Positions 1 through 47,281 of a stretch of DNA of 47,281 bases are shown in pieces. Made by a program: the position numbers and the translations under genes. Source of the DNA: a virus. Every line of letters begins with the position of its first letter. Position 1 is the first letter of the stretch. The stretch lies in the IMG/VR virus record IMGVR_UViG_3300027821_000010, positions 1 to 47,281 of that record. The stretch is one strand, 5' to 3'. A model generated the notes under the pieces. The model was not told where the DNA came from. It was given only the letters and a program-made list of their open reading frames with translations, and did no database searches.

Positions 1-28
1 GGAAAACATTTACAAAAGTGACCCCCCC

Positions 29-50
29 GGATGGATGGATGGATGGATGG
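29..50. repeat. GGAT tetranucleotide tract
   Basis: Five and a half copies of GGAT directly follow a run of C. A related, imperfect GGATGG tract lies at 47203-47220 near the other edge of the window. Function unknown. Confidence 0.9.
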
Positions 51-489
51 TACCATCTTGTTACGTCGTGCGCGTAACAATGAGGGCTTTTTCGGCAGCA
101 TGTTCCGTGCCAATTATCGACAAAAGCCGCACATTTTGTGTGTAAGCAGGAAGTGTGCCAGGATAAACGAAGGAAAAGGTGTGGCATGAATATTGCTTAC
201 GGCCACTTTGGCATGGATCATGCTCGCGAAATCGGCCGAAACATTCGGGTCCGGGCTGAGCCAAGCGTTCTATAAACGAACGCCTTTAGAACGGCAACGC
301 CGGCACTCCCCGATTTTGTAAGTGGTTGATACGCAACGGCCCGTATGGCGTGGAACAATCGGAAATTGGACCCCATTTTAGAACGCCTGGCGCCGAGCTG
401 GGGCTCTGTTGTAGGAGGGTACCCTTGCCCTTTGCCCTTCGATACTATGAGCGCGGTATCACTTAGCTCCAAAACCCCTCAAAACAATC

Positions 490-531
490 TTGTCTAGCCA
501 ATCATTGTCTAGCCAATCATTGTCTAGCCAA
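490..531. repeat. Three tandem 15-bp direct repeats (iteron-like)
   Basis: The unit TTGTCTAGCCAATCA occurs at 490-504 and 505-519, and its first 12 bases again at 520-531. Exact head-to-tail 15-bp units in non-coding DNA ahead of the late operon resemble iterons or a cooperative operator. Nothing in the sequence shows which protein binds. Confidence 0.9.
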
Positions 532-643
532 CCCATTGAAAATAAATAACTTCCACGCTTGCCAATTCCCCTCGTATCACGTAAAATCCCCCGCGTTTCC
601 GAGCCAACGGCCACCCTAAGCAATCTTTATGCCAACCTAAGTG

Positions 644-886
644 ATGCGCTCCTCCGTTCCGCCCCCCAGCTCCCTAGCCCGCAACTATTCCCAGCGGCCC
701 AAACAGGAATTTAGCCCGGATGCCCGCCAGCTCCTCTTTAACTTCCCCGCGAGCACGCAGTGCGAGTTAAGGGAGGAAGCGCAGGACGGTGCCAGCCGCA
801 CCTCTGAGTCACAAGCACACGAGCGTCCCCGAGGCAAAACGCTAATTGAAGTTTTTACCGGCTTCGATCCTGAATCGGGAAGTTAA
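644..886 (+). CDS. Hypothetical protein ahead of the terminase-type gene
   Basis: An 80-residue frame starting at ATG 644 (a GTG lies one codon upstream at 641). It is rich in Pro, Arg and Glu with no recognisable domain or membrane segment. Third codon positions are GC-rich like the surrounding genes, which favours real coding, but there is no clear ribosome binding site and no family match. It ends 20 bases before the next gene. It could be a chance frame. Confidence 0.4.
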   Translation: MRSSVPPPSSLARNYSQRPKQEFSPDARQLLFNFPASTQCELREEAQDGASRTSESQAHERPRGKTLIEVFTGFDPESGS

Positions 887-905
887 GACTAAGCTAAGTT
901 ATGTT

Positions 906-1412
906 ATGAGTGACTTTATTCTCGATGACCGGTTGATGGGCGCCAAGGAGCCCATGTGGGAGTTGCCCAAAGAGCAGATGTGGCACCGGCAGGCGGCCTG
1001 GATGTTCGGGCAGGTCACCGGCGTGAGCATCAAAACCGTGGCCCAGCTTCTGGGGAAGAGCGAACCGGCGGTGCAGAACTTGTGCCGGCAACCGTGGTTC
1101 CAGCAAGAGGTCGCTGCCATCCTGGAAGCCAAAGGGGGAAAGGACGGCGGCGTGCTGGAGTTGCTGCGGGCCGAGCAAATGAACTCCGCGCATAAGCTAG
1201 TCGAGTTGCGGGACAATCCGAGAGTGCCGGCGGCGATTCAAAAGTCCTGCGCGGTTGAAATTCTGGATCGGACGCTGGGCAAGCCCGTGCAACGCGTGGA
1301 AACGGCCCAGGTGGCCGCGAGCGAGGATCCGGTGGCCGAGGTCGAGCGCCTCGAACAAGAGGTCAACAGGCTCAAGGATGGCGCATTGCGACCCATCTGG
1401 GGACTCCAATGA
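906..1412 (+). CDS. Putative terminase small subunit / helix-turn-helix DNA-binding protein
   Basis: A 168-residue protein. The region around residues 35-70 (VSIKTVAQLLGKSEPAVQNL) looks like a helix-turn-helix of the kind that starts phage small terminases, which recognise the packaging site and load the large subunit. A second helical part (VLELLRAEQMNSAHKLVELR, and ILDRTLGKPVQRVE) resembles the oligomerisation part of that family, and the end is a short coiled coil. ATG 906 is preferred over the in-frame TTG at 846. It is the first well-supported gene of the late block, but the large subunit lies 4.6 kb downstream, so the assignment rests on the motif and size only. A transcription regulator is the alternative. 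Confidence 0.5.
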   Translation: MSDFILDDRLMGAKEPMWELPKEQMWHRQAAWMFGQVTGVSIKTVAQLLGKSEPAVQNLCRQPWFQQEVAAILEAKGGKDGGVLELLRAEQMNSAHKLVELRDNPRVPAAIQKSCAVEILDRTLGKPVQRVETAQVAASEDPVAEVERLEQEVNRLKDGALRPIWGLQ

Positions 1413-1522
1413 ATCATGTCACTAACTCCCCGCGGTAATCGCCGAAGGCGAGACCGGCCGGTCCAAGGCGCGGGCCGGTGGCGAGACCGGTAGCGGTTCA
1501 CAACAATACTTTAAGAAATAGT

Positions 1523-1678
1523 ATGCCAGCAAAGAGCGAAAAGCAGCGCAAGTTCATGGGGGCCGAGTTGGCCCGCAAGCGGGCGGGCGAGGAAACGCAA
1601 ACCGGGATGTCCGAGAAGCAACTGGAGGACTTCGCCACCAAGCGCAAGATCCGGGCCGGCCTGAAACGAAAGAGCTAA
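1523..1678 (+). CDS. Small basic DUF3008-like protein
   Basis: A 51-residue, strongly basic protein beginning MPAKSEKQRKFMGAELARKR and ending in KRKIRAGLKRKS. The start resembles the short DUF3008-type proteins (MPAKS..QQ..F), common in bacteria and phages and of unknown function. The upstream in-frame GTG (1478) would add an unlikely leader. It is followed after 4 bases by the membrane protein gene. Confidence 0.7.
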   Translation: MPAKSEKQRKFMGAELARKRAGEETQTGMSEKQLEDFATKRKIRAGLKRKS

Positions 1679-1682
1679 GCTT

Positions 1683-1895
1683 ATGGCTGGAATCGCAATT
1701 TCATTACTTTGGCTCCTGATCGGGGCCATCATTCTCGCCGGGGTGATTTGGATTGTCCTATACGGGATAAAAACTTTCATTACCCCAATACCGGCCAAGC
1801 TTGAGCAGGGGATCTGGTTCATCTTCCTGCTCCTGATTATTATCTACGCGATTACTGCTTTCGCTTCCGGCAGCATCTTGCACCCATTTCGATGA
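1683..1895 (+). CDS. Small two-helix membrane protein
   Basis: A 70-residue protein with two hydrophobic segments, about residues 5-28 and 44-62, joined by a short polar loop (YGIKTFITPIPAKLEQG). This layout fits a small inner-membrane protein. It is a possible holin-type protein, but the lysis cassette with a better holin candidate lies at 4.1 kb. It starts 4 bases after the preceding stop. Confidence 0.7.
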   Translation: MAGIAISLLWLLIGAIILAGVIWIVLYGIKTFITPIPAKLEQGIWFIFLLLIIIYAITAFASGSILHPFR

Positions 1896-1917
1896 AACGT
1901 AGTGAGGAGGCATCCTA

Positions 1918-3708
1918 ATGCCTGACGTTAATTCAATTCCCTTCAAGCAAGCGGACCCCAACGGGCACTACCGGAGCAAACAGCTGCCCAATGACCAGGG
2001 CGAATTTCTGGAGATGCTGGGCCTGCCGGCCTTTGCCGGGGATGTCGTGGGTCCGGCGGGTTCGACCGCCGGGCAGGCGGTGGTGTTTTCGGATGGCACG
2101 GGAAAACGGATCGATGGGGCGACCCAGACGGGCCTAGCCAAGCTGGCGAGTGGGGTGCTCAGCACGGTGGCGGCACCGATAGGGGCCGTTGTCGGCACGA
2201 CCGACGTCCAGACCCTGACCAATAAGACTCTGGTCAGTCCCGTAATAACGGGAACCGGGATAGAGCTTCAGGCGAATAAGGGCGTAGCTAATGGGTATGC
2301 CAGTCTCGACGCATCGACCAAGGTGCCAATGGCACAAATTCCCGACGCCCTGGTGGGCGCGAGTCAGTATCAGGGCACGTGGAATGCGGCGACCAATACC
2401 CCGGCGATCCCCGCGGCGGCGGTGGGGAACAAGGGCTGGTACTACAGCGTGAGCGTGGCGGGCACGACGAACATCAATGGGATCAGCAGCTGGGCCGTAG
2501 GCGACCAGATTATTTCGAGTGGGAGCGTTTGGCAGAAGATTCCGAACGTTAGCGCGGTCAACTCGGTCAATGGCCAGACTGGGGTAGTCGTTCTCAGCAA
2601 ATCGGATGTCGGGCTGGGCAATGTCGATAATACTAGTGATGCCGCCAAGAACAGTGCGGTGGCGACCTTGACGAATAAGACCCTGACCAGTCCGACGATT
2701 AACACTCCGACAATCACCAGCCCGACAGGACTCGTGAAGGGTGATGTGGGTTTAGCGAACGTCGATAACACCAGCGATGCGACGAAGAATGCGGCGGCGG
2801 TCACGCTGACCAACAAGACGATCAATGGCGCGAACAATACGCTGACCGTCAGGTTGGCGAATGATGTGACCGGGAATTTGCCAGTGGCGAATTTGAACAG
2901 CGGGACAGGCGCTAATAGCGGGAGCTTCTGGCGGGGTGACGGGCAGTGGGCGCCGCCGGCGGGAGGTGGGGATACGGTTGGGCCCTCGGCCAGCGTTGAT
3001 GGGGAGTTGCCGCTCTATAGCGGGACGAGCGGGAAGGTCTTGAAGAGATGCGCTTTGACCGGGTTTGTGAAGGCCGCGGCCAGTGGGGCAGCCACCGGGC
3101 AGGCGCAGATGGATGCTGCGGACCTGGCACCGGGAGCGATTCATAATCAGACCCAGAAGGCGACGGCGCTCCTGGACGCGGATGAATTTCTGGTCTGGGA
3201 CAGCTCGGTGTCGGCGCTGCGCAGGATCGCGGCTCCGCTGGTGAGGTATCTGCCCGGCGAAGTCGTGCAGACCGTTTATCAGACTGCAAATGCCACCATG
3301 TCGTTCACCACGGCCTGGGACTACACTTTGACGCCCACAATTACCGGCGGAACTGAGATCATTAATGCGGCGATCACTCCTCGGTATGCCAACAGCATAA
3401 TCATTATTAGCGTTCAGGCGCAAATAGCCATGGATGCCGATGACCGGCCAATGGGCTGGATCTGCGTCAGCGGGGTGACCAATGCGCTCGCGGCAAGAAT
3501 TGTGTCGATCCTTAACGGGCTCTCCGGACCGTTTGTTCTGGAGTATCCGCATAACGCGGGTTCCGTGGCCGCCCGGACGTATTCGGTGAGAATGGCCACC
3601 ACCGCCGCAGCCAGAGGCTGCTATGTCAACAGGGTGCCCTCGATTACGGGCCTGTTTGGCGGACTGCTCTCGGTGACGACACTTAAGTTGCAGGAAATTA
3701 AACAATAA
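1918..3708 (+). CDS. Tail fibre / receptor-binding structural protein
   Basis: A 596-residue protein with a good Shine-Dalgarno (GAGGAGG about 10 bases upstream). The middle carries repeated tail-fibre segments: VGLGNVDNTSDAAKNSAV (about 236-253) and VGLANVDNTSDATKNAAA (about 277-294), each followed by LTNKT-type beta repeats. A third LTNKTLVSP segment is near residue 101. A late GSFWRGDGQWAPPAGGG turn (about 335-351) is typical of fibres. The C-terminal 150 residues (from about 450) are probably the distal receptor-binding domain. It acts on the virion tail tip in adsorption. The family assignment is clear; receptor and fold of the tip are unknown. Confidence 0.85.
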   Translation: MPDVNSIPFKQADPNGHYRSKQLPNDQGEFLEMLGLPAFAGDVVGPAGSTAGQAVVFSDGTGKRIDGATQTGLAKLASGVLSTVAAPIGAVVGTTDVQTLTNKTLVSPVITGTGIELQANKGVANGYASLDASTKVPMAQIPDALVGASQYQGTWNAATNTPAIPAAAVGNKGWYYSVSVAGTTNINGISSWAVGDQIISSGSVWQKIPNVSAVNSVNGQTGVVVLSKSDVGLGNVDNTSDAAKNSAVATLTNKTLTSPTINTPTITSPTGLVKGDVGLANVDNTSDATKNAAAVTLTNKTINGANNTLTVRLANDVTGNLPVANLNSGTGANSGSFWRGDGQWAPPAGGGDTVGPSASVDGELPLYSGTSGKVLKRCALTGFVKAAASGAATGQAQMDAADLAPGAIHNQTQKATALLDADEFLVWDSSVSALRRIAAPLVRYLPGEVVQTVYQTANATMSFTTAWDYTLTPTITGGTEIINAAITPRYANSIIIISVQAQIAMDADDRPMGWICVSGVTNALAARIVSILNGLSGPFVLEYPHNAGSVAARTYSVRMATTAAARGCYVNRVPSITGLFGGLLSVTTLKLQEIKQ

Positions 3709-3722
3709 GGAGGAAATTGGTT

Positions 3723-4085
3723 ATGGCAGTATATAAATGGCGGATCCCGATGCTGGCGGCAGTCCAGTTCAACGGGAAGAACTACGATGAAGTCAAGGAG
3801 CTGATCGGTGACGATAGCGGCGAGAAGGAGAAGTTTATGCTCCATACGGGCGAATTCGAGGAGCCCGAGGCGCCCCCGGCACCCGCAGAAGGTGAGGAGC
3901 AGCCGGCCGAGGGCCAAGCGCCAGCTGAAGCCGCTCCGACTGGTGAGGCGCCAGCCGAACCAGTGGAGAAGCTCGAAGAGTTGAGCGTCAGCGAGGGGGA
4001 TTGGGTCACCAAGGACGTGAGCAATGGAAAGATCGAGGTTAACCCCGAGGGATTTCCGGAGAAGTACGAGTTCATTAGTGCCTGA
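3723..4085 (+). CDS. Acidic virion-region protein with a Pro/Ala/Glu linker
   Basis: A 120-residue protein starting at ATG 3723 behind a strong AAGGAGG. Residues 1-40 form a short folded part (VYKWRIPMLAAVQFNGKNYD), residues about 42-85 are a low-complexity PAPAEGEEQPAEGQ linker, and the end (LSVSEGDWVTKDVSNGKIEV..PEKYEFI) resembles the small beta folds often seen in phage accessory proteins. It lies between fibre and lysis genes. Function unknown; an attachment or tail-accessory role is a guess. Confidence 0.75.
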   Translation: MAVYKWRIPMLAAVQFNGKNYDEVKELIGDDSGEKEKFMLHTGEFEEPEAPPAPAEGEEQPAEGQAPAEAAPTGEAPAEPVEKLEELSVSEGDWVTKDVSNGKIEVNPEGFPEKYEFISA

Positions 4086-4120
4086 CTCTGGGACTTGAGG
4101 AGCCTCCAGGCGCGCCGTGA

Positions 4121-4579
4121 ATGAACCAATCTCCTACGGAAGCCAAGGCTCCGGTGATGAGGGAGGAGTCCAATGAGAGTATCGATGCCTGGAGAATCCT
4201 TCATTACAATCAGGAACGGGTTATCAGCAACCAGGAACGAATGACCGATCTGCTCAGCAGTCTGCTGGATCAGCAACGGAAAATGGGTGAGTTGGCCATC
4301 AAGTTGGATGAGCACCTGGAGATGTCCTCGATGACTATGCGGGAGTCGATCAAATCAACGAGCGGGTTGATCACCAGTATCATCAAAGTTCCCATTGCCA
4401 TGGTCGTCGTGGGCGCGTCGTCGTGGGCGTTCATGTATGCGCACGAGATCAGCGAGAACACGTGGCTGATTATCCTGGCCGTCGCGGTGTTCCCGTGGTT
4501 GGGGGACTCGATCACGGCGATTACCAGGCTCTTCGGCCTCGGCAAGGGGCAGCAAACCAATAGTGGGGCCGGCAAATGA
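4121..4579 (+). CDS. Holin-like membrane protein with coiled-coil N-terminus
   Basis: A 152-residue protein. Residues about 20-75 form an amphipathic coiled coil (QERMTDLLSSLLDQQRKMGE). They are followed by two hydrophobic segments, about 88-108 (IIKVPIAMVVVGASSWAFMY) and 113-132 (TWLIILAVAVFPWLGDSI), and a short charged tail. It lies directly before the LytTR gene (start codon immediately after this stop) and the wall hydrolase, the usual place of a holin. Holin function is inferred from topology and position, not from family homology. Confidence 0.65.
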   Translation: MNQSPTEAKAPVMREESNESIDAWRILHYNQERVISNQERMTDLLSSLLDQQRKMGELAIKLDEHLEMSSMTMRESIKSTSGLITSIIKVPIAMVVVGASSWAFMYAHEISENTWLIILAVAVFPWLGDSITAITRLFGLGKGQQTNSGAGK

Positions 4580-4918
4580 ATGACCGCCGATCATGTGGTT
4601 TTTTTGAGGGCTGGCTGCCGGAGCCGGGTGGCTAGGGTCGGCGATATCGTGACCATTGATGTCTCCAAGAATGACATGACTATAAAGCTTAGCGGTGACG
4701 ATGTAGCGGTGGTGGTCAGGGGGTCGCTTGAGCGGTGCCTGCGGAAGCTGCCGGCGGAGCTGTTCTTCCGGGCGTGCAGGAATTGCGTGGTCAATTTGGG
4801 GCAGGTGGCCAGGGTGGATGCGGCGGCCAGGCAGATTGTGCTGCGGATGAAGAATGGCAGGGAAATCGTGATGTCGCGGAAGCAGAGTCTGCTTTTCGGG
4901 AGGCAGTTTGTGCTATGA
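4580..4918 (+). CDS. LytTR-domain DNA-binding protein in the lysis cassette
   Basis: A 112-residue protein that is almost entirely one LytTR domain. The pattern matches: an N-terminal strand pair, DIVTIDVSKNDMTIKL, VRGSLERCLRKLP, the hallmark FFRACRNCVVNLGQVARVD (about 62-80), then IVLRMKNGREIVMSRKQ. LytTR proteins bind imperfect direct repeats in promoters and usually sit behind a receiver domain in two-component systems; here no receiver is present. The start codon abuts the stop of the holin-like gene and the end overlaps the hydrolase start by ATGA, so all three should be co-translated. A regulator of late genes or of host functions is plausible; the target is unknown. Confidence 0.82.
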   Translation: MTADHVVFLRAGCRSRVARVGDIVTIDVSKNDMTIKLSGDDVAVVVRGSLERCLRKLPAELFFRACRNCVVNLGQVARVDAAARQIVLRMKNGREIVMSRKQSLLFGRQFVL

Positions 4919-5526
4919 GCCAGGCCGAGGTGCTGCTGAAGATCGGGGGGGTGCCGGTTTATGTCGATGAGGATGAGCATTTGTCGTGGACGGGAGAATT
5001 TACGGTCGATGGGGATGGAAGCCCGCGTTGTTATGGTCCAGAGGGGACGGACCCGCTGGATTGGCTGGCCAATGCCGGGTACCCGGGGAATTGGTGGGGG
5101 ATCTGCACCCACAACCAGCAAAGTAGCGGATACCCGATTCTGCAGGGAGGGACGAACCCCTGGCCCGGGTATCATGTTTCGACTACTGCTTATGTTAATA
5201 GCAAGTATTACTACGCTGACCCTCGTCGGTATCTGGATAGCGAAAACGTACTATTTGCAGTTATTCCTGGAAATGTTCGGAAGGCGGTAGCGGGGATTTG
5301 CAAGGGCTGCCGGGCGCGGGTGACTGACAAGCGGACGGGAAAGGCGGTCGATTGCGTGATTGGGGACATCGGGCCGAGTGATCATATGGGTGAGGGCAGC
5401 ATCAGGCTGGCCGGGGAGTTTGGCTTGGACCTTTCGCCCAAGTACGGGGGGTCGGCGGACGAGAGCAGGTTTCTTTGGGAATGCTGGCCCGGGGTGCCGG
5501 CGGAGGGCTACGTGCTGCAGTCATGA
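4915..5526 (+). CDS. Endolysin candidate, glycoside hydrolase family 75-like
   Basis: A 203-residue protein starting at ATG 4915 (ATGA overlap with the LytTR gene). Its features are those of phage and bacterial proteins annotated as GH75 (chitosanase-like) hydrolases: DGSPRCYGPEGTDPLDWLANAG, GNWWGI, HVSTTAYV, then CVIGDIGP with Asp about 151 and GEGSIRLA with Glu about 160, the probable catalytic pair. GH75 enzymes cleave beta-1,4-glucosamine polymers; in a lysis cassette the likely substrate is the peptidoglycan glycan strand. There is no signal peptide, so export would need the holin. Family assignment is from memory of motifs; cleavage specificity is inferred. Confidence 0.65.
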   Translation: MSQAEVLLKIGGVPVYVDEDEHLSWTGEFTVDGDGSPRCYGPEGTDPLDWLANAGYPGNWWGICTHNQQSSGYPILQGGTNPWPGYHVSTTAYVNSKYYYADPRRYLDSENVLFAVIPGNVRKAVAGICKGCRARVTDKRTGKAVDCVIGDIGPSDHMGEGSIRLAGEFGLDLSPKYGGSADESRFLWECWPGVPAEGYVLQS

Positions 5527-6023
5527 GAACCTTTAGTGTGAGTCCCACGTTTGCCGATTTGACCGATGTCGGGGTGTTTCTGGCAATAAGGCCGAAGGGG
5601 AACACGATTTGCGAGATCAGCAAGATTTCGCTGAGCGGGACGCTGGGGCAGAACAAGTCGATTGGGGTGGGCTTGGATTTGTTTGCGAAGTTGGATGTGA
5701 GCGGTGGGCAGGTGATCGGGCCGGAGGTGGTGGTGCGGCACGACGTGATCGATTTGGATAGCAATATGACGATTGTCCTCTTCAAGACGCCACCGGTGAC
5801 CAGTCAGGCGGATTTTCTGGGAAGGGCGAGGTCGCAGCGGAGCTTCTGGTGCAATAACACGACGCAGTCCGATCAGGTGGTTTGGGCTTTCACGGGGCTC
5901 AAGAGCAGACCGCTCGTGTTGCGGGGAACGAGCAGGTGGCTGTGCCTGAGCACCAGCGATTTGGCGGCGGGGAGCTATAGCGGGTCGGTTTTGTATCCGT
6001 GCATCGAGTGGATGGAGTCATGA
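5523..6023 (+). CDS. Hypothetical beta-rich structural protein
   Basis: A 166-residue protein starting at ATG 5523 (ATGA overlap with the hydrolase gene) and ending in an ATGA overlap with the large terminase. It is rich in short hydrophobic strands (MTIVLFKTPP, RPLVLRGTSRWLCLST, SYSGSVLYPCIEW), with no membrane segment or catalytic motif recognised. The composition suggests a small beta-sandwich virion protein. No family recognised. Confidence 0.7.
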   Translation: MRTFSVSPTFADLTDVGVFLAIRPKGNTICEISKISLSGTLGQNKSIGVGLDLFAKLDVSGGQVIGPEVVVRHDVIDLDSNMTIVLFKTPPVTSQADFLGRARSQRSFWCNNTTQSDQVVWAFTGLKSRPLVLRGTSRWLCLSTSDLAAGSYSGSVLYPCIEWMES

Positions 6024-7621
6024 GTGCGGCGAACCTTGAAGCTTTGGAGCGGGTGGCGCAGCTACGAGCTGAGCGGGAGCACCTGGCGAGAGCTAAGGAG
6101 CTTCGGCAGGCTTACGGCATCGATTTTTATCGGCCCCATTGGAAGCAGGATCGGTTTCACGCGGCGGGGCACAAGATTGCGAGGTATTGCCGGACCGGGA
6201 ATCGCGGGGGCAAGACGAAGTGCGGAGCGGCCGAGGATGTCGCGCATTTGCTCGGTGGGCGGGTTTGGTATCGCAATAGCTTCGATGTGCTGGACGGCGC
6301 CGGGAAGGTCGTCAGGAGGCACGTAGGCGCAAGGGACCATGAACTGGTCACGAAGGGCATTCCCAAGCATCCGGTCAAGGGCTTGCTCATCGTCAATGAT
6401 TGGGACAAGGCGACGGAGATCTTTACTAGCAGGGCCGGCTCGTACGAGAACTGGGGCGAGCTTTTCAAATTGATTCCCAGGGATGCGCTGGGCAGGCCCC
6501 ACGTTAGTCGGGGCGGGCATATCGATCAGATCCCGGTCAAGCGGCTGACTGAATTCGGAGGGGGAGAGTCCGTGCTGTATGTGGACACCGTGGAGTCATA
6601 CAAACACGCGAATATGAGCGCGGAGTCCTCGTATTGGGACTTCTTCCATCTGGACGAACCGTGTCCCCGGCCCATGTTTATCGCACACAAGCGTGGGCTG
6701 GTGGACCGGAACGGCAAGTTCTGGGTCAACTGTACGCCGCTCAGCGAGATGTGGATCAACGATGAATTCGTGCCCCCGGATCGGCATGTGGTCGAGGCGG
6801 CGCCCGAGGGCCTGGATTGGGGATCGAGGTTCATGATCACCTGGAGCATCTACGACAACCCGTACAATAGCAGGGAGGCGATCGCGGAGTTCGAAGAGGG
6901 TTTGACCAGGGAGGAGAAGGAGTGCCGGCTGTACGGGTTGCCGCTGAACATGGCCGGGCTGATCTATAAGGAATTTGTGTATGATCTGCATGTTTTGTGC
7001 GACGTGCCAAAGGGGTGGGAGGACTACCATTTGCCGCCTCGGGGCTATACCTTCAGGGTGTGGTTCGATTACCATATTAGACTGCCCCAGGCCGTGCTGT
7101 TTTTCGCTACCGACCCGCAGGGGCGCGTTTTCGTCTATGACGAGCTATTTAGTGATAATCTCCTAGACCCGGTAGCCAAGGCCATAGTTGAGAAGCTCAA
7201 GGACCGGGCCCCGGTGGAGCTTGAGATCGATCCGCTGGCGGTGATCGAGCACCCGGTGACGGAGGAGAGCATTGTCGATGAACTTGCGAAGTATGGACTG
7301 TTTTTTGATAAAGCCACGAAGGACCTCGCGCTGGGAATCAATAAAGTGCGCGAACGACTCAGCGAACGCGATGCTTTTGGGCTGCCAACGATCTTCTTTT
7401 CACCGCGGCTTGCTCAGACGCTATTTGAGTTCACGCATTACGTTTATGATCCTAAGAATAACAAGCCGATAGACGAGCACAACCACATGATGGAGAACCT
7501 GTATCGGGCGGTGCTCAACGGCCTCAGTTACGTGGATCCCGATTGGGTGGCGCCGAAGCCGAAGCCGTTTGCGGTGCGGGTGGACCAGAACCTCTTGGAC
7601 CTTCAACCGACCTATAGGTGA
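6020..7621 (+). CDS. terL: Terminase large subunit
   Basis: A 533-residue DNA-packaging motor protein. The N-terminal ATPase has a Walker A TGNRGGKT (59-66) and a Walker B ending in FFHLDEP with Asp212-Glu213. The C-terminal RNase H-like nuclease has its first acidic residue in VWFDYHI (Asp350), then FVYDELF, and a later acid in LEIDPLAV. These are the expected ATPase and nuclease parts in the expected order and length for a phage large terminase. The start is ATG 6020, overlapping the previous stop. It acts at the portal, pumping DNA into the prohead and cutting concatemers. Confidence 0.93.
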   Translation: MSAANLEALERVAQLRAEREHLARAKELRQAYGIDFYRPHWKQDRFHAAGHKIARYCRTGNRGGKTKCGAAEDVAHLLGGRVWYRNSFDVLDGAGKVVRRHVGARDHELVTKGIPKHPVKGLLIVNDWDKATEIFTSRAGSYENWGELFKLIPRDALGRPHVSRGGHIDQIPVKRLTEFGGGESVLYVDTVESYKHANMSAESSYWDFFHLDEPCPRPMFIAHKRGLVDRNGKFWVNCTPLSEMWINDEFVPPDRHVVEAAPEGLDWGSRFMITWSIYDNPYNSREAIAEFEEGLTREEKECRLYGLPLNMAGLIYKEFVYDLHVLCDVPKGWEDYHLPPRGYTFRVWFDYHIRLPQAVLFFATDPQGRVFVYDELFSDNLLDPVAKAIVEKLKDRAPVELEIDPLAVIEHPVTEESIVDELAKYGLFFDKATKDLALGINKVRERLSERDAFGLPTIFFSPRLAQTLFEFTHYVYDPKNNKPIDEHNHMMENLYRAVLNGLSYVDPDWVAPKPKPFAVRVDQNLLDLQPTYR

Positions 7622-8061
7622 TGCCACCACTCAGAGATACTAGTCAGGCGCGTCAGGTGCGAGAAGGGGAACTTGCGAAGTTGTCGCCAGGGGAAGCGGA
7701 GGCGATGCGCCAGACACTACGTGCGAATAGCGGGAAGAATTTCGTGCAGAGGGTGCTGAATGCGAGTGATTGGCCGGTGGTGCAGAATCCCGGTGGAGGT
7801 TACTCAAGCCATAGGATGGGGAGTGCGGAGGTTGAGGGAAAGAACATCGCGTTTCCGACGTTGGTTTATGACCAGAGCACTAATGCACTAACGGCACCGG
7901 CCGATCCGGTAAGGGAGGCGATGAAAACAGGGGAGTATATTGAGTTTCCTGACCCGGCGGCTGCGGAGAGGTTTGCGAATAACGGTTACAAAGTTGGAAT
8001 GGATACTGGTCTGATGCAGCAAATGCTGAGACCCGAAGTCGTCAACAAAATGTGGAGGTAA
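7621..8061 (+). CDS. Conserved phage protein (NFVQRVL..YSSHRM family), function unknown
   Basis: A 146-residue protein starting at ATG 7621, whose A is the last base of the terminase stop. The central part has KNFVQRVLNASDWPVVQNP, YSSHRMGSAEVEGKNIAFPT and GEYIEF..AAAERFANN. This small domain recurs in phages, alone or inside virion proteins; its role is not known to me. It ends in VNKMWR, and the last codons contain the GGAGG that serves the portal gene. The same C-terminal KMWR and ribosome site occur at the end of the gene at 16055. Confidence 0.7.
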   Translation: MPPLRDTSQARQVREGELAKLSPGEAEAMRQTLRANSGKNFVQRVLNASDWPVVQNPGGGYSSHRMGSAEVEGKNIAFPTLVYDQSTNALTAPADPVREAMKTGEYIEFPDPAAAERFANNGYKVGMDTGLMQQMLRPEVVNKMWR

Positions 8062-8065
8062 TACT

Positions 8066-10009
8066 TTGACCGAGGACGTAATCAAGGAGTTGAACAGCGA
8101 TTCGCCGGAGTTATCAGAATTCCACAAGGCGCTTTTGGAGCACGTCAAGGAGCTGGTGAAGATGAGCCGGACCCGGATGTCGAAGTATTACGATGACTGG
8201 GACAAGCAACAGGAGGTTTATAAGGGTGAAAGGCAGGCCGATAAGCAGGACGCCGAGCAGGCGCTGAGGGACAAGCCGATCAAGATGGTCGTGCCCAGCA
8301 CCTTTGCGCAGGTGATGACCTTCACCAGCTTTTTGTTCCTGCTCTTCACACAGAATCGGACCTTTTATGAGCTGATGCCCACCGGGGACGAGGACTACGG
8401 CACGAAGTTGCGTGATAGCGAGAAGCTGCTCGAACGCGATACCAGGGCCAATCAGTGGAACACACTACTCTTTCAGCACCTCTTGGACACTTCGCGGTTC
8501 GGGACGGGGGTGCTGGAGTGTTGCTGGACCAGGAAGATGAGCCGGATCTATGTGCCCGAGGAGCCGGTAGTGGCGACGATCGCGGGGGTGAGCACCGAGG
8601 TAAGGGCGGGGAGTGAGTGGCGCGAGTATTTGAAGTATGAGGGCAATTTGGTAAGGGCCGTGAGCCCGTATCGGTGGTTTCCGGATACAAGGTATCCGAT
8701 TGTGGATTTTCAACGAGGTGAGTTTTGCGCCTCCGAGGAGGAGTATGGCAAAACCCTGCTCAAAGACTTGGAGGAGGCCGGCGAGGTCGCGGGGGTTGAC
8801 TTTGTGCAGCCTCTTCCAAGGAACATGGACAAATCCAGAGGGGGGCCCACGAGGATGGGCAGCGATCTGTTTTCGATAGGGGGCAGAGGTGGGGCGCTGG
8901 TGAGCGGGCCAGGGAGCACGAAGCAGAACGCCGCCACGGGGTGTGTGCTGGTGACGAAGGTGCAGGTGTGGATTGTGCCAAGTAAGTTCAAGTTCGGGAA
9001 CGATAAGAAACTGGGTCCGGAGGAATTCCCGGTGCTTTATCACATTTGGTACGCCAACGATAACCGGGTTATACGGGTCGAGCCCGCATATTGGTGGCAT
9101 AACGAATTTGGGTGGACCTTGGCACAATTCACCCCTGACATGCAGCAGACCGTTGCGATGGGGCTGGCCGATCTGATCTACCGGCTGCAGGACGTCATTA
9201 CCTGGCTCATTAATGCCAGGGTCACCGATGTCCGCAGGAACTTGAGGGGCCGGCACATCGTTAATCCGGCGTTCATCGATACCAAGAGCCTGGATAGCGA
9301 GGGTGATATCTATATGCGCAAGGGCGCGAATCCCGCGATGATGGACCGGGCGATCAGGCCACTGGAGGTCAACGATGTCACGCGGGGCCATTTCACCGAC
9401 GCGGATGCGCTGGGCAAGATCATGGAAGTGGTCACCGGGGTGAATTCGAATGCCATGGGCCAGTACAATACGGGCCGCAGATCAGCCAGCGAAGCGCGGG
9501 TTGTCACGGCTGGGGCGGCCGGGCGGATGAAAATGCACGGCCAATTGATTTGGGATACCTCGCTGGGAAGGCTGGGAAGGCTGATGCTCTCGAATTTGAG
9601 GCAAAGCCTGAGCTTGGAATCGTTTCAGTCGGTCATTGGGCAGGACCCGATGATTGAGCAGAGGTTCCAGGCGTTTAAGGGGACCCCGGAGGAGGTCATT
9701 GGGGAGGGCGATTACTTCACCTTTGATTCGACGCTGCAGAGTGAGCGCAGTTTTGTCGCGCAGAGTTTGCAGGAGCTGCTCATCGCGGTCATTAACAATC
9801 CGCAGAGTGCGCAGATGCTCGATTTGGACCCAAGGAGCATGATGGCCGAGATCCAGTATTTGCGGGGGGCGGGGAACGTGAGCCGATTTTCGTTGCAGAA
9901 GCAGGTGGCGAGTGGGCAGGCGCCGCCCTTGCCACAAATGATGCCGCCAGCAGGTCCGCAGGGGCCGCCGCCGGGAGCAGGAGGGCCGCAGATGCCGGCA
10001 GCCGCATGA
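8066..10009 (+). CDS. Portal protein (TTG start)
   Basis: A 647-residue protein of the size and position of a podovirus-type portal, the dodecameric ring that joins head and tail and carries the packaging motor. Visible signs include the long helical N-terminal part with KMVVPSTFAQVMTFTSFLFLLFTQ (about 73-96), a DTRFGTGV-like segment (LLDTSRFGTGVLE, about 137-149), a central MQQTVAMGLADLIYRLQDVI helix, and a Pro/Gly-rich tail after residue 610. The start is TTG 8066, chosen because GGAGG at 8054-8058 is correctly placed and no ATG fits. It lies between large terminase and scaffold as expected. Confidence 0.85.
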   Translation: MTEDVIKELNSDSPELSEFHKALLEHVKELVKMSRTRMSKYYDDWDKQQEVYKGERQADKQDAEQALRDKPIKMVVPSTFAQVMTFTSFLFLLFTQNRTFYELMPTGDEDYGTKLRDSEKLLERDTRANQWNTLLFQHLLDTSRFGTGVLECCWTRKMSRIYVPEEPVVATIAGVSTEVRAGSEWREYLKYEGNLVRAVSPYRWFPDTRYPIVDFQRGEFCASEEEYGKTLLKDLEEAGEVAGVDFVQPLPRNMDKSRGGPTRMGSDLFSIGGRGGALVSGPGSTKQNAATGCVLVTKVQVWIVPSKFKFGNDKKLGPEEFPVLYHIWYANDNRVIRVEPAYWWHNEFGWTLAQFTPDMQQTVAMGLADLIYRLQDVITWLINARVTDVRRNLRGRHIVNPAFIDTKSLDSEGDIYMRKGANPAMMDRAIRPLEVNDVTRGHFTDADALGKIMEVVTGVNSNAMGQYNTGRRSASEARVVTAGAAGRMKMHGQLIWDTSLGRLGRLMLSNLRQSLSLESFQSVIGQDPMIEQRFQAFKGTPEEVIGEGDYFTFDSTLQSERSFVAQSLQELLIAVINNPQSAQMLDLDPRSMMAEIQYLRGAGNVSRFSLQKQVASGQAPPLPQMMPPAGPQGPPPGAGGPQMPAAA

Positions 10010-10344
10010 AGCTGACTGAAGAGCTGATCAGGAAGCGGAAGCTCAGGGATGCTTTTGAGGCGTTTATTGCGGGGCCTGTGCATGGGAACTATCAAGCGGG
10101 TTGCCGGGCGGAGCTGCAGGAGCTTGAAGTCCAGATTTTGGATCTCGATCCGGTCACCAGGGAGCAGGAAATCGAGATGTTCAAGCTAAGGGGTGAGTTG
10201 CGGCGGGTGCAGACGATGATTGAGGTCTTTGCCAACAGTTTGGAGGACCTGAAGAGGGAAATCGACGTGCTGGAGAGCGAGGATTTGCAAGAGGTAAGCG
10301 CACAACCTCGAAACAGGGACAGGTATGAGGACTTCCTGACCTGA
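10006..10344 (+). CDS. Small coiled-coil protein between portal and scaffold
   Basis: A 112-residue, highly charged helical protein (KLTEELIRKRKLRDAFEAFI, then MFKLRGELRRVQTMIEVFAN, then a third helix). It starts at an ATGA overlap with the portal gene. No family recognised. By position it could be a head-assembly or scaffold-associated factor. Confidence 0.75.
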   Translation: MKLTEELIRKRKLRDAFEAFIAGPVHGNYQAGCRAELQELEVQILDLDPVTREQEIEMFKLRGELRRVQTMIEVFANSLEDLKREIDVLESEDLQEVSAQPRNRDRYEDFLT

Positions 10345-10367
10345 AGTTAAGTGCGGCAACAACGAAA

Positions 10368-11240
10368 ATGATGAAATCAATACTAAACGAAGAATGGGGG
10401 ATGCTTTTGGCGCCCGATGGCGCCGAAGGCGGGGGTGGAGGCGGCGAATCCGGCGAAAGTCGGGGTCAAGCGGTCTTTGAGGAGCCCGGACAGGGCGGCC
10501 AGGGGGGCCGTGGTGACCTTGGAAGCGGCAGTGAAGGTTCGGGGAGCGGCGGAGCCGATCAACGGACCCAGGGACCTGCAATGGTCGATGCCGGGGCCTT
10601 GGCCGAGCGGTTCGGGCAGGTCATCGGGCAGCATTTCCAGCCCCCGCAGAGGCAGATGACCTCCGAGGAGGCTAAGCGGCTGCTCAATGTTTGGGAACCG
10701 ACGAAGGAATGGTTGGCGAAGTACGACAACCTGGAAAGCAGGGAACAGGCGATCGCGGAGATGCGGGATGGCGTGATCCGGCACTCCGACACGATCACCC
10801 AGTACCGGCTGCGGGAGATGATGGACCAGATGCAGCAAGTGTATGGGCCGGTGGTGCAGCACATGCAGATGGAACAGGCCAGGGCAGGGGAGAACCGGTT
10901 CAAGGAGGCTTATCCGGAGCTGGGCCGGGAGGAGATCAGGCCACTTCTGTTTGCGGTGAGCCAGAATCTGCTGGGCCAGGGCGTGCAGTTCAGGAGCGAG
11001 CGGGAAATGTTTCAGGCCATCGCCAGCGGGGTCGAGGCTGTGATCAAGGTGAGTAACCCCGATTTTAAACTTAATGGTGGCAACGGAGGCGGGACGCCGA
11101 TCGGGGCCACCAAACGTAAACAAGGCCCTGCGGCTGCTCAAGGGGGGATTCCGGTGACGACTCCGGGCTCCGGCGGCGGCGCGGGACCGAAAGGGCCGGC
11201 TGTGGCAAAGCCACGGGGATTGGCCATTTTCGATCCTTAG
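10368..11240 (+). CDS. Capsid scaffolding protein candidate
   Basis: A 290-residue protein directly upstream of the major capsid gene. Residues about 18-70 are Gly/Glu/Ser-rich and disordered. The centre (about 75-210) is helical and charged (LNVWEPTKEWLAKYDNLESR, MMDQMQQVYGPVVQHMQMEQ), and the tail is disordered with a short basic KRKQG. This disordered-helical-basic plan and the position between portal and coat gene are typical of scaffolds, which fill the prohead and leave before packaging. The start may be either of two adjacent ATGs (10368 or 10371). There is no protease motif. Confidence 0.72.
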   Translation: MMKSILNEEWGMLLAPDGAEGGGGGGESGESRGQAVFEEPGQGGQGGRGDLGSGSEGSGSGGADQRTQGPAMVDAGALAERFGQVIGQHFQPPQRQMTSEEAKRLLNVWEPTKEWLAKYDNLESREQAIAEMRDGVIRHSDTITQYRLREMMDQMQQVYGPVVQHMQMEQARAGENRFKEAYPELGREEIRPLLFAVSQNLLGQGVQFRSEREMFQAIASGVEAVIKVSNPDFKLNGGNGGGTPIGATKRKQGPAAAQGGIPVTTPGSGGGAGPKGPAVAKPRGLAIFDP

Positions 11241-11300
11241 CAAGGGCCGCAATTAATGGAGGAGTAAATTGGCGGGGTGCGACGCTGAGACTAAAGAAAG

Positions 11301-12692
11301 ATGCCCTTCGGGCTAGTTAGTTCAGAACAAATTGATGACTATTGGAGTCAGAACACTCGGCGCAAAATCTTTTATGCGTATCCAAACGGCACAGCCCCGC
11401 TGACGGGTTTGCTGTCGATGAGTGAAAGCGAGGACACCCCGCAACCCGTGTTCGGGTGGAACGAGGAGCGGTGGCAGGAGACCAAGACGATCACTGCGGC
11501 CAACCCGACCGGGGGCACCAACAAAGATGGGGCTTTTACGGCCACTGGGGGCACCACGCCCGCCGGCGACGCGAATGGCAAGTTCCTGTTGGCCCAGTGG
11601 GGGGTGATGAGGGTCTATGTGCAGGACGCTTCGATGTTTCAGGTCGATGACGTGGTCAAGATCTTTCAAGTGGGGACGAGCGCCACGGGTCCGGCGGCCA
11701 CGGGCAGTGCGGATCTGACCGGAAGGGTCACGGCCACGGGCACTGGGTATCTGGAATTGATGGCGGTGAGTGCGTGGAGCAACGTGCTCAACACGGCGGC
11801 CGCCTCGAATGGCAAAAGCGCGGTGCTGATTGGAACGGCCTATGCGGAAGGTGCAAGGTCGAGAACCGGTGGGATCGTGTTCCCGTACGAGATCACCAAC
11901 AACACGCAGATCTTCAAGACTCCCTATGAGTTGACGAGGACGGCGCTCAAGGAGCCTCTGCGCTACGACAAAACAGGGGCATATAAGGACCAGAGCAAGA
12001 GCAACGGGATTAAGCACCTGGCGAGCATCGAGCGGGCGATCTTCTTTGGGGAGAATGCCAAGACCACAGAGGTCGATCCGGACACCGGTCAAACGGTGCC
12101 CAGACGGTACACTGGTGGGTTGCGGTGGTTCCTCGATCAGTGGGAGAAGGGAACGCTGTATGGCCAGCCCGATGTCAGTGCGGTGGTCGATTGGCGGACC
12201 GCGCCGAACAAACGGGTAATTAAGTGCGGAGGCACGACCATCACCAAGGCGGACTTCAATCTGCTCATGGCGAGGGTCTTCGAGCGCACGAACAACACGA
12301 GTTGGGACAAGCTGTGCCTCTGCGGGCCCGAATATCTGGCGAAAGTCAGCGATATGTTCGAGCGGCAAACGCAGTTCACTTCGCTGAGGGATGAGGGCTT
12401 CGACGGCTTTAATTTCAAGCTGGTGCGACACCTGAGCAATTCCGGGGAGGTGTACTATAAGCAGCACCCACTGTTTACAAGTGCGGAGATGCGCAACAGC
12501 GCATTTTATATTGACTTGGGGTATGTGGGGTATCGGCCGCTCAGCGATTCGGATACCGATATTCAGCCGATGATCCAGCTGCCCGATGCGGACAAGCGGA
12601 AGGACCAGTGGTTGACGGAGTGCGGGTTCGAATTCCGATTCCCGGAAGCCAATATGTACGTGGAGAACATCGGGGGCATAACCCTGACCTGA
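11301..12692 (+). CDS. Major capsid protein
   Basis: A 463-residue protein in the coat position. The start (IDDYWSQNTRRKIFYAYPNG..PLTGLLSMSESEDTPQPVFGW) matches the N-terminus of the large HK97-fold coat proteins found in podovirus-like phages. Later segments (IVFPYEITNNTQIFKTPYELT, RTNNTSWDKLCLCGPEYL, IDLGYVGYRPL..DTDIQ) fit the P- and A-domain order. It forms the icosahedral shell. The ATG has only a weak purine stretch in front; a strong GGAGGAG lies about 37 bases upstream (see findings). Confidence 0.85.
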   Translation: MPFGLVSSEQIDDYWSQNTRRKIFYAYPNGTAPLTGLLSMSESEDTPQPVFGWNEERWQETKTITAANPTGGTNKDGAFTATGGTTPAGDANGKFLLAQWGVMRVYVQDASMFQVDDVVKIFQVGTSATGPAATGSADLTGRVTATGTGYLELMAVSAWSNVLNTAAASNGKSAVLIGTAYAEGARSRTGGIVFPYEITNNTQIFKTPYELTRTALKEPLRYDKTGAYKDQSKSNGIKHLASIERAIFFGENAKTTEVDPDTGQTVPRRYTGGLRWFLDQWEKGTLYGQPDVSAVVDWRTAPNKRVIKCGGTTITKADFNLLMARVFERTNNTSWDKLCLCGPEYLAKVSDMFERQTQFTSLRDEGFDGFNFKLVRHLSNSGEVYYKQHPLFTSAEMRNSAFYIDLGYVGYRPLSDSDTDIQPMIQLPDADKRKDQWLTECGFEFRFPEANMYVENIGGITLT

Positions 12693-12696
12693 AATT

Positions 12697-13035
12697 ATGG
12701 CAGCGTTAGCTAATACAGCGGTAAGCCTTTACCCCGGCGACATTGGCATGAGCGAGTGGCCGACCGCGGGAAAGGATAACAGGGCGAGATATACGAGGAG
12801 CTGCAAGGTGGTGCTCACCGGGCAGGGGACGGCGGCCAATCCGATACCGGCGAGCGCGTTCGGACTGAAGAAGCTGTCGTGGTGCTCGATGCTGTTCGAC
12901 AAGGCGGCAGGAGCGGCGGTCCCGGCGGTCGTCGATCCGATCGCGAACACGATTCTATTGTGCGGCGGAGCGGCCGGGGTCCCGGCGGACGTCACCAGCG
13001 CGGAGGCGTATATCAGGGTCGAAGGTTCACCTTAA
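12697..13035 (+). CDS. Head decoration / capsid-accessory candidate
   Basis: A 112-residue protein 4 bases after the coat gene. It has a small beta-rich plan (RYTRSCKVVLTGQGTAANPI, TILLCGGAAGVPADVTSAEAYI) without charged helices. Its place directly after the major capsid gene suggests a head decoration protein. No family recognised; the role is inferred from order. Confidence 0.65.
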   Translation: MAALANTAVSLYPGDIGMSEWPTAGKDNRARYTRSCKVVLTGQGTAANPIPASAFGLKKLSWCSMLFDKAAGAAVPAVVDPIANTILLCGGAAGVPADVTSAEAYIRVEGSP

Positions 13036-13063
13036 CAAATAGAAAGAAAGGAGGAAAGGTAGA

Positions 13064-13264
13064 ATGGCTAAAGACTACAAAAGCGGAGTCTCGGAATGGA
13101 GTCCGAGCATTCCCAAAAAGAGTAGCGAGAAGGCGGAACAGCTGATGAGCACGGAGGCCAGTGACGCCAAGGACACCATGACCGGCACCAATGAGCTGAA
13201 GGAATGGCGGGCCGGGAGTGGAAAGCCGGACGGGCCTTATGGTTCAGCCGGACACAAGTTCTAA
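13064..13264 (+). CDS. Small hydrophilic protein, last gene before a terminator
   Basis: A 66-residue, charged, probably disordered protein (SEWSPSIPKKSSEKAEQLMS) with a very good Shine-Dalgarno (AAGGAGG at about 13049) and a strong terminator just downstream. Strong translation signals suggest high expression. Function unknown. Confidence 0.7.
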   Translation: MAKDYKSGVSEWSPSIPKKSSEKAEQLMSTEASDAKDTMTGTNELKEWRAGSGKPDGPYGSAGHKF

Positions 13265-13277
13265 AGGGATGTGTAAG

Positions 13278-13334
13278 CGGTGCCCCAAGGCCAATCATGG
13301 ACGAAAGCCTGGGGCACCGTTTGCCATTTTTAAA
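13278..13334 (+). terminator. Rho-independent terminator after the capsid genes
   Basis: A perfect 10-bp stem (CGGTGCCCCA at 13278-13287 and TGGGGCACCG at 13310-13319), extended by AGG/CCT-type pairing on the loop side, is followed by a T-rich stretch ending at about 13334. It would end or attenuate transcription after the highly expressed capsid genes. Confidence 0.85.
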
Positions 13335-13363
13335 AGTGAATTGGAGGCGAAGGGAGTGAGCCT

Positions 13364-13888
13364 ATGACTTTGCTTCAATTGCGGTCGATGATGGCCGCGT
13401 ATTTGCAGAAGTCGGTTCCGGATCTGACGATCAACGGCGCGGATCTTAGTTTGTTGGCGCTGAACAACGTGAGGCGCCAAGCGGAGATGCTACACGACTT
13501 CGAGTTCAGCAGGAAGCACGTGACGGTCACCGTGGACGGGATGAGCGGGGGGACGCTGGAGGATGCGATTCAGGAGGGCAGCCCAAGTTGCGAGGTCAAA
13601 AGCGTCATCGAGTGCGGGATCTACGACGACAACTTTAATGTGCACCCGGTCGAGTGGACCACGGTGAGTGAGTCTATTGAACGGCAAAGGCAGATGAAGC
13701 CTGGGTTCGGGCCCAGGTATCCGAGCGATGGGGAAGCCACGACTGCAGGGAGGGGCTTCGATTTGCAGCGGATCGCGTTTTGCGGAAATGATATCTGGTG
13801 CGTGCCGACGATGGAACGTGGGCAGTTTTTTGATCTGGAGCTGGAAGTTTACACTTTTCAGCAGGATTGGACGAGCACGAGCGATTAG
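13364..13888 (+). CDS. Head-tail connector / head-completion candidate
   Basis: A 174-residue protein. The N-terminal 45 residues (TLLQLRSMMAAYLQKSVPDL, then LLALNNVRRQAEMLHDFEFS) form helices like those of phage adaptor proteins that bind under the portal. The rest is mixed beta (RIAFCGNDIWCVPTMERGQFFDLELEVYTF). Position after capsid and before tail genes supports a connector role. The call is from order and secondary-structure pattern, not sequence family. Confidence 0.55.
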   Translation: MTLLQLRSMMAAYLQKSVPDLTINGADLSLLALNNVRRQAEMLHDFEFSRKHVTVTVDGMSGGTLEDAIQEGSPSCEVKSVIECGIYDDNFNVHPVEWTTVSESIERQRQMKPGFGPRYPSDGEATTAGRGFDLQRIAFCGNDIWCVPTMERGQFFDLELEVYTFQQDWTSTSD

Positions 13889-13894
13889 GTCATC

Positions 13895-14401
13895 GTGGAG
13901 CAGCTGACGAATCCGACCAATGCCAATGGGTCATATTGGCCGTATGGAATTTACAATGGAAGGCCGCTATACCTGAACATTTTGTACGGGCCGCCGGCGG
14001 CGCTATACGCGATCTGGTGGGACAGTTCGGGCGAGTGGCGGGTATCGGCGGTGACGGACCTGGGGAAGCCAATCGTGTCCAATTATATGGGGATGGCGGC
14101 GACGACCATGGTGCCGGGAGGAGCGTATACCCCGAAGGGGACGTGGACGGCGACAGCGACCATGGGCGTGGCAGTGGTTGAGATGATGCCGGGGGGCGAC
14201 ACCAGTGATGTCTGGCTGACCAAGGGGGCGCAGTATCTGATGTGGGGCGGGATCGTGGAGGTCAATCATCTGGCCAAGGAATTTGTGTTCCGGCAGGAGG
14301 GCAATCTGCCCCCGCCGGAGAAGCTGAGGGATGCGGCGCTGGAGAACTTCAGGCAGTGGGATGCGTTCAGGTACGAGGAGAACCGACGCCACGTTTATTG
14401 A
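13895..14401 (+). CDS. Hypothetical tail/connector protein (GTG start)
   Basis: A 168-residue protein starting at GTG 13895, six bases after the previous stop. It has a beta-rich, Trp/Tyr/Gly-rich sequence (GSYWPYGIYNGRPLYLNI, AALYAIWWDSSGEWRVSAVT) and a C-terminal helix (RDAALENFRQWDAFRYEENR). It looks like a small virion protein of the tail or connector. No family recognised. Confidence 0.65.
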   Translation: MEQLTNPTNANGSYWPYGIYNGRPLYLNILYGPPAALYAIWWDSSGEWRVSAVTDLGKPIVSNYMGMAATTMVPGGAYTPKGTWTATATMGVAVVEMMPGGDTSDVWLTKGAQYLMWGGIVEVNHLAKEFVFRQEGNLPPPEKLRDAALENFRQWDAFRYEENRRHVY

Positions 14402-14402
14402 A

Positions 14403-15872
14403 ATGGCGCTTACTTTGAAGAATAAGGGGCCGCTCCTGGTCGATAAGGTCAGGGGCTATTTTGATCGGTTGCCGCCCTGGCTGCGGGACCGGATCACGAT
14501 CAGGGTCGAGAAGCAGAATATCGACGCCAAGATTGACGATCTTGATTCAGGGGCGCTGGAAAGCGAATTGAAGCAGACGGTCACTGACGAGAGGCTGAGG
14601 ACCAATCGGTATCTGGGTGATGGTGCGCCGGGGAGCGGCAACGATATGAGCCAGTTGCCGGCGAGCCACCTGAGCGAGATCGTGATCAATCAGACCGGTC
14701 AGGTGGCGAATGTCACGGAGACTGTTTCGACGAGTGAGACTGGACTTGTCGAGGGGCCGCCCTTGCAGGATGGGACCAGCGAGCAGGTGGGGGACGTGTG
14801 GGTCACTAAGAAGGTCGAGGCCCCGACCTTCGATGACAAGAGCTTTCAGTTGAGCAGGGAGGACTTGATCCCGGCGGAGTTTCGGGCCTTGGTCCCGCAG
14901 AAGCTGGAAAGCCATACCCTTGACGGAAATGCCGGTTTGCCGGCTTTGTTAGCGGGGGAGACGGTCAGGAAAGAGGAGCAGCGCAAGGTTGGGGTAAAGA
15001 CGGTGAGCGTGCAATCAAGGGACATGACCTCGCCGCCGGTCATTACCGGGCAGAAGATTGATCCGCAGTGGAACGGGGCGGTGCTCGATTTGGAGCAGAA
15101 GATCGTTCCGGCGAGTACGACGATCACGTCAGTATTCGGGACGACGGATGCGAGCATTAAGCCGATCGACGGGACGAATGCGTTGCAGGAGACGTGGAAG
15201 GTCCACGGGACTCCGGCGGCGTTTCCGCAAATCGTGCTGAAGAAGTTCGATGCGAATTTGCAGCAGGAGGTGTGGACGTATCTGAACGTGGTGGCGCAGG
15301 GCGCGGCGTTTACCGATACGGGGACGATTGTTGACTACGAGGACCGGCAGATCGATGCGGTCCATTCGCTGCGGAGGGTGGATCGAGCGGCGGCGCTGGT
15401 GACCTATGGAACGTATACGACGCGACAGTTCACGTTTCCGGCGATTCTTAGTTATTTGAGTTTTGCGCTGGTGGCACTGGCCACGGCGAACCGGAAGGAG
15501 CCGCAGTGGACGGCGGGAATCAGGGCGGCGTTTACGGCCCCGTCAGCGATTTATGAGGAGACGGCGTTTTTTACGACCGCGCCTGCGCCCGTACTGCTAT
15601 ACACCTGGGCACCGACGGACATTCTGTTCAAGGGGATTTCGTATTCGCTGAATTTGAGCAATGTGCTGACCGATGCGTGGACCAGTATCGGGGTGACTTA
15701 CGCGAGTGATGCGTACTATGGGAACACGGTGGATCGGTTTTCGATCAGCGCGACGACGCCGAGTGCGACGACGTATGTCAATGCGATAGGGACGACGGTG
15801 CCGATTTCCAGTGTGGTTGATGTGTATAAGAAGCTGTGGGTGAGGAAGACTTCTTATGTAACTTTGAGGTAG
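14403..15872 (+). CDS. Large structural protein of the tail region, unknown family
   Basis: A 489-residue protein starting at ATG 14403. The first 70 residues are helical and charged (GYFDRLPPWLRDRITIRVEK), followed by a long stretch rich in Thr, Val and beta strands, e.g. VWTYLNVVAQGAAF and TFPAILSYLSFALVALATAN near residue 360. There are no enzyme motifs. Position and composition suggest a tail or baseplate-like virion protein. Confidence 0.65.
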   Translation: MALTLKNKGPLLVDKVRGYFDRLPPWLRDRITIRVEKQNIDAKIDDLDSGALESELKQTVTDERLRTNRYLGDGAPGSGNDMSQLPASHLSEIVINQTGQVANVTETVSTSETGLVEGPPLQDGTSEQVGDVWVTKKVEAPTFDDKSFQLSREDLIPAEFRALVPQKLESHTLDGNAGLPALLAGETVRKEEQRKVGVKTVSVQSRDMTSPPVITGQKIDPQWNGAVLDLEQKIVPASTTITSVFGTTDASIKPIDGTNALQETWKVHGTPAAFPQIVLKKFDANLQQEVWTYLNVVAQGAAFTDTGTIVDYEDRQIDAVHSLRRVDRAAALVTYGTYTTRQFTFPAILSYLSFALVALATANRKEPQWTAGIRAAFTAPSAIYEETAFFTTAPAPVLLYTWAPTDILFKGISYSLNLSNVLTDAWTSIGVTYASDAYYGNTVDRFSISATTPSATTYVNAIGTTVPISSVVDVYKKLWVRKTSYVTLR

Positions 15873-15877
15873 AGTTT

Positions 15878-16045
15878 ATGGCGATGTTCGAGGATGAGGA
15901 TGAGGGCTCAGCCCGGGTGATGGATAAGAACAAGATGCCCCAGACGCCGAGTTTTGCCGAGGAGATGGTGAGTCCGAAGAGACAAAACCCGTTTATATTG
16001 GACGATTTCAGCGGCAGCAATGCGTACAAGGAAACCAAACCGTAG
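15878..16045 (+). CDS. Small acidic hypothetical protein
   Basis: A 55-residue protein from ATG 15878 (5 bases after the preceding stop, purine-rich GAGGTAGAG before it). The acidic start (MAMFEDEDEGS) precedes a polar body. It is the first of a run of short, low-complexity proteins reaching to 19.7 kb that precede the giant virion protein. Function unknown. Confidence 0.65.
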   Translation: MAMFEDEDEGSARVMDKNKMPQTPSFAEEMVSPKRQNPFILDDFSGSNAYKETKP

Positions 16046-16054
16046 GAGAATTTT

Positions 16055-16552
16055 ATGGCAATAGATACGACAGCGGCGACAGCTGCGAAGAAAACGAACC
16101 CGTATCAGTATGCGGGAAAAGCGGGGTATAAAGATCCGCTGGCCCAGGAATTGTATCAGAAGTATAACCCTAGATCGACAATAAGTCGGGGACCGTGGTC
16201 GTCTGGTTTTGACCAGTTGATGAATTTGTCGAAGAGTTACGAGAATACGACAACCAATTATATTGATCCGCTGAACCCGAGGAATTGGGGCGCGGGTGCG
16301 ATGAAGGATGAGTATTTGCAGCGAGGGGGCTTGGGAACTTATGAGCAGCAGGCCCAGTATCCAGGGGCGACTAATTGGCCCACGGATGCGAGTGGAAATC
16401 CGTTACCGAGGTTGAACTTGCAGACGGGTGCGCAAGAGTACCCTCAAGCAACTGGTGGGTGGGGAACTACAACTCCGACTGGGGGAATTGCCGGGGGAAC
16501 GGGAAGTACGAATTCGTTGAGTTCGGATGTGCTGAGTAAGATGTGGAGGTAA
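16055..16552 (+). CDS. Low-complexity virion-region protein ending in KMWR
   Basis: A 165-residue protein rich in Thr, Gly, Asn, Gln and Tyr. The N-terminal half has some order (NPYQYAGKAGYKDPLAQELY); the last 60 residues are Gly/Thr-rich. It ends in LSKMWR with GGAGG inside the last codons, exactly as the gene at 7621 does. By position it is probably packaged with, or assembled next to, the giant protein. No family recognised. Confidence 0.65.
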   Translation: MAIDTTAATAAKKTNPYQYAGKAGYKDPLAQELYQKYNPRSTISRGPWSSGFDQLMNLSKSYENTTTNYIDPLNPRNWGAGAMKDEYLQRGGLGTYEQQAQYPGATNWPTDASGNPLPRLNLQTGAQEYPQATGGWGTTTPTGGIAGGTGSTNSLSSDVLSKMWR

Positions 16553-16556
16553 TATT

Positions 16557-16793
16557 ATGGCTACCGAACAGCAAAATCCATTTGAATTGCAACCGTGGGG
16601 CGGGATGCCGCAGATAACACCGCAGCAGGGCGCACAACAAGGCGAGTTGCCGCAGAGTGGATTTGGGGGATTGCCGCCGGGTGTGGAGGGGAGTTATTTC
16701 CAGCTGAGTCCGGAGGCGATGCAGATGATGTGGGCACCGCAGACACAGTTACCGTTGCCGCAACCACAACCGCAAATTAACCCGTTGGTGTAG
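16557..16793 (+). CDS. Gln/Pro-rich small protein
   Basis: A 78-residue protein dominated by Gln, Pro and Gly (QPWGGMPQITPQQGAQQGEL; end QLPLPQPQPQINPLV). Its ribosome site lies inside the previous gene's last codons. Probably disordered; function unknown. Confidence 0.65.
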   Translation: MATEQQNPFELQPWGGMPQITPQQGAQQGELPQSGFGGLPPGVEGSYFQLSPEAMQMMWAPQTQLPLPQPQPQINPLV

Positions 16794-16794
16794 T

Positions 16795-17052
16795 ATGCCT
16801 AATTATACGGTTAGGGCGTGGAGGCCGTCGATCGATGCGGCGACACCAGAGGAGGCGGCACAATTGTCGGTGAGTGTTCCGGCGATGAATGGCGATGAAT
16901 TTTATGTGATCGAGAACGATCCGACCGGGTCTATGAACTATGTGGCAGGGGCGGCGACGGTGTTGGGTGGGGCGTTTCCGATGCCGCAGTACGTTTTCAG
17001 GGGAGCGGATTTTACGCCGGTGACGCCGTCACAGGCCCAAATGAAAGTGTAA
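16795..17052 (+). CDS. Small hypothetical protein
   Basis: An 85-residue protein starting one base after the preceding stop. It is predicted mixed alpha/beta (YTVRAWRPSIDAATPEEAAQ, EFYVIENDPTGSMNYVAGAA). Tight spacing indicates co-translation with its neighbours. No family recognised. Confidence 0.65.
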   Translation: MPNYTVRAWRPSIDAATPEEAAQLSVSVPAMNGDEFYVIENDPTGSMNYVAGAATVLGGAFPMPQYVFRGADFTPVTPSQAQMKV

Positions 17053-17056
17053 TGTT

Positions 17057-17782
17057 ATGGCATTCGGAACTTTTAGCTCGCCGGGATTACCGTCGGGAAC
17101 AATGGTAGGTACTCAGACTCCGCAGAAGTTGTTTGCGGATTTTCCGGCACAGACGTCGCAGATACCAGGGATGGTGACGCCGGATATTACGGCGGCGATG
17201 CCGAATATGGTGGATTTGGCCGATATAATTGCGGCTCAGAACGCGCAGAAGGCGCAAAGCCGGGCCAGTTGGGCTAGGGCGGCGGCGATAAATAACGCCA
17301 GGGCGGCGCAGGCTAACGCCGGCGGGAATCAGGAGTATTATTTGCCGGGGACGGAGAGTCAGACGTCGGGGATGGGGTATGGTCAGTCTCCGAATAATCA
17401 GGGTCCGGTATTGTGGGCTCCACGTAATTTGCAGGGGCCGAAGTTGGGGACGTGGGCGAGTCAGCAACAAAACAGGGCGGTGGCGGAGAATAGGGAGATG
17501 CCGATAGTTTTGCAGGCACATGCTAATGACCCTTATTCACCTGGCGAGGTTGGAGGAGGGGGTGCCTCTAATGTGCTGGGCCGAGGGATATATGGACCGG
17601 GATTGACGAGCCCGATGGGTACGGCTAATCCGGCGTTATGGGCTAGAATGTGGAGTAGAAGGGCTGGGAGCGGTGGAGGGACTGGTCAAGGTGAACCTGC
17701 TAATCCATTTCCTGAGCAGTCGTTGAGAGAGCGAACATCACCGGGACCGAAGTATCAGTTTGATTTGTTTGGAGGACGATAG
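17057..17782 (+). CDS. Ala/Asn/Gln-rich virion-region protein
   Basis: A 241-residue protein, largely low complexity. A helical Ala/Gln-rich stretch (about 52-93, IIAAQNAQKAQSRASWARAA) is followed by Gly/Pro/Asn-rich sequence. The end (YQFDLFGGR) encodes the GGAGG used by the next gene. No family recognised; virion role inferred from context. Confidence 0.65.
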   Translation: MAFGTFSSPGLPSGTMVGTQTPQKLFADFPAQTSQIPGMVTPDITAAMPNMVDLADIIAAQNAQKAQSRASWARAAAINNARAAQANAGGNQEYYLPGTESQTSGMGYGQSPNNQGPVLWAPRNLQGPKLGTWASQQQNRAVAENREMPIVLQAHANDPYSPGEVGGGGASNVLGRGIYGPGLTSPMGTANPALWARMWSRRAGSGGGTGQGEPANPFPEQSLRERTSPGPKYQFDLFGGR

Positions 17783-17784
17783 CC

Positions 17785-19050
17785 ATGGCTAGAGGACACA
17801 TTGGTGGAAGTCGGAGGTTGCAGTTCGATCCAACCGGGTTTTTGCAAGGCGGCGGGGGCGATCAGGGCGACACCGCGATGAAGATGGCGATGCAGTTGAT
17901 GGGGTATGGACGAGGTGCTTCGCCGGAGGAGCTGGGTCTGAGCAGAGAGCAGTTGATGGCAAATATTGCGCACCAGGGAGCCGGGGAGGACATAGAGAGG
18001 CAGAGGCTGGGTCTCGAAGAGAAGAGACTTGGGTCGCAGGAGGAGTTTCAGAATTGGCAGAAGAAGGCGGAACAGGATAGGGCGTTGGCTGAGTTGGCTT
18101 ATAGACAGTCGCAGTCTGAAGCTGAGAAGTCGAAGTCGAGGGACACGCTTATTGGCAAGTACCTGGATCTTGAAACGGATGCGACCAAGCGTCGGAGCTT
18201 GATCGATGCGTTGTCGCCCGAAGCGAAGGCGGACACTCTTGCCTTGCAGAAGGCCCGGGAGGATGCCGCGGTCAGGACCCAGGCGCCGGCCTTGGCGGAC
18301 GCGTATAAAAGGCGCGATTGGAAGACGGTTAAGGACATAACTGCTGACATAACTACTAAACTTAGCCCGGAGGTTTTGGCCCGTCCTGAATTCAAGTGGG
18401 GCGAGTGGAATGCAGCGGCGCCGGCGCAGGGGACTGGCAGGTTTTCCGGAGGCAAAGGATTATTGGGGATGATGTGGAATACCCCGGGGGCGCTGTTAAA
18501 TCTGGGGAAGGCCGGCGTGAATTTGGCCAGCGCGGGACTGCTCGGCGATGAGGCGCCGCAACTTGAATATACGGAATTCACGAATCCGGCGGCATATCGT
18601 GCGGCCAGTCTGGCCAGGAGTGGGGCACAGGAGGGTCCAGTACGGTCTGAGGCGCCACTCGCACAGATTCTAGAGGCTATGAAGTTTCCTAATGCGGTAG
18701 CGCCGTCGCAGACGACTTATAACCCGACACCGGGACCGACAACGCAGCCGGAACCCTACAGGTATGGGACGGGGAATTTGCCGATACCGACGACCGGCTT
18801 GCCTGAGTTGCCGGTTGAGGAGTTGCTATCGAGGGTGACGGAGCCGCCGAGGATGCCGACGGTGGGTGGGGGTTATCTGACGCCGGAAGCGGTGATGCCC
18901 ACCGTGGGTGGCGTAATACCGGAGGCGCAGCTTGGTGACTATGCGCCGGGGGCGTCGTTTAGCCGGCAGGGGTTACCGGATTTGAGGTATACGGCACCGC
19001 ACGAACCGAATGCGATTGATAGGATATTGGCAACGCTAGGATTACGGTAA
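17785..19050 (+). CDS. Coiled-coil virion-region protein
   Basis: A 421-residue protein. Residues about 45-175 are a long charged helix or coiled coil (EDIERQRLGLEEKRLGSQEE). Residues about 220-245 are Gly/Leu-rich and moderately hydrophobic (GLLGMMWNTPGALLNLGKAG), and the end is Pro-rich and disordered. The layout resembles internal-core proteins of short-tailed phages, which form a rod in the head and are ejected with the DNA; this is inference from shape and position. The Shine-Dalgarno GGAGG lies in the last codons of the gene before. Confidence 0.6.
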   Translation: MARGHIGGSRRLQFDPTGFLQGGGGDQGDTAMKMAMQLMGYGRGASPEELGLSREQLMANIAHQGAGEDIERQRLGLEEKRLGSQEEFQNWQKKAEQDRALAELAYRQSQSEAEKSKSRDTLIGKYLDLETDATKRRSLIDALSPEAKADTLALQKAREDAAVRTQAPALADAYKRRDWKTVKDITADITTKLSPEVLARPEFKWGEWNAAAPAQGTGRFSGGKGLLGMMWNTPGALLNLGKAGVNLASAGLLGDEAPQLEYTEFTNPAAYRAASLARSGAQEGPVRSEAPLAQILEAMKFPNAVAPSQTTYNPTPGPTTQPEPYRYGTGNLPIPTTGLPELPVEELLSRVTEPPRMPTVGGGYLTPEAVMPTVGGVIPEAQLGDYAPGASFSRQGLPDLRYTAPHEPNAIDRILATLGLR

Positions 19051-19070
19051 ATCAGAAAGGAACAAGAGTT

Positions 19071-19706
19071 ATGCCTATTTACGATAAAAGTGTGGGCCCG
19101 AAAGAGGGCAAGAGTTCGATCAGCGGGAAAACACGGAAGCGAATTTTCGGGGGTGACAAGGGGATTGGAAGTTTTAACGACTGGCTCAATCAAGGTGGGG
19201 CCGGAGGTCCGGTCAGGACTGATGGGGGTAGGGAAGAATTTAACATAAATACAGCGCCACCGCAGTTGGACGTTACAAACCAGCTGTTTAATCCACAACA
19301 GATGTTGGGGAACATGTTCAATCCGCAGGCGCCGGGTGGCGGGCAGCAGTCTCCTGAGCAACAGACGCAGAACCTGAAGATGTTGATCGATTGGATGCGA
19401 GAGAGCCAGGCCACGGATATCAGGCAGAATCCAGAGAGGCTGTACCAGGCGGCGGCCCAAGCCTCGGACCCGGTGCGGTTTGCGCAGGAGCAGTATACGG
19501 CGAGGCAGGCGAGCGATCCGTGGGGACCGGGCGGACAGTTTGAAAAGAGCCCGAGGTTGTCGCCAGCAGCTGCACTTGCGAGTCAGGGGAACAACGCCAC
19601 AAACCAGTGGGCGCAGCTGGGCGGGGTGCCAGGAATTGATCCGGAGGAGCTGAAACGGCTGAATGCGGCTGCGGTGGCGGGAAGAGGGTATAGAAGTTAC
19701 TTCTGA
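19071..19706 (+). CDS. Hypothetical virion-region protein
   Basis: A 211-residue protein, preceded by AGAAAGGAA. It has a basic start (SISGKTRKRIFGGDKGIGSF), a Gln/Asn/Pro-rich middle and a helical end (GIDPEELKRLNAAAVAGRGY). Its stop shares its last base with the start of the giant protein. No family recognised. Confidence 0.6.
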   Translation: MPIYDKSVGPKEGKSSISGKTRKRIFGGDKGIGSFNDWLNQGGAGGPVRTDGGREEFNINTAPPQLDVTNQLFNPQQMLGNMFNPQAPGGGQQSPEQQTQNLKMLIDWMRESQATDIRQNPERLYQAAAQASDPVRFAQEQYTARQASDPWGPGGQFEKSPRLSPAAALASQGNNATNQWAQLGGVPGIDPEELKRLNAAAVAGRGYRSYF

Positions 19707-22700
19707 TGCTTGGCTACCGCCAGGTTAAGGACATGTACGATTCGCTCGCTAACGCGGGCGTCGTGACTAAGCCCTTGGCCGAGTGGAGTCAGGAGATGAA
19801 TGACTCCCTAGGCATCGATCTTTATTCGGAGGGCCTGAACGACAACTGGATCAAGCGGACCAGCGTGGGCATTGACCGGTTGCTCGAAATGACTGGGATT
19901 CCGCAGGCCGGCGAAGAGGTAGGGAGGAGCATCGGCGAAGCGGTCGGCAACCCTGAGGCCGGGGCGTCGATTGGCGGTGGCTTGGGTCGGATGGCCGTGA
20001 ACATGTTGCCGATGTTCATTCCCGGAGTGGGGTGGGGAGCGACCGCGGCAAGGCTTGGCGGGATGGCTGCGCTTAGTGGGGCAGAAGCCTATACCTCGAC
20101 AGGAAGCCCCACTGCTGGCGTTCTGGGGGCCGCTACGGCCGCCGCGATGCCAGGGGTGGCAAATTGGGCCGAACAAGCGGCTCTGAAGCGCCTGGGAGGT
20201 CGTTTGGTCGAAGGGGAGATACTCGGGGGCGGACCGGTTCAGCAAGCGGCAAGGATGGCCGCTGGCGAGGCTCCTGAGGCCATTAGTCGATATTTCCCCG
20301 AAACGATTTCGCAGGGCGTCCTAAGTCAAGGGGCGGGCCAGCTCGCGGCCGGAGGCTTAGGTGTAGGCACTCAGGTGGCCGAGCAAGTGGCCGCCGGCGA
20401 GCCGATCCACGTTTCCCCGACCGAACAGCTGCTTAACCTTACCCTCGGTCAGGCGCCCTTCGCTGCGGCTTACCTGACCAGGGGTGGTCGGGTGCCGTGG
20501 GGAGGCGCGGCCACGCGGAGTCATGTCGCCGAGCTTGAGAATGCGATCGAGCTGACCCGGGGTTTGAAGAATTTCAACGAGAACAAGCAGGAGATCAGCA
20601 ACAAGCCCGGGATGGCCGAGATCGTGGATCCGCCCGGCTCGACGGCGCAGGAAGGCGACGCTAACACAAGGATCAACGACATCCGGGCGCAGACCAAGGG
20701 ACTGGAGGAGGAGGGGAGCGCACTCGGGCAGGAGCGACAGGACAAGCTCACGGATCAGGAGAGTGCACTAGTGAAGCTGCAAGGGGCGCAGCCGGGCAAT
20801 ATCTTCGGGGCCCAGGTGATGCCCGATACCCCGCGCACCGAGGTCACCGGGACCGTTCTGCGCGAAAAGCCGGGCTATCGGTGGATCCAAGTCGCGGATG
20901 ATCCGCGCAATGGCGAACTCGCGGGCAAGCAAATTGGGTACGTTACGAAGGACGAGCCGGGGGTGAGGCCGGGTGAGTTGCCCGACACCCAGGTTTTTGG
21001 GGTCCCGCAAGGGCACTGGGCCGAGTTCTATCAGAAGGAGCTTAGCTCGGCGGCGGGCGATTTGGTGGCGCCCGGCGAATTTGATGCGGGAAGGGCGCTG
21101 GTCGAGGCGGATCAGGCAGTTGCCGCGGCCAAGAGCGGAGCGGATCTTCAGGGGGCGGTAGTGAAGCTCAACGGCGTTCGGGCGCACTATGGCGAGGCTC
21201 CTATCGACGATGTGGCCCTCGCTAATATTCTTGAGACCCGAAAAGTGGGCGATGAACGGGCCGCCATTCGGGCAGCGATCAATGATACCCGCCGGATGAT
21301 GGACGCGAACGAGGAAGCTGGGCTGCAAAACAAGCTCGTGGCCCAGCGCGATCAGGTGGTGCGGGATCTGGAGACCGCGCCCGATGAGGTGCGCGGCGAC
21401 CTGGAGGCGCAGCTCGGTGATTTGAACGCGAGGATCGACAAGGGTCACGAGCCCACGGTGAAGCCTCCGGTCGAACCGCCTCCGGAAGGCACGACGGCGA
21501 GTCAGCCGACGATGATCACCAAGAAAATGGAGCGTGACCTTAAGGCCAAGGGATTCACTGACGAGCAGATATACAAGATGACTCCAGTGGATGCCTGGAA
21601 CCATCTTAAAGCCGAAGGGGCGGAGCCGTCGAAACCGATCAGCTATGTGCCTTCTAAGCAGAGCGAGCAAACTGGTCAGGTGCCGGTGAGCGTCGATATC
21701 GCTAAGCTTGATGCCGCGCATGGGAAAGCGTTTCCCGAAGAGCGGGTGGGACCGGAAGCCGAAGGAGGCGATCGGGTGCGCTACGACCGATTTGCCAGGT
21801 GGGTTGACTCAGGGAAGCCGATGGAAATGCCGGTCATGACTCTCGACGCCGATGGTCAGCCGCGATTTTTCAGGGGCAGCACCCGTTTTGCGGTTATCCG
21901 GGATCGGGGGCATAAGACGATAGAAGTCACCGTGCCCGCGGAGCAGGCGGAAAAGTTCCGGGCGGCGTTTGGCGCAGAGGGCAAGCCTGGGGAGGCGATT
22001 GGCCGCGACACCATGGCTGATGTGGCCAAGATTGAGGAGGTGCCCCATGCCGATAGCCCGGCCACGGTCCCGCTGACCCAGTTGGAGGTCGAGAAGGCGA
22101 CGAGGATCACCCAGGGGACGCCGCACGTGGAGGACCAGCGCAAGTTCATCGATTTCGCTCAGGATGGGCTGGAGGCTTTCAAAAAGAAGTACGGGATGGA
22201 CCAGGCGGCCCTGGAAGCTTGGGTCCGGCAGCCCCATGTCGCCGAGTGGACCGGGAAGCTTGCCGATCAGATGGAGGTGCCGTATACCCCGCCGACCCAG
22301 AAGGTTGAGAAGGAGCGTGTGTTCGCTCCCGAGACGGAGCAGGATCTGGAATTCGCGAGGAGGGTTGGATCGAACGGGCGCGATTTGAACAACTCACTAA
22401 GTCAATCGCAGGACCCGGTGATCAGGGCGTTGGCGCAGGACTTGGCAAAGCATGAGGCGGCTCTGGGGGCGATCGACGTGCACTTGCGGGACATCGACAC
22501 CAGTTATGCTGATCGTGGCGATGATGGCCGGGCGGTGCTTAAGCTCCGGGCCAATTTGAGGCATGAGGATGCGCGCAATCAGGATTTCACGATGATGCAT
22601 GAGCTGCTTCACGGGTTGACCCTGCATGAGTTGGAGAATCCCGCGAATGCAGAGCACGTGACGGCGCTGGACGGTCTGAGGCAGCGAGTCATTGATTCCT

Positions 22701-25700
22701 TGCCCAAGAGCGTGCGTGGGGTGATGGAGGACATGCAGAAAACCGATTGGTATCGGCGCTACGGGGAAGGCGACGCGAAATGGGACGATTACAAACAGCA
22801 TTTGGGTGAGACCTCAGACGCCGACATGCACACGATTTATGGGCTCCTCAACAACGATGAGTTTATCAGCCAGGGACTGACTTCGCAGCCCTTCCGCGAC
22901 CAATTGGCGAAATTGAAGGCGCCGGACGGGACGAGCGTCTATAGCAAGTTTGTCGATTTCATTAAGAACGTCCTCGGGTTGCGGACGGAGGGGTCGGTGC
23001 TGGAGCAGTTGATGGGCCGCACCGATGACTTGATCGGTGCCAGGAATTTTCAGGCCACGGCGCGGGAATATGGCGAACGTTACTTTCAGAATCAGGGGCT
23101 GACTCCGAAGCTCGCGACGAAGCAGGCGGAGCGGGCGGTTGCGCTGATGCGGGGCGCCAACGAGGAGGCGATCCAGTGGATGGGGCTGCAAAAGGTCGAT
23201 ACCCCGGAAATGGTCAAGGCCTCTAAGGAGCTGCAGGAATTCATGGCCACTCCGCAGTCGGCGACGTCGAGGCAGGCGTTGGGCGAAATCGGGTATGATC
23301 CAAGCGAGGCGGCGATCACTCAGTTCGCGACGGACCTCGTGCTCGGCAAAGCGAAGGACGCAGACATGGCGCTGCGGGTGCTCGATCCGAAGGTGAGCGC
23401 GTATGTTTACGCGAAGGTCAGGGATTTGAGCGATCTTTTGGGCATGGTGGACAATGCTACCCGGCCAGAGGTTGGCGGCCGGGTAGGCATTGGTGATCCC
23501 GCGAAGATGAGGGAGTTCGCCGTCGGTTACCTTGATAACGCGAACAAAGCTCTGGACGCGGAGAGGCAGTTCGTCAAGGACACCACGGCGATCCAGGATT
23601 TGAACGGGGTGTCGCCGGCGGGATTTTTGGACAAATCGATGAGGCGACCCGAGCCGGGCCCAGCGGACCCGCCCGAGGTCGATACGCCGGCCAAAAAGTT
23701 GACGATGCTGGAGCGGATTTTTGCCACCCCGACGTATCTCGCGAAGGTCAGTCAGGAAGCTTCGGAATGGGTGAGCAGGAGCTTTCAGCTGGAAAGCAAC
23801 ATGAAGAAGATGAAGTTGACGGCCCTGCAGGCGCTCGGGATGGACGAGAAGGGCAAGTTCACCAAAGAATTCTTGAGAAGCCTGCAGGACCCGCAGGTTG
23901 AGAGGGCGGCCAGCAAGTGGATGTATCACAATTACGAGAAGGGCAAGGAGAGCGGCATCCAGATGCTGGGTAGGGACGACGCAGATGTGCGGCAAGTGCT
24001 CAATTCCGTGCCTGAGGGGAAACGGCAGGCAGTGGAGAATCTGGTGACGAGGCTGACGCAGGCTGGTCAGGTGAACATGGAGTCGATCATGAACAAGATG
24101 ACCGACGTGGCCCTGCTCAATGGGGCGATCAAGATCGCACCGGCCACCAAGCTCAAGGTGGCGCAGAACATGGAATTTTCAAAGCGGATGCTCGATATCG
24201 CGATGTCGGACATGAGCAATCCGCAGGTGCAGGCCGAGAATCAGGTGAAGCTCGCCGGCTTGCAGCAGGAACTCGGTCCAGTGGCTTTCGACGGCTTGCT
24301 GCAAGTCTCAAAAAACAGTGCCGAAATGCTCCAGAAGCAGCGGGCGTTCAACGAGGCTAATCCTGGGTGGACCACGATGCGCAAGTACGGGGCCTACGAC
24401 TTGGAATATCGGAAGGGTAACAAGACGCTTTTTGATAAGGTTAATAGCGAAAAGGAAGCCAAGCAGCTGGTGGCCGAGCGGGGTGGGCAGATCGTGCGAC
24501 TGGAGCGGAGCGGTGATGCCCCCGATCAGCCAGTGGATTTCGGGATTCCCGAGTTGCAGGCCCTCCAAGCCAGGCAAGCGGATTTGCTCAGGGATGCGAT
24601 GCCTCCGGATGCAGTGGCCGAAATGGTCGCCCGGACCGAACAACCGGGCTACGAGGATGCAAGCTTCGTGCGCAATCATATCGGGTGGATCGAGCAGAGC
24701 AGTTCGTATTGGACCAGGGAACTGTTCAGGACCCAGACCAGGGCGCTACGTAACGAGCCCGAGTTGCTGTCGCGGCCGGACATTCTGGAAATGATGGATA
24801 AGCATTCCCAGAACATGCTCAATCCGGATCCGGCGATCGCGGCGCAGGTGAGGCGAGTGCTTTCGACGTGGTATCTGGGGTTCACGCCGGCGACGGTGAT
24901 GATCAATGGAACCCAGATGCTGACCCGCGGGGCCACCGAGATGAGCAACCTGACCGGGAAGCCGATTGACTCCTTTCGGCGGGTGATCGGGGCCATGAAG
25001 GAGGCGACGGGACTAACAAAGCCCCCGACAGAGTTGGCGAAGGAGAGGGAGTGGCTCAACCGGCAGATCAAGGACGAGGGCATCGTGTCGGCTTTCAACG
25101 AGGGCGATCCGGGCAATGACGGGATGGAGGCCCTCCAGCAGGCGCTGGGCCGCGGCAGGGCGCAGAGCAAGGGGCAGCAACTCGACGGGATCCACAAGGC
25201 GATTAACCAAAAAGCGATGTGGATGTTCCAGCAGGTGGAGAAATTCAATAACAACGCGGCGATCACCGCGGCCTTCGACCTGCACATGGAACAGGACGGG
25301 GTGAGGCAGCTTAGCGGCAAAGCGTATGAGGATGCGCGGCAGGCGGCTTACGAGAAAGCTAAGGGATTCAACCAGACGGTCAATGATGTAGGCGGAAGGG
25401 CCAACCGGCCGATTTGGGCGTTTTCGGGCAAGGATGACATTTCGCGGAGTGCCGGGGTCCTCGCGATGTCGATGCAGACTTACAACGTTGGGACGATCAA
25501 CCAGATCGCGAACTACATCCGCAAAGGATTTTATGATCCAGCGGGCTTGAAGCCGGGCGAAAAGCATAATGCCCGGGTGGCGTTGGTGCAGCTCCTCGCG
25601 GTGCAGACGGCGCTCGCCGGGGCGCTGGGAGTGCCCTTTGCCGGAGCGGCGGTCGCCGGCATCAATCAGGTCTTTCCGGAGCTGGAGGTCAACAAGAACC

Positions 25701-26626
25701 TGAAGAAGTGGACGAACATGCTTTTTGCCGGGGATGCGGAGCAGGGCAACGTGATCTCCGATATCGCGATGAACGGGATCCCGAGCATGTTCGGGTGGGA
25801 TTTGAAGAGCCGGTTGAGCATGGGCAACCTGCTTCCGGGTATGAGCGAGTTCAATGGGTTTCATCCCGAGACGCTGGCGGGCCCAGCAGTCAATCTCGGG
25901 ACGCAGCTTTTCAAAGGCGTGGGTCAGGCGCTGACTGGGCAACCGGGCGAAGCGTTGATTACGCTGATGCCCCCCGTCGCCAAAAAGTTCGTTGGTCTGG
26001 CCGCAGACGGGTTCAAGGTCAGAGATTACAATGATCGGCCGGTGCTCGATCCGACGGGCGGAGAGATGGTTGGGATGGCGCTCGGATTCCAACCCAGCAG
26101 GTTGACCGAATGGAACACCATGCAGCGGGTCGCTCTCGGGGCCGAGAAGGTGGAAGCCCAGCGCAACAAGATGTTCACGCAAGGGCTGGCCAATCAGGCG
26201 CTGGAGGGCAAATTCGGGGATATCCGGCAGACCTTGCGCCAGAAAGTGCAGGAGGATCCCAACTTCAAGTGGGAGGACGCGGCGAGGTCGGCGGCCAGGG
26301 CTGCCGTGGAGCTTCAGTTCCCAAGGGACCTGAGGCGGGAGGGAAGCGGCTCGGAACAGTACGCCAAGACGCTGCGGATGTTCAATATGAACGTCAACTT
26401 GCCCACGGAAATGCAAAGGAAGCAATTTGAAGCGCAGGTGTTGCAAAACCTGGGGCTGCGGCCGGATCAAAGGAGCCTCAAGCGGGCACAGAGCGTGGAT
26501 GCGCTGCGGGCTCAGAATCCGCGGTTGACCCGGTATGAGCTGAATCGGCTGGCGGATGCGGCTGATCGTCGGCAGGGGTTGCCTCCGATGCCGGCGGCGG
26601 TGGGGGCGGCCGGTTCGCTTCCCTGA
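19706..26626 (+). CDS. Giant polyvalent internal-virion protein with zincin motif
   Basis: A 2306-residue protein, nearly 15% of the window. In order: Gly/Ala-rich hydrophobic segments near 96-160 (MAVNMLPMFIPGVGWGATAA); a helical region; a segment at about 659-745 reminiscent of ParB-like folds (RYDRFARWVDSG.., FFRGSTRFAVIRDRG); a metallopeptidase-like HELLHGLTLHE (His965-Glu966..His969); long helical parts; a large-polyvalent-protein-like domain around 1840-1945 (FQQVEKFNNNAAITAAFDLH, SMQTYNVGTINQIANYI); a hydrophobic segment about 1956-1987; and a helical C-terminus. Such proteins are thought to be ejected with phage DNA to cross the envelope and protect the genome. The domain calls are motif-level. 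Its last 149 bases overlap the opposite-strand helicase gene. Confidence 0.7.
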   Translation: MLGYRQVKDMYDSLANAGVVTKPLAEWSQEMNDSLGIDLYSEGLNDNWIKRTSVGIDRLLEMTGIPQAGEEVGRSIGEAVGNPEAGASIGGGLGRMAVNMLPMFIPGVGWGATAARLGGMAALSGAEAYTSTGSPTAGVLGAATAAAMPGVANWAEQAALKRLGGRLVEGEILGGGPVQQAARMAAGEAPEAISRYFPETISQGVLSQGAGQLAAGGLGVGTQVAEQVAAGEPIHVSPTEQLLNLTLGQAPFAAAYLTRGGRVPWGGAATRSHVAELENAIELTRGLKNFNENKQEISNKPGMAEIVDPPGSTAQEGDANTRINDIRAQTKGLEEEGSALGQERQDKLTDQESALVKLQGAQPGNIFGAQVMPDTPRTEVTGTVLREKPGYRWIQVADDPRNGELAGKQIGYVTKDEPGVRPGELPDTQVFGVPQGHWAEFYQKELSSAAGDLVAPGEFDAGRALVEADQAVAAAKSGADLQGAVVKLNGVRAHYGEAPIDDVALANILETRKVGDERAAIRAAINDTRRMMDANEEAGLQNKLVAQRDQVVRDLETAPDEVRGDLEAQLGDLNARIDKGHEPTVKPPVEPPPEGTTASQPTMITKKMERDLKAKGFTDEQIYKMTPVDAWNHLKAEGAEPSKPISYVPSKQSEQTGQVPVSVDIAKLDAAHGKAFPEERVGPEAEGGDRVRYDRFARWVDSGKPMEMPVMTLDADGQPRFFRGSTRFAVIRDRGHKTIEVTVPAEQAEKFRAAFGAEGKPGEAIGRDTMADVAKIEEVPHADSPATVPLTQLEVEKATRITQGTPHVEDQRKFIDFAQDGLEAFKKKYGMDQAALEAWVRQPHVAEWTGKLADQMEVPYTPPTQKVEKERVFAPETEQDLEFARRVGSNGRDLNNSLSQSQDPVIRALAQDLAKHEAALGAIDVHLRDIDTSYADRGDDGRAVLKLRANLRHEDARNQDFTMMHELLHGLTLHELENPANAEHVTALDGLRQRVIDSLPKSVRGVMEDMQKTDWYRRYGEGDAKWDDYKQHLGETSDADMHTIYGLLNNDEFISQGLTSQPFRDQLAKLKAPDGTSVYSKFVDFIKNVLGLRTEGSVLEQLMGRTDDLIGARNFQATAREYGERYFQNQGLTPKLATKQAERAVALMRGANEEAIQWMGLQKVDTPEMVKASKELQEFMATPQSATSRQALGEIGYDPSEAAITQFATDLVLGKAKDADMALRVLDPKVSAYVYAKVRDLSDLLGMVDNATRPEVGGRVGIGDPAKMREFAVGYLDNANKALDAERQFVKDTTAIQDLNGVSPAGFLDKSMRRPEPGPADPPEVDTPAKKLTMLERIFATPTYLAKVSQEASEWVSRSFQLESNMKKMKLTALQALGMDEKGKFTKEFLRSLQDPQVERAASKWMYHNYEKGKESGIQMLGRDDADVRQVLNSVPEGKRQAVENLVTRLTQAGQVNMESIMNKMTDVALLNGAIKIAPATKLKVAQNMEFSKRMLDIAMSDMSNPQVQAENQVKLAGLQQELGPVAFDGLLQVSKNSAEMLQKQRAFNEANPGWTTMRKYGAYDLEYRKGNKTLFDKVNSEKEAKQLVAERGGQIVRLERSGDAPDQPVDFGIPELQALQARQADLLRDAMPPDAVAEMVARTEQPGYEDASFVRNHIGWIEQSSSYWTRELFRTQTRALRNEPELLSRPDILEMMDKHSQNMLNPDPAIAAQVRRVLSTWYLGFTPATVMINGTQMLTRGATEMSNLTGKPIDSFRRVIGAMKEATGLTKPPTELAKEREWLNRQIKDEGIVSAFNEGDPGNDGMEALQQALGRGRAQSKGQQLDGIHKAINQKAMWMFQQVEKFNNNAAITAAFDLHMEQDGVRQLSGKAYEDARQAAYEKAKGFNQTVNDVGGRANRPIWAFSGKDDISRSAGVLAMSMQTYNVGTINQIANYIRKGFYDPAGLKPGEKHNARVALVQLLAVQTALAGALGVPFAGAAVAGINQVFPELEVNKNLKKWTNMLFAGDAEQGNVISDIAMNGIPSMFGWDLKSRLSMGNLLPGMSEFNGFHPETLAGPAVNLGTQLFKGVGQALTGQPGEALITLMPPVAKKFVGLAADGFKVRDYNDRPVLDPTGGEMVGMALGFQPSRLTEWNTMQRVALGAEKVEAQRNKMFTQGLANQALEGKFGDIRQTLRQKVQEDPNFKWEDAARSAARAAVELQFPRDLRREGSGSEQYAKTLRMFNMNVNLPTEMQRKQFEAQVLQNLGLRPDQRSLKRAQSVDALRAQNPRLTRYELNRLADAADRRQGLPPMPAAVGAAGSLP

Positions 26627-27845
26627 AGACGGTCATGACGTGCGGGGTGCCGATGTAGGTCATCACGGATCCGTTTGAGGCGACATTCATGGTCGCCGCT
26701 TCACCCTGGCTCACGAGATGAGTGACGCAGACCGTAAAGTCGTTGGGCGGCTTGCACTCATTGAAAAAACTGTTCTGAAGGATCCGGATCGGAAGAGCGC
26801 GTTCCTGTTGGCGCAGGTAGGTCGAGATTTTCACCGCCACGCCGGCCAGCTCGTTGCGGCCGGCGCCCCCGAAAATGCCGTAGAGGGACTCTTCCATCTT
26901 GCCCAGGAAATCCAGGGCAATGTCGAGGTGCAGGGGGAGAATTTCGAGGTCGTGGCTGAAGCTCAGGGAAGTGAGCATGCTAAGCTTCAGGACTTGCATG
27001 GGCTTGGAAGTCAACCAGGAGCGCATGTGGGCGGGTGCCTTGGGGCAATTGCGGCTGTGCTCGATGTACCACGCACTGTAGTGGTCTTTGGTCCGCTGGG
27101 GCATCAGGAACGCGCCGGTCAGGTTCTGGAGGGAGCGGCACTGGTGAATAATGCTCTCGCGAAGGGCGGTCTTCTGGGGGCCTCCCGGCGGGAAAGGGCA
27201 GGGCTGATCGAAGCGGCGCTCGCCATATTGGAAAATAGAGCGGCGGGCAAATCCTGATTGGATGATCCGGCCTTTGACCATGTCGAAGCTGGTCTCGGTG
27301 GTGAGAGCGCCGAAGAGGACGAAATAGGGCCCGTGGATCATGTCCTCGCCCTTGCTCTTGGTATAGTAGCCGAATTTCTTGTCGGTGTCGTAGATGTCAT
27401 TGAGCAGGTGAATCCAGTTCTCGGGCGCCTTGTTGATGAAGTTGACGAATTCGTTGGCGATGATCGTGATCGGGGTGACCTGGGCCACGGCGCCGTGCGG
27501 GTGCCGAGTGTCGAAGGCCCCCTCGAAAAGTTCAGGGGGGTCAGCGTCAGGGTAGCCGGACATCCGGCTCAAGAGGCCCTCGGGGGTTTCGATCGAGTGC
27601 GCCAGGGGAATGTTTTCGATATCGACCAACAGGTCCCGGACCTCGTTGAGGGCCACCGATTTTCCGTTGCCGGCGTCCCCCACTAGCATGGCGTAGATGT
27701 TGGCGTAGATCGGGTCCCGGCCGTGGATGAGCCAGACGCGGCGGCTGACCGAAGAGGAGATGAGGACGTAAGCGCCCCAGACATTAAAGAGTTCCGGCAC
27801 CTCGGTGCCTTTGGTCAGCTCGATATAGTCATGGAGGATACTCAC
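26478..27845 (-). CDS. DUF3987-like replicative helicase / P-loop ATPase (GTG start)
   Basis: A 455-residue protein from GTG 27845 (GTGA overlap with the gene before). The start matches phage DUF3987/primase-helicase proteins (FNVWGAYVLISSSVSRRVWL, then YANIYAMLVGDAGNGKSVAL with Walker A 56-63). A probable Walker B strand is ITIIANEF, with Asn-Glu in place of Asp-Glu. Family members are replicative helicase-like ATPases. No primase active site is present. The last 49 residues are a Pro/Ser/Ala-rich tail (PPPPPPASEATPADD) encoded wholly opposite the end of the giant virion gene, so the tail may be a by-product of the overlap. Last gene of the early operon. Confidence 0.75.
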   Translation of the reverse strand: MSILHDYIELTKGTEVPELFNVWGAYVLISSSVSRRVWLIHGRDPIYANIYAMLVGDAGNGKSVALNEVRDLLVDIENIPLAHSIETPEGLLSRMSGYPDADPPELFEGAFDTRHPHGAVAQVTPITIIANEFVNFINKAPENWIHLLNDIYDTDKKFGYYTKSKGEDMIHGPYFVLFGALTTETSFDMVKGRIIQSGFARRSIFQYGERRFDQPCPFPPGGPQKTALRESIIHQCRSLQNLTGAFLMPQRTKDHYSAWYIEHSRNCPKAPAHMRSWLTSKPMQVLKLSMLTSLSFSHDLEILPLHLDIALDFLGKMEESLYGIFGGAGRNELAGVAVKISTYLRQQERALPIRILQNSFFNECKPPNDFTVCVTHLVSQGEAATMNVASNGSVMTYIGTPHVMTVFREANRPPPPPPASEATPADDQPHPPADSAHTGSTADSEPAAHPRSVPA

Positions 27846-28012
27846 CGGTCCTTGGCCAGGCGGAAAAAGTGATAGATGGAGAAGAGGCGGTCAACGTTGT
27901 GCTCTTCGTCGTGTTCAAGCTGCTCACGGACCTGCTGGGTCGTCAGACCGCGGATGAGCTGCAGGATCGCGTCCACGCTCATCGGGTCTTCGCTGGGTAG
28001 TTCTACTTTCAT
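27842..28012 (-). CDS. Small acidic hypothetical protein
   Basis: A 56-residue protein starting at ATG 28012 inside the 3' end of the ligase-like gene (89-nt overlap) and ending in a GTGA overlap with the helicase. It is helical and charged (VDAILQLIRGLTTQQVREQL). No family recognised. Translational coupling with both neighbours is evident. Confidence 0.7.
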   Translation of the reverse strand: MKVELPSEDPMSVDAILQLIRGLTTQQVREQLEHDEEHNVDRLFSIYHFFRLAKDR

Positions 28013-28508
28013 GGAGGAGGTGCATGCTGAGGCCGGGGACGTAAGGTCCATCCCCCAGCCGATAGATAACGCCACTATAGTCGGCCCACTTGCCCCGGTA
28101 ATAGGGAAGGCTTTCCCCGGAGTTCAGTCGGTGGGTCTCGACCACATGGGTTTTGTGAAGGTATTGGGTATCGGTCAAAATGCTCGCCGGGGCCATGAAC
28201 CGGGAGGCGAAGGGCCGGTGGAAATCCACGACGTCGAAAACGTGGTACTCGACGTCTTCGCAGTCAACGGCGATGGCCCGCTCGATCTCTTCGATCGGCC
28301 ACCCGTGAACGTAGAGGGCACCGTCCAGGATGATCGCGGCGTCGAAAATTTTGCTCAAGGGCTCGGTGAGGTGCCGCAGGCTGCCGGAGTTCTGCGATTG
28401 AAAGTGACCGAGTTGGTAGAGGGCGCGGATGCCGGCCAGGCGGGGCTGGATGAAGCAGGGGTAGGTGAGCCTTTTGGGCGATAGTGGCAACGAACGCATC
28501 GGTTTCAT
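27924..28508 (-). CDS. DNA-ligase-fold protein with all catalytic residues replaced
   Basis: A 194-residue protein starting at ATG 28508 (ATGA overlap with the membrane peptide). It follows the nucleotidyltransferase core of ATP-dependent DNA ligases motif by motif, but each catalytic position differs. Motif I is PRLAGIR (Arg23, Ala25) where active enzymes have PKLDGIR. Motif III is ILDGALY (Ala64) for DGE. Motif IIIa YHVFDV (88-93) is kept. Motif IV is YSGVIYR (Ser145) for EG. The motif V region is HLLHES for LLK-K. No OB-fold domain follows. It lies between polymerase and helicase, where a ligase would be expected. It should be unable to form the enzyme-AMP bond; a structural, nick-binding or regulatory role is inferred. 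The fold assignment is by eye. Confidence 0.68.
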   Translation of the reverse strand: MKPMRSLPLSPKRLTYPCFIQPRLAGIRALYQLGHFQSQNSGSLRHLTEPLSKIFDAAIILDGALYVHGWPIEEIERAIAVDCEDVEYHVFDVVDFHRPFASRFMAPASILTDTQYLHKTHVVETHRLNSGESLPYYRGKWADYSGVIYRLGDGPYVPGLSMHLLHESRTTQRRPDERGRDPAAHPRSDDPAGP

Positions 28509-28579
28509 AGCGGTAACATCGAGAGGAGCCAATAAACGAGCAGGCCAATCAGAAAGCCGTAGATGAAATACTGAGTCAT
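28505..28579 (-). CDS. 24-residue membrane peptide
   Basis: A 24-residue frame, ATG 28579 to TGA 28505. Almost all of it is one hydrophobic helix (MTQYFIYGFLIGLLVYWLLS). Its stop overlaps the start of the ligase-like gene (ATGA), and it begins 8 bases after the preceding stop, so it fills an otherwise empty gap in a fully packed operon. Reality rests on this packing and the clean transmembrane composition. Function unknown. Confidence 0.6.
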   Translation of the reverse strand: MTQYFIYGFLIGLLVYWLLSMLPL

Positions 28580-28587
28580 GGCCGTGT

Positions 28588-28692
28588 TCAGAACGCCACC
28601 AACCAGCAAAGTTCCCACAGCAGCCAGAAGCTGAAGATGAAGTAGAGGACCACGAATGCCCATTCAAGTGCTCGGCGGTGCTCAATCAGCAC
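28588..28692 (-). CDS. 34-residue membrane protein (GTG start)
   Basis: A 34-residue frame from GTG 28692, overlapping the end of the 47-residue gene upstream. Residues about 14-33 form one hydrophobic, aromatic-rich helix (FVVLYFIFSFWLLWELCWLV) after a short charged start (LIEHRRALEWA). A longer frame reaching back to 28818 exists, but its N-terminal part is antisense-like and overlaps the better gene. Function unknown. Confidence 0.5.
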   Translation of the reverse strand: MLIEHRRALEWAFVVLYFIFSFWLLWELCWLVAF

Positions 28693-28825
28693 GGCGAATA
28701 ATTTTGCGGTTCTCTTCGCGTTTTTCCTGGGCGAGCTGGAGGCAATAGGCGGCGAGGTCGCAGAGCTGGGACCAGCTAAGGGTGTTGAGCCAAAGGATGA
28801 ATTTGCGGATTTCATCATTGGTCAT
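28682..28825 (-). CDS. 47-residue helical protein
   Basis: A 47-residue frame, ATG 28825 (ATGA overlap with the gene before) to TGA 28682. It is a strongly amphipathic, charged helix (MTNDEIRKFILWLNTLSWSQ, later LAQEKREENRKIIRRAD). The coupled start, natural composition and exact filling of the gap support it over the longer frame on the same strand. No family recognised. Confidence 0.65.
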   Translation of the reverse strand: MTNDEIRKFILWLNTLSWSQLCDLAAYCLQLAQEKREENRKIIRRAD

Positions 28826-29076
28826 GGGCGGAAGGTGACGCCCACTTTGCTTAAGGCCCGCTGGACGGCCTGGAAGGGAGTCACGCCCGCCGCCGACTCG
28901 CTGGAGGCATCGTTGACCCGAAGGATGACCGCTTGGTAGTAGTGGCCGACGACCAACTCATCGGCGGTGGCGTTCTGCCGGAGCAGATTAATGAGTTCAA
29001 ATTCGTCATTGGCGCCTTTCCGGATCAGCCGGCCGACATAGCGGTTGGTGACTTGCTGGGGCAGGGTACTGTTCAT
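28822..29076 (-). CDS. Small hypothetical protein
   Basis: An 84-residue protein. ATG 29076 lies 4 bases after the preceding stop; ATG 29097 is an in-frame alternative that would overlap that gene. Segments such as NRYVGRLIRKGANDEFELIN and LVVGHYYQAVILRVND look like a small folded domain. No family recognised; it sits just downstream of the polymerase. Confidence 0.65.
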   Translation of the reverse strand: MNSTLPQQVTNRYVGRLIRKGANDEFELINLLRQNATADELVVGHYYQAVILRVNDASSESAAGVTPFQAVQRALSKVGVTFRP

Positions 29077-29080
29077 AAGG

Positions 29081-29185
29081 TTACCAGGTGTGGTCATCGG
29101 CGGGGTCCACGGCGGGCAGGATGATGTAGGTGCGCCGGCGGCGACGAAGAAGTCGGCGAAAAATGCGCATGAGGAGGGCTTTCAT
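29081..29185 (-). CDS. 34-residue Arg-rich peptide
   Basis: A 34-residue frame whose ATG (29185) directly follows the polymerase stop and whose TAA is 4 bases before the next gene. It contains a block of basic residues (MRIFRRLLRRRRRTYIILPA) and an acidic end. Tight packing supports it; nucleic-acid or protein binding is a guess from charge. Confidence 0.5.
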   Translation of the reverse strand: MKALLMRIFRRLLRRRRRTYIILPAVDPADDHTW

Positions 29186-31648
29186 TCATATCTTGCTAGC
29201 GCACTCGCCCCAGGAGGGGCCGTAGGCGCCATCAAAAGGGATCTTCACCTCCCGGCCGGCGATCGAGAGGGTGTTGTCGAAATAGGAGCGGACCTTGGCA
29301 CGAGCCCAGTCCCGGTGGTCGCGAGGCCATTGGCCACACAAGGCGTCGTGCACTTGGTGCAGCGGCTCGATGATTAGGGATCCATCCGGACGCCGATTCT
29401 CCGGATCATTCCACAGTTTGAGCATCGCCAGGCTGGTGGCCCAGGTGGTGTTGGACTGGGGTTCGTGCGCAAGGAATTCTTTCACCGTGTCATGCATCGC
29501 CGGGCCAAAGCGCCGGCCGAAAAAGAGGCGGCACTGGCCCGAGGCCGAGGCAAGCTTAGCATCGGCCACCAGTTTGGATTCAGCCCAGCGATGCCAGGTC
29601 AAGATTCCGGGGTAGCGGGTGAACATTAGGTTCTGCAGGTTCTTGGCCACGGACTGCTCCATGTAAATCGGGGTCCCGGATTCCTTGAAGCTGTCCCGAA
29701 GGATGTTCGCGCACATGGTTGGGATCCCCATCATGTAGGAGCTACCGTGTTGGACGCGTTTGCAGCCCAGGTAGAGCCACTTGCCGGCGAGTTGGATGAC
29801 AATCGGGAAAACGTGGTCGTGGAGCCATTTGAGCTCCTCGCGGTCGAAATCGTTGACGGCGGGCCCGAGCCAATACATGAGGGCGATCAGCTTGGCGGGC
29901 TTCATCCCGGCCAGGTAGTCGAGCCACATGTTGGGGTCGCCTAGTCGATGACAGTGAGCAGCAACGGTCCACCCATCGGCGCCTTCAAGATCGCATTGAA
30001 AGAAATCGTGACCTTCATCGGCACAATAGTTGATCCGGAGGTCCTTCTGGATGGTTTGCAGATTTGCACCCGAACCTGTGGGCGACGTATAGCACTTAAC
30101 TCGGCCCGTCTCTGCTTCAAGAGAGTAGCCGCAACGGACTCGGCCGTCGTTATCAGCAGTGATTTGCAGAGTTTCTCGAACTCCTTCGAGGTGACGGTGT
30201 TTGAGGATATCGGAGAGGAATTCATCATTGGGGCGGGTGCGTTTGAGGGTCAGGATCGCGTCGATGTCGGAAGTGAGCTTGTCCGATTTGCGATTGCTCC
30301 CCGGCTCCCTGGCATACTGGGGGGCATAGCCCTTGTCGGTGTAGAGGGCGTCCATCAACTTATAAGGGGAGAGACTGCCCTTGGGACCGCGCAGTTCTTT
30401 GCCGGCGGAAGCGGCCAATCGCTCGCCCACGGGCTTGATCTGCTCGACGGTGTCGGCGAGCATCGCCTTGGCCCTGTCGCGGTCGTAGCGGATCCCGCGC
30501 AGCTCCATGTAAAGGAAGGGCGTTTGGAGCTCGATCATCCGGCGATAGTGGATGAGCGGAGGCCCGTGCAAGGCGGCATCTTGGGCGCAGCAGATTTCGA
30601 GGGTCACCGCCGAGTCCATGGCGCAGCCCCGGTAGAGCCCTTCGCCGACGTCGCCATACATCGAGTCATCCTTCCAATGGGGTTGGCGGGTCCACACGCT
30701 GGCCTGCGTCGCGAGGGAACGGCCCAACTCGGCATAGATCGACCAGCCCTTGATCAGGGTGTCCTCGGCCACGCCGCGGATCGGAATGCCTAGGCCGTAG
30801 CTAAGGACGAAATTGTCGTAAAGTTGGTTCTGGAGGACTTTGGGGACGTTGGCGCGGAACATCAGCCGACTGAAGCTTTGCAAGACTTGGGCATGTTCGG
30901 TTTCGCTGAAGCGGGACCAGACGATGCAAATCGAGCGGGTGGGGTCGCCGCAGATGCTCACGCACGGCCATCCATTGTGCAGGGTGCCTTCGATGTCCAC
31001 GGAGCACCGGCGGCCGCTCGGCCAATTGTCGAGGAGCCAGCAAAGCTCGCTAGCGTCGAGGTCGGTCTGCAAGTCGCGATGGGGCAATTGCAAAGCCGGG
31101 CTAGTGCCTTCCTCTCGCGCCCGCTTGAGATCGAATCTTAGCAAAGGGTAGCCGGCAAATTCCCGGAGGACATAAGCGGGATGAAGGGAGGGCAAGCATT
31201 TGCGGCCGTAGAAGGGCGCAGGAGGGCTTGCAAAGTCCGAGACGAAGAGGGAGCCCCGCCAGTCGCTAATCTTGGCAGGAGCGCCCACTGCGGCCCGAAG
31301 CGGGGTGTTCCCGAGGAGCACGCAAAGGTGGGGGTCGAAACGGGTGATGTCGCGGGCCAGCTCAGCCAGGCCGTCCTGGATCTCGGGGCCATCCCAATCG
31401 AAGAAGCCGATTTCGTTCAAAGGGGGGCGGTGCTGACAGATGTTGCCGATGAGGCAGGCTTGGCGGTTGATGTCCGCCTCGTTGCGCATGATGTTGCTCA
31501 AGAACTGACCGGAGGCGCCGACAAAGGGCCGGCGATAGTTCTCCTCGTCTTCGCCTGGAGCCTCGCCAATGACGGCGATCCGGTAATCGACGCCATCGAC
31601 GATGATCGGGTGCTCGTTGGGAACGAGCCGGCTAAGATTGGCGATCAT
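29186..31648 (-). CDS. Uracil-DNA glycosylase / 3'-5' exonuclease / family A DNA polymerase fusion
   Basis: An 820-residue three-part protein. (1) Residues 1-200: family 4/5-type uracil-DNA glycosylase, with motif GEAPGEDEENYRRPFVG (28-44) and the late HPAYVLR (156-162). (2) About 215-400: DnaQ-like proofreading exonuclease, with VDIEG, LQNQLYDNF and YRGCAMDSAV as Exo I-III. (3) About 420-820: family A polymerase, with motif A QCDLEGADGWT (Asp553), motif B KRVQHGSSYMMG (Lys630) and motif C QVHDALCG (Asp768). The usual DYSQIELR and HDE are replaced by CDLEGAD and HDA, a variant seen in a clade of phage polymerases. It is the replicative polymerase; the glycosylase part suggests uracil is removed or sensed during replication. 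Confidence 0.88.
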   Translation of the reverse strand: MIANLSRLVPNEHPIIVDGVDYRIAVIGEAPGEDEENYRRPFVGASGQFLSNIMRNEADINRQACLIGNICQHRPPLNEIGFFDWDGPEIQDGLAELARDITRFDPHLCVLLGNTPLRAAVGAPAKISDWRGSLFVSDFASPPAPFYGRKCLPSLHPAYVLREFAGYPLLRFDLKRAREEGTSPALQLPHRDLQTDLDASELCWLLDNWPSGRRCSVDIEGTLHNGWPCVSICGDPTRSICIVWSRFSETEHAQVLQSFSRLMFRANVPKVLQNQLYDNFVLSYGLGIPIRGVAEDTLIKGWSIYAELGRSLATQASVWTRQPHWKDDSMYGDVGEGLYRGCAMDSAVTLEICCAQDAALHGPPLIHYRRMIELQTPFLYMELRGIRYDRDRAKAMLADTVEQIKPVGERLAASAGKELRGPKGSLSPYKLMDALYTDKGYAPQYAREPGSNRKSDKLTSDIDAILTLKRTRPNDEFLSDILKHRHLEGVRETLQITADNDGRVRCGYSLEAETGRVKCYTSPTGSGANLQTIQKDLRINYCADEGHDFFQCDLEGADGWTVAAHCHRLGDPNMWLDYLAGMKPAKLIALMYWLGPAVNDFDREELKWLHDHVFPIVIQLAGKWLYLGCKRVQHGSSYMMGIPTMCANILRDSFKESGTPIYMEQSVAKNLQNLMFTRYPGILTWHRWAESKLVADAKLASASGQCRLFFGRRFGPAMHDTVKEFLAHEPQSNTTWATSLAMLKLWNDPENRRPDGSLIIEPLHQVHDALCGQWPRDHRDWARAKVRSYFDNTLSIAGREVKIPFDGAYGPSWGECASKI

Positions 31649-31859
31649 TTCTCAGGCGGCTCTCAGGCGGCTCATAGCAGGCCATCGGGTCAAACGAAAG
31701 ATACGGATCCGGGGTCATTTCCATCTCCCACTTGGCAATGCCGTCCTCCCTATCGCAGACGGCCATCCATAGACTTCCGTCGTCGCACAATGCCCACATG
31801 AAAGGGTCGTTGTGCGCTAAATCGCCGGGTATCACTGCAATCTGGACAATTTTTCTCAT
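31632..31859 (-). CDS. Small phage protein (ALCDDGSLW family)
   Basis: A 75-residue protein starting at ATG 31859 (31877 is an in-frame alternative). The core, MRKIVQIAVIPGDL then MWALCDDGSLWMAV and WEMEM, resembles a short beta-propeller-blade-like protein seen in many phages beside replication genes; function unknown. It overlaps the start of the polymerase gene by 17 nt. Confidence 0.75.
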   Translation of the reverse strand: MRKIVQIAVIPGDLAHNDPFMWALCDDGSLWMAVCDREDGIAKWEMEMTPDPYLSFDPMACYEPPESRLRNDRQS

Positions 31860-31901
31860 TGGGAAAGGGGGGAGCATGGCCTCCCCCCGATTCTGGTGGG
31901 G

Positions 31902-32372
31902 TTAGGCTGCGGCGGCCAGGTCGCCGAGGTAGGTCACGGTGGCGATGTCGTTGCCGACATAGTCCGACTTCTTGGATTTGATCACGGTGATCTTGGCCAT
32001 GGCCTCGGTCCCGATCATCTGGCTCACGATGTGGGCATTGAACTGCGGGCGGGTCGGTTTGCCCTTCTTGTTGTTGGCGTCCCCGGTGCCCAGGAAGCCG
32101 TCGACGAAGCGGGCCATCTTCTGCATCAAGAATTCCTGTGAGGTGTCGAAGCTCACGAACAATGGGAAGCCGGCTCGTACTTGATCGCCCTCGGTAGTGG
32201 ACGCAGGCTCGACAAGGGTCAGCTCCCACTTGATCACCGGGTTTCCGTCGCGCTCGGTCTGGCTGATGTTTTTGAGACGAACGCGGGCCATGGTGCCGTC
32301 CGCGATCAAGGGGACGGTGGTGCTGATATCAGCAAGGTTTAGGCTAATGCTTAGTGGTTGATTATCACTCAT
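31902..32372 (-). CDS. Single-stranded-DNA-binding / DUF669-like candidate
   Basis: A 156-residue protein from ATG 32372, behind an A/C-rich leader without Shine-Dalgarno. An N-terminal beta part (SISLNLADISTTVPLIADGT, VIKWELTLVEPASTTEG) precedes a helical segment (EFLMQKMARFVDGFLG) and a C-terminal part with THIVSQ-like and KSKKSDYVGNDIATV sequences. This is the order of phage DUF669-type proteins, which sit beside recombination ATPases and polymerases and are thought to bind ssDNA. The position between the RecA-like ATPase and the polymerase supports this. Confidence 0.55.
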   Translation of the reverse strand: MSDNQPLSISLNLADISTTVPLIADGTMARVRLKNISQTERDGNPVIKWELTLVEPASTTEGDQVRAGFPLFVSFDTSQEFLMQKMARFVDGFLGTGDANNKKGKPTRPQFNAHIVSQMIGTEAMAKITVIKSKKSDYVGNDIATVTYLGDLAAAA

Positions 32373-32398
32373 TGGATTTTTGGATTTTTGGTTTGGTT

Positions 32399-32584
32399 TT
32401 AGAAAAGCGGCGGAGCCTCGGGGGCGGCTTGGTTCAAGTCGAGGGAGGGCCGAGCCCACGGGGTCACCGAAACGACCTCGAAATTGGTCATCAGGTCGTC
32501 CTCGATGTCAAAAGCGGTGTCGGCGATGCTCGCCGGGTCCATGGCATCGGGCAGGACGACGGTGACAAGGTAAGTGACGTTCAC
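32399..32584 (-). CDS. Small hypothetical protein
   Basis: A 61-residue protein starting in an ATGA overlap with the HTH-like gene. A beta-alpha start (MNVTYLVTVVLPDAMD) leads to an acidic helix and a Pro-rich end. It resembles the small ferredoxin-like folds common in phage replication operons, but no family was recognised. Confidence 0.65.
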   Translation of the reverse strand: MNVTYLVTVVLPDAMDPASIADTAFDIEDDLMTNFEVVSVTPWARPSLDLNQAAPEAPPLF

Positions 32585-32826
32585 GATGCTGGATATTCTG
32601 GGTTTGGGTTAAGTTTTCTGGCCAGTTTCAGGATATAGATCGCGGCAGGAGACGGGTTGCAGTTGGCAAGCTCTGCTACGATTTCGGCTGCAGCATGTTT
32701 GGAGAATCCCAAGAGCTTTATCTGCCAAAAGGCTTTTGCGATTTTTGCCCGGTCGCCCCGGTGTGTAATTGTCGGCGGACGGCCACGCTTTCGGGTAAGC
32801 TCACCATTTTTGGTTTTGGTATTCAT
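32581..32826 (-). CDS. Small basic DNA-binding candidate (AT-hook-like, HTH)
   Basis: An 81-residue protein from ATG 32826, overlapping the ATPase stop. The N-terminus holds an AT-hook-like RKRGRPPT (12-19). The rest has two or three helices (AKIAKAFWQIKLLGFSKHAA, NPSPAAIYILKLARKL) that could form a helix-turn-helix. DNA binding is inferred from these motifs. Confidence 0.65.
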   Translation of the reverse strand: MNTKTKNGELTRKRGRPPTITHRGDRAKIAKAFWQIKLLGFSKHAAAEIVAELANCNPSPAAIYILKLARKLNPNPEYPAS

Positions 32827-33545
32827 GCGGCCAGGCGTTCCTCGACGAGTTTCCAGTCGAATTTGAAAATGGGCGGAAGGCTGAGGCTGTTCTTAAGCGA
32901 GTAGCGGTAGTCGGGCATGGTGCGGACCTGGAAGGTGTGCTTGGGATTGGCCCCGGCGGTGACGGCGACTTCGCAGCGCCAGACGTCAGTGAACATCGAG
33001 CCGATAATGTATTTCATCTGGCCGGCGACTTGGACGAAGTAGCGCAGCGATTGGTCGACTTCGTCTTTCTCCACGCTTTCGTGGCAGGTGAGCACTAGGT
33101 GTTTGCGCTGGGCGGCGAGTTGGGCCAGGAGCTGTTTCCAGGCGGCAAGGTAAAAGCCCCAAAGCTGGAGGGTCATCTCGGACTTGCCCTGGGTCCGGCA
33201 CACCTCGGCGATGATGTAGTCGCTCAGGCGGGTGGCGCTATCGATGACGATGGTTTCGACCGAGGGCTCCTTTAGGGCCTTGCTGAGACAGAGCATGAGG
33301 CGCCCGAAGCAATCCTTCAGGGGAACCTCTTTGCCGTCATCCGAACGACCGATGACGTCGTAGCCCACGGGCATCGGGCCGTTGTTCTCCCGGAGCCAGC
33401 GCAGGGGGCCGCCCAGGTTGATGTCGAGGTCGGCGATGTAGGGATTGGGGAAGTGGCAGGCCAGGGTCGTTTTGCCGGCTCCCGAGGGCCCCTGGAGGAG
33501 GAGGCGGATATGGGTTTCGGCGAGGTAATTATTTATGGGGTGCAC
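32823..33545 (-). CDS. RecA-like ATPase (AAA_24 / Sak4-like recombination protein)
   Basis: A 240-residue protein, taken from GTG 33545; an upstream ATG at 33641 would force a long overlap and a low-complexity leader. It has a P-loop LLLQGPSGAGKTTLACHFP near the start, ADLDINLGGPLRWL, a Walker B strand VETIVIDSATRL, and a late LVLTCHES. This is the pattern of phage AAA_24/Sak4-like ATPases, single-RecA-domain proteins that promote annealing of ssDNA. With the exonuclease, the ssDNA-binding candidate and the polymerase it forms a recombination-replication set. Confidence 0.78.
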   Translation of the reverse strand: MHPINNYLAETHIRLLLQGPSGAGKTTLACHFPNPYIADLDINLGGPLRWLRENNGPMPVGYDVIGRSDDGKEVPLKDCFGRLMLCLSKALKEPSVETIVIDSATRLSDYIIAEVCRTQGKSEMTLQLWGFYLAAWKQLLAQLAAQRKHLVLTCHESVEKDEVDQSLRYFVQVAGQMKYIIGSMFTDVWRCEVAVTAGANPKHTFQVRTMPDYRYSLKNSLSLPPIFKFDWKLVEERLAA

Positions 33546-33744
33546 GGCGTGTTTTTCTTTTTCTTTTGATGGCGATTTGGAGGTTAAAGGGGTCCCAGAG
33601 GTAGCCGGCGGATATCGAGCGGCGGGCGCACTCGTGCGCAACCTTGATGGCGATACGGTCGGGTGGGGTATTATCGGGCACGCTAAGCTCCCCGGTGAAG
33701 AAGAGGCCGCTTTGCGAAGAGCCCGCGAACCGATAGGTGATCAT
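33529..33744 (-). CDS. Small hypothetical protein
   Basis: A 71-residue protein from ATG 33744 (ATGA overlap with the exonuclease), ending inside the start of the ATPase gene. A beta-rich start (ITYRFAGSSQSGLFFTGEL) is followed by a helix and a very basic end (KRKRKTRRAPHK). No family recognised. Confidence 0.65.
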   Translation of the reverse strand: MITYRFAGSSQSGLFFTGELSVPDNTPPDRIAIKVAHECARRSISAGYLWDPFNLQIAIKRKRKTRRAPHK

Positions 33745-34793
33745 TGTCCGGTGGGTGACCAGGTGACGTCGCGATACATGTCGGAGTCGAGCATCCGCTG
33801 ACGGACCGCCGGGTCATCGAGAGTGCAAATATCATGATACTGGCAGCGGCCGAATTTGTTGAAACAGTGATGGGTGAACATCGGGAAGTAGCGGCGGATG
33901 AGGCAGTGCACAAAGTCCTCGGCGAGGGTCAGGCTGTTGCGCTCCCATTGATCGAGGCGCTCGGGGCTGTAGTCGAAATAGGCGCGGAAGAAATCGAGCG
34001 GGGGCAAGCCTTGGCGGGGACCCTTAGCCAAGAGATTGATCGTGCCGGGCAGGGGCCGCTTGAGATAGATCGCGTTCAAGCAAAATCCGGTGACGTCGAG
34101 ATCGGGCCAGATCTGCTGGGCGGCCCAGACATAGCCGATGGTCTGGTGACTCAAGACAAAACCAGGGACGTAGGTGTCGCCGGCCACGCTGGTTGTTTTG
34201 TGATCGACCACCCGGTTGCGGCTGTTGGTGTGCGCGATCAGGTCGATCTTGCCCGACCAGGCGACGTGGACCACTTTGACCAGGCGAGGCTCGGGCCAAT
34301 TGGGGAGCTGAATGGGCGCGTTCACATCGAGAACGCCGAGGGGCAATTCGAAGGGCCGCTCGATCAGCGGCTCAGGGTCGGAGAGGACGCTCCACTCGTA
34401 GTCGGGCAGGCTTTGACGGAAGCGGTAGTGGCGCATCACTTGCAAGGCCAGGACGGGCGTGCGGTATTCGTCGGGCGGGGCGGGGTTCTCGGCGAAGTAC
34501 TGGAGGATCGCCTGGTCCTGGTCATTCTCTGGAAGCCCTCGTAAGAGGGCTTGGAGGCCCTCGTGAAGGGCTCCACCGAAGGTCAGGGCAGCATTCCGGG
34601 CATGAGCCTCGCGGCGGTTCACGAGGCGGTAGCGGCCCGCTGTCGGGCATCGGGTGAACACTTCCATCGAAGTGTTGTCGAGCACCAGGAGGTAATGGCC
34701 CTCTTGCGGCAAAGGGGTCAGGAGCGGCCGCAGGGGAGCGTCGTTGGGCTCCGGCGGGTGGGCCGCCGGCAAGTCGATAGTGAGGTCGATCAC
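33741..34793 (-). CDS. PD-(D/E)XK exonuclease (Cas4/RecB-like), GTG start
   Basis: A 350-residue nuclease from GTG 34793 (GTGA overlap). Motifs in order: a first cysteine in TRCPTAGRYR (near residue 49), LTFGGALHEGLQ, the catalytic WSGKIDLIAH..RVVDHKTTS (Asp and Asp-x-Lys), the Q motif LSHQTIGYVWAA, and a C-terminal cysteine set CFNKFGRCQYHDIC. The cysteines suggest a Cas4/AddB-type Fe-S cluster. It probably resects DNA 5' ends to supply ssDNA to the adjacent RecA-like ATPase. Confidence 0.83.
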   Translation of the reverse strand: MIDLTIDLPAAHPPEPNDAPLRPLLTPLPQEGHYLLVLDNTSMEVFTRCPTAGRYRLVNRREAHARNAALTFGGALHEGLQALLRGLPENDQDQAILQYFAENPAPPDEYRTPVLALQVMRHYRFRQSLPDYEWSVLSDPEPLIERPFELPLGVLDVNAPIQLPNWPEPRLVKVVHVAWSGKIDLIAHTNSRNRVVDHKTTSVAGDTYVPGFVLSHQTIGYVWAAQQIWPDLDVTGFCLNAIYLKRPLPGTINLLAKGPRQGLPPLDFFRAYFDYSPERLDQWERNSLTLAEDFVHCLIRRYFPMFTHHCFNKFGRCQYHDICTLDDPAVRQRMLDSDMYRDVTWSPTGQ

Positions 34794-35047
34794 GAGACGA
34801 AGGTGGTCCTGGGTGGATCGTCGGAGTCCTCTTCGCCCTCCTCGATTAGGAGTCTTAGCTCTTCATCGAGAATCAGGTGGATGCCAATGTTCACTTCGCC
34901 GGGGAAGGTTTCCTTGGCCACGTCCTCGACCGATTCGAAGAGGGTGCCCTCCTCGTCGCAGTAGGTGAGGTAGGCGTCCTCGAAGCCGAGGCTTTTGGCG
35001 TGATCGAGGACTTGCTGGGCAGTCGAGACTTTCTGGGCATTTTTCAT
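34790..35047 (-). CDS. Small very acidic protein
   Basis: An 85-residue protein, ATGA-overlapping on both sides. It is strongly acidic, especially the end (LDEELRLLIEEGEEDSDDPP). The first half is helical (STAQQVLDHAKSLGFEDAYL). An acidic DNA-mimic-like or regulatory role is possible but unsupported. No family recognised. Confidence 0.7.
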   Translation of the reverse strand: MKNAQKVSTAQQVLDHAKSLGFEDAYLTYCDEEGTLFESVEDVAKETFPGEVNIGIHLILDEELRLLIEEGEEDSDDPPRTTFVS

Positions 35048-35250
35048 AGGGTGTCGAGTAAGGCGTTGTAGGCGGCCTTGGCGGTGGCAGCCTTGGTGAG
35101 TTTGAGCGTTTTGGTCGAGGGTGGGGCTTTGCCGTGGCGAAGCTTTTGCACCAGGGCGGTGAGCTGCTCCGGGGTCATCTCAGCCACCAGCGGGTTGTGC
35201 TTGATACTCAGGAGCTGGATCAACGGGGCATCGTGATCGGTCGGGTTCAT
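35044..35250 (-). CDS. Small helical hypothetical protein
   Basis: A 68-residue protein from ATG 35250, inside the 3' end of the neighbouring gene (71-nt overlap). It has a helical start (LIQLLSIKHNPLVAEMTPEQ) and a basic, Ala/Lys-rich end. No family recognised. Confidence 0.65.
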   Translation of the reverse strand: MNPTDHDAPLIQLLSIKHNPLVAEMTPEQLTALVQKLRHGKAPPSTKTLKLTKAATAKAAYNALLDTL

Positions 35251-35464
35251 GATTGAAGTTGAGCTGGGCGGCCACCTCGTGGACCAAGTGGCTGTTCTCG
35301 GCGCTCCAGGTGGCGGGGATATTCCGGCGCTGGCATTCGGCGTAGAGGGCCTGGTAGAAGAGGGTCGTGAGGTCCTGCTTGGCCCCGCGTTCCCCGGCGA
35401 GCACCTTCCGGAAAAAGTACTCGTGGACTTCAGCCGGCAACCGGGCCCAGATCTGGGTGTTCAC
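35180..35464 (-). CDS. Small hypothetical protein (GTG start)
   Basis: A 94-residue protein from GTG 35464. It has a helical body (RLPAEVHEYFFRKVLAGERG, TLFYQALYAECQRRNIP). The last 24 residues overlap the next gene and look unstructured. It follows the gene before after 12 bases. No family recognised. Confidence 0.65.
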   Translation of the reverse strand: MNTQIWARLPAEVHEYFFRKVLAGERGAKQDLTTLFYQALYAECQRRNIPATWSAENSHLVHEVAAQLNFNHEPDRSRCPVDPAPEYQAQPAGG

Positions 35465-35476
35465 GGGAAAGCTCTT

Positions 35477-36139
35477 TTACTTGCCGAGCCCCAGCTTGGT
35501 CAGGATGAAGCGATTGAGGAGGTGGGCGAAACTTTGCGGGTCGGGCCGGCCCTCGGCATCACGGTCCAGTTTGAAGCCGGGAACTTCGCCAAGCATCAGC
35601 TGGATTTTTTGGGCCACGACGGCCGGGTCGCGGGCCAGGATCTCCTGGGCCTTGGCGAGATCGGCACGGCTCGGCGGAGGGAGTTTTTCATCGGGTGCGG
35701 CGGGGGGAGTGACCACCATCTGATCGGCGGTTTCCTGGGCCCACTGTTGGAGGATCGCTTTCTTGTCGTTGCCGTTGCCCCAATGCTCGAGGACCCGCCT
35801 ATTGAAGGCTTTGACCCGTTCGGGAATTTCTTTGCGGGTGGCCGTGGCCTCGCTTTCGATCTGGCGGGGAATGCCTGTGCGCTCCTGAAGCAGGGCGGCG
35901 AACTTCTCCTGCCACTCGGGCAAGGTGCGGGTGTGGATCGTGTGGAGGCAGGCGTGTTCCAGGGCGGTCCCCGGCTTGCCGACTTTGGCGTCGTAGTCTT
36001 CGACGGTCTCGGGTCCCTGGAAGGTGAGGCGGTAGCCGCAGCTGTGAGTTTCGTAAGTGTTCATTTGGTTGGGATGGTGGTGGTGTTTGGTTTTTAAATC
36101 TTCGAGGAAGCCGAATTCGGTTTGGTAGCTCTGTTCCAT
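35477..36139 (-). CDS. Hypothetical protein of the early operon
   Basis: A 220-residue protein if it starts at ATG 36139, three bases after the preceding stop; an in-frame ATG at 36061 behind an A/C-rich leader is a real alternative (194 residues). A Cys/His-containing N-terminal part (HSCGYRLTFQGPETVEDYDA, HACLHTIHTR) is followed by long charged helices. No family recognised. Its early position suggests a host-takeover or replication-support role. Confidence 0.65.
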   Translation of the reverse strand: MEQSYQTEFGFLEDLKTKHHHHPNQMNTYETHSCGYRLTFQGPETVEDYDAKVGKPGTALEHACLHTIHTRTLPEWQEKFAALLQERTGIPRQIESEATATRKEIPERVKAFNRRVLEHWGNGNDKKAILQQWAQETADQMVVTPPAAPDEKLPPPSRADLAKAQEILARDPAVVAQKIQLMLGEVPGFKLDRDAEGRPDPQSFAHLLNRFILTKLGLGK

Positions 36140-36142
36140 GGT

Positions 36143-36595
36143 TTAGTTGCGGCCGCTCCCGGCGGCTTCCATCAGGGTGTTGCAGGCGATCCGGACGTGC
36201 AGGTAGCAGGTGAAGAGCCGGCTGTTGTCGTCCTCAATCGCGAAAATGCCGTGTTCCTGGGCGATGATGAAAAGGGCGAACTGGAGAGCGACCACGTTGA
36301 AATCCCGGTAAGGCGCGATGCCGGCGAGCAGCTGGACCCAGCGGACCGCATTGGGTTCCAGCACGGAGGTGGGCAGGGGCGATTTGCGGAGCTTCTCGAA
36401 GGCCGCGGTCTGGAGGTCGATCATCGACATGAAGAGCGAGCGGTTTTCCTCCAGCTTCTGGAAGGCGGGATCCTTCTTGATCGAGGCGGTGAACTCGTTG
36501 CACTCGCAGAGGATCTCGGTGGAAGCCTCCGGGGTTAAGGCATCGAGGGCGGCGGTGAAGGTTTCGGTCAGTTCGGTTTCGGCGGCGGGGTTCAT
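36143..36595 (-). CDS. Hypothetical helical protein
   Basis: A 150-residue, mostly helical, acidic protein (AAETELTETFTAALDALTPE; LQFALFIIAQEHGIFAIEDD). There is no Shine-Dalgarno: the ATG is preceded by TTTTTCCA. No motif or family recognised. Confidence 0.68.
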   Translation of the reverse strand: MNPAAETELTETFTAALDALTPEASTEILCECNEFTASIKKDPAFQKLEENRSLFMSMIDLQTAAFEKLRKSPLPTSVLEPNAVRWVQLLAGIAPYRDFNVVALQFALFIIAQEHGIFAIEDDNSRLFTCYLHVRIACNTLMEAAGSGRN

Positions 36596-36604
36596 TGGAA
36601 AAAG

Positions 36605-36967
36605 TTAGATGACGGCTCGGACGCGGTGATAGGCGAGGGAGTAGTTGGTGCCGGGGACGTCGGTCAGGATCACGTCATGGGGCTTCGGAACATTAGGAGG
36701 GATGTCGCCGATCAGTTTGATGTCCCGCTCGTAGACGTGGGTGACGATGTCGGCGTAGACGCGGCTCAGGTTCTCGGCGGAGATGTTGACGTATTCCGCT
36801 TCGTTGGGGGAACCCTCGGCCGGCAAGTGCTTGTAGCCGGCGCGTTCCCTGCGGCGCTGGCGTTTGGCCCGCCGGATGCAGGTCAGGGAGCAGTAAAGAG
36901 CGTCCGGGTGGCCCTCAAAGGCCCGGAGGCAGGACGGGCAGGTTTTCTGAACGGTGGCGGGGTTCAT
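36605..36967 (-). CDS. Zinc-ribbon protein
   Basis: A 120-residue protein from ATG 36967. Residues about 8-30 hold a zinc-binding set CPSC..CSLTC (two Cys pairs), followed by a very basic stretch (IRRAKRQRRRERAGYKHLP), so nucleic-acid binding is likely. The C-terminal half is mixed alpha/beta (IVTHVYERDIKLIGDIPPNV). Exact role unknown. Confidence 0.7.
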   Translation of the reverse strand: MNPATVQKTCPSCLRAFEGHPDALYCSLTCIRRAKRQRRRERAGYKHLPAEGSPNEAEYVNISAENLSRVYADIVTHVYERDIKLIGDIPPNVPKPHDVILTDVPGTNYSLAYHRVRAVI

Positions 36968-36981
36968 GGACTTGCGCCCGG

Positions 36982-37212
36982 TTAGGAGGTAATTTTGCGG
37001 AAAGAGGGATTGGCATGGTCCCAGATCCATGCACGGATGTGCGTCTCAGTGGTGTTCCACTCGTTGCTGATCATGACACAGGGAAACTGGCGCCGTGCGC
37101 AGAGCTTGAGGATGTGCTGCAGGGTCATCTGCGGCGGGAATTTACCTTCCTTGAACAGGGTCCTGATCGGTTTAAGGTCGGCTGGATCGAATGGAGGAAT
37201 TCTGGTTGTCAT
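36982..37212 (-). CDS. Small basic hypothetical protein
   Basis: A 76-residue protein, ATG 37212 in an ATGA overlap with the first gene of the operon. It is helical with a basic, Cys-containing centre (QHILKLCARRQFPCVMISNE) and an aromatic end (RAWIWDHANPSFRKITS). No family recognised. Confidence 0.65.
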   Translation of the reverse strand: MTTRIPPFDPADLKPIRTLFKEGKFPPQMTLQHILKLCARRQFPCVMISNEWNTTETHIRAWIWDHANPSFRKITS

Positions 37213-37415
37213 ACCATTGTGGTTGAGGGGCGACGGCGACGGCGTTTGCGTTCCGTTTCGAGGACTTGGGTGACGAACCGGGATCTGGGGATACCTTCGT
37301 CCCTGGCCATGTCGGTAACCCAATTGAGGAGGTCGCCGGGCAATCCGATGCCGGCGGGGCGGGTCAGTTTGTCATCCCGCACATACTGTTTTTCGGGGAC
37401 CTTTGTCTGTTTCAT
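37209..37415 (-). CDS. First gene of the early operon: small DNA-binding regulator candidate
   Basis: A 68-residue protein from ATG 37415. The centre (IGLPGDLLNWVTDMARDEGI PRSRFVTQVLETE, written with a break) fits the helix pair of ribbon-helix-helix proteins, with LPGDLL..W as helix A and PRSRFVTQVL as helix B. The end is a run of Arg. A 7-bp inverted repeat lies just upstream (37424-37444), consistent with autoregulation. It probably controls the whole - strand replication operon. Confidence 0.6.
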   Translation of the reverse strand: MKQTKVPEKQYVRDDKLTRPAGIGLPGDLLNWVTDMARDEGIPRSRFVTQVLETERKRRRRRPSTTMV

Positions 37416-37423
37416 CGATGCCT

Positions 37424-37444
37424 GAGAATTGTGCAAAAATTCTC
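37424..37444. promoter_or_regulatory. Inverted repeat at the head of the early operon
   Basis: GAGAATT (37424-37430) and AATTCTC (37438-37444) form a perfect 7-bp dyad with a 7-base spacer, 9 bases upstream of the first gene of the - strand operon. It is a natural operator position for the RHH-like protein encoded there. No clear -10/-35 was fixed. Confidence 0.5.
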
Positions 37445-37888
37445 CAGATCTTCAACTCGGAAAAGTCCGTTCAGCCCTCATTAGGACCGGCTAGGGTTCC
37501 AGTCAAACCATTCGTCTTGCCAAGATCTTAACCAGGCACGATTACTTCATCGTGGAACACCATGGAACCACGGCCAACTCTAACTCGACGACCGATATTC
37601 GTTTCGAAGTGGATTTTCGTCCAACGAACCTAACACCCTAAAAAGGACTGCCTTGAACCGGATTGTAACATTTGAACCATGAATTGTTTGTTCCATGGTG
37701 ATGTGGAACATTACAATAACGTCATGAATGAGCCTATGCCGGGGTTAAGCGGAATTTAGGCGTGTAGGATCCCGCCTCATTTTCGAGGGACGAACGGTAC
37801 GCAAATGGACGGACCAAATGTCGCCTCGGACCAAAGAAAAAAATTTTGCTAACCCAACAAAAATCTTCGATTAGGTGGGGAATTCGTC
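37445..37888. other. Control region with GGAAC half-sites
   Basis: A 444-base stretch without a gene, AT-richer than its surroundings. It holds repeated GGAAC/GTTCC half-sites (about 37495, 37555, 37564, 37690, 37706), including CACCATGGAAC at 37558-37568 and its exact inverse GTTCCATGGTG at 37690-37700. A further GTTCC lies at 38104. The rest shows nothing recognisable. Confidence 0.6.
37552..37709. repeat. Paired GGAAC/GTTCC operator-like sites
   Basis: GTGGAACACCATGGAAC at 37552-37568 and GTTCCATGG..GTGGAAC at 37690-37709 are built from the same half-sites, arranged as direct repeats 11 bp apart on the left and as an inverted pair on the right, with 11 bp exact inverse identity between the two clusters. 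This is a likely binding array for one of the small regulators. Confidence 0.55.
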
Positions 37889-38074
37889 CTAGGATTTAGG
37901 TGAATTCGGGGCCGGCGGATCTCGATCGGTGGGAGATTGTCGCGCCATTTGATGGGCGCGGATGAGTTTGCGAATCCACTGACTTCGGTTGAGATCCTCT
38001 ACTTCGCACCTTTTATTTACCTCACGCAAAAGCTCTTGTGACAATGTCACAGTAATTGTGAGGTTCTTACGCAT
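37889..38074 (-). CDS. Ribbon-helix-helix regulator
   Basis: A 61-residue protein with the RHH (CopG/MetJ-type) plan: strand MRKNLTITVTLS, helix A QELLREVNKRCEVED, turn LNRS, helix B QWIRKLIRAHQ, then a disordered Pro-rich tail. RHH proteins dimerise and bind operators through the strand. It is divergent to another RHH gene across a 102-base gap containing a 12-bp palindrome, the layout of a phage lysogeny switch (inference). Confidence 0.8.
   Translation of the reverse strand: MRKNLTITVTLSQELLREVNKRCEVEDLNRSQWIRKLIRAHQMARQSPTDRDPPAPNSPKS
38037..38051. promoter_or_regulatory. Perfect dyad inside the start of the RHH gene
   Basis: TGTGACA and TGTCACA flank one A (perfect 7-bp dyad), within the first 15 codons of the - strand RHH gene. 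It is CRP-site-like in its outer TGTGA..TCACA but has a 5-base centre. A related TTGTCA/TGACAA pair occurs at 38426-38451. Confidence 0.45.
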
Positions 38075-38176
38075 ATTTCAGCGTGATTTAAGACGGCATG
38101 ATGTTCCAAGTCAACGGTTAATCGCCGCTTGTCAACTGCCGACCGGTCGGGATATTACCAATTGCTTCCTACCCGT
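38075..38176. promoter_or_regulatory. Divergent promoter/operator between two RHH genes
   Basis: This gap holds a perfect 12-bp palindrome CCGACCGGTCGG (38139-38150) and two direct GTCAAC copies 21 bp apart (38110-38115, 38131-38136), i.e. on the same face of the helix. Both divergent genes encode RHH proteins, so this is a strong operator candidate. Confidence 0.6.
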
Positions 38177-38401
38177 ATGAAGAAAAAGCGCAGTCACGCA
38201 CGAGCCGCCGGACAGACTACAATTACCGTTTCACTGCCCAAAGAGGTTTATGACTATGTTTGTACCCAGGCGCTTGCAGAGGACCGAAGCCGTAGCAACT
38301 GGATTGTCAGCCTCGTGCGCAAGGCGATGAGGGAAAGCGGGTCCCAAACAATGCTATGTTGTGCAATCTGTTTTGAAGTTGCAGTTGCCATTTTTAAATA
38401 A
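38177..38401 (+). CDS. Second ribbon-helix-helix regulator
   Basis: A 74-residue protein from ATG 38177. A basic arm (MKKKRSHARAAG) leads to the RHH core: strand QTTITVSLPK, helix A EVYDYVCTQALAED, turn RSRS, helix B NWIVSLVRKAM. The end is Cys/hydrophobic. It is divergent to the RHH gene at 37889 and just upstream of the candidate attP and integrase. It likely acts as a repressor or antirepressor partner. Confidence 0.75.
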   Translation: MKKKRSHARAAGQTTITVSLPKEVYDYVCTQALAEDRSRSNWIVSLVRKAMRESGSQTMLCCAICFEVAVAIFK

Positions 38402-38425
38402 AGTGACAATAAGACCGGCTTTCAG

Positions 38426-38451
38426 TTGTCATTTTACTCTGTAAATGACAA
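38426..38451. repeat. Inverted repeat abutting the tRNA-like attachment site
   Basis: TTGTCATTTTAC (38426-38437) and GTAAATGACAA (38441-38451) are inverse except for one extra T. The right arm runs into the tRNA-like segment at 38450. It could be a core-type integrase or excisionase site, or an RHH operator. Confidence 0.5.
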
Positions 38452-38495
38452 GGCCTTTGGAGCCTTTATTTATGGTTCGAATCCATATCGGGCAG
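38450..38495 (+). other. attP: Candidate attP: 3' half of a tRNA gene (Gln-like)
   Basis: The segment folds as the 3' half of a tRNA. Anticodon arm: AAGGC / loop CTTTGGA (anticodon TTG) / GCCTT at 38450-38466, then 4 variable bases. T arm: TATGG / TTCGAAT / CCATA at 38471-38487, perfect 5-bp stem with the canonical TTCGAAT loop. Then TCGGGCA and discriminator G (38488-38495). No matching acceptor 5' strand (TGCCCGA) or D arm exists upstream, so it is not a full tRNA. U1-A72 and G73 would fit tRNA-Gln. Phages that integrate into tRNA genes carry this half so the gene is rebuilt; the integrase is 145 bp away. Confidence 0.75.
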
Positions 38496-38559
38496 CGCCC
38501 TTGGAAATCAAGCACTTACGTATCGTAAATCCTTCATTTACTGGGTGTTATTAGTAGTC

Positions 38560-38599
38560 ACTCCTCATCACTTCTCTTGACTTCTCATCACTTCTCATC
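38560..38599. repeat. Four tandem 10-bp repeats between attP and integrase
   Basis: ACTCCTCATC, ACTTCTCTTG, ACTTCTCATC, ACTTCTCATC lie head to tail at exactly 10-bp steps. Helical phasing and the position between attachment core and integrase gene fit arm-type binding sites of tyrosine integrases, or excisionase/operator sites. Confidence 0.7.
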
Positions 38600-38605
38600 T
38601 ATAGG

Positions 38606-38635
38606 AATTACAACAAGCCCATTTCTGTTGTAATT
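38606..38635. promoter_or_regulatory. Dyad in the integrase leader
   Basis: AATTACAACA (38606-38615) and TGTTGTAATT (38626-38635) make a perfect 10-bp inverted repeat ending 5 bases before the integrase ATG and followed by T residues. It could hide the start codon in mRNA, act as an operator, or end incoming transcripts. Confidence 0.55.
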
Positions 38636-38639
38636 TTTC

Positions 38640-39770
38640 ATGAAGAAGCATTTGAAAGTCGACGACTATAAATACTCGAAATCCACGCCCTTCATGGTCG
38701 TGGTGCCCAAGGTGCTGACGGGCAGTGAACGCAAGCGAAAGTTCTTTGCCACCCGCGAGCAAGCAGAAGTCTACATCCTCCGCGTGCTCACTCCTGACAT
38801 TGGCTATGCGAAGGCAGATGTCCGTGGACAGGTGCAGGCGAATGGGAGCAAAGCTCGACCCCTTGGCCAATGTGCTCAAGAATATCTAGAACGCTTCGTC
38901 CAAAAAAAGCCTACTTTTTTTCAACTTCGACGTTGCCTTGCGCCGCTGACCGCCCGTCATGGGCGCGATCCAATCGACACGGTGCAAGTGCAGGAATTGG
39001 ATGCGCTGCTACGCTCACTGACCGGCAAATATTCCCCCACAACGCAGGGTAATTACTGGCGACGGATCCGACAGTTCTTCAATCACTGCCATGATTTTGG
39101 ATGGATCACAAATAACCCGATGAAGATCCTGAAGGAGCCGCATTTTAAAAGGCCAAACCGTCCGATCATGAAACCGGAGCACATGAGACGATGTTTGGAG
39201 GCAGCCAAAGGTAATCGCGCACTCACAGCATACCTTTGCCTAGGTGGATTTGCTGGGATTCGCACGGACGAGATTCTCGCGCTCGACTGGGATGACCTTT
39301 TTTGGGAGGAAAATCAGATCCGCGTCCGGAAGGCCAAAGAGGTGGACAACGCGGACGTCAAGGAAGTCTGGTTGTCAGATGAGGACGATGAAGACGAAGA
39401 GATTTCCGGCGACCGTATGGTTACAATGGAGCCTGCCTTCCATCGGCACCTCGAACCTGTAACCCTCAAAGGTAAGCAGATCGATGCGGCCGAGCAAAGA
39501 CGCCCCGATGGCGGAAGAGGTTCACGCAAGATTGTTCCTGGCGGCCAACGCACCCTGTACGGACTCCGTACCAAATTGCGCGAGGTCCTTGGGGTGAAGG
39601 CGTGGCCAGACAACTGCCTACGCCATTCCTATAAGAGCTACCACATAGCGTTTTATGAGAATCTTGAGCTGACCCGCTTCCAGATGGGTCATTCGCACAG
39701 CAACACGACCAAGTATAAGTATGGTGCCGCCCGATTCAAAAGCCGCGCCGAAGAGTGGTGGGCACTTTAA
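38640..39770 (+). CDS. int: Tyrosine integrase
   Basis: A 376-residue site-specific recombinase. The N-terminal 70 residues form an arm-binding-type domain. A SAM-like core-binding helix bundle follows (about 75-170, ending in YWRRIRQFFNHCHDFGWITNNP). The catalytic domain has Arg in FAGIRTDEILALDW, LRHSYKSYH, MGHSHSNTTKYKYG and the probable nucleophile Tyr in KYKYG. In box II the usual His-x-x-Arg reads Asn-Cys-Leu-Arg. An acidic insert (SDEDDEDEEISGD) lies between the catalytic Arg and box II. It integrates the phage at the host tRNA gene matching the adjacent candidate attP. Confidence 0.9.
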   Translation: MKKHLKVDDYKYSKSTPFMVVVPKVLTGSERKRKFFATREQAEVYILRVLTPDIGYAKADVRGQVQANGSKARPLGQCAQEYLERFVQKKPTFFQLRRCLAPLTARHGRDPIDTVQVQELDALLRSLTGKYSPTTQGNYWRRIRQFFNHCHDFGWITNNPMKILKEPHFKRPNRPIMKPEHMRRCLEAAKGNRALTAYLCLGGFAGIRTDEILALDWDDLFWEENQIRVRKAKEVDNADVKEVWLSDEDDEDEEISGDRMVTMEPAFHRHLEPVTLKGKQIDAAEQRRPDGGRGSRKIVPGGQRTLYGLRTKLREVLGVKAWPDNCLRHSYKSYHIAFYENLELTRFQMGHSHSNTTKYKYGAARFKSRAEEWWAL

Positions 39771-39832
39771 ACACTGATCAGGCTTGACGGATTCGTAGGA
39801 CGGCATGTTAAGAAGTCACCAAAATATAATGA

Positions 39833-40252
39833 ATGTCACCATACAGCGATCCCCACAAGCAACGGGAATTCAAACGCAAGCACTTTCGCGAAAAGTATCG
39901 CCGCAATTACGACTTTCGGCGAGTCGAGGCGATGCGCAAGAAACCCTGGTATGCCGAGAATAAGGAAGCGATGGTTACCAAGCGACAAACGCCACAAGGG
40001 AGTCAGGCCATGAAGCCGTTGGCCGAGGTATTCAACGCCCCGAATTCTATGCTTCCGCAATTCTGCACCCTGCGAACCTGGATGCGCATGTGTGCCCGAG
40101 GCACCGTGCCCGCCCAGAAACGAACCGGTAAATGGTACACATCAGTCGGCGCAATTGATTGGTACATCTGGTCCTGCGGCAATGAGCTATATAAGGAGCG
40201 TAACAAAGCCCCCCGGAAACCTGTGTGGTGGACCACAAAATCCTCAAGCTGA
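39833..40252 (+). CDS. Excisionase-like protein (PYxDP N-terminus plus HTH)
   Basis: A 139-residue protein. The N-terminus SPYSDPHKQREFKRKHFREK is a short basic motif shared with the protein at 42371. The C-terminal part, LRTWMRMCARGTVPAQKRTG then KWYTSVGAIDWYIW, fits the winged-helix (HTH_17/MerR-type) pattern of phage excisionases, whose Gly-x-(V/I)-Pro turn is visible. It follows the integrase by 62 bases on the same strand, so it is a good candidate directionality factor. The call is by pattern and position. Confidence 0.55.
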   Translation: MSPYSDPHKQREFKRKHFREKYRRNYDFRRVEAMRKKPWYAENKEAMVTKRQTPQGSQAMKPLAEVFNAPNSMLPQFCTLRTWMRMCARGTVPAQKRTGKWYTSVGAIDWYIWSCGNELYKERNKAPRKPVWWTTKSSS

Positions 40253-40482
40253 TCGCCAGGGAGGCGCCGCTGGCCTTAACAAAGACAATCATGAAGAACT
40301 CACTCACTGAACTCAGGGGCAAACTCGCCGGGCTCGGGCCCTGCGATCACGAGGCTGGGATTTGCACCGGGGCCTGCGAACTGCTCGACCAGATCCACGC
40401 AGCCGAGCAGAAGAAAGGCCCGGAATTTTCCGAGGGTGGGGATAGCGGAGGCTTCGAGAAAAGCCCGCCACGGGGCTCCTAG
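40225..40482 (+). CDS. Small hypothetical protein (GTG start)
   Basis: An 85-residue frame from GTG 40225, overlapping the excisionase-like gene by 28 bases. The core ELRGKLAGLGPCDHEAGICT with GACELLDQIHAAEQ has Cys and His spaced as in a small metal site. It ends tail-to-tail with the next - strand gene, sharing CTAG. Moderate support only. Confidence 0.5.
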   Translation: MVDHKILKLIAREAPLALTKTIMKNSLTELRGKLAGLGPCDHEAGICTGACELLDQIHAAEQKKGPEFSEGGDSGGFEKSPPRGS

Positions 40483-40691
40483 CGCGAAGTTTCGTGCACC
40501 CCTTTGAGCCACACGGTGGGGGTGCGCGGATCGACCGAGACGACGAACTTCTCCTCGTCGAAGAACAGGATCAGCTCGTGGGTATAGTTCTCGTTGGGCT
40601 CGTCACGCACCGGGATGGCGTCGATCCCGGCATGCTGCAGCAACTCCAGTAGCTTGGCGGCCTGGGGGTCGAGTTCTGGGCTAGGCTTCAA
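40479..40691 (-). CDS. Small hypothetical protein (TTG start)
   Basis: A 70-residue protein from TTG 40691, overlapping the stop of the membrane protein before (TTGA). A helix (DPQAAKLLELLQHAGIDAIP) leads to a beta part (THELILFFDEEKFVVSVDP, TVWLKGVHE). A longer upstream frame exists, but it would be antisense-like across the membrane protein. No family recognised. Confidence 0.65.
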   Translation of the reverse strand: MKPSPELDPQAAKLLELLQHAGIDAIPVRDEPNENYTHELILFFDEEKFVVSVDPRTPTVWLKGVHETSR

Positions 40692-40864
40692 TGTGATTTG
40701 AAGAGGATCGCAAGAAGGGTGGCGATGTTGGTGGCGTAAACCCCGATGATCAGGCCGACAATCCATCGTTGATTGGCTTGCGACTGTTCAAGCAACTCAA
40801 CTTTCAGCTGCTGGAGCTCCCCTTTAAGGAAGTCCTTGGTGACGAGTTGTTCGGTTTCGTTCAT
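40688..40864 (-). CDS. 58-residue coiled-coil membrane protein
   Basis: A 58-residue protein, ATG 40864 in an ATGA overlap. An amphipathic helix (TKDFLKGELQQLKVELLEQS) runs into one membrane segment (RWIVGLIIGVYATNIATLLA) near residues 33-54. This layout resembles small DUF1640-like proteins. It has a likely paralogue at 43348 with the same order. Function unknown. Confidence 0.68.
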   Translation of the reverse strand: MNETEQLVTKDFLKGELQQLKVELLEQSQANQRWIVGLIIGVYATNIATLLAILFKSH

Positions 40865-41121
40865 GCCGCGGTCGGGGATTGGGCTTCAATCACGTTGATC
40901 GAGGTGAAGGCCACCCAACGATACCGCCGGCCGTTGCTCCACACCTGGAAAAAGTCGGAGCGGTCGTGGTCGTCGAGGCCGACGCCGTTCTCATCGACCA
41001 GCGGGGGCAGGATGATGTGGTCATGACTCTGCACCTTGACCCTAGCACCGGAAGCAGTGATCAGGGTGAAGGGGTGATTGGCCGCAATCTCCTCGCGGAG
41101 CTGCTCTTCATTGGGTTTCAT
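40861..41121 (-). CDS. Conserved small protein behind an early promoter
   Basis: An 86-residue protein from ATG 41121. The core PFTLITASGARVKVQSHDHI then WSNGRRYRWVAFTSINVIEA is a compact beta fold of a type often found in bacterial and phage genomes with no assigned function. It is the first gene after promoter 41141-41168, whose -10 box ends 19 bases from the start codon. Confidence 0.68.
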   Translation of the reverse strand: MKPNEEQLREEIAANHPFTLITASGARVKVQSHDHIILPPLVDENGVGLDDHDRSDFFQVWSNGRRYRWVAFTSINVIEAQSPTAA

Positions 41122-41140
41122 GGTGGACGTGGCGTAGGGT

Positions 41141-41168
41141 AGTATACGGCAAGCGGAGGCCGGCTCAA
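41141..41168 (-). promoter_or_regulatory. Promoter of the TATACT family (P4)
   Basis: On the - strand: -10 TATACT (complement of 41141-41146) preceded by CG, and -35 TTGAGC (41163-41168) with a 16-base spacer (17 if CTTGAG is used). It shares the CGTATACT core with promoters at 44254, 46862 and 46995. The leader would be about 12 bases. Confidence 0.65.
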
Positions 41169-41171
41169 GTA

Positions 41172-41194
41172 ACGCGTATCCTACGCGTGCTGGG
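41172..41194. repeat. ACGCGT dyad plus GCGTGCTGGG repeat
   Basis: ACGCGTA (41172-41178) and TACGCGT (41182-41188) form a 7-bp dyad, and the second arm continues into GCGTGCTGGG. The same GCGTGCTGGG recurs at 42631-42640 and 43315-43324, always upstream of - strand genes. Confidence 0.7.
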
Positions 41195-41205
41195 TGAGCA
41201 GTAAG

Positions 41206-41331
41206 CTATTTGCGCTCGAACCCATCGGCTTTGCCCTTCTCATATCCGTACCAGTAGCCGAGGGAGAAGGCGACGGACATCAAGGGCAGGACCACGGTTG
41301 TGAGAATGATTTCGATGATCGTCATGTTCAT
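41206..41331 (-). CDS. 41-residue membrane protein
   Basis: A 41-residue protein, ATG 41331 (ATGA overlap) to TAG 41206. One membrane helix (IIEIILTTVVLPLMSVAFSL) is followed by a short cytoplasmic-type tail (YWYGYEKGKADGFERK). It is too short for routine ORF calling, but the coupled start supports it. Function unknown. Confidence 0.65.
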   Translation of the reverse strand: MNMTIIEIILTTVVLPLMSVAFSLGYWYGYEKGKADGFERK

Positions 41332-41633
41332 TTCTCAGCGAAAGCGCGTTCGTCCTCATAGGTGGTCGTGGTCGTTACGATCCGGCTTTCCTGGACCTCG
41401 ATTGCCAGGCCGCCGGTCAGCCAGGCGGCCAGGTTATAGAGCCAGGCCATTAGCGGGGAGACGAGCAGGCCGGCGATGGGGTAGGCGATGGCTATGGCGA
41501 TGGCCTGGGTCAGGCTATTAGGGACTGTCAGGAGAATGGTGGCGCCGAAGATCAGGCCCACGGCGGTGTAATAAACGACGGCTACCTTGGTCGCGCTCCA
41601 GGCGCTGATTCGCTTGATGGTGATTCTTTTCAT
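41328..41633 (-). CDS. Two-helix membrane protein
   Basis: A 101-residue protein with two hydrophobic regions, about 17-37 (VAVVYYTAVGLIFGATILLT) and 41-72 (LTQAIAIAIAYPIAGLLVSP), and a polar acidic tail. The leader before the ATG is CACCCAA, with no Shine-Dalgarno. Co-translated with the 41-residue membrane protein. It may belong to superinfection exclusion or envelope modification; unproven. Confidence 0.7.
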   Translation of the reverse strand: MKRITIKRISAWSATKVAVVYYTAVGLIFGATILLTVPNSLTQAIAIAIAYPIAGLLVSPLMAWLYNLAAWLTGGLAIEVQESRIVTTTTTYEDERAFAEK

Positions 41634-41648
41634 TTGGGTGTTGGGTGT

Positions 41649-41810
41649 TTAGAGAAGTCCCGAGCGTTTGATGATCCGGATGACCAGGTAGGTCATCCAC
41701 CGCAGGTCGCTGATGGTGAGGTAATCAGCCGAGGCATTCAGAACGCCCAGCAACGCCTGGCGCTCGAAGTCGGTGATCGTGACCGTGTTTTCTGTTGTGA
41801 TGGTGTTCAT
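41649..41810 (-). CDS. 53-residue hypothetical protein
   Basis: A 53-residue protein, ATG 41810 to TAA 41649, with leader CCCAA before the ATG. It is mixed helical (TITDFERQALLGVLNASADY; LRWMTYLVIRIIKRSGLL). First gene of a - strand group, divergent to the RHH gene at 41905 across a dyad. No family recognised. Confidence 0.65.
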   Translation of the reverse strand: MNTITTENTVTITDFERQALLGVLNASADYLTISDLRWMTYLVIRIIKRSGLL

Positions 41811-41819
41811 TTGGGATTG

Positions 41820-41843
41820 CTACATATATATACCGATATGTAG
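41820..41843. promoter_or_regulatory. Operator-like dyad between divergent genes
   Basis: CTACATAT (41820-41827) and ATATGTAG (41836-41843) form a perfect 8-bp inverted repeat with an 8-base AT-rich centre. It sits between the 53-residue gene (-) and the RHH gene (+), a likely target of that RHH protein. Confidence 0.6.
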
Positions 41844-41904
41844 TGATGTTTGCAAATAAAAATAGGCACACCGGGGAGTTTGTATGTATAGATACTTTTA
41901 AGAG

Positions 41905-42090
41905 ATGCGCAAAAAAGAGCCCGCCGAGAAATTCAGGAGGTGCCAGATTTTCCTGGCGCCGGACCAGCTGGCCTTTCTGGCCAAGCGAGGCAAGCGCCTG
42001 GAAGTGACGCAGGCGTATCTGGTGCGCGAGGCCATCCGGCAATATGCGGCCGGCTTGGGTGTCAAGCTGGCCCCCGAACCGGAGGAATGA
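41905..42090 (+). CDS. Ribbon-helix-helix regulator of the accessory region
   Basis: A 61-residue protein: strand FRRCQIFLAPD, helix A QLAFLAKRGKRLEV, turn TQAY, helix B LVREAIRQYAAGL, as in CopG-type RHH repressors. It ends in an ATGA overlap with the next gene. Third RHH-type gene in the window. An adjacent dyad (41820-41843) suggests autoregulation. Confidence 0.75.
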   Translation: MRKKEPAEKFRRCQIFLAPDQLAFLAKRGKRLEVTQAYLVREAIRQYAAGLGVKLAPEPEE

Positions 42091-42374
42091 CCGAGCCGCT
42101 GACAGCCAAAGAATTTGAGCTGCTCTTTGAAATCGTTGGGGAGCACCGGCGAGTAATGCGTAACCGGTTGAATCACGCGAAGAGTCCCGACTACATCGCC
42201 CATTGCGAGTCCGCGTTGAAAGAGTCTCAGACAGTGATCGAGAAGCTGGGCGAGATGCGGCAACAACGGATGTTCACGCGTGTACGCAGGGCAGGGCAGT
42301 GGAACCGGGATAACGTTGGCAGGATTGTCGATCCGGACATGCGTGCGCGTGGCCCACGCGTGCTGAGGGATTAG
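42087..42374 (+). CDS. Helical partner gene of the RHH regulator
   Basis: A 95-residue charged helical protein (AKEFELLFEIVGEHRRVMRN; LKESQTVIEKLGEMRQQR). It starts in an ATGA overlap with the RHH gene. An RHH gene followed by a small coupled gene can be an antitoxin-toxin pair, but no toxin fold is recognised. The 3' end carries an ACGCGTGCTGAG stretch similar to the intergenic repeats. Confidence 0.6.
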   Translation: MTEPLTAKEFELLFEIVGEHRRVMRNRLNHAKSPDYIAHCESALKESQTVIEKLGEMRQQRMFTRVRRAGQWNRDNVGRIVDPDMRARGPRVLRD

Positions 42375-42616
42375 CGGAGTATGGAGGTGGTCACGTAGTC
42401 ACTGACCAGGTCAATCAATCTCTGCAGGATCCTGTTTCTCTTTTGGATGTAGTATCTCCTGACCTTTTTTCGCTCAAGGATTTCCAGTTGGTTTTTATAA
42501 TACCAAAGCCTTTTTCGGAGGGCCTCATCAGCGCGGAACTCTGCATCTTGCTGATAACGGTTACGTGCCAGGATGCGGTTGTATTCACGTTGTCGGTCCG
42601 GATCGGCGTAAGGCAT
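42371..42616 (-). CDS. PYxDPxxQREY basic protein (paralogue of the excisionase-like N-terminus)
   Basis: An 81-residue basic protein starting MPYADPDRQREYNRILARNR. This matches the N-terminus of the protein at 39833 (PYSDPHKQREFKRK; also DEALRKRLWY against VEAMRKKPWY). The rest is a long basic helix. It ends tail-to-tail with the RHH partner gene. Nucleic-acid binding is inferred from charge; similar N-termini are known from phage HNH-type proteins. Confidence 0.65.
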   Translation of the reverse strand: MPYADPDRQREYNRILARNRYQQDAEFRADEALRKRLWYYKNQLEILERKKVRRYYIQKRNRILQRLIDLVSDYVTTSILR

Positions 42617-42628
42617 AAGGTTTCATTC

Positions 42629-42640
42629 ACGCGTGCTGGG
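42629..42640. repeat. ACGCGTGCTGGG repeat copy
   Basis: A copy of the intergenic repeat, 13 bases upstream of the - strand gene at 42371-42616. See 41172-41194 and 43315-43324. Confidence 0.7.
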
Positions 42641-42678
42641 TTGAGGAGGCGCAGCCGCGCACAGGGTGTGCGTTACGG

Positions 42679-43272
42679 TCAAGCCGCCTTTGCCAGGGCG
42701 TGGGCGCGGCTCACCGAACAGTCGAGAGCGCGGGCGAGTTCGCGGTAACCTTGAATCTTTCCCTCGCGGAAGGATGCAAGCGTCTCCAGGCACTTTGCGG
42801 TGACAGGTCGGACGGGACGGCCGAACTTCACGCCCCTGGCCCGGGCGACTTTCAGGCCCGCACGGGTGCGCTCCTGGATGAGCGAGCGTTCGAACTGGGC
42901 CATGGCGATCAGGACGTGCATGATCAGCCGGCCAGCCGGGTTCTCCTCGCTCGTGTCGATGGGCTGCGAAGTGCAGATGAGGGCCACGCCGTTGCTATCG
43001 AACTCGAAGATGAGCTGGGCCAGGTGAGGGAAACTACGACCAAGTCGGTCGAGTTTCACGCAGAGAAGGACGTCGATGCGGCGTTTACGGACGTCGGCCA
43101 TCAGCTGGTCGAGACCGGTGCGGGTGAACTTGGCGCCGCTGACGGAGTCGGAGTATTCGGCGGCGATGGGCCAGCCCTTGCGGGTGCAGTATTCCTCAAG
43201 TTCGAGGCGCTGGGGGTCGATTGACTGGTCGTCGGTCGAGACGCGGTAATAGAGGGCGATGCGTTTGTTCAT
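42679..43272 (-). CDS. Serine resolvase/invertase
   Basis: A 197-residue small serine recombinase. The catalytic Ser is in the start motif ALYYRVSTDDQS (about residue 12). The family motifs DVLLCVKLDRLGRS (Arg pairs), HVLIAMAQFERSLIQERTRA and GVKFGRPVR follow, then a C-terminal HTH (GYRELARALDCSVSRAHALA). Such enzymes resolve multimers or invert segments between paired short sites. It coexists with a tyrosine integrase; its target could be genome dimers or host DNA. No pair of resolvase sites was identified. Confidence 0.88.
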   Translation of the reverse strand: MNKRIALYYRVSTDDQSIDPQRLELEEYCTRKGWPIAAEYSDSVSGAKFTRTGLDQLMADVRKRRIDVLLCVKLDRLGRSFPHLAQLIFEFDSNGVALICTSQPIDTSEENPAGRLIMHVLIAMAQFERSLIQERTRAGLKVARARGVKFGRPVRPVTAKCLETLASFREGKIQGYRELARALDCSVSRAHALAKAA

Positions 43273-43274
43273 AA

Positions 43275-43324
43275 TTTGGTGTGCCTTGTGCGTAACGCGT
43301 AGGCGCTAGCCTAGGCGTGCTGGG
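43275..43324. repeat. Repeat-rich leader of the resolvase gene
   Basis: It contains, in order, TTTGGTGTGCCTTGTGCGT (43275-43293; also at 44227 and 44289), an ACGCGTAGGC..GCCTAGGCGT dyad, and GCGTGCTGGG (43315-43324). All lie within 52 bases upstream of the resolvase start. Confidence 0.75.
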
Positions 43325-43347
43325 GGGTGAATGCCTTACGCACAGGG

Positions 43348-43515
43348 TTATGGTTTGTAGTGGGCGAGCATGAACCACATGGTGGCCAGGGTGCCGAAAA
43401 AGTAAGTGATCTGGAGGCCGATTATCCAACGGATGGCGACGACTTCCCGTTCAACGATGAACTGGCGCAAGTCGGTAATGTCGGCCTTGGTTGCGGGTGC
43501 GTCAGATGCGTTCAT
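43348..43515 (-). CDS. 55-residue coiled-coil membrane protein
   Basis: A 55-residue protein, ATG 43515 to TAA 43348. A polar helix (ATKADITDLRQFIVEREVVA) runs into one membrane segment (IRWIIGLQITYFFGTLATMW). Its plan and the RW(I)-GL motif match the protein at 40688, suggesting duplication. Function unknown. Confidence 0.68.
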   Translation of the reverse strand: MNASDAPATKADITDLRQFIVEREVVAIRWIIGLQITYFFGTLATMWFMLAHYKP

Positions 43516-43520
43516 GGGGG

Positions 43521-43721
43521 TTATTTATTCTTGGGGGCGGTGGTGGCTTGCGCTGCCCGGTAGCGGGCCCAGCGGGTGTTGATGGCGTGGCGGGCCTGTT
43601 CGGAGGTGACGTGGCGGGCCTTGCGGGCGCCGGTAGCTTGTCCGCCCTTGCGGCCCCAGAGGGCGGCGGCGGCGCTGATGATGGCCTTTTCTTCGGGGGT
43701 GTAGGTGGTGGAGTTTTTCAT
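43521..43721 (-). CDS. Small basic hypothetical protein
   Basis: A 66-residue protein from ATG 43721. It resembles short bacterial proteins of the form (A)AALWGRKGGQATGARKARHV, then ARHAINTRWARYRAA, common in genomes and of unknown role; the basic Gly-Lys-rich stretch suggests nucleic-acid contact. The 25-bp hairpin repeat lies 26 bases upstream. Confidence 0.7.
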   Translation of the reverse strand: MKNSTTYTPEEKAIISAAAALWGRKGGQATGARKARHVTSEQARHAINTRWARYRAAQATTAPKNK

Positions 43722-43746
43722 AATTTGATTTTGGTCATTCGAATCG

Positions 43747-43771
43747 TGCGCATAGGCAGAGCCTACGCGTT
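43747..43771. repeat. 25-bp hairpin repeat, copy 1
   Basis: A 25-base sequence (core GCATAGGCAGAGCCTACGCG) identical to 45415-45439. On either strand it folds as a 9-bp stem (one G-T pair) with a three-base loop. Both copies lie upstream of a - strand gene. Confidence 0.9.
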
Positions 43772-43773
43772 GG

Positions 43774-44040
43774 TTACGGTTTGCGTCGAAGGGCACGCCT
43801 ATACCGGGGGAGGACGTGTTTGGCGATGGGTTCGGCCCATTGCCAGAATGTCATAATGTTCTCAGGATGCGGGATACCTTCCCGTTTGAGTGCAGCCATA
43901 AACTCCCCGGACTTTACGATGTAGGCTTTGCCGCGATCCGCTTCGGGGATCTTTTTATCCGCCTTGAAATCTGAGACATTTTGTGCGGCGAGTTTGTGCA
44001 GCAAGGCCGTTGCTCTTTTTGTGTCGTAGGTTTCGCTCAT
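43774..44040 (-). CDS. Small basic hypothetical protein
   Basis: An 88-residue protein from ATG 44040: helical, basic (KRATALLHKLAAQNVSDFKA; EPIAKHVLPRYRRALRRKP). No motif or family recognised. The stop is 2 bases from the hairpin repeat. Confidence 0.65.
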   Translation of the reverse strand: MSETYDTKRATALLHKLAAQNVSDFKADKKIPEADRGKAYIVKSGEFMAALKREGIPHPENIMTFWQWAEPIAKHVLPRYRRALRRKP

Positions 44041-44065
44041 TATTTCAGCGTGTTCGGCGATTTGC

Positions 44066-44227
44066 CTAGGGTTTCAGCCGGCGCGGGGGGAATCCCCACT
44101 TCATGCGAACGAGTGATTCACACTGCGAGTTAGAGTAAAAAGAGTGATACATGGCGTCGTATGCGGTAAGAACCATGAGCCATGCGTAACGGTCGTTATG
44201 GTAAGCTTGAAATTCGTGGAGTGTCAT
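44066..44227 (-). CDS. 53-residue aromatic-rich protein
   Basis: A 53-residue protein from ATG 44227, behind promoter 44254-44283 and the conserved leader CGCACAAGGCACATCAA. It is rich in Tyr and Trp (FQAYHNDRYAWLMVLTAYDA) with a basic end. No family recognised. The promoter and repeated leader support it as a real early gene. Confidence 0.65.
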   Translation of the reverse strand: MTLHEFQAYHNDRYAWLMVLTAYDAMYHSFYSNSQCESLVRMKWGFPPRRLKP

Positions 44228-44307
44228 TTGATGTGCCTTGTGCGTGTCTGTATAGTATACGCCTAGCTGTTGGCGAATTGCAAGATGATTTGATGTGCCT
44301 TGTGCGT
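44227..44307. repeat. Two identical 19-bp leader repeats
   Basis: TTTGATGTGCCTTGTGCGT occurs at 44227-44245 (including the start codon region of the 53-residue gene) and again at 44289-44307, with a one-mismatch copy at 43275-43293. Read on the - strand it is a conserved 5' leader containing AAGG. The copy at 44289 has no gene after it. Confidence 0.85.
44254..44283 (-). promoter_or_regulatory. Promoter of the TATACT family (P3)
   Basis: -10 TATACT (44254-44259) and -35 TTGCAA (44278-44283) with an 18-base spacer, on the - strand. Both boxes and the spacing match the promoters at 46862 and 46995. It drives the 53-residue gene with a leader of about 18 bases. Confidence 0.75.
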
Positions 44308-44522
44308 GCGTTAGTTGGCGAGCGTTTGTGAACGCAGGGGCGAGCGGGGGCGCTCGCACGCGGACGAGCTATGGCTCGCACGCACTTAGGCTTTTGTTGG
44401 CGCTACAAGGGGTCGTGGTGACCTTAGGTTGTGATGGTGGTATAGTTAGTTGGAAGTGCGGTTCGAAGGTCGTGGCGGGCGTGCAAGGACGTGCGCACTG
44501 ATTAGTGGGGACTGTACGCGTT
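44284..44522. other. Gene-free stretch upstream of P3
   Basis: A 239-base GC-rich stretch, with an orphan 19-bp leader repeat, GCGAGCG/CGCTCGC-type hairpins around 44340-44360, and CGCACG repeats. The open frame on the + strand (44295-44501) has no support. It looks like the remains of a deleted gene plus regulatory DNA. Confidence 0.45.
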
Positions 44523-44744
44523 CTAGGCGGCGGGGGACTTCAATTTTTCCATCAACGCGGCTTTCGCCTTTGCGACGGTTGGATAAAATTGATGGTTAAA
44601 AAAATATGGTTGCAAGACGGACTTGAATACGCGCAACCGCGCATGCGTTCCGCCGAACGCACGCGGAATAATGTGCGCCGAACCGCCGTCCGGAAGCAAC
44701 GCAACCCAGCCGCCGCAGGCGTGTTTATTCCAGACGAGTTTCAT
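44523..44744 (-). CDS. Small basic hypothetical protein
   Basis: A 73-residue protein from ATG 44744. The start MKLVWNKHACGGWVALLPDG then GSAHIIPRAFGG suggests a small beta fold; the end is a basic helix (VAKAKAALMEKLKSPAA). No family recognised. Confidence 0.65.
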   Translation of the reverse strand: MKLVWNKHACGGWVALLPDGGSAHIIPRAFGGTHARLRVFKSVLQPYFFNHQFYPTVAKAKAALMEKLKSPAA

Positions 44745-44765
44745 TATTCAGCGGGGCGTTTGCGG

Positions 44766-45068
44766 TTAGCGGTTGTAGGCGTTGCGATAGGCGTCGAGAT
44801 ACGCTGGGTCGAGCTGCTCGGACAGGGCTTCGAGGTGCTCGGGGTTGCCATCACCATAGAGGCGACGGGTGGCATTCATGCGGATCTGGCGTTCGCGGCC
44901 AACGAAAGCTAGCCATTCCTGGTCGGCGTGTTCTTGAGCTTGCTTCTCCCGGAATTCGCGGGCGATGCGGTCCACGTCCGATTCAAACATTTGCGTGAAC
45001 CAGTTGGCCTGGGCGGCGGTGAGCTGCGCCAGGGTAGCGCAGGCGATGATTGTCAGGGTTTTTTTCAT
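44766..45068 (-). CDS. Probable secreted/periplasmic protein with signal peptide
   Basis: A 100-residue protein from ATG 45068. A clear Sec signal peptide, MKKTLTIIACATLAQLTAAQ with an A-Q-A-type cleavage site near residue 21, precedes a charged helical mature part (SDVDRIAREFREKQAQEHAD). No lipobox. In a temperate phage accessory region this could alter the host envelope or exclude other phages (inference). The leader before the ATG is AAACACCCAT, not Shine-Dalgarno. Confidence 0.7.
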   Translation of the reverse strand: MKKTLTIIACATLAQLTAAQANWFTQMFESDVDRIAREFREKQAQEHADQEWLAFVGRERQIRMNATRRLYGDGNPEHLEALSEQLDPAYLDAYRNAYNR

Positions 45069-45076
45069 ATGGGTGT

Positions 45077-45403
45077 TTAAACGACGTATCTCTTCTCGCC
45101 GGTTTTGCTGTTTTGCCAATAGCCTCCGAAGCTTGACCAGCGATAATTGCGTCCAGGTTTCTGAATCGGGATTTCTTCGTGCTTTAGAGGCACGATTGTT
45201 TCGAGCACGGGGGCGTAAAGATCGAAGCGTGTCTGATACGTGAGCTTGACCATTCCATCGTCAATTTTCCAATTGAGTAGGTTCAAGGCTACGCCATTCC
45301 AGTCCTTAGTGGGAAGGACGGCGCAAACTTCGTCCCGGATGGGCTCGTCGGTTCTGGCGTTAGAATAGAGTAACACTTCGTTGCCAACTACTGTTGTTTT
45401 CAT
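45077..45403 (-). CDS. Hypothetical protein behind a hairpin repeat
   Basis: A 108-residue protein from ATG 45403. It is mixed beta (TTVVGNEVLLYSNARTDEPI; MVKLTYQTRFDLYAPVLETI) with an aromatic, basic end (YRWSSFGGYWQNSKTGEKRY). The 25-bp hairpin repeat lies 12 bases upstream. It ends 8 bases before the secreted protein gene. No family recognised. Confidence 0.65.
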   Translation of the reverse strand: MKTTVVGNEVLLYSNARTDEPIRDEVCAVLPTKDWNGVALNLLNWKIDDGMVKLTYQTRFDLYAPVLETIVPLKHEEIPIQKPGRNYRWSSFGGYWQNSKTGEKRYVV

Positions 45404-45414
45404 GTTGTGATGTT

Positions 45415-45439
45415 TGCGCATAGGCAGAGCCTACGCGTT
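45415..45439. repeat. 25-bp hairpin repeat, copy 2
   Basis: Identical over 25 bases to 43747-43771. It folds as a 9-bp stem with a three-base loop immediately upstream of the - strand gene starting at 45403. Confidence 0.9.
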
Positions 45440-45456
45440 AGGTGTTTGCGGTTGGG

Positions 45457-45609
45457 TTAGCGGCGTGAGGGCAAAACGGGGGTGCCTTTGTCCGTTTCGG
45501 CTTTTACCTGGTCTGAGGTTAGGAGTTTTGTGATATGCACGCCGTTAGTGAAAACGTAGGTGCACTTGCGCTTTCCGTCTTTTCTTGGTGGGCCCTGGAA
45601 TATTTTCAT
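45457..45609 (-). CDS. 50-residue basic protein
   Basis: A 50-residue protein, ATG 45609 to TAA 45457, too short for routine ORF calling. It has a basic start (MKIFQGPPRKDGKRKCTYVF) and a polar end. Composition and fit into the gap support it. No family recognised. Confidence 0.6.
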   Translation of the reverse strand: MKIFQGPPRKDGKRKCTYVFTNGVHITKLLTSDQVKAETDKGTPVLPSRR

Positions 45610-45666
45610 GGTAGTGCGCACAAGCGAAGCTTGCGCGTGGGGTGTTAGAAGCCGTTTCGGCTGTTG

Positions 45667-45945
45667 TTAGTGTTTCCAAGTGTCGCGCATGCGGAACGAT
45701 TCGCGGAAAGGTTGTGCGTCGAAATCTTGCGTCCAATTTTGCAAGGCGATATCGCCTGCCATATTGCACGCTGCGGCCTTTACGGTATCGCCTGCATCTT
45801 CGCGCCCTTGGCAATAGATTTCAGCTGTTTTGAAATCCGTTTGCAGTAAACGTTTCGCTTCCCGTCCGTATTCGCTGAGATTGAAGCAATCGACTTCGAA
45901 TACGTTTGCGATGCCGGCCTGATAAATTAGGAATATTTTTTTCAT
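45667..45945 (-). CDS. Small hypothetical protein
   Basis: A 92-residue protein from ATG 45945 with leader TAAAAACCC. A short hydrophobic start (KKIFLIYQAGIANVFEVDCF) leads to a helical body (REAKRLLQTDFKTAEIYCQG). It resembles short phage proteins in which a beta strand precedes a helix; no family recognised. Confidence 0.65.
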   Translation of the reverse strand: MKKIFLIYQAGIANVFEVDCFNLSEYGREAKRLLQTDFKTAEIYCQGREDAGDTVKAAACNMAGDIALQNWTQDFDAQPFRESFRMRDTWKH

Positions 45946-46008
45946 GGGTTTTTATGTAGTTATGATTGGGTGATTTGCTGCGCGGCCCGGAGGCCGTTTC
46001 GGCTGGGG

Positions 46009-46296
46009 TTAGACTATGGAGTTTTCGAGAGTCAGGAGTTTTTCGAGCAGGCTGCCGCCGATGCAGGTGTAAAGCGAATGGGGATCGTCTTCACGCTGCA
46101 TGGTGATGGCCCATGCGGCATGTTCGGCGATGACCCATTTGCGCGGCATGTCGGAAGGGACTTCGCCATTGTCGGGGTCGAATTCGCCATCAGCGAGGTG
46201 CATGGCGTCGAAGGTTTCAGTGGGGAAATAGCCGCGATTTGCGGCCCATCCGAGGGTGTCAAGTTCGCTGTCAGTCAAGGTGATTGTGTAGCTCAT
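46009..46296 (-). CDS. Small acidic hypothetical protein
   Basis: A 95-residue protein from ATG 46296 with leader CGTAAAAACT. A beta-alpha start (SYTITLTDSELDTLGWAANR) precedes a helical second half (VIAEHAAWAITMQREDDPHS). The pattern is common for small early phage proteins of unknown role. Confidence 0.68.
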   Translation of the reverse strand: MSYTITLTDSELDTLGWAANRGYFPTETFDAMHLADGEFDPDNGEVPSDMPRKWVIAEHAAWAITMQREDDPHSLYTCIGGSLLEKLLTLENSIV

Positions 46297-46337
46297 GAGT
46301 TTTTACGGGGTTTGCGTGTAAATGTTAGGGCTGGCCG

Positions 46338-46568
46338 TTAAACGATCTTGTCGATTTGGTTCGCGGCTTTTTCTAGGATAAGGGCGATCTTTTCCCAGAC
46401 TTTGCCAGCTTGTGGGTCTTGCCAGGCTGACGAGAGCTCGCCGGCTGATTCGTAGTAGGCTTGTGCGGCCCGGTTGAGGACGGCTGAGACGTGGTCGGGC
46501 GCGTCGACGTCGAGACTCATGGTAGTGATTCCAGTGGTTCTTGCTGTGGTGTTTTGTGTGTCGTTCAT
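46338..46568 (-). CDS. Small helical hypothetical protein
   Basis: A 76-residue protein from ATG 46568 (ATG 46520 is an in-frame alternative). Helical, acidic (PDHVSAVLNRAAQAYYESAG; KVWEKIALILEKAANQIDKI). No family recognised. Confidence 0.62.
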   Translation of the reverse strand: MNDTQNTTARTTGITTMSLDVDAPDHVSAVLNRAAQAYYESAGELSSAWQDPQAGKVWEKIALILEKAANQIDKIV

Positions 46569-46661
46569 TGTCTTGAGTATTTTGAGGTTTAAAAAAGGGG
46601 GGGGGGCATGCGGGATTGGTGTGCAGCGGCATGCCAGCGCCGCGCTTTGGGGAAAAGGGGA

Positions 46662-46853
46662 TTAAGCTTTCGCTTTGATCAATGCTGTGCGGGCCGCGTT
46701 GCGAATTAGGAGTTCTTTGATCTCGGGTCGCGTAACTGGGCAGTCTTGCCAATCAATGATTGATTGAAGATGAGCCAAAAGTAGGGCGTTTTCCGTTTCA
46801 AGTTCTTTAATGCGTCGGGCCATTGCAAATTGATCTGGGTAATAAGTTTTCAT
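46662..46853 (-). CDS. 63-residue coiled-coil protein behind a leaderless-type promoter
   Basis: A 63-residue protein from ATG 46853. A coiled-coil start (AMARRIKELETENALLLAHL) and a basic end. The -10 box of promoter 46862-46891 ends 8 bases before the ATG, so the transcript should have a leader of only one or two bases. A longer upstream frame to 46949 would cross the promoter and is rejected. Confidence 0.68.
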   Translation of the reverse strand: MKTYYPDQFAMARRIKELETENALLLAHLQSIIDWQDCPVTRPEIKELLIRNAARTALIKAKA

Positions 46854-46861
46854 GTCTATAT

Positions 46862-46891
46862 AGTATACGACAAACAGTTTGCTGTTTACAA
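46862..46891 (-). promoter_or_regulatory. Promoter of the TATACT family (P2), near-leaderless
   Basis: -10 TATACT (46862-46867), -35 TTGTAA (46886-46891), 18-base spacer containing AGCAAACTGTTTG, on the - strand. The spacer is shared with the promoter at 46995 apart from a few mismatches. The start codon of the next gene is 8 bases past the -10. Confidence 0.78.
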
Positions 46892-46896
46892 GCGAT

Positions 46897-46989
46897 TTAA
46901 GCTCTGAAATACCACTGATAGATGATCTCGTAGATGTGCTCATAGGCACAGATTTCGCTCAAGTGGTCGGATTCGATTTGATTGTCCAT
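46897..46989 (-). CDS. 30-residue peptide, probably from a leaderless mRNA
   Basis: A 30-residue frame, ATG 46989 to TAA 46897, acidic and aromatic (MDNQIESDHLSEICAYEHIY). It is supported by a good promoter whose -10 ends only 5 bases before the ATG, and by the next promoter starting 6 bases after its stop. Function unknown. Confidence 0.55.
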   Translation of the reverse strand: MDNQIESDHLSEICAYEHIYEIIYQWYFRA

Positions 46990-46994
46990 ACAAC

Positions 46995-47024
46995 AGTATA
47001 CGCCAAACAGTTTGCGGTTTGCAA
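46995..47024 (-). promoter_or_regulatory. Promoter of the TATACT family (P1), leaderless
   Basis: -10 TATACT (46995-47000), -35 TTGCAA (47019-47024), 18-base spacer, on the - strand. The ATG at 46989 begins 5 bases after the -10, so transcription should start at or within one or two bases of the ATG. Confidence 0.75.
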
Positions 47025-47281
47025 GGGAATCTTTGTTTTTCTTTCGCGGGGCGGAGCTGGCGGCCGCTTTGTTTAAGCTAAGGCTTACAAGCTAAGTGAG
47101 CTGGTGGCCCTTTAGCTTCCGAGTCCGAGCATTAGCGAAGGAGGCGGAAGCCTGGTGGTCCTTAACTGCCTAGGCGAAGCGAGAGCGAAGCCTAGGGTGG
47201 GGGGATGGATGGAGGGATGGACCCTGGGGGTGTAATTTTGGGGTGCTCTTTATTTTTTCTCTCACGCGCGAAGAAAAATTT
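47025..47281. other. Non-coding right end
   Basis: No gene seen. It contains a dyad CCTAGGC (47169-47175) / GCCTAGG (47190-47196) around repeated GCGAAGC, a shorter CTTCCG/CGGAAG dyad near 47125-47150, and an imperfect GGAT tract (47203-47220) recalling the one at 29-50. Possible terminator, packaging or origin region; undetermined. Confidence 0.45.

Follow-up and report, generated by a model that had tools for sequence, protein, structure and literature searches.

A phage gene descended from an ATP-dependent DNA ligase that has lost its catalytic residues and probably persists as a folded core

Why would the replication operon of a phage keep a gene that follows the fold of a DNA ligase and encodes none of the residues with which a ligase works? 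DNA ligases are textbook enzymes. Their non-enzymatic descendants are hardly described, and the open-access literature that we searched yielded no report of a pseudo-DNA-ligase or of a non-enzymatic ligase descendant. The gene that raises the question lies in a 47,281-base virus record, the whole of which was analyzed and is called the window here. An earlier note had placed the open reading frame at 27924-28508; the position stands, and we add as a correction that it is on the minus strand (coding 28508-27927, 194 aa).

A ligase core without its catalytic residues

In a profile search, residues 2-159 match the ATP-dependent DNA ligases of PHROG 114 (phrog_114, E 4.4e-14), and a sequence search of solved structures in the PDB finds the ASFV ligase (E 7e-5); a Pfam search of the protein gives no match. 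The core is 52.6% identical to a complete, catalytically intact ligase of 276 aa that a sister phage, L017, encodes at the corresponding locus. Together with a fold match described below, these results rule out chance resemblance, and comparison with relatives shows that the ancestral gene at this locus specified a complete ligase. The window copy shares its locus and its nucleotidyltransferase (NTase) core with the ligases of this phage group (L017, L005, L001 and others; phrog_114, PF01068) but, unlike them, has no motif I Lys, no motif III or motif IV Glu, no motif V and no OB domain.

Alignments locate each change on the minus strand. In motif I (QPRLAGIR, 28425-28448), Arg23 replaces the Lys found in all 46 active reference ligases, with codon CGC differing from the AAA of L017 at all three nucleotides, and Ala replaces Asn/Asp at residue 25. 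Gln stands for Arg39 (L017 R39) in the motif Ia region (FQSQNS, 28386-28403), Ala64 for the motif III Glu (LDGALY, 28311-28328; GCC vs GAG) and Ser145 for the motif IV Glu (SGVIYR, 28059-28076; AGT vs GAG, three nucleotides different). Motif IIIa (FD, 28233-28238) is kept. Of motif V a remnant persists (HLLHES, 28005-28022) in which, by alignment to WHLLKRKD of L017, HLL is kept and everything from KRK onward is deleted, leaving no K-x-K. The three catalytic losses and the HLLHES reading of the motif V region, its Lys gone, are as the earlier note had described them. Its count of Ala25 as a catalytic loss falls, because this column is not universal, being Asn or Asp in most active relatives and Ala in the active PBCV-1 ligase (K-I-A-G in the alignment). 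Sequencing or assembly error can be dismissed: each catalytic codon is off by two to three bases, and a second case, in phages L004 and L006, occurs in two records with 99.9% identity across 16.6 kb.

The ligase-homologous part (28014-28508, minus) stops at about residue 165, and the OB domain is absent. The ATG of the next small gene (27842-28012, minus; 56 aa, MKVELPSEDPMSVDAILQ...), the counterpart of a 52-aa frame that follows the active L017 ligase, lies at 28012, directly after the core; the stretch that begins at KRK and includes the whole OB domain is missing. Codons 1-165 have position-specific GC values of 0.61/0.41/0.79, the pattern of the polymerase and primase/helicase genes; codons 166-194 have 0.79/0.69/0.35, which is the composition of the other frame. 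By this measure residues 166-194 (27927-28013) are an out-of-frame read through the start of the next gene, and predicted confidence (pLDDT) falls to ~40-55 from residue ~171. The proposal that the protein follows the ligase core thus holds up to residue ~165 and fails for the last ~29 residues.

The surrounding operon, all on the minus strand, runs from the polymerase through small genes, the pseudo-ligase and another small gene to the primase/helicase (26478-27845; phrog_14296, with DUF3987 below the Pfam cut-off), and in those relatives that we examined closely the ligase gene likewise sits between polymerase and primase/helicase. The polymerase (29186-31648) belongs to family A and carries a uracil-DNA-glycosylase domain at its N terminus (PF03167, E 1.9e-19, residues 21-163, with GEAPGEDE and HPAYVLRE motifs; PF00476, E 1.5e-4; phrog_17), a combination shared across a large phage family (~45-50 kb). 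A 91-aa small protein (28822-29097) is common to L017, L006 and L005 at the same place. Two short overlapping frames, both hydrophobic, occupy 28505-28818 (...EWAFVVLYFIFSFWLLWELCW and MTQYFIYGFLIGLLVYWLLSMLPL); the stop of the membrane-type peptide at 28505-28663 overlaps the start of the pseudo-ligase (ATGA), and the last ~29 codons of the pseudo-ligase frame lie over the next gene. The coupling to tiny membrane peptides suggested earlier thus has a basis in the gene arrangement of the window, but in relatives the gene preceding the ligase encodes no membrane peptide. A single frame of 2306 aa spans 19706-26626 on the other strand and converges with the operon; its counterpart in L017 has 1941 aa, and relatives also encode long proteins there.

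Active and dead copies at one locus

Searches of viral contigs, with the polymerase or the ligase as query, located well over 100 related loci. The first set comprised 50 distinct copies, of which 48 keep the motif I Lys and the motif III and motif IV Glu residues. With all scans pooled there are 84 distinct homologues, most of them in phages that share the polymerase family, and the three residues are lacking only in the window and L004/L006 copies (two truncated copies and one with an unresolved base, N, in motif IV being set aside); the patterns of the last scan, LYVHGWP and [TS][YF]PC[YHF][VI]QP, leave out the catalytic letters. Complete ligases occupy the same operon place in L017, L005, L001 and many other phages. 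The earlier note had named relatives that possess the Lys and Glu residues as evidence against its reading; among the homologues such relatives do exist, and the ancestor was active.

The second dead copy, in L004 and L006 (IMG/VR 3300005526_000034 and 3300027821_000004; polymerase 70% identical to that of the window), is syntenic, with a 172-aa open frame that carries QPYIKGPR, MLDGVF and HPGMIYR. It resembles the window copy in losing the same catalytic residues and the OB domain while retaining the scaffold and an intact frame, and differs from it in its replacements (Lys to Tyr, Glu to Val, Glu to Pro), in its internal deletions and in overall sequence (~30% identity). The same three residues are thus lost in both copies, but the substitutions themselves are not conserved, and the other relatives are intact. 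The dead form is known from two lineages with one sequence each, L004 and L006 being 99.9% identical.

Our scans found no near relative of the window's dead copy, which would show conservation within the pseudo form, and a search for further dead copies with a pattern based on QPRLAGIR returned four random matches. Scans of bacterial genomes gave no match with the ligase alignment and two matches with the polymerase alignment. The ‘hypothetical protein’ of Aeromonas phage vB_AceP_PAc, a top phage match (E 5e-6), was considered as a dead copy and proved to be an intact ligase. Several observations lie to the side of this survey. L082 (12378-13163) and L069 (11965-12768) encode divergent ligases of a separate lineage, in which Trp (KYDGWW) replaces a motif I Arg that is universal elsewhere, motif V reads R-x-K, and the Lys and both Glu residues are kept. 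L179 (PBOZ01000004.1), binned as a Rickettsiales MAG, has the same polymerase, at 39% identity, and a ligase that appears intact, which could be a hint of the host or reflect a misbinned phage contig. The best polymerase frames of L090 and L057 have 595 and 583 aa, vs ~800-900 in relatives, and a split gene, an intron or intein, or a frameshift could account for this.

Two separate inactivations are favored by the phylogenetic comparisons. In the 50-copy ligase tree the window copy pairs with the active L017 ligase (L007 in that tree; support 99/93), and none of the bootstrap trees joins the two dead copies. The primase/helicase, alone or concatenated with a polymerase fragment, also pairs the window with L017 and rejects a window-L006 pairing (AU test, p 0.027 and 0.017); the ligase alone cannot decide (p 0.23), and the polymerase fragment alone leans weakly toward window-L006. 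One older inactivation shared by both copies is a possible alternative, in which case the dead form would have been retained even longer and the active L017 copy would have been kept or regained by recombination. The L017 vs L006 comparison also contains a 236-base block (L017:1170-1405 vs L024:11032-11267) that is 92% identical between far more diverged flanking genes; it covers one small gene and stops within the first ligase codons, and this edge at the ligase start points to recent recombination there.

Retention or slow decay

The reading that we favor, and consider moderately likely, is that the gene is a pseudoenzyme derived from the phage group's own ATP-dependent DNA ligase whose folded NTase core is kept for binding, probably within the replisome. 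Its main rival is slow decay, which we regard as rather unlikely: the phage would rely on the host's ligase, and a dying gene with its OB domain deleted would have acquired no stop so far, its frame staying open by chance with help from the GC-rich sequence and the need to spare coupled translation downstream. Ligase is indeed dispensable in this group. Of 19 ligase-less members checked, 18 carry no ATP ligase anywhere in their record; clean gene loss is therefore available to these phages. In the records of the window and of L006 there is no PF01068 or PF01653 match, and phrog_114 finds the pseudo copy only; as neither an ATP- nor an NAD-dependent ligase turned up besides it in the record, the host ligase presumably seals the nicks. 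Experiments with T3 lacking its ligase indicate that the host enzyme can carry much of the load (PMC2696425).

Which residues were lost speaks against decay. Across 46 active ligases the invariant core columns comprise three catalytic and seven non-catalytic positions (G26, R28, D67, G68, D104, G160 and Y170 in L017 numbering), and each dead copy has lost all three of the former and none of the seven latter (Fisher 0.008 per lineage), a pattern whose pooled probability, computed by hand, is 1/C(20,6) = 2.6e-5 if the two copies are independent. Aligned sites at least 70% identical in the active set are lost or kept in parallel (7/2/4/20, Fisher 0.002): both copies have lost K23, N25, R39, E69, E159, K191, K193 and the LQxIN loop, and both keep P3, P17, QP, G26, R28, DG, FD, R115, G160, R164 and Y170. 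Codons 1-165 contain several in-frame indels and no stops or frameshifts, codon periodicity is at full strength and third-position GC is at the level of the neighboring genes. The earlier statement that the scaffold is kept and the frame intact is accordingly borne out across this core. Moreover, 8 of the 9 catalytic-codon bases in the window and 7 of 9 in L006 are unlike those of L017 (vs 39% and 51% overall), and such multiple hits imply a long time since inactivation; under a neutral model, the probability of changing the three residues without a stop among the aligned codons is at most 1.3e-2 (window) and 9e-3 (L006).

Other measures are what decay would predict. Constraint on the pseudo-ligase is clearly relaxed, judging by substitution patterns: the end branch of the window copy is 0.70 vs 0.093 for its sister's active ligase, about seven times faster, and in the most conserved quartile of sites 29% (window) and 40% (L004) have changed, vs 0-17% in active relatives. 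For the window, base composition by itself would leave the frame open with a probability of 1-3%, which is not negligible. In favor of retention, a codon model gives the window an omega of 1.07 relative to that of the helicase on the same branch (a ratio only, the synonymous sites being too saturated for an absolute dN/dS), so the pseudo-ligase evolves no faster than the neighboring primase/helicase. Taken fairly, these data suggest constraint on the fold and none on the enzymatic surface. Persistence of the NTase core as a folded protein after the loss of catalysis is supported by the sequence record of both the window and the L004/L006 lineages. The earlier claim of selection for a non-enzymatic function instead of decay gains from the syntenic second copy with the same losses, the kept scaffold, the absence of stops and the third-position GC, but the relaxed constraint means that slow decay survives as an explanation.

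A still less probable account, to which we give little credence, is that the gene is a spacer for translational coupling, its overlaps setting the translation of the small gene and the primase/helicase and its protein being irrelevant. The ATGA overlap upstream, common to active and dead copies, and the long 3' overlap fit this account, which explains an open frame but not the kept structural residues or the complete core; other members, moreover, have removed the gene entirely.

Possible roles of the retained core

AlphaFold2 gives confident models of the NTase core for both dead proteins (pLDDT 86 for the window, mostly at least 90 to residue 170, and 90 for L004), which, as the input alignments consist mostly of active ligases, show compatibility with the fold and not folding itself. 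The closest solved structures are the ASFV, PBCV-1 (Chlorella virus), T4 and T7 ligases (PDB 6imk, 2q2t, 6dt1 and 1a0i; TMq 0.65-0.74), alike in predicted core fold but all active enzymes of two domains or more. The prediction and the phrog_114 profile match thus both uphold the ligase core that the earlier note had recognized. The L004 model also matches Snurportin-1 (3gjx, E 2.4e-4). The cap-binding domain of Snurportin-1, reportedly the subject of work by Strasser et al. in 2005, has an NTase fold and binds a nucleotide (RNA) cap without catalysis; it differs in belonging to a eukaryotic nuclear-import adaptor with a known ligand, and its likeness to the pseudo-ligase is one of fold.

Lacking a nucleophile, the catalytic Glu residues, motif V and the OB domain, the window copy is excluded by its sequence from self-adenylation, nick clamping and sealing by the known mechanism; with its OB domain gone and no means of being adenylated, the protein is unlikely to clamp a nick. 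These considerations weigh on the idea of a competitor or dominant-negative protein, in which the dead core would bind nicks, the host ligase or its partners and block ligation, for instance so that an intermediate of replication or packaging stays open. The NTase surface is kept, and loss of catalysis is what such a role needs. We nonetheless think the idea very improbable, since the core lacks the two parts required for encircling DNA, motif V and the OB domain, the nick-contact Arg is gone in both copies and the net charges of the dead cores are -1 and 0, not positive, charge having proved uninformative as a guide to DNA binding. An altered chemistry with a shifted nucleophile is scarcely credible: in L004 a Tyr stands in for the Lys, with a Lys two residues later (QPYIKG), but the window has Arg and no Lys there, and both Glu residues and motif V are missing from both copies.

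We propose instead that a ligase lost catalysis, motif V and its OB domain, and that its core stayed as a binding module, the host's ligase sealing the phage's nicks. The core would hold a partner in the replication machinery, polymerase or primase/helicase, or a nucleic-acid or nucleotide ligand in the emptied pocket; because the gene sits between those of the polymerase and the primase/helicase, we infer that a replisome component is what the core most likely binds. More broadly, we tentatively suggest, at somewhat lower confidence, that within a single polymerase family of phages the replication-operon ligase was reduced, on more than one occasion, to a bare, non-catalytic NTase core with a structural or ligand-binding place in the replisome, which would make a class of phage pseudo-ligases. 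With 48 intact and two dead copies at one locus, these phages offer a natural experiment on which parts of a ligase are kept once ligation is lost. If the dead core is needed, it would caution against annotating such genes as ligase and would hint at a non-catalytic role, such as docking to the polymerase or primase/helicase, that phage ligases may have while still active.
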